A program made the translations under genes and the position numbers. The notes below the pieces were generated by a model. That model was given only the letters and a program-made list of their open reading frames with translations, had not been told where the DNA came from and searched no databases. Positions 1 through 31,669 of a stretch of 31,669 nt of DNA are shown here, one piece after another (positions within the stretch are counted from its first letter, which is position 1; every line of letters starts with the position of its first letter). Source of the DNA: a virus. The stretch covers positions 1 through 31,669 of IMG/VR virus record IMGVR_UViG_3300031673_006816; one strand, 5' to 3'.

Positions 1-1570
1 TGCCCTCGACTTCGAGCTTTTCTCGCGTGAGGTCCTTGGTCTTCAGCTTCGAGGTCGCTGACAGCCGCACCACCGCGCCTTTCCCCAGTAGTTGCTGGGC
101 GTAGCGCGTGGCCCTCTGGTTGATCTCCGGTATCTCCGCCTCGATCAGGAACGACTTGAGCCCCTGATTTCCGAATCCCTGTATCCAGAACTCCAGGGCT
201 TTTATCTGTGCCTTGGCGTCAGCGACCACAGCCTCGCGGGCCTCGACAATCGCGTGCGCCTGCTCGATCTGTAACCGCAGCGCCTCGGCCTTGCCCTCCA
301 TCATCTGGCGGGACGCCTGCATCTCCTCGACCCGGGCCTCCTCAGTAGCAAGGGATTTCTCCACCGATACGAGCACCTGTTCCTTCGCCCGCACCACGTC
401 CGCCGCCTGCTGCAGACTCTCGGGAACCGCAATCGGGACGGGCTTCTTCCCCAGCCCCACAGTGAACTGCGCCTCCACCTGCTTCACCTGCTCGAACAGA
501 TTCTTGATGCTGTCGTCGATGTCACCCAACATGGTATCGACTACGAGACGCACCTTCTCAAACCACGCCTCAGTCACCGGTTGGTCGCAGGTCGGACACA
601 CCGTTCCCGCGAGCTTCTTGAACTTCGCGAGTCTCTGCTCCTCGACCTTTCGCGCCCCCTGCTGTTCCGCCAACGCCCGCTCGACCTTCCGCCGGTCCTT
701 CTCCAAACTCGTGCGCTTCTCCTCGTACCGTGTGAGCGCCAGCTTGTACACGGCTTCGCGCTCCTCGTACGCAGCGAGTTCCTTAGCCTCCACGTCCCGC
801 AGGTCGGCAAGCACCCCCTGCTCGCGGGCCACCCTCTGCCTCAACCGCTTGGCAGTCAACCGGCGCAGGCTGAGTTGTAGGTCGACCTCCTCCACATCCT
901 CGGAGTGGATCAGGTCGAACAGCATAGCCTCACGCTCCGTCAGGATGGCCTGCTGGGTCTCCACCTCATGCTCGGCCTTAGTGTGGGTCTCGATCAACGC
1001 CCCGACCCGTTTCCGGGCGACCTTCTCGGCGCTCGTGAAGATCATGAGCCCCAGTATCCGTTCGAGGACCTCCTTCCGGTCCGTGTCAGACGCAGCGAAG
1101 AAGGACTTCACGTCCTCCCGGACGCCGAAGGCAACGGAGTTGCAGAAGGCGGTGAAGCTCATACCAACGACGTCTTCGATGCACAGGGTAGTCGCCGTGC
1201 TCGTACCACGTGTGACGTTCTTGCCGTTGATCTGGAGGATGACGTCGTCCTTGTGCACCGGATGCTTCCGGTACCGCGCAACCTCGATCTTCCGGGTCTC
1301 GTCTTCGAGCCGCACTTCGACGCTGCACCCACCGGATGACCCAAGTCTGACGACGTCGTCCCCCTTGTACTTGTCGCGTATGCACCGCCCGAACAGCGCC
1401 CATGCCACACCGTCGAACAGAAATGACTTCCCTGCCCCGTTAGAATCACAGCCGACCATACCTTTGATCAGCCCCTCCACTACGGTCAGACCCTCGACAC
1501 CGAAGTCGAAGGTCTCGTGCTCGAACGGGCCGAAGTTCGTGTACGTAGTCTCAGTGATGCGAAGGCTCAT
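1..1570 (-). CDS. SbcC/Rad50-like SMC-family ATPase, partial (C-terminus beyond window)
   Basis: The reading frame opens with ATG at 1570 and runs off the left edge after 523 residues, so the C-terminal ATPase half is missing. It begins with an ABC/SMC N-lobe: Walker A is GCDSNGAGKS at residues 40-49, the Rad50/SbcC form. A long charged coiled-coil arm follows, broken by CPTC at residues 325-328, the zinc-hook CxxC that dimerises Rad50-type arms. A second coil then heads back toward the absent Walker B lobe. Known family role: with the SbcD nuclease it cleaves DNA ends and hairpins in an ATP-dependent manner; phages such as T4 use the gp46/gp47 pair in recombination-dependent replication. The SbcD-like gene lies 26 bp upstream in the same direction. 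An in-frame stop lies just before the ATG, so no longer start is possible. The ribosome-binding site is weak, which suggests translation partly coupled to the upstream gene. Confidence 0.93.
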   Translation of the reverse strand, partial: MSLRITETTYTNFGPFEHETFDFGVEGLTVVEGLIKGMVGCDSNGAGKSFLFDGVAWALFGRCIRDKYKGDDVVRLGSSGGCSVEVRLEDETRKIEVARYRKHPVHKDDVILQINGKNVTRGTSTATTLCIEDVVGMSFTAFCNSVAFGVREDVKSFFAASDTDRKEVLERILGLMIFTSAEKVARKRVGALIETHTKAEHEVETQQAILTEREAMLFDLIHSEDVEEVDLQLSLRRLTAKRLRQRVAREQGVLADLRDVEAKELAAYEEREAVYKLALTRYEEKRTSLEKDRRKVERALAEQQGARKVEEQRLAKFKKLAGTVCPTCDQPVTEAWFEKVRLVVDTMLGDIDDSIKNLFEQVKQVEAQFTVGLGKKPVPIAVPESLQQAADVVRAKEQVLVSVEKSLATEEARVEEMQASRQMMEGKAEALRLQIEQAHAIVEAREAVVADAKAQIKALEFWIQGFGNQGLKSFLIEAEIPEINQRATRYAQQLLGKGAVVRLSATSKLKTKDLTREKLEVEG

Positions 1571-1596
1571 TTGGATTTTACCCGTACCTTCTGCAC

Positions 1597-2613
1597 TTAT
1601 TCCTCTGCCTCCGCGAGAAGCTCGGCACCCAACGTCACCATTGCATCGACGTTGGAAACCCCCATGTACTCGCAGTATCGCTTCAACAGGTCCTCGCGCT
1701 TGGTGCTGGTGGTAGCCTTGATCCGGGGCTCGGTGCTCTCCACCTCGACCGCAGACCCACCCACCCACGCCGCGACCTCCTCGGCCTGCTTCAGGACCTT
1801 GAGCATCTTCACCGGGTCGTCACCCCGGACGTCCACGAAGTCAACCTCGCGAACGTCCGTCAGGTCCTCCGGGTCGGTCACCTTGTGGAAGCGTGGACTC
1901 ATGGTGTTCTCAGTCATGTCCAACGCGTCGGTCGTCGTGTCGAGGATGCTGAATCCCCGCCACTCACCGGCATCACCGAAGTCGATCTGCAGTGGGGACC
2001 CCACGTACTGAATCTCCCCGTCCCATCCATCGACGGTGAACTGCATGGGGCAGTGGACGTCGCCCAACAGGATGCGTTTCCACCGTGACGGCTTCAGCGT
2101 ATCGACCGCGACGGTTCTCCCTGGATACCCGGCCCCCTCCAACAACACATGGGTCACGAGGTACCGCGCCGCAGGGTCCTTCGCCAGTTTCACCACAGCA
2201 GAGGCGTAGTCTTCCTCGTGCGCGCTCCACGGGATCAAGGCGAACGGGGCGATGACCGTCGGCTTCTCAACAACCGTCACGTACCCCGCGAGCACCTGCA
2301 GGCTGTTGAGCCCCGCCGTCCGGAGGTGGCAGTCATGATTGCCCGGGATCACAATGATCGTGTCGAGTTTGGTCGAGGCCCACGCGAACTCCCGGCACAC
2401 GAGGTCCAGCACCGACACGTCAATGGAGGTCCGCGCCTCGAAGACGTCACCCGCGACGATCAGACCATTGCACCCCGCCGTGACACAGGTCTCGACGATC
2501 CAGCGGAAGCACGTGATGATGTCCAACAGGCGGGACGTCACCCCCTTCTCCGTGAGGGTGGAGAGGCGGGCGTACTCGTCGAATTGCAAGTCTGCGGTGA
2601 CGCCGTACTTCAT
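1597..2613 (-). CDS. SbcD/Mre11-like metallophosphoesterase nuclease
   Basis: 338 residues, the expected partner of the SbcC-like ATPase that follows. Calcineurin-type phosphoesterase motifs appear in order: TADLQ (D8, Q10), GD at 55-56, GNHD at 91-94, a lone His in VTHV (H155), and GDVH at 184-187. Known role: dimanganese endo/exonuclease that, with SbcC, processes double-strand ends. Two ligand positions differ from textbook SbcD: motif I is DxQ rather than DxH, and the GHxH motif is GDxH. The first His usually seen there is Asp. These may be subfamily traits or may alter activity. The start at 2613 has a good GAGGAG site 6 nt upstream. A C-terminal region of about 100 residues probably makes the cap/SbcC-binding part. 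Confidence 0.9.
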   Translation of the reverse strand: MKYGVTADLQFDEYARLSTLTEKGVTSRLLDIITCFRWIVETCVTAGCNGLIVAGDVFEARTSIDVSVLDLVCREFAWASTKLDTIIVIPGNHDCHLRTAGLNSLQVLAGYVTVVEKPTVIAPFALIPWSAHEEDYASAVVKLAKDPAARYLVTHVLLEGAGYPGRTVAVDTLKPSRWKRILLGDVHCPMQFTVDGWDGEIQYVGSPLQIDFGDAGEWRGFSILDTTTDALDMTENTMSPRFHKVTDPEDLTDVREVDFVDVRGDDPVKMLKVLKQAEEVAAWVGGSAVEVESTEPRIKATTSTKREDLLKRYCEYMGVSNVDAMVTLGAELLAEAEE

Positions 2614-2645
2614 GTGTGGCTCCTCAACGGCCTCCCGACGGGTCG

Positions 2646-3317
2646 CTAATTATCCCTGTAGTCTCTTCGACTCCTTCTCCGTTCACGCCGTGCCTCCCGC
2701 TTCCGCTCGCGTCTACGTGCCTGTCGGTCAACCACGTTCGCCCCCGACCGTAAACGCTGTGCCCGACGGGCGCGCACGTTTCCGATAGACGGAACGGGAC
2801 CATACGCGGCCCAATTCGATTTATTTTCCCCCAGCACTGCCGGTGCTTGAGCCACGATTTTGTCGACGGGGTAGAAGTCGGAGGCCACCACCGATTCGGG
2901 AGGGCACTCAAACGGCAACATACGCTCTAACTGCGAACACTCGTAGAACTCCATCGTCAAATCCTCGATGTCATCACCGCGAAATACCAACGAAGGAGTT
3001 CGCACACCCACCGCGCGGTACCGCACAACTTGCTCCGGCGGGTACGCAACGACACACAGCCACCCACCAGACGGGTACGGTTCCAAACGTATTACCAACC
3101 CCTCCGGCCACTCGTCCGCCTCCAAATTACCTTCCACCAAACTGAGAAACAAGTCGGGGCACACGATCCGCTTGTCCAACAAGTGTACGCCAGAGTCGCA
3201 AGCCTGCGCCTCAAACATCTCGTCACTCTGCGCACAATCGACACATCGAGGGAACGTCTCGCCACCCTCGTCATCGAACACACCGGACGACGGGGCCGTG
3301 TATCTAGTGTAATTCAC
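2646..3317 (-). CDS. Hypothetical protein with very basic C-terminal tail
   Basis: 223 residues, not recognised. The N-terminal third has CVDC (C25, C28) and further cysteines near 40 and 53, possibly a metal site. The middle looks like a folded alpha/beta domain with a run of aromatic and acidic residues. The last 45 residues are almost pure Arg/Lys/Glu (RRRERKREARRERRRSRR), a likely nucleic-acid-binding or disordered tail. The start is GTG at 3317, just inside the end of a 28-codon upstream frame, so translation may be coupled. It precedes sbcD by 32 bp and probably shares its transcript. Function unknown; the basic tail only suggests contact with DNA or RNA. Confidence 0.6.
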   Translation of the reverse strand: MNYTRYTAPSSGVFDDEGGETFPRCVDCAQSDEMFEAQACDSGVHLLDKRIVCPDLFLSLVEGNLEADEWPEGLVIRLEPYPSGGWLCVVAYPPEQVVRYRAVGVRTPSLVFRGDDIEDLTMEFYECSQLERMLPFECPPESVVASDFYPVDKIVAQAPAVLGENKSNWAAYGPVPSIGNVRARRAQRLRSGANVVDRQARRRERKREARRERRRSRRDYRDN

Positions 3318-3390
3318 CTCGCTTCACCCCGTTCAGTAGTCGGTGGCCGGTCTTGCCGTTGGGCTTATTCGGCTTCGCAATGGGCTTCAT
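3304..3390 (-). CDS. Possible 28-residue basic peptide
   Basis: A short ATG frame in the 200-bp gap between the Pif1-like gene and the basic-tail hypothetical. It encodes a Lys/Pro/Asn-rich peptide beginning MKPIAKPNKPNGKTG and its stop overlaps the GTG start of the next gene by 14 bp. The Shine-Dalgarno site is poor, so this may be a leader peptide that couples translation or simply chance. No other gene is visible in 3391-3518. Confidence 0.25.
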   Translation of the reverse strand: MKPIAKPNKPNGKTGHRLLNGVKRGELH

Positions 3391-3518
3391 CGGACTCAGG
3401 GGAAGGCCCTCAGCCCCCGCATTTTCCCGACCGGCTCTCAGGGCGGCTCAAGTACCCGTACCGCCTTTCTGCGTAGGAGACGTGGGCGTTACCGCTCCAC
3501 GCACCGACTGCACTCCCC

Positions 3519-4790
3519 TCAGATTCCCAGCTTTTGGCAATACTCCACGAGCACACTATCCGTCTTCACGTGCTCCGGTTCGATATTCTCAGTGAGGGCC
3601 AACCCCCCAGCCGTCTTCACCCGCGACAGCGCCACGTACGTCTGCCCGGGGGCGAAGCACTCGGACACGTTGCACTCCAGTAGGTCGAGGGTCATGCCCT
3701 GCGACTTGTGGATCGTCATGGCCCACGCGAGCTTCAGCGGGTACTGGGCCATGGTCGCCCGGACCTTCTGGTCGGCATCCTTCGCCTCCCATGTCTCCTT
3801 GACGACGTGCACCACCGTACCGTCGAGCTTCTGCACCGTGATTACCGGTGGACAGACCTCGGTTATAGTTCCACGCTCACCGTTGACGTACTTCAGGGCG
3901 TAGTTGTTCCGCAGGAACAAGACCGGTGCGCCCACCTTCAGTTCGAGTGAGAAATCAGCGATGCAGTCCTTGACGATCTTCTCACCCCACATATCGTCGT
4001 CAGCCTCCACGTCCGCCTCGAACTCGTACTTCTTCCCTGCGAGCTTGTGAAGGAACTGAAAGTTGACACTGTACGCCGTTGCGTTGTGAGCATACAGGCG
4101 CGTCGGGTCCTTGAGCTTCACCCCCACCCGTGCGTTGAAATACTTCTGTGTATCGAGTGGCAGGTACCCGCGCCGGACGCGCATCAGGTGCTCGATGAAC
4201 TCGCGGTCGTCCTGCCGAAAGACGTGCGTCAGTGCGACGTTCTCCATCGCGAGTTTCTGCCACGCGGGTGACTGGAACGCGTAAGGATAGTCCGCCTCCT
4301 CCCCTCGCTTCGACACGGGCGGAAGCTGCAAGAAGTCGCCGGTGAAGATCATCTGCACGTGGCCGAACGGCTTCATCGAGGACTTCCGGTACCGCTTCAA
4401 CCAGAAGTCCATCATGGAGATGTAGTCACCCGACAGCATCGACACCTCGTCGATGACCAGGACGTCAGCACCCTTGAGGCGCTCCTCCACCTTCCGGATG
4501 TTGCGGAAGACGTCCCCCCGCGCGATGGCCTTCGAGAGTTCGCCTGAGTTCTGGTGCAACCCGGTGCCCAACCACGAATGGATGGTGCTACCACCCACCC
4601 GGATCGCCGCGATGCCGGTCGAGGCACACACTGCCACCGACCGGCCCACGTTCCCCAGCCCCTTGATGATCGTTGAGAGCACCTCGGACTTGCCGGTGCC
4701 CCCGGGGCCGGTAATGAACATGCTCTTGCCGCTGAGCGCGACGTCGTACGCTCGCTGTTGCCCCTCGCTGAGGGTGATTGCCGGTACCAT
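3519..4790 (-). CDS. Pif1/Dda-like SF1B DNA helicase
   Basis: 423 residues with the complete Pif1/RecD-type motif set: Walker A GPGGTGKS (about 28-35), motif Ia STGIAAIRVGGSTIHSW (a Pif1-family hallmark), Walker B/DEVS in VIDEVSMLSG, motif III GDFLQLPPV, and the C-terminal pair TIHKSQG and YVALSR. Known role: 5'-3' ATP-dependent unwinding. In phages the related Dda acts in origin initiation, removal of bound proteins and recombination. The start is ATG at 4790, sharing one base with the stop (TGATG) of the XRE-type gene, with GAGGG just upstream. A longer reading frame to 4850 lies wholly inside that neighbour and is rejected. The gap to the next gene is about 200 bp. Confidence 0.93.
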   Translation of the reverse strand: MVPAITLSEGQQRAYDVALSGKSMFITGPGGTGKSEVLSTIIKGLGNVGRSVAVCASTGIAAIRVGGSTIHSWLGTGLHQNSGELSKAIARGDVFRNIRKVEERLKGADVLVIDEVSMLSGDYISMMDFWLKRYRKSSMKPFGHVQMIFTGDFLQLPPVSKRGEEADYPYAFQSPAWQKLAMENVALTHVFRQDDREFIEHLMRVRRGYLPLDTQKYFNARVGVKLKDPTRLYAHNATAYSVNFQFLHKLAGKKYEFEADVEADDDMWGEKIVKDCIADFSLELKVGAPVLFLRNNYALKYVNGERGTITEVCPPVITVQKLDGTVVHVVKETWEAKDADQKVRATMAQYPLKLAWAMTIHKSQGMTLDLLECNVSECFAPGQTYVALSRVKTAGGLALTENIEPEHVKTDSVLVEYCQKLGI

Positions 4791-5071
4791 CACGCCCTCG
4801 CTGCCTTCCCCGCCTTGTCCTGCTCCTTCTGCGTCATGAACAGGAACCACGGCTTGACCCCCAGCGACTCCGCGATCCGTATGATCACGTCGGAGCGGAA
4901 TCCCTGCTGACCGTTCTCCAACCGCGAGACCTGCGCCTGCGAGACCCCGACGAGGGCCGCGAAGGACGTAGTCGTGAGCCCCTTCTTCTCCCGGAGCGCC
5001 CGAACCGTCTGGCCGATCTCGACGCGCCCCACCACCGACGCCTGCTTCTTCTCCGCCTGCTTCTTCGCCAT
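4790..5071 (-). CDS. XRE/Cro-type helix-turn-helix DNA-binding protein
   Basis: 93 residues. A Lys-rich N-terminus leads into a classic HTH_3 domain (about residues 20-75): IGQTVRALREKKGLTTTSFAALVGVSQ... with recognition helix region VSQAQVSRLENG. Likely a transcriptional repressor or regulator, possibly of the phage's own operons. The start at 5071 forms TGATG with the stop of the preceding membrane-protein gene, and an AAGGAGG site lies about 7 nt upstream. The stop forms TGATG with the helicase start, so membrane peptide, regulator and helicase are translated as a coupled set. It is the only Cro/CI-like regulator in the window, so it is the natural candidate for binding the repeated TTTACAC element, but that link is inference. 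Confidence 0.88.
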   Translation of the reverse strand: MAKKQAEKKQASVVGRVEIGQTVRALREKKGLTTTSFAALVGVSQAQVSRLENGQQGFRSDVIIRIAESLGVKPWFLFMTQKEQDKAGKAARA

Positions 5072-5259
5072 CACTCGTCCTCCTTCTTCGAGTCGCGGTA
5101 CATAGCCATGCCCGCGAACAATACCGACAACCCCATCGGTAACGCCGCCCACCACGGTTGGCTCATACCAACGAGGGTAATCCCCGCCGCGAGGCAGATC
5201 GCCATGCCGACCACGGCGCTACCCCTGGACCACCCACACGAGCGACAGGTCGGGATCAT
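5071..5259 (-). CDS. Small membrane protein with N-terminal CxxC
   Basis: 62 residues from ATG 5259. There is one CRSC motif near the N-terminus, then two hydrophobic segments (about 17-35 and 41-55) separated by a short GMSQPWW turn, then a charged tail DSKKEDE. Likely a two-pass inner-membrane peptide; function unknown. ATG 5259 overlaps the upstream stop in an ATGA arrangement. An in-frame ATG at 5286 with a good GAGGGTGAG site is an equally plausible start and would add nine residues. Confidence 0.62.
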   Translation of the reverse strand: MIPTCRSCGWSRGSAVVGMAICLAAGITLVGMSQPWWAALPMGLSVLFAGMAMYRDSKKEDE

Positions 5260-5987
5260 TGCTGCCCTGTCATCCTCGGAGGGCATATCTCACCCTCGCC
5301 ACGGTACCACCAGAGACGGTCGGAAAAGAAACTGTCGTGGACCACCTCAGACCCGTGCCACGAATCAGGGATCGTATCCTTACCCGTGAGCTTGTACGCC
5401 ACCAGCATATTGAACCCCTTACGGGGCTCGATGCCGCAGCCGGGTATCACCTGCGGTGGCCCATCGTACTGCAGGATCAGCCGGTCACCGGGCAACTCAT
5501 ACCCGATGACCACGGCAGGTTGGTCGTAGTACCACACCCGCCTGCCCTTCTCCTTCTCCGGCTCCGCGAAATCGAATGGAATCTCACCCAGTTCCAGTAT
5601 CTTCGCCTGCGCGAAGGCAACAGCGAGGAAAAGGTCGTTGAACGAACCCCCCCGCCACACCGGCTTACCGTTCAGGGTGATCTCTATGTTCGTCGTCCCG
5701 CTCACGTGGTTGTCGTACTTCCAGTTCTCCCAGTGAAGGTCCGTATCCTGCTCGACCTTCAGCCCCCACAAGGGACGGGTGGGGCACACCAGGGTACCGG
5801 TCAGCACCGTGTACCCCATCCACACCACTTCGTTGCTCTTCGCGATTTCCTCGGGAACCTTGAGCCAGTAGTGGCCCTTGGACTCCCCGTACCCATGCTC
5901 CACCGTCCGCCACCACACCTCGCACGGAATGCCCTTGTGCGAGGTCATGAACACCAGATGGTCCTTGCCCAACTCGCCCAACCCCAT
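5256..5987 (-). CDS. Hypothetical protein
   Basis: 243 residues, not recognised. Soluble, rich in Trp and Tyr, mixed beta-type sequence with no clear nucleotide-binding or catalytic motif. The start at 5987 has an AAGGGGTG site. A copy of the TTTACACAGTGTC element lies 19 bp before the start codon, directly after the stop of the upstream gene, and suggests local control. It is followed with a 4-bp overlap by the small membrane-protein gene. Confidence 0.72.
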   Translation of the reverse strand: MGLGELGKDHLVFMTSHKGIPCEVWWRTVEHGYGESKGHYWLKVPEEIAKSNEVVWMGYTVLTGTLVCPTRPLWGLKVEQDTDLHWENWKYDNHVSGTTNIEITLNGKPVWRGGSFNDLFLAVAFAQAKILELGEIPFDFAEPEKEKGRRVWYYDQPAVVIGYELPGDRLILQYDGPPQVIPGCGIEPRKGFNMLVAYKLTGKDTIPDSWHGSEVVHDSFFSDRLWWYRGEGEICPPRMTGQQ

Positions 5988-6005
5988 GTAAGCACCCCTT
6001 ACATT

Positions 6006-6018
6006 GACACTGTGTAAA
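6006..6018 (-). promoter_or_regulatory. Repeated element copy A (TTTACACAGTGTC)
   Basis: Thirteen bases identical to copy E at 27225-27237 and related to three other copies. The core ACACAGTGT is an odd palindrome. It begins immediately after the stop codon of the gene ending at 6019, and sits about 20 bp before the start codon at 5987. An outer TTACA...TGTAA inverted repeat also spans it. Probably an operator or other protein-binding site; no convincing -35/-10 pair accompanies it. Confidence 0.5.
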
Positions 6019-6939
6019 TCACAGGTCCAACCGGATACGGTACCGCGTCTTCCCGATTTTCGCTTCGCTCGTGCCGATCCACCGCGCTGGAATCACGATG
6101 GTCTTCCCATGCGCCTGGGGCCAACGGGCCTCGTCGTCCGGGTACGACCGGTAATGCCGTCTCCGCTCGTGCGGAGCCTTCGGTCCTCCACTGCTCAACG
6201 GGGGCAACCCCATACGCTCCCGAATCTGCTTCGGCAACAGGAGTGTGTATCGAGGCCGCTCGTGCGAGCGCGCGATCTTGGGGGACTTCCGCGACTTATT
6301 CCGCCGCTCTGCAGCGTCCGGGATTTCTTCGAGGACGAACCGGTCAGGCAAGTTGAAGTAGAACAACTCCTGCAGTGACGCGTGGACGTTGCGCAGGATC
6401 GGCTCGGACAGGAGTGCGTAGTCTTCCTTCTTGGCGGTGCGGAGCGCATCCATCCCCAGCACACCACCATCCTTCGTCGCGACCGCGACCCAATCGACGC
6501 CACCCGTCACCTCGAACTTCACGTTGCTCGTGGTATCGCACGGCCCGAACCACCCCTCCGCGATAGCGACAGTGCCGGGCGGGTACTTCGCACACGCCTG
6601 CTCGATGTATCCCCGGTCAGTCTCCTTCGCGTCCGCCGCGTCCATCAGGCTCTTCGCGGAGAAGGGTTGCACCTCGATGAACCCCCGGCGACCCTGCAGA
6701 CCCTGCTGATCGGGCTCCATGTCCCACATGATGGTACAGGACACGCTGTCTTCGATTGCGACGGTGCTGAAGGGCAGGAAGAAGGTATCGGAGAGCACCT
6801 GTCGTTCCTCGGGGCTGTATTCCTTCGGTAGTACCTCGTGGGCCTTTCCGGGAAAGACGAACAGCCGGGCATTGCGGAACCGCTCCGCCAACGGGGTGAT
6901 GTACCGCTCCACAATCGCAGCAGCCGTATCGAAAATCAT
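6019..6939 (-). CDS. Hypothetical protein with basic C-terminal region
   Basis: 306 residues, function not recognised. The N-terminal two thirds are an ordinary soluble alpha/beta protein. The C-terminal third is basic, with His/Arg clusters (HERPRY, HERRRHYRSYPDDEARW) ending in VIPARWIGTSEAKIGKTRYR. That ending recalls tails seen on other phage proteins of unknown role. It is expressed from its own good sigma70-like promoter at 6973-7001 and has two tandem ribosome-binding sites, so it may be made in quantity. The next gene starts 31 bp after its stop. Confidence 0.75.
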   Translation of the reverse strand: MIFDTAAAIVERYITPLAERFRNARLFVFPGKAHEVLPKEYSPEERQVLSDTFFLPFSTVAIEDSVSCTIMWDMEPDQQGLQGRRGFIEVQPFSAKSLMDAADAKETDRGYIEQACAKYPPGTVAIAEGWFGPCDTTSNVKFEVTGGVDWVAVATKDGGVLGMDALRTAKKEDYALLSEPILRNVHASLQELFYFNLPDRFVLEEIPDAAERRNKSRKSPKIARSHERPRYTLLLPKQIRERMGLPPLSSGGPKAPHERRRHYRSYPDDEARWPQAHGKTIVIPARWIGTSEAKIGKTRYRIRLDL

Positions 6940-6943
6940 CTGT

Positions 6944-6961
6944 ACCTCCTGAGTACCTCCT
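6944..6961 (-). promoter_or_regulatory. Tandem duplicated Shine-Dalgarno sites
   Basis: AGGAGGT occurs twice, 11 nt apart, as a direct repeat (CAGGAGGTAC twice) ahead of the ATG at 6939. The proximal copy is well spaced. The distal copy lies between the promoter and the proximal site. No second start codon separates them. Confidence 0.7.
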
Positions 6962-6972
6962 GCGCCGTGGGG

Positions 6973-7001
6973 ATTCTATGGACGTACACCCGCCGTGTCA
7001 A
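6973..7001 (-). promoter_or_regulatory. Sigma70-like promoter for the 306-residue gene
   Basis: TTGACA (6996-7001) and TAGAAT (6973-6978) are separated by exactly 17 bp on the minus strand. The TGA inside TTGACA is the stop codon of the upstream flap exonuclease (TCT TGA CA). The predicted transcript starts just before the duplicated ribosome-binding sites. Confidence 0.75.
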
Positions 7002-8005
7002 GACTTTTCGCCGGGCAACGCGCAAGTATTTGCCTTTTCCGCGCACCGCTCAAACGGCTTCAAAAACCGGTCTGGGTATGAAAGGACCGACCGGAAGCCA
7101 ACCCGCTTGCAAAATCGCAGGAACCCCATCTTGTTGACTGCCACCGGTGACTCTGAAATCCATGCCCGCAGTTCTTCAAGTGGGTGATCGAAGGACTCCT
7201 TCAAGTCGATGGCCTTGATCACCCGCTGCAGGTAGTCGAAGTTGCTGAACAGGGACTGCTCAAACTTCCGGGGCTTCGGCTTCCGTGTGACCGCCAGCAA
7301 CCGCAGCCGCGAAAGCTGATCTGCAGGTGCGAGGCTCTCGAAATCGGCAAACCGCTCTGTTGCCTCGATAATCAGTTCAGACGCCCGCACCGGGCCGCAC
7401 CCCGGACACCCCGCGATGGAGTCCGAATGGTCACCCACAAGCGCGCGATACACCACATAGGCCGCTACGCTCACCCCCGCAACCGCTCCGAAGTTACCCT
7501 GCTCAACGAACCGCTTCTGGTTCAGGTCCCACACGTCCGCCCCAAACCGCACTGCCTGCCACAGGTCCTTGTCCCCGGTCACCACAGTCACGTGTACGTC
7601 GTGCTGCAGGAACATGCGTGCCGCAGCCACCACGCAATCGTCCGCTTCAGTGGCCTCGTACCGGCGAGTCCGGAACCCCAGCAACGGAAGCATCTCTTCA
7701 ACGAGCCCCATCTGCGCGAATGCCTTCTCCTTGTCCTCGTCAGACAACAGCTTCTTACGATCAGCACGAGCCGACTTGTAGTCGGGGAGAAGCTCAAGCC
7801 TCTTCGCAGATATACCACCATCGAAGAACGCTACCAACGGGCCGATAGTCCATGCCTCGGGGAGTTCGAGGATGGAACGCAGGGTGTTGAGGGTCCCGTA
7901 TACTCCACCAGTAAACGTGGTTCCCGACTTCAGGTCGTCGAGGGCCGACGCCATGATACACCGTTTGACCAGCGAGTTCGCGTCGAGGACCAATGCTGTA
8001 GTCAT
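6998..8005 (-). CDS. 5'-3' exonuclease / flap endonuclease (T4 RNase H, PolI-N type)
   Basis: 335 residues with the full FEN/5'-nuclease acidic motif set: LVLDAN (D8), FFDGG (D62), YKSAR (76-80), EATEADD (E117, E120, D122, D123), VTGDKD (D145, D147) and VGDHSDSI (D192, D195). A helix-hairpin-helix-like GCPGCGP follows; the usual GIPGIGP has both Ile replaced by Cys here. Known role: removes RNA primers and 5' flaps during lagging-strand synthesis. The phage Pol fusion lacks an N-terminal 5' nuclease, so this separate gene supplies it. ATG 8005 is chosen; a GTG at 8017 is an alternative. Oddly the U-tract of a strong terminator lies directly upstream, so expression depends on read-through or an unseen promoter. 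Confidence 0.93.
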   Translation of the reverse strand: MTTALVLDANSLVKRCIMASALDDLKSGTTFTGGVYGTLNTLRSILELPEAWTIGPLVAFFDGGISAKRLELLPDYKSARADRKKLLSDEDKEKAFAQMGLVEEMLPLLGFRTRRYEATEADDCVVAAARMFLQHDVHVTVVTGDKDLWQAVRFGADVWDLNQKRFVEQGNFGAVAGVSVAAYVVYRALVGDHSDSIAGCPGCGPVRASELIIEATERFADFESLAPADQLSRLRLLAVTRKPKPRKFEQSLFSNFDYLQRVIKAIDLKESFDHPLEELRAWISESPVAVNKMGFLRFCKRVGFRSVLSYPDRFLKPFERCAEKANTCALPGEKS

Positions 8006-8014
8006 CGTAACCAC

Positions 8015-8044
8015 CAAAAAAGAAGGGGGCGGTCACCCGCCCCC
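8015..8044 (-). terminator. Intrinsic terminator after the ParB-like gene
   Basis: A perfect 8-bp GGGGGCGG/CCGCCCCC stem (8025-8032 with 8037-8044) closes a GTGA tetraloop of the GNRA kind on the minus-strand RNA. It is followed by TTCTTTTTT. It lies 18 bp after the ParB-like stop and about 10 bp before the exonuclease start. Confidence 0.88.
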
Positions 8045-8061
8045 CTCCCGGACCCGTGAAG

Positions 8062-9231
8062 CTAGCCCTTCGCCTTCTTGCCCACCTTGACCTTCGGGAC
8101 CTCCGCCGTCTCCGAACCGGACTCGGCCTTCGCCTTCTTGGCCTGCGCCTTGTCGGCCTTATCCTTCTCGGCGAGGTACTTTGCGTTCTCGCCCGCGACG
8201 AACTCGTCGAACAACTTCAGCGCGGCCTTCGCCGCCTTCGGATCGTCCTCCGACTCCGGGTTGGTGCTGGGCGCGTAGGGAGTCTCCAACTCGCCCCGGT
8301 CCCACAGCGCCCACGCGATACCGCCGCGCAGGTTGTGGTACCGCTCGTACTGCTTGTCGTCCTCGGTGGAGGTAGCCAGGATGTTGCAGCCCACCCGGAG
8401 GACGTACTGCTTGGCCTTGCCCGACTTCCAGACCACGAGCGCCGCGTCCCGGGCCTTGCCGGTCAGGTGCTTCGCTGTGACCTCCTTCGGATGGGTCGCG
8501 CCCTCCGACTTCGCCACGCCCTTGATCAGCTTCTTGATCTCGGCGGCGGAGATACCGGGGTGGAGTTGGTCCTTGAGGATCGCCTTGCGCGCGCCGTCGT
8601 CCGCGTGCACGAGTTCGAGCCCCGCGATCATCGCGAGTTCTCCACTCTCGACCTTCGCCTGGACGTCCTTGGGGGCATCCATCAGGTCGAGACAGCGCCT
8701 GACTTTCTGCGAGTGGACCGACGTCTCCTGCGCGATCCGGGACACCGCCCACCCAGCGTCCCGCAACTGCATCGCGACCCGCCCGATCTCGATGGGGTTG
8801 AGGTTGATCCGGCCCTCTTCCGCGTTCTCGGCGACGGCGACCGCCCTCGCCTTGTAGTCGTCCCCTTCGAGGTCCACACGGATCGTGACCGGGACCGTCT
8901 CCCACCCCAGCAGATCGAGCGCCTTCAACCTCCGCTCGCCTGCGACGACGAGGAACTTCCCCTCCACGCCCTCCTTGGGTCTCACGGTGATGGGATTGAT
9001 CAACCCGTCCCGCTTGATCCCGTCCGCGAGGACTTCGACGTCCCCGACGAAGGACCTGGGGTTGAAGCCCTTGGTCACCTCGATGGCCCCCCGCGCCAAC
9101 TCGGACATGACCATGGCCTTCCCCTTCGTGGCCTTCGCGACGTCGCCCACGGTCAGCGGGACACCATGGAGGTATTGCACACCCGCTTCCTGCGCGGCCC
9201 CCTCCGACTTCACCTTCACGCTCTTGGGCAT
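8062..9231 (-). CDS. ParB-like DNA-binding protein (ParB/Srx N-domain plus HTH)
   Basis: 389 residues. Residues about 40-125 form a ParB N-domain: NPRSFVGDVEVLADGIKRDGL..., then the CTP/phosphate-binding signature GERR (98-101) in VVAGERRLKAL, then AENAEEGRINLNPIE. An HTH follows (about 150-185, VSRIAQETSVHSQKVRRCL). The remaining half is Lys/Ala-rich and ends PKVKVGKKAKG. Family roles range from partition and centromere spreading to transcription control. No parA is present, so regulation or genome organisation is more likely than plasmid-type partition. ATG 9231 has an AAGGAGGG site and is preferred to upstream codons. The gene has its own promoter and a terminator on each side, so it is a single-gene unit among operons. 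Confidence 0.88.
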   Translation of the reverse strand: MPKSVKVKSEGAAQEAGVQYLHGVPLTVGDVAKATKGKAMVMSELARGAIEVTKGFNPRSFVGDVEVLADGIKRDGLINPITVRPKEGVEGKFLVVAGERRLKALDLLGWETVPVTIRVDLEGDDYKARAVAVAENAEEGRINLNPIEIGRVAMQLRDAGWAVSRIAQETSVHSQKVRRCLDLMDAPKDVQAKVESGELAMIAGLELVHADDGARKAILKDQLHPGISAAEIKKLIKGVAKSEGATHPKEVTAKHLTGKARDAALVVWKSGKAKQYVLRVGCNILATSTEDDKQYERYHNLRGGIAWALWDRGELETPYAPSTNPESEDDPKAAKAALKLFDEFVAGENAKYLAEKDKADKAQAKKAKAESGSETAEVPKVKVGKKAKG

Positions 9232-9273
9232 TGCGCCCTCCTTTTCAGTGGCGGCAACGCCGCCAACACACAA

Positions 9274-9302
9274 AACATAGTGTAAACAATCCGCTGTGTC
9301 AA
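9274..9302 (-). promoter_or_regulatory. Sigma70-like promoter of the ParB-like gene
   Basis: TTGACA at 9297-9302 and TATGTT at 9274-9279 with a 17-bp spacer. It directly follows the RecA terminator. Element copy B (TTTACACTATG) overlaps the spacer and -10, a position where a bound repressor would block polymerase. Confidence 0.8.
9276..9287 (-). promoter_or_regulatory. Repeated element copy B (GTTTACACTATG)
   Basis: This copy matches the TTTACAC[A/T][A/G]TG consensus of the five copies in the window and is embedded in the -10 region of the ParB promoter. It is the copy that most strongly argues for an operator role. Confidence 0.45.
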
Positions 9303-9324
9303 GAAAAAATCCCGCGTGGCAGGA
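9303..9324 (-). terminator. Intrinsic terminator after recA
   Basis: A 6-bp stem TCCTGC/GCGGGA (one G-U pair, CAC triloop; 9310-9324) begins right after the RecA stop and is followed by TTTTTT. The ParB promoter -35 begins within two bases of the T-tract. Confidence 0.7.
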
Positions 9325-9325
9325 A

Positions 9326-10597
9326 TTATTCCGCGTCCTCGTCCACCGCAGTAATCGACTGCGCCTGCGCGCAAACGTCCTGCATCGCCTGCAGGGCGTG
9401 CGCGCGGAACCCCGGCACGCACATGGCCTTCAACCAACCGTCCCGATCCGCGAAGCCAACCTTCGACCAATCCGCCTTGTACCCACCGGAATTGCCATCC
9501 TTCTTGATCTTCTTCGCATCCATGAGGTAGTCGAACATGCTCAACTCCGGGCTCGGGCCGTGCTCGAAGTCAATCACGAATGACGCCTCCCTGTGCGGAG
9601 GGTACAGCCGGTTCTTGTCGGTCCGCAAATGAGACTCGTACCCCGTCGTCACGTCCCCCGACTTGATCGCCTTCCGGTATGCGACGTTGATCCGGATTGA
9701 TGCGGCATACCGCACAGCGTAACCCCCCACGGTCTCCGTCTTCTTCCCGAATCCAATCGCGCCGACCTTCGTGCGGATTTGGTTGACCCAAACCATGCAC
9801 GCCCGAATCTTCGCGATGGCCTTGTAGAGCTTCCGGCATCCCTTGCTCATACTGCGCGCGATCAGCGCAACATGGCTGTCACTGATGGACTTTTCGATCC
9901 GCTCCGCGCGGGGCACGCTCGCAGCCACCGAATCCCAAACGAACAACCACGGGGCCGGGGGTGGAGACTCCGGGTCTTCGAGGTCAGCCATGTACTTCCA
10001 GACGAGGTCCCAACCCTCCTCGATATCATCCGGGTTGGCATAGATCAACCGATCCTCGTCGATGCCCAACTGGATCAGCTTGTCGACATCCAGTGAGTTT
10101 TCGTAGTCGAGTATCACCGCTGTACCGCCGATGCTCTGGCACCCCCTGATCATCAGATGCGTCAGTGCGCTCTTCCCCACCCCCTCCGGACCGAACACTT
10201 CGACCGCACGCCGGACCGGCAGACCCCCGCCCAAGATCGCATCGACCTGCGGGAGCATCGTCGGTATCCACTCAGTCACGTCGGACAACACTACGTCACG
10301 GTCCGCCAGCAGACCGACGTTCTTCGGGTTGTACTTCTTCTTCACCCACAGCGCCCGCGTGGACTTCACGAGCTTCCGCGCCAACGCGGCGCTCGCCGCG
10401 ATCACCTCAGCAGACGGGCTTAGTATACTTGTCTCCGACTTTGACGAGTCCGGAGAGATTGGACTTGGGGGGCTTTCCGACTTTGATTTTGGGCTGGGAC
10501 TGGGGCTTTGACTTGACGGACCCTTCACCTTGATCGTCGCCTTCGCTGGAACCTTCACCCGCACCGGTGACTTTGAAGCTGACGTTGCCTTCGCCAT
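9326..10597 (-). CDS. recA: RecA/UvsX-type recombinase with low-complexity N-terminal extension
   Basis: 423 residues. The RecA core starts near residue 85. Walker A is GPEGVGKS (136-143) and Walker B LFVWD (218-222). The loop regions are followed by WVNQIRTKVGAIGFGKKTETVGGYAVRYAAS, typical of RecA. Known role: ATP-dependent filament on ssDNA and strand exchange. Residues 1-63 are an extra Ser/Pro/Lys-rich, probably disordered tail (KVKVPAKATIKVKG, SPSPSPKSKSESPPSP) encoded in a region that overlaps the previous gene by 191 bp in another frame. ATG 10597 is supported by AAGGAG seven bases upstream. A GTG at about 10405, right after the upstream stop, would remove the tail but lacks a comparable site. 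It sits in a cluster with SSB and UvsY-like genes and ends at an intrinsic terminator. Confidence 0.92.
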   Translation of the reverse strand: MAKATSASKSPVRVKVPAKATIKVKGPSSQSPSPSPKSKSESPPSPISPDSSKSETSILSPSAEVIAASAALARKLVKSTRALWVKKKYNPKNVGLLADRDVVLSDVTEWIPTMLPQVDAILGGGLPVRRAVEVFGPEGVGKSALTHLMIRGCQSIGGTAVILDYENSLDVDKLIQLGIDEDRLIYANPDDIEEGWDLVWKYMADLEDPESPPPAPWLFVWDSVAASVPRAERIEKSISDSHVALIARSMSKGCRKLYKAIAKIRACMVWVNQIRTKVGAIGFGKKTETVGGYAVRYAASIRINVAYRKAIKSGDVTTGYESHLRTDKNRLYPPHREASFVIDFEHGPSPELSMFDYLMDAKKIKKDGNSGGYKADWSKVGFADRDGWLKAMCVPGFRAHALQAMQDVCAQAQSITAVDEDAE

Positions 10598-10868
10598 TCG
10601 CTAACTCCTTCTCGCACAGCTTCTGCAGGGCCTCAACGTCCGCATCGGCCCCCAATGCGGAATAGACCGTATTCACGAAGTCGATCTCGCCCCGGAGCAC
10701 CCGGAACAACTGCTTCCGGAGTTCGCCCGCCAGGGCTGTCATGTCACCCGCCACGTCGTCACTCAACGTCCGACTGACAGACGCGTACGGCTTGAAGAAC
10801 ATGAATCCTTCCCCGACTTTGATCGTGGGGTTCGACCCGATCTCAACTCGGTCGCCTTCCTTCAACAT
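10407..10868 (-). CDS. Hypothetical protein with Lys/Ser tail, overlapping recA
   Basis: 153 residues, not recognised. Residues 1-95 look folded (GDRVEIGSNPTIKVGEGFMFFKPYASVSRTL, then amphipathic helices ending KLCEKELANG). The rest is low complexity with PKIKVGKPPKS and KVGDKYTKPVC. It lies between SSB and RecA, so a recombination or replication accessory role is plausible but not shown. Its last 63 codons are also read, in a different frame, as the RecA N-terminal tail. The start at 10868 has GGGAGGG upstream. That site falls in a small CTCCC/GGGAG hairpin (10878-10894) that could limit ribosome access. Confidence 0.72.
   Translation of the reverse strand: MLKEGDRVEIGSNPTIKVGEGFMFFKPYASVSRTLSDDVAGDMTALAGELRKQLFRVLRGEIDFVNTVYSALGADADVEALQKLCEKELANGEGNVSFKVTGAGEGSSEGDDQGEGSVKSKPQSQPKIKVGKPPKSNLSGLVKVGDKYTKPVC
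10605..10612 (-). promoter_or_regulatory. Ribosome-binding site deciding the recA start
   Basis: AGAAGGAG lies 7 nt before ATG 10597, inside the coding sequence of the upstream gene. It is the main evidence that RecA really starts 191 bp before the upstream gene ends. Confidence 0.65.
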
Positions 10869-10987
10869 CGCCCATCCCTCCCATCAAGAGGGAGTAGTGC
10901 GGAGGGCCGTCGTGGCGGTACGCGCGTGGGACCACGAACGGAGCTATCCACCTGACCTGCGTACTCTTCACACCCCCGCAGCACCCG

Positions 10988-12247
10988 TCACTTCTTGCTC
11001 ATCTTGGCCTTCAGCGTGCTCGACGCCGTCGGCTTCGCCTTGCCCACGATGGGCTTCGGAGCGGGCTTCGGAGCGGGCTTCGGAGCGGGCTTCGGCTTCG
11101 TGACGATCTTCGGCTTCACCGGCTTCTTCTCCTCGGGGGGCACTACCGTCAGACCCTCGACCCCGACCGTGAAGACGGTACCGTCCGCCACCCCCGCCAC
11201 CCCCGCAACCACCACGTCGGCGACGTTGTCCCCTTCCTCGTCCACGCTGGTCGACTGCACTTCCCCGACCACCTCGGCATCCTCGTACTCGAACTTGACG
11301 AGCATGCCCTTCTTCAGTTCGCCCTCCGCCGACTCCTCGCTGGCAGTCGCCGCGACGGGGGCGTCGTCATCGCTGGCGGTCTCCTCGCTGGCGGTCTCGT
11401 CATCATCGCTGGCAGTCGCCGCGACGGGGGCGTCGTCATCGCTGGAGGTCTCCGCAGCGGCAGTCGCGTCATCATCGCTGGCAGTCGCCGCGACGGGGGC
11501 GTCGTCATCGTCACCCGCATCGCCGTCCTCCGGCTTCTTCAACTTGGGAATCTGGCTGAAGACGGCCATGTACTTCTCCGGGATGTCCTCGCCGGTGAGG
11601 TGCATGTACATCTGCTGCATGAGTTCCTTGTTGACGGCGTAGAAATACCGCGCGACGTCGAAGGTCTTCGCGGCCTCTACGATGGCATCCAGCATCTTCT
11701 TGTCGTCGTGCAACGGCGTGCGGTCGAGGAACTTCACGCTCCACTCCGTGCTGAGTTCCTTGCCCTCCTTCTTGACCCTGATGTCGCGCCCCTCGACAGG
11801 ATCGGTGATGTCCTCGCCGTCGTCATCGTCCAGCATCGCGTCGACGATGGGCTGATACACGTACTTCGGCTTGGCGCGGAAAATGCGGATGTTGGGGTTC
11901 TCGGGCGTGCCTGGGTTCGCCCGGTCGATCACCGGCACCCAGTATTCGCGCTGGACGCGAACGACCTTGTTGATCGCTTCGATCTCTTCCTTGGACTTCT
12001 CCCGGCGGGCCTCGTCGAGGATGTCAATGATCGGGTCCGGAAGTCCCCACGTCTTCGGACTCGTCGTCGACTTCTTGGCCGAAACGTAGTAAACACTCAC
12101 GTACTCCTTGCCCGGAAGCTCGTCGAAGCACGGCAGCAGACGGAAACGCGCCTTGACCAGGGTCTTGTTGTCAATCAAGACCCCACCCCTCATCGACGCG
12201 ACCTGCCCCTTGAGCTTCTCCATCAACTCACTGGAAATCTTCGGCAT
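10988..12247 (-). CDS. gp32-like single-stranded DNA-binding protein with repeat linker and KPAP tail
   Basis: 419 residues. Residues 1-235 resemble phage gp32-type SSBs: a beta-rich core with RFRLLPCFDELPG, YVSVYYVSAKK, REYWVPVIDRANPGTPENPNI, KYVYQPIVDAML and the characteristic DITDPVEGRDIRV. T4-like zinc ligands are not evident. Residues 240-305 are three 23-residue acidic repeats (DDDAPVAATAS at 247, 270 and 293). Residues 310-365 look like a small beta-barrel/KOW-like module (KKGMLVKFEYEDAEVVGEV). The last 45 residues are basic KPAPKPAPKPAP ending KAKMSKK. Classical SSBs end in an acidic protein-interaction tip; here the acidic part is internal and the end is basic. The start has an AAAGGAG site. 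It lies between UvsY-like and RecA genes, as expected for a recombination cluster. Confidence 0.75.
   Translation of the reverse strand: MPKISSELMEKLKGQVASMRGGVLIDNKTLVKARFRLLPCFDELPGKEYVSVYYVSAKKSTTSPKTWGLPDPIIDILDEARREKSKEEIEAINKVVRVQREYWVPVIDRANPGTPENPNIRIFRAKPKYVYQPIVDAMLDDDDGEDITDPVEGRDIRVKKEGKELSTEWSVKFLDRTPLHDDKKMLDAIVEAAKTFDVARYFYAVNKELMQQMYMHLTGEDIPEKYMAVFSQIPKLKKPEDGDAGDDDDAPVAATASDDDATAAAETSSDDDAPVAATASDDDETASEETASDDDAPVAATASEESAEGELKKGMLVKFEYEDAEVVGEVQSTSVDEEGDNVADVVVAGVAGVADGTVFTVGVEGLTVVPPEEKKPVKPKIVTKPKPAPKPAPKPAPKPIVGKAKPTASSTLKAKMSKK
11051..11095 (-). repeat. 12-bp tandem repeat encoding KPAP
   Basis: gggcttcggagc occurs three times in a row, plus a partial fourth, inside the 3' end of the SSB-like gene. 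It encodes the KPAPKPAPKPAP tail. Confidence 0.85.
11339..11510 (-). repeat. 69-bp tandem repeat in the SSB-like gene
   Basis: An identical 34-bp core occurs at 11339-11372, 11408-11441 and 11477-11510, spaced exactly 69 bp. Each unit encodes 23 residues containing DDDAPVAATAS. The near-perfect DNA identity suggests recent duplication and possible length variation among relatives. Confidence 0.88.
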
Positions 12248-12290
12248 AGCACGACTCCTTTCTCCCGCCGGTCCTGACCTCTGGCTCTGC

Positions 12291-12308
12291 TGAGGGACCT
12301 ATCCCTCA
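12291..12308 (-). other. Stem-loop at the stop of the UvsY-like gene
   Basis: TGAGGGA/TCCCTCA forms a perfect 7-bp stem with a 4-nt loop and includes the stop codon. There is no following T-tract, so it is more likely an mRNA structure than a terminator. It lies between this gene and the SSB start. Confidence 0.4.
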
Positions 12309-12800
12309 TTCATGCATATCCACGAATCGGTCGACCAAACGGGTAACTACAAAGCACCTGTGGTGCATGGCTTCCTTCATCACCTTGAGAATCTCGTGCA
12401 CTCTCTTGGAATTGTTCCAACCCGCGAGCGAGGACTGTACGTGCTGGTCCAGGTCGGTGTGGGCTCTAAACTCAGCTTCGGTCGGCATGAAATCGCTGTC
12501 GCTACGCAGTGAGGATCGGTACCCAAGGTGGTACTCCGACCACACCCGCTTGTGCTTCAACTCTGCCGCATTTGCTTTGGCAGAAGCTCGTGCACACTGA
12601 TATGCCCAAAACGCATACCGCTCGTGCGCGTGGAGAGCAGCCTTGACCATCCCATCGGGATCGTCCGGGATGCTCAACTCCGCCGCGACGTTCATCGCGA
12701 CAACCGACTTATTCTCAAGGATGACTGTGATCGTCTCTGGAAGGAGATTCTCACTGCGAGGCAGGTCATCACCCTCGGGCTCACACTCTGCTGGAACCAT
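12306..12800 (-). CDS. UvsY-like recombination mediator candidate
   Basis: 164 residues, mostly helical. From residue about 55: YAFWAYQCARASAKANAAELKHKRVWSEY, then SLRSDSDFMPTEAEFRAHTDLDQHVQ, then WNNSKRVHEILKVMKEAMHHRCFVVTRLVDRF. This order (aromatic plus Trp helix, Lys/Glu-rich helix, short acidic break, an E/D-rich helix, a Trp-containing long helix ending R-x-F-x-(V/I)) is the layout of T4 UvsY, which loads RecA-type recombinase onto SSB-coated DNA. Placement directly before SSB, with RecA following, fits. Overall sequence identity looks low, so this is an inference from pattern and context. The start at 12800 has AAGGAG and GGGA sites upstream. Confidence 0.5.
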   Translation of the reverse strand: MVPAECEPEGDDLPRSENLLPETITVILENKSVVAMNVAAELSIPDDPDGMVKAALHAHERYAFWAYQCARASAKANAAELKHKRVWSEYHLGYRSSLRSDSDFMPTEAEFRAHTDLDQHVQSSLAGWNNSKRVHEILKVMKEAMHHRCFVVTRLVDRFVDMHE

Positions 12801-12838
12801 CCGGTCCCTTACTCCTTAGTAGTCGCCCAATGCGGTAA

Positions 12839-12867
12839 AATCTGCCACACCACTACGAGCATGTCAA
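12839..12867 (-). promoter_or_regulatory. Possible promoter before the UvsY-SSB-RecA cluster
   Basis: TTGACA (12862-12867) in the context GGTCTTGACA is very like the -35 at 6996-7001, and again contains the stop codon of the upstream gene. The -10 at 17 bp (CAGATT) is poor, so the promoter may be weak or activator-dependent. Confidence 0.35.
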
Positions 12868-13346
12868 GACCTTTTCCGCACTTTTGTCTTCTCCGCATGG
12901 CACCATACGCACAAGGTCTGGTACCCCTCAATCCCACACGTGCCCCCACCTTCCCTCACAGGCACGATATGGTCCGCGTCCCACAGTGACTTGAAAGCTC
13001 GGTCCTTCGATATTCCCAATGCTTCAGTGAGAGAATAGAAGGCTTTCCACCCCTCCTGATTCCGGGTGCGGGTGAGTTGCCTGCGGATAGCATTCGTGTC
13101 CCGACCACACTGGGCGCAGACACCCTTGTCTCGGCAGCGAACCATCGAACGTACGCCGAACCCACAACGGATACGGACCTCGTCCCGGCACTGCGTACTA
13201 CAGAAGCTCGTGCGGCGCGCCGCAACAAGACGGCAACCGCACCACCGACACAGCCAATAACCCTCGGCATCCTTGCGCTTCGGGTAGTCGCGATTCATGT
13301 CCGCAAACCGCTCTCGTCGCTTCACGCGAACACGGACCTTGCTCAC
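12864..13346 (-). CDS. HNH endonuclease with N-terminal zinc finger
   Basis: 160 residues. A basic N-terminus is followed by a zinc finger (CRWCGC...CSTQC), a CAQCGRD pair, then the HNH core DADHIVPVREGGG ... TLCVWCHAEKT, in which the His of ADHI, the conserved GGG turn and the CxxCH segment are intact. Known family role: metal-dependent DNA nicking or cleavage, as homing, restriction or resolvase-like enzyme. It may also help process phage DNA, given its place among replication genes. GTG 13346 is chosen because it overlaps the Pol stop as GTGA and has GGAAGG 7 nt upstream. Free-standing HNH genes next to polymerase genes are common in phages. Confidence 0.85.
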   Translation of the reverse strand: MSKVRVRVKRRERFADMNRDYPKRKDAEGYWLCRWCGCRLVAARRTSFCSTQCRDEVRIRCGFGVRSMVRCRDKGVCAQCGRDTNAIRRQLTRTRNQEGWKAFYSLTEALGISKDRAFKSLWDADHIVPVREGGGTCGIEGYQTLCVWCHAEKTKVRKRS

Positions 13347-16300
13347 GTGGATGCCTTCCACGCCATAGCCTCCCACAGTTCGTCGACGTTCGACGGTGTG
13401 CGTGAAAGTGACACACTGCCCTTCGCGTCAGTGACAAACAGGTCTGTCTCCACTGACTCATTCTCGACGACCACGAACGGATCGAACTCAACAAGATGTC
13501 CCCACGTGTATCCCATCTCCATCTCCGCCACAATTGGGACCTTCAGCCACTTCCAGTCGATCCCGGGCAGCACGCCCTCCGACAGCGAGGGCAGGTTCTC
13601 CATGATCTGCTTCGCGATGGTCGCCACTTCAAGCACCTCGTCAACGAGGCAGTCGAACACGAGGGAGTCGTGCACGGTCAGAATGATCAGGGACTTCAAC
13701 CCCCGCGCCTTCATCTCCATCATGATCAGGACGAGTGACATGAGGGTCATCTCGGACGCGCCGTTCTGGATCGGGAAATTGATGATCTGGCGTAGTGCCC
13801 TCGAACGAATCTCCTTGTCCTCGCTGAAGACCTCTGGCACGCGCCTGCGTCGACCAGTGAACGAATCGAGGTACCCCTGCTTGAGGACCCGCTGTTGTGT
13901 TCGCTCGATACCCGCCTTGAGCCCCGGACGCACCCGGAAGTATTGCTGGATGAACTCCTGTGCCTCCTCCGTCGTGATGAACACCCCGTCCTTCCGGAGC
14001 GTCGACACGAGGGCATTCGGACCCCCACCGTACAGGACACCGAAATTGATTCGCTTGGCCCGCGTTCGCATGGGCTTGCGTTCCTTCTCCGGGAGCGCAA
14101 GGAACTTCTCAAGCGTCATGTGGTGCATATCAGCAGCGGTCAACGTGTGAAGGTCGATCCCCTTCTTGTACGCCGCGATCATCGACGCGTCCCCGAACCA
14201 CGCCGCCGCGATGCGAAGCTCGATCTGTGAGTAGTCCGCCTGCAGAATCACCCCGTCGTCCCCGAAACGGGAGATGTACACACACTTAGCCTCGGGAGGT
14301 ATATTCTGCAGGTTGGGTTCTCGACTCGATAGCCTGCCAGTCACAGTCCCGTGTGGCAGGTATGATCCGTGCACGCACAGGTTCTGGTCGAGCCGACCCA
14401 AGACCGGCTGAATGAACGTGGAGTGGACCACTTCAAGTTCACGATAGCGGATGATCAGGGGCGCAAGGTCATTACCTGCCCGTTCGTAGTCGTGGAGCAC
14501 GTCGGCCTTCGTCGTGAAGAGGTCCCACTCCTTGTGCTCGATGGCCTGCTCGCACAACGCGGTGAACTCGACGAGAGGCTTGTTCTGAGCCTTGAGCTTC
14601 GCGTTGATCCGGGTGAATCGCGAGACCATTCGCTCGAACCCGGCATCTGTCAATTCGAGCGGCTTGAGCCCGTACCCATCGAAGAGCACCTCGCGAAGCT
14701 GCGTGGGAGACCCCGGGTTGAACTTGTGCTCCCCCGACTTCTTCTTCTGTTCCCGCGCGATCTCGAACTGACGAACCCTCGGCAGCTTCCGTACCGCCGC
14801 CATCTGGTCCGCCATCTTCTGCGTGTACTCCTTGTCGAGGGCCTGAACCTTGTCAACGTCTACTCTCGCCCCAGCGTATTCGAGGTCCGCAAGCGTCTCC
14901 GACAACCGGGGCAGGAAGGTGTTCGCAAGAGCCTGTATCCGCTTATTTTCCGCATACCCCGGTTCCGCGAGCATCCCGCTGTCACACCGCAGCGTCACGT
15001 CGGTGTCCATCGCGGCGTACGGGAACAACAATTCCGCCGGGATGTTCGCGTAACTACCACCCTTGTCGGGATTCGCTTCCGGGTGGGTCTTGATGTACTG
15101 CTCCAGCGGACGCTCGTACCCGCCCATGCCGGTATAGGCGAAGGCAATGGTCCCCAAACCGTGCGTGCCACGTCGTTCGTCGATGCAGAGATGCGTGAGC
15201 ATCGTGTCGCGCCGGAGCCCCTGAATGACACACCCACCAAGAGCCTTCCGTATGTGTTGCCGGTCAAACTTCTCGTTCTGTGCGATCTTCGGGACGTCCG
15301 ACTCAAAGACCTTCCGGAGAATGTCGACGACCTGCTGCCGCTGTCCTTCCTCCGGTCCGCCCACCCGCCACGGCGACTCCAGGTGATCGAACGGCACCGT
15401 GTACCCACTACCCTCCTCGCAACTGAAGCTGAAGCACAGGAGGGGCGGGAACTTGTTCTGAAACGGGCTGAGCGAACCGGTCTCAGTGTCGAACGACAGT
15501 TGGCTAGCCGCGAGGAGCTTCTCCCCCAGCTTCTCCACCGCCGGGAGCGTCTGCAGTACGTGGTACTCCCCCACCCCGGGCAGTGGTTTGTAATTACCCG
15601 ATAGGTATTCCTCGACACGAGCTATCGTTTCGAGGAACTCGTCTGTCTTGTAGTCCATCCGAAGCACGTACACCGGATGCAGACAGGCGAGGATGTCCTT
15701 GCCGTACCACGCCGGATGGGTGCTCTTCAAGAAGCGCCGGGAGAAGAAGGTAATACCAGTTTGGTTCGTCAGGAACTCCAGGCTACAGTTACCCAGCACC
15801 ACGATCAGTTCCGGTTGCCTCGCCTCGATCTCTCGCACGAGTTGATAGGAACAGCAGCGGATGTCCGTGGCGCGAGGGTCGCGGTTGCGCGGAGGACGAC
15901 ACCGGATCAAGCTAGTGAACGCGTACTCCTCCGGCTTGAGCCCGGTCACCTCCGGTATGACGCCCCGCAAGAGCGTACCTGACTTCCCCAGGAACAGCTT
16001 GCCCTTCTTGTCCTCCTCCGCCCCGGGAGCCTCGCCCACAAACAGCACACGGACGTGTCCCCACGGCTCCTCAGAGATGTTGCGGGTGTGAATGACGTGC
16101 TCGTCCTTCTCCTTCGCCAGTATCTTCTCCCAGTTACGCTGGTACTGCTCCTTGTAGATGCCGAAGTCGTGGGAGAAGGGCATAAGCGGGCAGAACATAC
16201 ACCCGGATTTTGAGTTACCCGGGTCAGGCGAAACTACATTCCCACCATACGCGGCCTCGTAGTTCGTGGCGATAGCAGTGGACCGCTTGGGATTCGGGCC

Positions 16301-16357
16301 GACCTTGACCTTCGGCTTCGCAGGGGCACACTTGATCTTGATCTTGATGCCCTTCAT
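13343..16357 (-). CDS. Uracil-DNA glycosylase / family A DNA polymerase fusion
   Basis: 1004 residues. An N-terminal Lys tail (KIKIKCAPAKPKVKVGPNPK) leads into a family 4/5 UDG-like domain (about 35-255) with GEAPGAEED (108-116), HPVYVLR (from H227) and iron-sulfur-type cysteines C53, C56, C153, C168/C169. A 3'-5' exonuclease domain follows: SFDTET (D290, E292), NEKFD (361-365) and YAAMD (447-451). The PolA domain has TGRLSS...NLQNIP (about 673-687), motif A LQADYSQIELR (D708), motif B R764-xxx-K768-xxx-F772 with Y776, and motif C TVHDSL (H896, D897). All catalytic residues are present, so this is likely the active replicative polymerase with proofreading. UDG-like N-domains on phage PolA enzymes are known from SPO1-type phages. 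ATG 16357 overlaps the upstream stop (ATGA). No 5' nuclease domain; that is a separate gene. Confidence 0.94.
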   Translation of the reverse strand: MKGIKIKIKCAPAKPKVKVGPNPKRSTAIATNYEAAYGGNVVSPDPGNSKSGCMFCPLMPFSHDFGIYKEQYQRNWEKILAKEKDEHVIHTRNISEEPWGHVRVLFVGEAPGAEEDKKGKLFLGKSGTLLRGVIPEVTGLKPEEYAFTSLIRCRPPRNRDPRATDIRCCSYQLVREIEARQPELIVVLGNCSLEFLTNQTGITFFSRRFLKSTHPAWYGKDILACLHPVYVLRMDYKTDEFLETIARVEEYLSGNYKPLPGVGEYHVLQTLPAVEKLGEKLLAASQLSFDTETGSLSPFQNKFPPLLCFSFSCEEGSGYTVPFDHLESPWRVGGPEEGQRQQVVDILRKVFESDVPKIAQNEKFDRQHIRKALGGCVIQGLRRDTMLTHLCIDERRGTHGLGTIAFAYTGMGGYERPLEQYIKTHPEANPDKGGSYANIPAELLFPYAAMDTDVTLRCDSGMLAEPGYAENKRIQALANTFLPRLSETLADLEYAGARVDVDKVQALDKEYTQKMADQMAAVRKLPRVRQFEIAREQKKKSGEHKFNPGSPTQLREVLFDGYGLKPLELTDAGFERMVSRFTRINAKLKAQNKPLVEFTALCEQAIEHKEWDLFTTKADVLHDYERAGNDLAPLIIRYRELEVVHSTFIQPVLGRLDQNLCVHGSYLPHGTVTGRLSSREPNLQNIPPEAKCVYISRFGDDGVILQADYSQIELRIAAAWFGDASMIAAYKKGIDLHTLTAADMHHMTLEKFLALPEKERKPMRTRAKRINFGVLYGGGPNALVSTLRKDGVFITTEEAQEFIQQYFRVRPGLKAGIERTQQRVLKQGYLDSFTGRRRRVPEVFSEDKEIRSRALRQIINFPIQNGASEMTLMSLVLIMMEMKARGLKSLIILTVHDSLVFDCLVDEVLEVATIAKQIMENLPSLSEGVLPGIDWKWLKVPIVAEMEMGYTWGHLVEFDPFVVVENESVETDLFVTDAKGSVSLSRTPSNVDELWEAMAWKAST

Positions 16358-16590
16358 TCCGCCTTCTTCCGCTTCCGAGGCTTCACCGGCTTCTTCAACT
16401 TCTTCGGCTTCACCGGGTCCTCGACGAGGTACCGGGTCTGAGTCGGCGGCTTGCGCGGCGGGACGGGTCGGTGCTCCAGCAGCAGAAACACCGACCCAGT
16501 CAGTGCCTGACGCTCGAAGCATTCGATTCGACGCGAGCACAACCGGCACTCCCGTGTGAGTGCCGGGTGCCCGAACCGTTGGCATTCCAT
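16354..16590 (-). CDS. Small cysteine-containing protein with Lys/Pro tail
   Basis: 78 residues, not recognised. The N-terminus has C3, C15, C18 and C24 (ECRLCSRRIEC), suggesting a metal site. The C-terminus is KPKKLKKPVKPRKRKKAE, another member of the basic tails seen here. ATG 16590 lies within element copy C. A GTG at 16605, two bases after the previous stop, is an alternative. Its stop overlaps the Pol start, so it is coupled to the polymerase. Confidence 0.6.
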   Translation of the reverse strand: MECQRFGHPALTRECRLCSRRIECFERQALTGSVFLLLEHRPVPPRKPPTQTRYLVEDPVKPKKLKKPVKPRKRKKAE

Positions 16591-16599
16591 TGTGTAAAC
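16585..16599 (-). promoter_or_regulatory. Repeated element copy C, containing a start codon
   Basis: A 15-bp stretch identical to copy D (26623-26637). On the coding strand it reads GTTTACACAATGGAA and includes the ATG at 16590. If it is a binding site, it would act at both the transcript 5' region and the start codon. Confidence 0.45.
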
Positions 16600-16606
16600 G
16601 ACCACG

Positions 16607-16924
16607 TCACGACTTCTTGGTGGACTCCAACTCCACCAGACGCGCCTGCAGAGCGGAGATGGTCACGAACTGCTCGCGGTCCTTCTTCTCCAGTTCCACC
16701 ACCCGCGCCTCGGCGGTCCGCGCCCGTGCAACCTGCCCGTCGAACAGCGTCGACCGCCCCTCCAACGTCGCTCGCAGAGACTGCACCTGCGCCTTGAGGC
16801 TGTCGTTGGACTCCTTCAGCTTGAACGTCGCAGTGCGCACAGAGGACTCCACCGCCTCGGTAAACAACTGCTCAGCCTTCTTGAGGTAGTCTCCCTTGAC
16901 CGCAGCCGGACTTGCATCTGCCAT
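16607..16924 (-). CDS. Coiled-coil hypothetical protein
   Basis: 105 residues, almost entirely predicted helix: KAEQLFTEAVESSVRTATFKLKESNDSLKAQVQ, then further heptad-like LEGR...VVELEKKDREQFVTISALQARLVELE. Likely an oligomeric coiled coil. Its place between the DUF932 gene and the Pol fusion suggests a scaffold or accessory role in replication, but there is no direct evidence. ATG 16924 follows an AAGGGGGA site. Confidence 0.75.
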   Translation of the reverse strand: MADASPAAVKGDYLKKAEQLFTEAVESSVRTATFKLKESNDSLKAQVQSLRATLEGRSTLFDGQVARARTAEARVVELEKKDREQFVTISALQARLVELESTKKS

Positions 16925-16938
16925 CTGTTCCCCCTTGT

Positions 16939-18042
16939 CTATACCTTGCCTGCCATCTTGTACCCATACTTCTGCAGATTCGACCGAAGCGTCTTGAATG
17001 CAAGGGCTTCGATTTCCACCATTCGCTGCACGCTCTTGTGCTCCTTCGCGAGTTCTGTGACACCGTTGATCATGTTCCACAACGTGACCTCGTCCGGCGC
17101 GCGCCCCTCCTTCTGGGCCTCGACCATCGCGATCTGCGTGGACTGCTTGTCCAGCTTGGGACTCCCGCCGTTGGCGGGGTCGGCGATGAAATGCTTCACT
17201 GACCGAACCTCGTTGGCAGACAACACCCGACTCGCGGACTGCACGAGCATCGGCGCGATAGCCTCCGCACGTTGGGCGGACTTCACGATGGCTTTCTGGA
17301 CCTCATGCTGTACATCGCCCACGTGCCGGACAGTCTCCATGTACCGTCCCTCACGGGCTGTCATACCGTTGGTGCATACTAAGCGAAGGTTGTAGTCACA
17401 CACCTTGGCGGAACAGTCACCGTGGATCGAGTTCTCCAACGACATGCCGAACTGCACAACGTCGCCCTTCACCGGCTCCACCCGGAGCTTCTCGCTGACG
17501 CACGTCACACGAAGATTGGGGCCGGACAACCAACTTCCGCTCACGCCCAACCCGGGCATCGCGGACTGCGCCCACTCGACAATGTTGAGGTTCGAGAGCG
17601 GCTTGTACGTGTCCTTGCCGACGATGCCCTCGATCCTTCCCGACGTGGAGTCGATGACGAGGAGCTTCGCGGGACCGGCGTAAAACGCCTTCTCGATCAT
17701 CGTGTACATGATCTCCCCGGCGAGTTCCTCGTTGATCTTCGCGAGCCTCTTCAAGAAACTGACTGGGGTCTTCGTCCAGTGGCACAGGTCCCCAAAAGCG
17801 GCGTTCGTCAGATACCACTGCGTACCCTCGACGCTACCATCCATGCCGATCCGGGAGTTGAGGTTGTCACCGTCGATGAGTGCCGTGTCCTCCGACTGCT
17901 CCACCAACGCCTGCAGCAGATTATCTACATTCGAGCCGAAGCCCACGGAGGGTGGTGTCTGGAGTGTATACCCAGCGAACTCATGCTCCAAGTTCGCCTT
18001 CATCTGTTCCTGCGCGGCAGCAATCTGATCCTTCATCGACAT
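16939..18042 (-). CDS. DUF932 family protein
   Basis: 367 residues. It resembles the DUF932 / phage-plasmid-like family: an N-terminal region with TQWYLTNAAFGDLCHWTKTPVSFL, a central beta-rich part, and the recognisable SAKVCDYNLRLVCTNGMTARE followed by a helical tail. The family is common in phages and plasmids near replication or recombination genes, and its biochemical role is not settled. An excellent AAAGGAG site precedes ATG 18042. It lies between primase and polymerase, which fits a DNA-metabolism role. Confidence 0.82.
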   Translation of the reverse strand: MSMKDQIAAAQEQMKANLEHEFAGYTLQTPPSVGFGSNVDNLLQALVEQSEDTALIDGDNLNSRIGMDGSVEGTQWYLTNAAFGDLCHWTKTPVSFLKRLAKINEELAGEIMYTMIEKAFYAGPAKLLVIDSTSGRIEGIVGKDTYKPLSNLNIVEWAQSAMPGLGVSGSWLSGPNLRVTCVSEKLRVEPVKGDVVQFGMSLENSIHGDCSAKVCDYNLRLVCTNGMTAREGRYMETVRHVGDVQHEVQKAIVKSAQRAEAIAPMLVQSASRVLSANEVRSVKHFIADPANGGSPKLDKQSTQIAMVEAQKEGRAPDEVTLWNMINGVTELAKEHKSVQRMVEIEALAFKTLRSNLQKYGYKMAGKV

Positions 18043-18072
18043 GGCAGGCTCCTTTTAGTCGGGGTACAGCCG

Positions 18073-19155
18073 TTACCGGCTCCCCCGTCGATTACGCCTG
18101 CGAGTATATTGGACGGTGAGCCCGCTAGCAACAACTTTCCGCGCGTTTTTTAGCGCATCACCCGACAAACGTAGTCGTATGCGGTCTGTCACACCCGGGG
18201 TAACACGCTGTGCCATCAGTTGAGGCAGGATGCTGCTGTTATCGTCCGGGTCACCCCGGTCGAACTGAACAACTGTCACCTTCGGCAAGCACGCTCGCAA
18301 CCGGTCGTATGCTTCGTTCGTCTCACGCCCCGCGTCGGCATCAAGGGACAACACGAACTCCTTCGTCCCATACTCAGCAAGTACCATCAGCAGGCCCACC
18401 TGCTCGTCGCTGATGAACTTCCCCATTGTCGCCACCGCCGATTCATGCACCATCATCGAGATGGGACCCTCGGCTATCGCCACCACCGGTGCACCGACCA
18501 CTCCGTCGAAGTTCAGGAGGCAAGTCCGCCGCGTATGGTACCCCTCTGCATTCCTCGGGTTCTTCGACTTCATACTGGAATCCCCGCAGAAGCGGGAGGC
18601 GAAGTACACCTGCTGCCCACCCATACACACAGGGAATATCAGGTACCCAGCATACTCGCCGGTCGGGCAGTAACCCACGTTGTAGTGCTTGATCTGCCAT
18701 TCCGTGATCCCACGCACCTCCTGCAGATACCTGAACGCGTTGCGCATGAGTTGGGGCGGATCATCGAGGTGCTCCCTCAACCACATGGTTTCTCCCGGAA
18801 CCCGAACGGGCTTAGGAGAAACCGACACCTCGTCAGGGGGATACAGCACGCGGAGCACAGCCTTCGTCACGGACTCTGTGAGCGGCTCTCGCTCGCCCTT
18901 CAGGAGGGCCAATTCCTCCATCAAGAGCCGCCCGCCGTTCAGGCTCAGGAATAACTGCCGCAGGGACGAGGTCCCGTACCCACAGCGATAGCATACGCCC
19001 TTGCCCTTCTCGACATTGAACCAGAGCTTCCGATCTTTCGATTCGTCGCCCAACCGGTCGATGCAAAAGGCACAATGAAACTGGTACTCCGGACCAGACC
19101 CCGTGTGCGATCCCATACGCTTGTCAAGGTAGTCGAGGAGGTTGTTGTACTTCAT
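18073..19155 (-). CDS. DnaG-type DNA primase (zinc finger plus Toprim)
   Basis: 360 residues. A CHC2-like zinc-binding region uses H27, C28, C31, C55 and C58 (HCAFC ... CYRCGYG). A Toprim fold follows with E229 in AIAEGPISMM and D272-x-D274 in LSLDADAG, the metal-binding acids. Known role: synthesises RNA primers on the lagging strand, working with the DnaB-type helicase encoded immediately upstream. The start ATG 19155 forms TGATG with the helicase stop, so the two are made together. Compact compared with bacterial DnaG (about 580 residues), with no obvious C-terminal helicase-binding domain. Confidence 0.92.
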   Translation of the reverse strand: MKYNNLLDYLDKRMGSHTGSGPEYQFHCAFCIDRLGDESKDRKLWFNVEKGKGVCYRCGYGTSSLRQLFLSLNGGRLLMEELALLKGEREPLTESVTKAVLRVLYPPDEVSVSPKPVRVPGETMWLREHLDDPPQLMRNAFRYLQEVRGITEWQIKHYNVGYCPTGEYAGYLIFPVCMGGQQVYFASRFCGDSSMKSKNPRNAEGYHTRRTCLLNFDGVVGAPVVAIAEGPISMMVHESAVATMGKFISDEQVGLLMVLAEYGTKEFVLSLDADAGRETNEAYDRLRACLPKVTVVQFDRGDPDDNSSILPQLMAQRVTPGVTDRIRLRLSGDALKNARKVVASGLTVQYTRRRNRRGSR

Positions 19156-20633
19156 CACACCCCCAACTTCTTTGACGGCTTCACGCTCTTCACGATAGCC
19201 TTCGCCTTCGACGCGGCCTCCTTGATCTTGACTGTCGTCTTCACCTCCGCCGCCTTCTTCACGGCCTCCTCGACTTCCTCGTCGTCATCGAACGGAGTGT
19301 GAATGGGGTTGTACGACGAGTCGAGTAACATCTTCGACCGGATCAGGCAGCGGTCACGCGCGATACTGCACAGGACCATCCGCCCGTCCTCCATGTTCCG
19401 CAGTCCGATACCAACAAGGCGGCACTCCTGCTTCAGCCTTTCATCATCGGTCTGGCAGAATGCCAAGGCAGCGTCGACGATAGCCGCCTTCTCGAACGCC
19501 TCAGCGAAGTCTCCAAGGTTCAGAGTCACCTTGTCCAGCGCGCTCCGGGGGGCCTGCGAAGCTGTCCACACCGCCGCGTTGAACTCACCCGCGATCTGCC
19601 GGAGGTCCTCATAGATTCCAGCCTGCTCATGACGCATCTCGCCCATCCGCCGCTCGGCTCGCATGATGTCCGCGTAGTCGACGATCACCGTGTCGGGGGT
19701 GAAGCCGCGACTCGCCAATAGAGACAAGTGGGTCCGCACCATCGAGGAACTCGCTGACCGGGTCGGGTACCCCTTGACGAAGAGCCGCCCCCGGACGTAC
19801 TGCTTGATCCGCCGGTCGAGCGTGCCGATATACTTATGGGGGTTCGACTTCTTGTACTTGACCGCCGCCCCCGCCAAGCGGTCGTCGTACCGTCCAACGA
19901 CCTTCGCGTCTGACATTTCCAGCGTATAGTGCACGACGTTGAGCCCCAACACGGACACGAGCCCACCGAACCCGAAGTTGACCAAGGTGGTGGTCTTCCC
20001 TCGCTTCGGTGGCGCGAGCACCACACCCAACTCGCCCCGGCCCAACCCACCCCCCAGCATGTAGTCGAGGTGCGGTATCCCAGTCGGCATGTACCGATCA
20101 TCATCGCTGGTGTCCTGCAGGAGGTACCCCGACAACCGGTCCGTCGCGGTCGCCTTGAAGTCGATCCCGACATTCAGGATGTCCTCGCCCACGAGAGTCG
20201 CCTCGTGGATCAACGGGAGGATGTCCCGGTTCCCCTTCTCGATCTCCTCCGCGCCCTCCATCACCGCGTTGATCATCGCTTGCAGCTTGCCGAACTCGAC
20301 GACCTTCCCCATCACAGCTTGCGCGTCGGAGATATCCCGCTTGAACATCTTCTCCAACCGCTTCTCCGCCGCCCCGAAAACCTTCTCGTCCGTCTGCGCC
20401 TTGACCTCCTCAAAGAGCGTCACGCGAGTGGGTAGCTTCTGATTCTTGTCAACGTGGCCCAACAGTCCCTGTGCAATCGAGCGGAGGACCGCCGACCCGA
20501 AGTACGAGGAGTCCAGGGCCGTACGGTACCGAATGATGAACCCCGGTACCCGCGCGGCAACAGCGAGCATGTGCTCCTGGAACTCCTCGCCGAACTGCTC
20601 ACCGTATGTACCTATGTTGTTACTACTGTCCAT
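19155..20633 (-). CDS. Replicative DnaB-type DNA helicase
   Basis: 492 residues. The N-terminal about 150 are helical, as in DnaB-N. The RecA-like motor starts at MPTGIPHLDYMLGGGLGRGELGVVLAPPKRGKTTTL: Walker A is APPKRGKTT at 207-215. The family Glu is likely within YTLEMSD, and Walker B is VIVDYADIM near 315. Known role: hexameric 5'-3' helicase that opens the fork and recruits primase. The last 30 residues are Lys/Ala-rich (VKIKEAASKAKAIVKSVKPSKKLGV), similar to tails on other proteins of this cluster. ATG 20633 overlaps the preceding gene by 11 bp. Confidence 0.93.
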   Translation of the reverse strand: MDSSNNIGTYGEQFGEEFQEHMLAVAARVPGFIIRYRTALDSSYFGSAVLRSIAQGLLGHVDKNQKLPTRVTLFEEVKAQTDEKVFGAAEKRLEKMFKRDISDAQAVMGKVVEFGKLQAMINAVMEGAEEIEKGNRDILPLIHEATLVGEDILNVGIDFKATATDRLSGYLLQDTSDDDRYMPTGIPHLDYMLGGGLGRGELGVVLAPPKRGKTTTLVNFGFGGLVSVLGLNVVHYTLEMSDAKVVGRYDDRLAGAAVKYKKSNPHKYIGTLDRRIKQYVRGRLFVKGYPTRSASSSMVRTHLSLLASRGFTPDTVIVDYADIMRAERRMGEMRHEQAGIYEDLRQIAGEFNAAVWTASQAPRSALDKVTLNLGDFAEAFEKAAIVDAALAFCQTDDERLKQECRLVGIGLRNMEDGRMVLCSIARDRCLIRSKMLLDSSYNPIHTPFDDDEEVEEAVKKAAEVKTTVKIKEAASKAKAIVKSVKPSKKLGV

Positions 20634-21585
20634 AGAGAATCCCCGGTACGTCGCTCAGGTCCTCGGACAACCTCGGCTCCCGTCGCGGGACCGCCCGCAA
20701 GACCAACTGGGCAAACGAGGACCACAAGAAAGAACCCTTGAACCCGACCCTGTCTGCCAGCCCGTGCTTGAACGATTCCGCCACCTCGCACGCCGCCCGC
20801 AGCCGGATCAGTTCACGCACGCGGGCAATCCACTCAAGCCCGTACAGGCCCACCAGCTTACTCCGCAACGTCTCAGCGTGTGCCATGTCCGCCGGGATCG
20901 CCTCACCCATGATTGCCCACCACGAACTCGATGGTGACTCCTGCTGTACGACCACGGAGAAATCAACAGGCATGTGGGAGTACACCCCGTTCGTGTAGTC
21001 CGTGCCCAACGACAGTTCATCCTCATACGCGAACGACCGGAGCCGCCCTTCGTACGTCTCGGTGCTGAACGCGGGGCGGTACACGTTCCGGAACTCGCGA
21101 TACCGAAAGCGCAGATAGATGTTGTACCGCCGCTTCGCGCCCGACCCCGTCATCATCGTGGGCAGGAACCCCAACCGACGCGGATTCTGCACCGGATCAT
21201 TCAGCCAGAAAGACATACTGTACATCTGCGCGCGGATGTACAACTCGGGCTCGATCCCGCACTTGGCGCACAGCCGCTCGACCCAGTCGAACGCAGCACG
21301 ATTGCGCTTGCGCATCCGGTAGTAGGACTCGCGCCCGAACATCTGCCGATGCACGCGCCTATACGTCTGCTGAATATCTTCAGTCGGAGAGGGCTCGAAG
21401 GTCCGTTCAAGGGCCGCAAGGCGCTCAGCCAACGACAGCCGGGTCTCCCACCGGGCCGTCGCCAACTTGCACGCGACTAATGAATCACAGGTTGTGCACT
21501 TTCGCCGACCCTGCCGATAATCTGGTGTCCCGCATGGCAGCGGTTTTCCAACGCTCGGTATCATCAACCCACCCGTTCCCGCCAC
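20623..21585 (-). CDS. Hypothetical protein with N-terminal cysteine cluster
   Basis: 320 residues, not recognised. The N-terminus carries C18, C30, C33 and C39 (CGTPDYRQGRRKCTTCDSLVACK), a plausible zinc site. The middle is basic and aromatic (RRVHRQMFGRESYYRMRKRNRAAF, RYNIYLRFRYREFRNVYRP). The C-terminal part is helical. It sits between the UvsW-like and DnaB-type helicases, so a helicase loader or DNA-binding accessory is possible but unproven. GTG 21585 with a GAGG site is used; ATG 21564 is an alternative. Confidence 0.68.
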   Translation of the reverse strand: MAGTGGLMIPSVGKPLPCGTPDYRQGRRKCTTCDSLVACKLATARWETRLSLAERLAALERTFEPSPTEDIQQTYRRVHRQMFGRESYYRMRKRNRAAFDWVERLCAKCGIEPELYIRAQMYSMSFWLNDPVQNPRRLGFLPTMMTGSGAKRRYNIYLRFRYREFRNVYRPAFSTETYEGRLRSFAYEDELSLGTDYTNGVYSHMPVDFSVVVQQESPSSSWWAIMGEAIPADMAHAETLRSKLVGLYGLEWIARVRELIRLRAACEVAESFKHGLADRVGFKGSFLWSSFAQLVLRAVPRREPRLSEDLSDVPGILYGQ

Positions 21586-21595
21586 GATAGCCTCG

Positions 21596-23164
21596 TCATT
21601 TTCCGGCGGAGGTCAAGTCCCAGTTGAGGAACGGGAGCAATTCCTCAGCAGAATTATAGTCAGGCCAGTTCTCGCATACTTGTACATCATACCCCTCGCC
21701 CTCGTACGCCTGTACCCGGTTGAGGGCATGCTTCGACAGCGTCGGGTGACAGGTAGGACAGATATCGACCACCCACACCTCGTTTGCCCCGACCTTCCGG
21801 CGCATCCCCCGCCCGATACGCTGCAGGGCATTCACCGAAACCTTCACACCCTCCGCGAGTACGAGAGCATCCACCCCGGGCACGTCTTCGCCCTCGTCGA
21901 AGATGGTAGTCGCGAGGATCACCTTGGTCTTTCCCCCATCCAAGAGCTTCTTCGCGTCCTCACGCTCGTACATCCCGGTCGCGCCCCACAAGGCCATGTG
22001 GTCTAACCCGGCATCGTCGAGCATCTGATGCAGCGTCTGCCAGTGCGGACGCCGCCTGCAGAGGATCAGCACACGCCGGTCGTGGTCCACGAACCATTCG
22101 ACCGCCCGGATCACTGCCCGATTGTGGTGCACGTTGCCGATAATCCCACGTTGGTACGCCTGCGGATACGGGAGGTACCTCCGGGTCTGCACCGGCTTCC
22201 CGTTGACCCACTTGAGGTAGGTCGAAGACGGAAGGTCGGGGCCAGATACCTTCGGAGAATACACCACGCATATCTTCGGCTTGGCGCTAATCCCCAGTTC
22301 GATCAGTTCCGTGGCAACCACCGTGCATATGATCTCACCCGTTGCACCGATCAGCTTCAGGTCCGACAGTTCGTCGTTCTTGAGCGGAGTCCCCGACAAG
22401 CCGAACTTCCGGAGTGCCCCGCTGTCCATCGCAATCCGGTACCACGATTCCGCCGACGTGTGGTGTGCTTCGTCGAGGAACAGGACCTCGGTCTCCCGCA
22501 CGAGCTTCCGCAACTTCGGATCAGGGGGGAGGACACCATTCTTCCGCATCTGCGGAAGGTAGTGGATCACCGTCTGCGCAGTACCAACGGTTACGTCGCC
22601 CACCTCCCGCAATCCGTCACCGCACTGGCCCACCGTGATACTATTGCCGTAATAGCCCCGGAGCCGCTTCACGGTCTGTGACGCGAGCCCCTTCTTCGGA
22701 ACCACGATCAACGACCGCCAACCCCGCTCCTCCCACAGGTACTGGGCAACGGCCCCGATGATTTCCGTTTTCCCGGAACTGGTAGGAGACTTCACTATTC
22801 CCCGCGAGTTCTCCAACATCGCCATGATCGCCTTGAGTTGGTGATCCCACAGTGGCTGATTGCGCTTCGGGCCGCACATGAGGTACTTCGGCCCCATACG
22901 ACTCGTGTCGACAGGCTTGACCTCTTCAGGAGACACGATAGCAACCGTATGACCGTCCTCGGCCAGCCGGTCCGACACCCGCTCTACGAGCCCCGCCGGG
23001 AAGCGGTTGCCATCGTACAGCTTGACCATCCCATCCCACCGCTCTTCGCGGAACGCGAGGCTATGGAACCGCTGTGGGTCCGGAATCGTGAGCATCGTCT
23101 GCAGGACCTCAACCGGCCCGTACAGTTCCGCCCACGAACCCCGCACGGTGATCGTCGCCTTCAT
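21596..23164 (-). CDS. UvsW-like SF2 DNA helicase
   Basis: 522 residues. An N-terminal domain of about 100 residues (RWDGMVKLYDGNRFPAGLVERV) matches the accessory domain of UvsW-type helicases. The SF2 core has SPTSSGKTE (Walker A, K132), VLFLDEAHH (DEAH 231-234), LSGTP (257-260), then in lobe 2 ILCRRR, ATTIFDEGEDVP and LQRIGRGMRRK (motif VI). A CPTC motif lies near the C-terminus. Known role of UvsW: resolves R-loops and branched DNA, promoting the switch to recombination-dependent replication. ATG 23164 has a GGAG site; the upstream extension of the frame runs through a stem-loop and is rejected. Confidence 0.9.
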   Translation of the reverse strand: MKATITVRGSWAELYGPVEVLQTMLTIPDPQRFHSLAFREERWDGMVKLYDGNRFPAGLVERVSDRLAEDGHTVAIVSPEEVKPVDTSRMGPKYLMCGPKRNQPLWDHQLKAIMAMLENSRGIVKSPTSSGKTEIIGAVAQYLWEERGWRSLIVVPKKGLASQTVKRLRGYYGNSITVGQCGDGLREVGDVTVGTAQTVIHYLPQMRKNGVLPPDPKLRKLVRETEVLFLDEAHHTSAESWYRIAMDSGALRKFGLSGTPLKNDELSDLKLIGATGEIICTVVATELIELGISAKPKICVVYSPKVSGPDLPSSTYLKWVNGKPVQTRRYLPYPQAYQRGIIGNVHHNRAVIRAVEWFVDHDRRVLILCRRRPHWQTLHQMLDDAGLDHMALWGATGMYEREDAKKLLDGGKTKVILATTIFDEGEDVPGVDALVLAEGVKVSVNALQRIGRGMRRKVGANEVWVVDICPTCHPTLSKHALNRVQAYEGEGYDVQVCENWPDYNSAEELLPFLNWDLTSAGK

Positions 23165-23182
23165 GTTGGCTCCAAAGAGGAA

Positions 23183-23231
23183 GGGGTGCCCGGTTGTTGG
23201 GTGCGGAGCGGAGAACGGCACCGGGCACCCC
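23183..23231 (-). other. Inverted repeat / possible terminator before the UvsW-like gene
   Basis: A perfect 12-bp stem GGGGTGCCCGGT/ACCGGGCACCCC (23183-23194 with 23220-23231) encloses a 25-nt loop. On the coding strand it is followed by TTCCTCTTT and then the ribosome-binding site of the helicase. The T-tract is interrupted, so it may be a leaky terminator, an RNA-processing site or a translational control element. Confidence 0.5.
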
Positions 23232-23264
23232 GCTGTCTACGCGGTACTGCACCCCCTCCCGTGG

Positions 23265-23729
23265 TCACGTCCCCGTGCTACCGAAGCCGCCCGATCCCCT
23301 CTGGGTGTCGAACCTCTTGTTGAAGTTCTCTTCGGAGTATGAATGGAAGACTCCCTGCTGCACGCGGCTGAAGACGAGTTGCGCGATCCGATCCCCTCGG
23401 GCCACCTTGAACACCTCCGTATCGGTGTTCATCAGGATCACCTTGATCTCCCCCCGGTAGTCGGAGTCAATGGTCCCCGGGGAGTTCAGGACGAAGACCC
23501 CGTGCTTGGCCGCGAGGCCCGACCTCGACCGCACCTGTGCCTCCCAACCAGGAGTCAATGCGATCCGGATGCCCGTCGGGACCAACACGAACCGACCCGG
23601 GAAGACACCGATGTCCACCGCCGAATGCAAGTCGGCACCGGATGATCCCGGGGTCGCGTACGACGGCTCCCCTGCCGCGTGCGGCATCCGCGTGAACGCC
23701 ACTGGCATCCCCGTTGTCACTTCACTCAC
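23265..23729 (-). CDS. dut: dUTPase (dUTP diphosphatase, trimeric type)
   Basis: 154 residues with all five dUTPase motifs: SSGADL (1), RSRSGLAAKHGV (2), GTIDSDYRGEIKV (3, catalytic Asp and YRGE), RGDRIAQLVF (4) and the glycine-rich RGSGGFGSTG (5). It converts dUTP to dUMP, supplying dTMP synthesis and keeping uracil out of phage DNA. This complements the UDG domain on the polymerase. GTG 23729 overlaps the upstream stop (GTGA). It follows the MazG-like gene and is separated from the UvsW-like helicase by a stem-loop. Confidence 0.95.
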   Translation of the reverse strand: MSEVTTGMPVAFTRMPHAAGEPSYATPGSSGADLHSAVDIGVFPGRFVLVPTGIRIALTPGWEAQVRSRSGLAAKHGVFVLNSPGTIDSDYRGEIKVILMNTDTEVFKVARGDRIAQLVFSRVQQGVFHSYSEENFNKRFDTQRGSGGFGSTGT

Positions 23730-23995
23730 CAGTCCATCCCCTCTCGTATGCTCACGAGCCCCCACAGGGCCGCGACGAGCACGTCCCGCAACTCTTCCCC
23801 GACCCTATTCAGGTCACCTTTCCGAACCTCGTCCTCCAACTCCCCCATCTCCTCGGCGAGGACGCCCAACACCTCGTGCCGACTCACGAAGATGGCATTG
23901 CCCTTCTTCACGACCTCCCGCGCGAGTTCGTTCCGCGCGAACTCCAACACCGCTTCGACTGTGCCCGGGTCAGCGAATGTTCGCATGTGTGGCAT
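23726..23995 (-). CDS. MazG-like nucleotide pyrophosphohydrolase
   Basis: 89 residues. The all-alpha NTP-PPase signature is visible as VLAEEMGELEDEVRK ... GEELRDVLVAALWGL, giving the EExxE and ExxD metal-binding acids. Known family activity: hydrolysis of nucleoside triphosphates to monophosphates, for dNTP pool cleansing or stress-signal control. ATG 23995 follows AGGGG. It overlaps the upstream gene by 26 bp and runs into dut with a GTGA overlap, a nucleotide-metabolism pair. Confidence 0.8.
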   Translation of the reverse strand: MPHMRTFADPGTVEAVLEFARNELAREVVKKGNAIFVSRHEVLGVLAEEMGELEDEVRKGDLNRVGEELRDVLVAALWGLVSIREGMDW

Positions 23996-30799: not shown

Positions 30800-31177
30800 T
30801 TAGAAACACCCCGACAACGGCTTCACGCGCATCCGCACGGTGTTGCACGCTTCGGGCATGATGACCAACGTAGTCGACGATAGTCCGGCCTTCGCGCGCG
30901 CTGTGAGGACCCACGGACCGTGGATCGAGAGTTGGGCGACCCCACACGTGATCGAGTCTTCGCCCCCCTCGTTCAGCATGAACTCCACGTTCGTACCCCG
31001 GGGTAGCCGGAGCTTCTCCCCGTACGGGTCCGCGATGATCGGGGGTCCTTCTTTCGGATTGCCCTCCTCCGTCCCCACCATCTCCTGCATTTGGGCCTTG
31101 TAGTAGGCCACCGACGATTCGAGTTGCGCGATCCTCATTTGAGCCCACTTCGGCAGCTTTGACCGGTCCTCAGCCAT
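30800..31177 (-). CDS. Hypothetical protein with N-terminal coiled helix
   Basis: 125 residues. The helix WAQMRIAQLESSVAYYKAQMQEM is followed by a beta-rich part (LRLPRGTNVEFMLNEGG, VAQLSIHGPWVLTARA). It resembles small phage accessory proteins but no family is assigned. ATG 31177 has a GGAGAGGTG site. Confidence 0.63.
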   Translation of the reverse strand: MAEDRSKLPKWAQMRIAQLESSVAYYKAQMQEMVGTEEGNPKEGPPIIADPYGEKLRLPRGTNVEFMLNEGGEDSITCGVAQLSIHGPWVLTARAKAGLSSTTLVIMPEACNTVRMRVKPLSGCF

Positions 31178-31180
31178 GGG

Positions 31181-31558
31181 TCACCTCTCCACCGTGAGCT
31201 TCACCTTGTGGCACTTCCGGAAGACGCGATGCGCGAACCGCTCGACGGCGACTGCCCGCGCGTGATACGCCTTCATCCCCGCTCTGGGTTGCTTGCTGTC
31301 CCACTTGGGCCTGCTCGGAGCACCCAACTCCTTACAGAGTGTATCCGTGTCGTTCGAGCAATTCGGGATAGCGTACCTGCACAGACCCTTGGCCCCCTCC
31401 TCGTATCCCTTCACGGCTGCGCAGGATCGGCGGCGGCACACGGAACAGATGCGTGTGCGGAGGTAGTTGCACGTCGGCTCCGTGGGGTCGATTACGCCCT
31501 TGTCCCGCCCCCGACGGAGCGGGTGTACGGTCCAGCCCTCGACCACGATCTTCGGCAT
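31181..31558 (-). CDS. Cysteine-containing hypothetical protein
   Basis: 125 residues. Cysteines cluster in the middle (CSVCRRRSC, then CRYAIPNC and CKELG), suggesting a metal-binding domain. The C-terminal part is basic. The start ATG 31558 has an excellent AAGGAGG site. Confidence 0.62.
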   Translation of the reverse strand: MPKIVVEGWTVHPLRRGRDKGVIDPTEPTCNYLRTRICSVCRRRSCAAVKGYEEGAKGLCRYAIPNCSNDTDTLCKELGAPSRPKWDSKQPRAGMKAYHARAVAVERFAHRVFRKCHKVKLTVER

Positions 31559-31573
31559 CAGTCCTCCTTGTAG

Positions 31574-31669
31574 TTACCCCGCGTCTTCCGCTTCGCCCTT
31601 GGGGAACACGAGCTTCGCTGCGATCTCCTTGAGCCGCCCCTCGCTCGCGGACTTCCTCTGCTCCTCGCG
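31574..31669 (-). CDS. 3' end of a gene cut by the right edge
   Basis: The last 31 codons of an acidic/Lys-rich frame (EEQRKSASEGRLKEIAAKL... ending KGEAEDAG) followed by TAA and then the ribosome-binding site of the next gene. Too short to identify. Confidence 0.5.
   Translation of the reverse strand, partial: REEQRKSASEGRLKEIAAKLVFPKGEAEDAG

Follow-up and report, generated by a model that had tools for sequence, protein, structure and literature searches.

Lysine-rich terminal tails of conserved position and variable wording on the replication and recombination proteins of a phage clade

Lysine-rich low-complexity regions are a mark of DNA-binding proteins (PMC6821194). In actinobacterial TopA, Lys repeats stabilise the protein on DNA and confer processivity (PMC7398561), and the basic tail of HupB is needed for stable DNA binding (PMC5676037). 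Such tails, which include the TopA Lys repeats, the PAKK/KAAK tail of HupB and the tail of Ku, are usually treated singly, protein by protein. Among phages, the T4 replication proteins provide a reference: the C-terminus of the T4 single-stranded DNA-binding protein (SSB) gp32 is acidic (PMC12893549, PMC3016280), UvsY binds ssDNA in part through the Lys and Arg of its conserved KARL motif, LKARLDY (PMC3016280), and UvsX and gp32 form condensates that depend on the disordered C-terminus of UvsX (PMC11951158). In SPO1-like Herelleviridae such as Lysinibacillus phage LysYB1, a UDG-PolA fusion polymerase (Pol), SSB, RecA and 5'-3' exonuclease follow one another in the order found in the locus described here.

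The window is the whole analysed stretch, an IMG/VR fragment of 31,669 nucleotides (31.7 kb) with almost all of its called genes on the minus strand. Its replication and recombination module encodes SbcC-like and SbcD-like proteins, a PIF1-like helicase, a 5'-3' exonuclease, a ParB-like protein, RecA, the product of a gene designated g10407, a gp32-like SSB, an HNH protein, the UDG-PolA fusion, a DUF932 protein, a putative primase, DnaB and a ResIII/DEAD helicase (Table 1). By Pol, the named phages that come closest are SPO1-like phages of Bacillus and Lysinibacillus, with approximately 32% identity. The LysYB1 RecA already has a basic N-terminal tail, whereas its Pol is tail-less and starts with the UDG domain, its SSB has an acidic stretch followed by an end lacking a Lys tail, and its SSB and RecA genes are not separated by a g10407. 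Relative to T4, the locus shares an SSB core that matches gp32, with its basic N-terminal helix, and a UvsX-like recombinase with an LKxRL-type start in some members; its SSB tip resembles the UvsY KARL motif. No UvsY homologue was recognised, and g10407 sits between SSB and RecA. Like the actinobacterial tails, those of the window are Lys/Ala/Pro repeats, predicted disordered and terminal, on DNA-handling proteins of a GC-rich genome. They differ in being borne by six proteins of one phage module, at either end of the chain and in a genome-particular dialect, and they read PKVKVG, KPAPKPAP or KIKIK, with no PAKK/KAAK consensus. Elsewhere in the window, positions 26695-27207 encode a protein in which 9-nt tandem repeats give a collagen-like GPTGATGPTGATGPAGPG repeat close to the C-terminus, and an ORF at 27239-28021 is similar by eye to NUMOD/HNH homing endonucleases.

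Table 1. Features of the replication and recombination module and its terminal tails, in window coordinates.
Feature	Position	Strand	Basis
ParB-like protein (ParB_N + HTH_ParB), 389 aa	8062..9231	-	Pfam E=1.5e-11
ParB Lys-rich C-terminal tail, ends VPKVKVGKKAKG	about 8062-8181	-	terminal Lys content
PKVKVG copy 1, ParB C-terminus (CCG AAG GTC AAG GTG GGC)	8080..8097	-	
ParB tail codon-phased 15-nt tandem array	8122-8172	-	repeat scan
RecA/UvsX-like recombinase	9326..10597	-	Pfam RecA E=6e-44; phrog_97 UvsX E=3e-53
g10407, folded domain (about 92 aa) and predicted disordered C-terminal tail with PKIKVG	10407..10868	-	
Out-of-frame g10407/recA overlap, 191 nt (g10407 C-tail and RecA N-tail)	10407..10597	-	
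RecA N-terminal tail, Lys first then Ser/Pro-rich	about 10409-10597	-	
PKIKVG, g10407 C-terminus (CCC AAA ATC AAA GTC GGA)	10476..10493	-	
gp32-like SSB	10988..12247	-	phrog_1192 E=6e-9; AlphaFold; Foldseek
SSB Lys/Pro/Ala tail, exact 12-nt repeats, KARL-like tip STLKAKMSKK	10991..11131	-	
UDG-3'-5' exonuclease-PolA fusion polymerase, 1004 aa	13343..16357	-	Pfam UDG, DNA_pol_A_exo1, DNA_pol_A
PKVKVG copy 2, Pol N-terminus (CCG AAG GTC AAG GTC GGC)	16298..16315	-	
Pol tail ATCAAG x3 array, just upstream of PKVKVG copy 2	16331-16348	-	
Small protein, Cys pairs and Lys/Pro C-terminal tail	16354..16590	-	homologues in L011 and G007
Small Lys/Pro protein tandem array	16359-16416	-	
DUF932 protein, N-terminus MSMKDQI resembling SSB tip motif	16939..18042	-	Pfam PF06067 E=2e-10
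DnaB-like helicase	19155..20633	-	Pfam DnaB_C E=7e-13; phrog_19 E=9e-62
DnaB Lys-rich C-terminal tail (TTVKIKEAASKAKAIVKSVKPSKK)	about 19158-19271	-	

Relatives were recovered by profile scans using Pol and DnaB as queries; single-protein scans with RecA, SSB and ParB found a near-identical contig (G001) as the sole relative. Ranked by Pol identity, the clade comprises L005 (77%), L011 (67%), G009 (58%, 143 kb), G002/G003 (56%), G007 (52%) and G008 (43%, 150 kb), together with G001, L013, L006, G004 and G006/G005. Gene order is kept across the clade: helicase, DnaB, primase, DUF932, Pol, SSB, g10407, RecA, ParB, exonuclease and SbcCD. Nine loci from a later scan (L070, L071, L073, L074 and L076-L080) formed a held-out set and were put to no other use; L069 was left out because its proteins are identical to those of G009 across the matched parts, and L072 is a duplicate of L073. 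Start codons of some relatives were hand-chosen, and some g10407 copies missed by the gene caller were recovered through frame analysis upstream of recA. A scan of bacterial genomes returned one distant match and identified no host. Several relatives show further peculiarities. L045 and L047 (G002, G003) have two neighbouring ParB-like genes where the window has one. In the RecA of L077, an HNH-like stretch ending VIHN runs directly into CGKSALAH and looks like an intein in the Walker A motif. The G008 Pol ORF (L034:12904-16914) spans 1337 aa, compared with 1004 in the window, and the L079 Pol match is interrupted; an intein or insertion is possible in each. L053:613-3489 encodes a 959-aa protein with a Lys-rich N-terminus and weak matches to intein splicing (E=9.5e-5) and to terminase/helicase.

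A preliminary description of the window had drawn attention to Lys-rich tails on six proteins: Pol, RecA, ParB, SSB, DnaB and g10407. With Lys content measured in the first and last 40 residues and a cut-off of at least 20%, tails were found in the window on 5/5 proteins of this set and 0/21 others, and the five called proteins highest in terminal Lys are exactly SSB, ParB, DnaB, Pol and RecA. The pooled relatives gave 19/32 set proteins versus 22/556 others (Fisher P=2e-16), and the held-out genomes 24/38 versus 1/83 (P=1.5e-14). Lys-rich ends occur at conserved positions in orthologues of about 15 relatives, with a net charge over the tail-bearing 40 residues of mostly +3 to +19. Tails are weak or Ala/Pro/Arg-rich in the most distant members (1/5 in G008 and 0/5 in G006 at the 20% cut-off), and Pol tails are weaker among the held-out genomes. 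The window is without identified structural genes; in the relatives, the identified structural proteins (tail sheath, baseplate, major head protein and head protease, the contractile-tail sheath being assigned by PHROG only) contain 0-10% terminal Lys and no tails. The label of DNA-metabolism proteins proved too broad: Lys tails are missing in the window and most relatives from primase, FEN-like exonuclease, SbcD and the main helicase, and the motif as a general mark of DNA proteins was rejected on this ground. Since these phages have other DNA-binding proteins that are mostly tail-less, DNA binding alone leaves the choice of proteins unexplained. Among the extra tail bearers are DNA proteins, namely the SbcC and a ParB-methyltransferase of G009 and a G008 helicase, whose tail reads KAKAKVKVKVKVTGKK. 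In the G008 ResIII helicase (L028:903-3029), the C-terminal tail KAKAKVKVKVKVTGKKAKR is the nearest echo of the window's KVKV words beyond the core six.

It is proposed, with moderate confidence, that disordered polycationic tails at fixed ends of the six proteins hold each of them on or near DNA by charge. The sequences show the presence, conserved position and specificity of the tails, together with the genome-specific dialects, repeat content and g10407/RecA overprinting described below. Because their exact letters vary between viruses while positive charge is kept, the tails probably serve to attach replication proteins to DNA and not as a fixed address label. A convergent DNA-binding tail, raised earlier as an alternative, fits better than a PKVKVG tag, the DNA tethering itself being a step that we infer.

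The SSB illustrates how such a tail is placed. AlphaFold models of nine sequences predicted a common layout of helix, OB core, acidic stretch, beta-domain, Lys tail and C-terminal helix. In the window SSB, these correspond to a helix at aa 6-19, an OB core at about 22-230, disordered Asp-rich repeats at 239-308 (11324-11533), a Tudor/SH3-like domain at 316-366, a disordered Lys tail at 373-410 and a helical tip, STLKAKM, at 411-417, with pLDDT<50 over aa 373-419. The SSB and g10407 tails are both predicted to be disordered. Foldseek matched the SSB core to T4/RB69 gp32 (1gpc, E=1.9e-7; 2a1k, E=2.8e-7), and the beta-domain (window 11150-11302) has a weak match to Tudor folds (E=0.02). In contrast to the acidic C-terminus of T4 gp32, the SSBs of the window and its relatives have an acidic linker, then the Tudor/SH3-like domain and then a basic end, the last 40 residues carrying a net charge of +12 in the window protein and of +4 to +19 in those of the relatives.

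The SSB tip raises the possibility that a KARL-like amphipathic element (L-K-x-[RK]-[LIM]), at the SSB C-terminus and the N-termini of RecA, DUF932 and some Pol proteins, docks on ssDNA or the SSB core and that the Lys tail is a mere linker. A pattern near [SGT]-[LIM]-[KR]-x-[KR]-[LIM] ends 8/8 aligned SSBs with a complete end (loosely in G004 and G006), and similar starts occur in RecA (MSLKDRM in G007, SLKARM in G009, MGLKDKM), DUF932 (MGLKERM in G007, besides the window protein) and Pol (MSGIKARL in L073). T4 UvsX likewise begins MSDLKSRL, and UvsY provides the ssDNA-binding precedent. The strict motif, which was defined post hoc, occurs nine times in termini versus 0.7 after shuffling, and twice in bodies versus 1.6. 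However, its excess in the held-out set is modest (4 versus 1.09; 23/1000 shuffles), an SSB-tip PSSM over all termini gave weak enrichment in core proteins (P=0.006), and the tip is missing from several RecA and most ParB and g10407 termini. Moreover, Lys-rich sequence easily yields short basic-hydrophobic pieces. The tip is regarded as a weaker docking lead, by resemblance and with no claim of KARL membership, and docking as the main role of these ends seems rather unlikely.

Less probable still is that the tails, being basic, attract the acidic tracts of SSB (its Asp repeats), of the RecA C-terminus and of ParB, and in this way assemble a liquid replication compartment. RecA has a basic N-terminus and an acidic C-terminus in every measured member, the end being mildly acidic in the window; in SSB, an acidic linker whose charge falls to -15 per 20 residues precedes the basic end; and the ParB proteins of G009, G004 and L080 are basic then acidic. 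The T4 UvsX/gp32 condensates would be a precedent, but the scaffold there is the C-terminal tail and not a basic N-terminal one, and acidic tails may be merely self-inhibitory.

The tails of g10407 and RecA are encoded by the same DNA. The g10407 protein has no Pfam or PHROG match; its AlphaFold model contains a beta-sheet and two helices, without a match in the PDB, and residues 93-153 have low confidence (pLDDT <50 at 93-120, mean about 55 after). Orthologues were found in 12 genomes, and g10407 overlaps recA in 12/12 genomes in which both genes could be placed, over 62-191 nt (62-149 nt in the 11 relatives) and in the same relative frame every time. Both the g10407 end and the RecA start are specified by the shared bases, which usually yield Lys-rich sequence in one or both frames. 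A Shine-Dalgarno sequence, AAGGAG, precedes the recA ATG at 10597. The Ser/Pro run SQSPSPSPK is common to the window and L011 RecA proteins, which argues that the recA frame is real protein sequence. As a rough yardstick, since gene calling restricted overlap and overlooked several g10407 copies, overlaps of at least 70 nt were called 8 times in 646 same-strand neighbour pairs. Overprinted viral genes, the subject of general reviews (PMC8227390, PMC7017920), likewise use the same DNA in two frames; what distinguishes the present overlap is that it codes for disordered ends, those of two neighbouring proteins, and is kept in every genome checked. The small Lys/Pro protein gene overlaps the Pol start by ATGA.

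The preliminary description centred on PK[VI]KVG, which does occur at the ParB C-terminus, in the Pol N-terminal tail (MKGIKIKIKCAPAKPKVKVG) and in the ORF before RecA. One reading offered for it was a common targeting or docking tag, taken here as a specific peptide recognised by a single receptor of the phage or its host. Three copies were observed against about 0.002 expected from shuffled window proteins, and different window tails share more words than composition predicts when I and V are equated (8 five-residue words versus 0.68, P=0.001; 4 six-residue words versus 0.07, P=0.002). The near-identical contig G001 has the motif in its orthologues, and in L011, Pol and g10407 have KVKVG at the corresponding positions and RecA has RVKVKV. 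The ParB and Pol copies differ at 1/18 bases, which carries little weight because 94% of window Lys codons are AAG. The g10407 copy differs from that of ParB at 6/18 bases, and both its Lys codons are AAA, which the recA frame imposes; these codons rule out DNA copying as the origin of this copy. The same bases read PKSKSE in the recA frame, and their L011 counterparts read AKVKVG in the g10407 frame and PKSKSG in the recA frame.

Against a docking peptide, PK[VI]KVG was not found in the orthologues of relatives other than G001, and all six frames of the nine held-out loci contain neither it nor a K[VI]K[VI]KV run. Different words stand at the same places elsewhere (AKKKT in G009, KKSAPKK in G002), and KVKV overall shows no clear excess over shuffles of the same termini (7 versus 3.8; 11/100 shuffles). 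Within the window, the related Lys-rich runs noted in the RecA N-terminus, SSB tail, DnaB C-terminus and small Lys/Pro protein all exist, but without PK[VI]KVG, and the RecA run had been given wrong letters and actually reads VRVKVPAKATIKVKG. As this wording is absent from the held-out loci and replaced in other genomes, PKVKVG as written is a feature of one lineage, and a docking peptide is very improbable. Absence of the motif from orthologues in close relatives had been named beforehand as a refuting condition, and most orthologues do lack it. The preliminary description was right that the tails are common and particular to replication proteins, but PKVKVG is not their conserved element.

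Non-homologous tails are more alike within a genome than across genomes, both in composition (cosine 0.805 versus 0.725) and in composition-corrected alignment z (0.74 versus 0.18; label permutation P=0.0005, or P=0.001 without the overlapping RecA/g10407 pairs and L011). For the ends of other core proteins, no effect of residue order was seen (P=0.34), and the effect of composition was small (0.010, P=0.008). Codon-phased tandem arrays lie within the terminal 60 codons in 16/41 tail proteins versus 18/406 others (P=9e-10); ATCAAG or AAGGTC repeats give KIKI or KVKV, and AAGCCCGCTCCG gives KPAP. From sequence patterns of this kind, the dialects and arrays are read as probable repeat slippage under selection for charge. 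That the tails are neutral, functionless low-complexity ends produced by slippage is very improbable, since fast turnover and tandem repeats would be expected but not the same six proteins, ends and charge sign across about 15 genomes (43-77% Pol identity), nor the sparing of structural genes.

Under the favoured reading of tethering by charge, the positive tails would keep the proteins attached to DNA or close to it, and might also bind acidic tracts of SSB, RecA and ParB, so concentrating the replisome at phage DNA. Selection would act on charge and place and leave the letters free, while slippage of codon-phased short repeats may rewrite the letters quickly and give each phage its own tail dialect, of which PKVKVG would be that of the window lineage. 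A bolder version, which is doubtful at present, holds that a self-made charge code joins the replisome: six non-homologous proteins would carry co-evolving polycationic tails, several with a shared KARL-like tip, in dialects set by slippage, and overprinting of two tails would make g10407 and the recombinase evolve jointly.

In this clade, Lys-rich tails extend over an entire phage replication module, at conserved places and with letters that turn over yet remain alike within a genome. The tails are thus natural material for testing if selection on disordered ends acts on charge or on sequence, and dual coding can be studied cleanly where two such tails overlap out of frame in a conserved manner. 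The tails also allow the question of whether polyelectrolyte contacts build phage replication compartments to be addressed.
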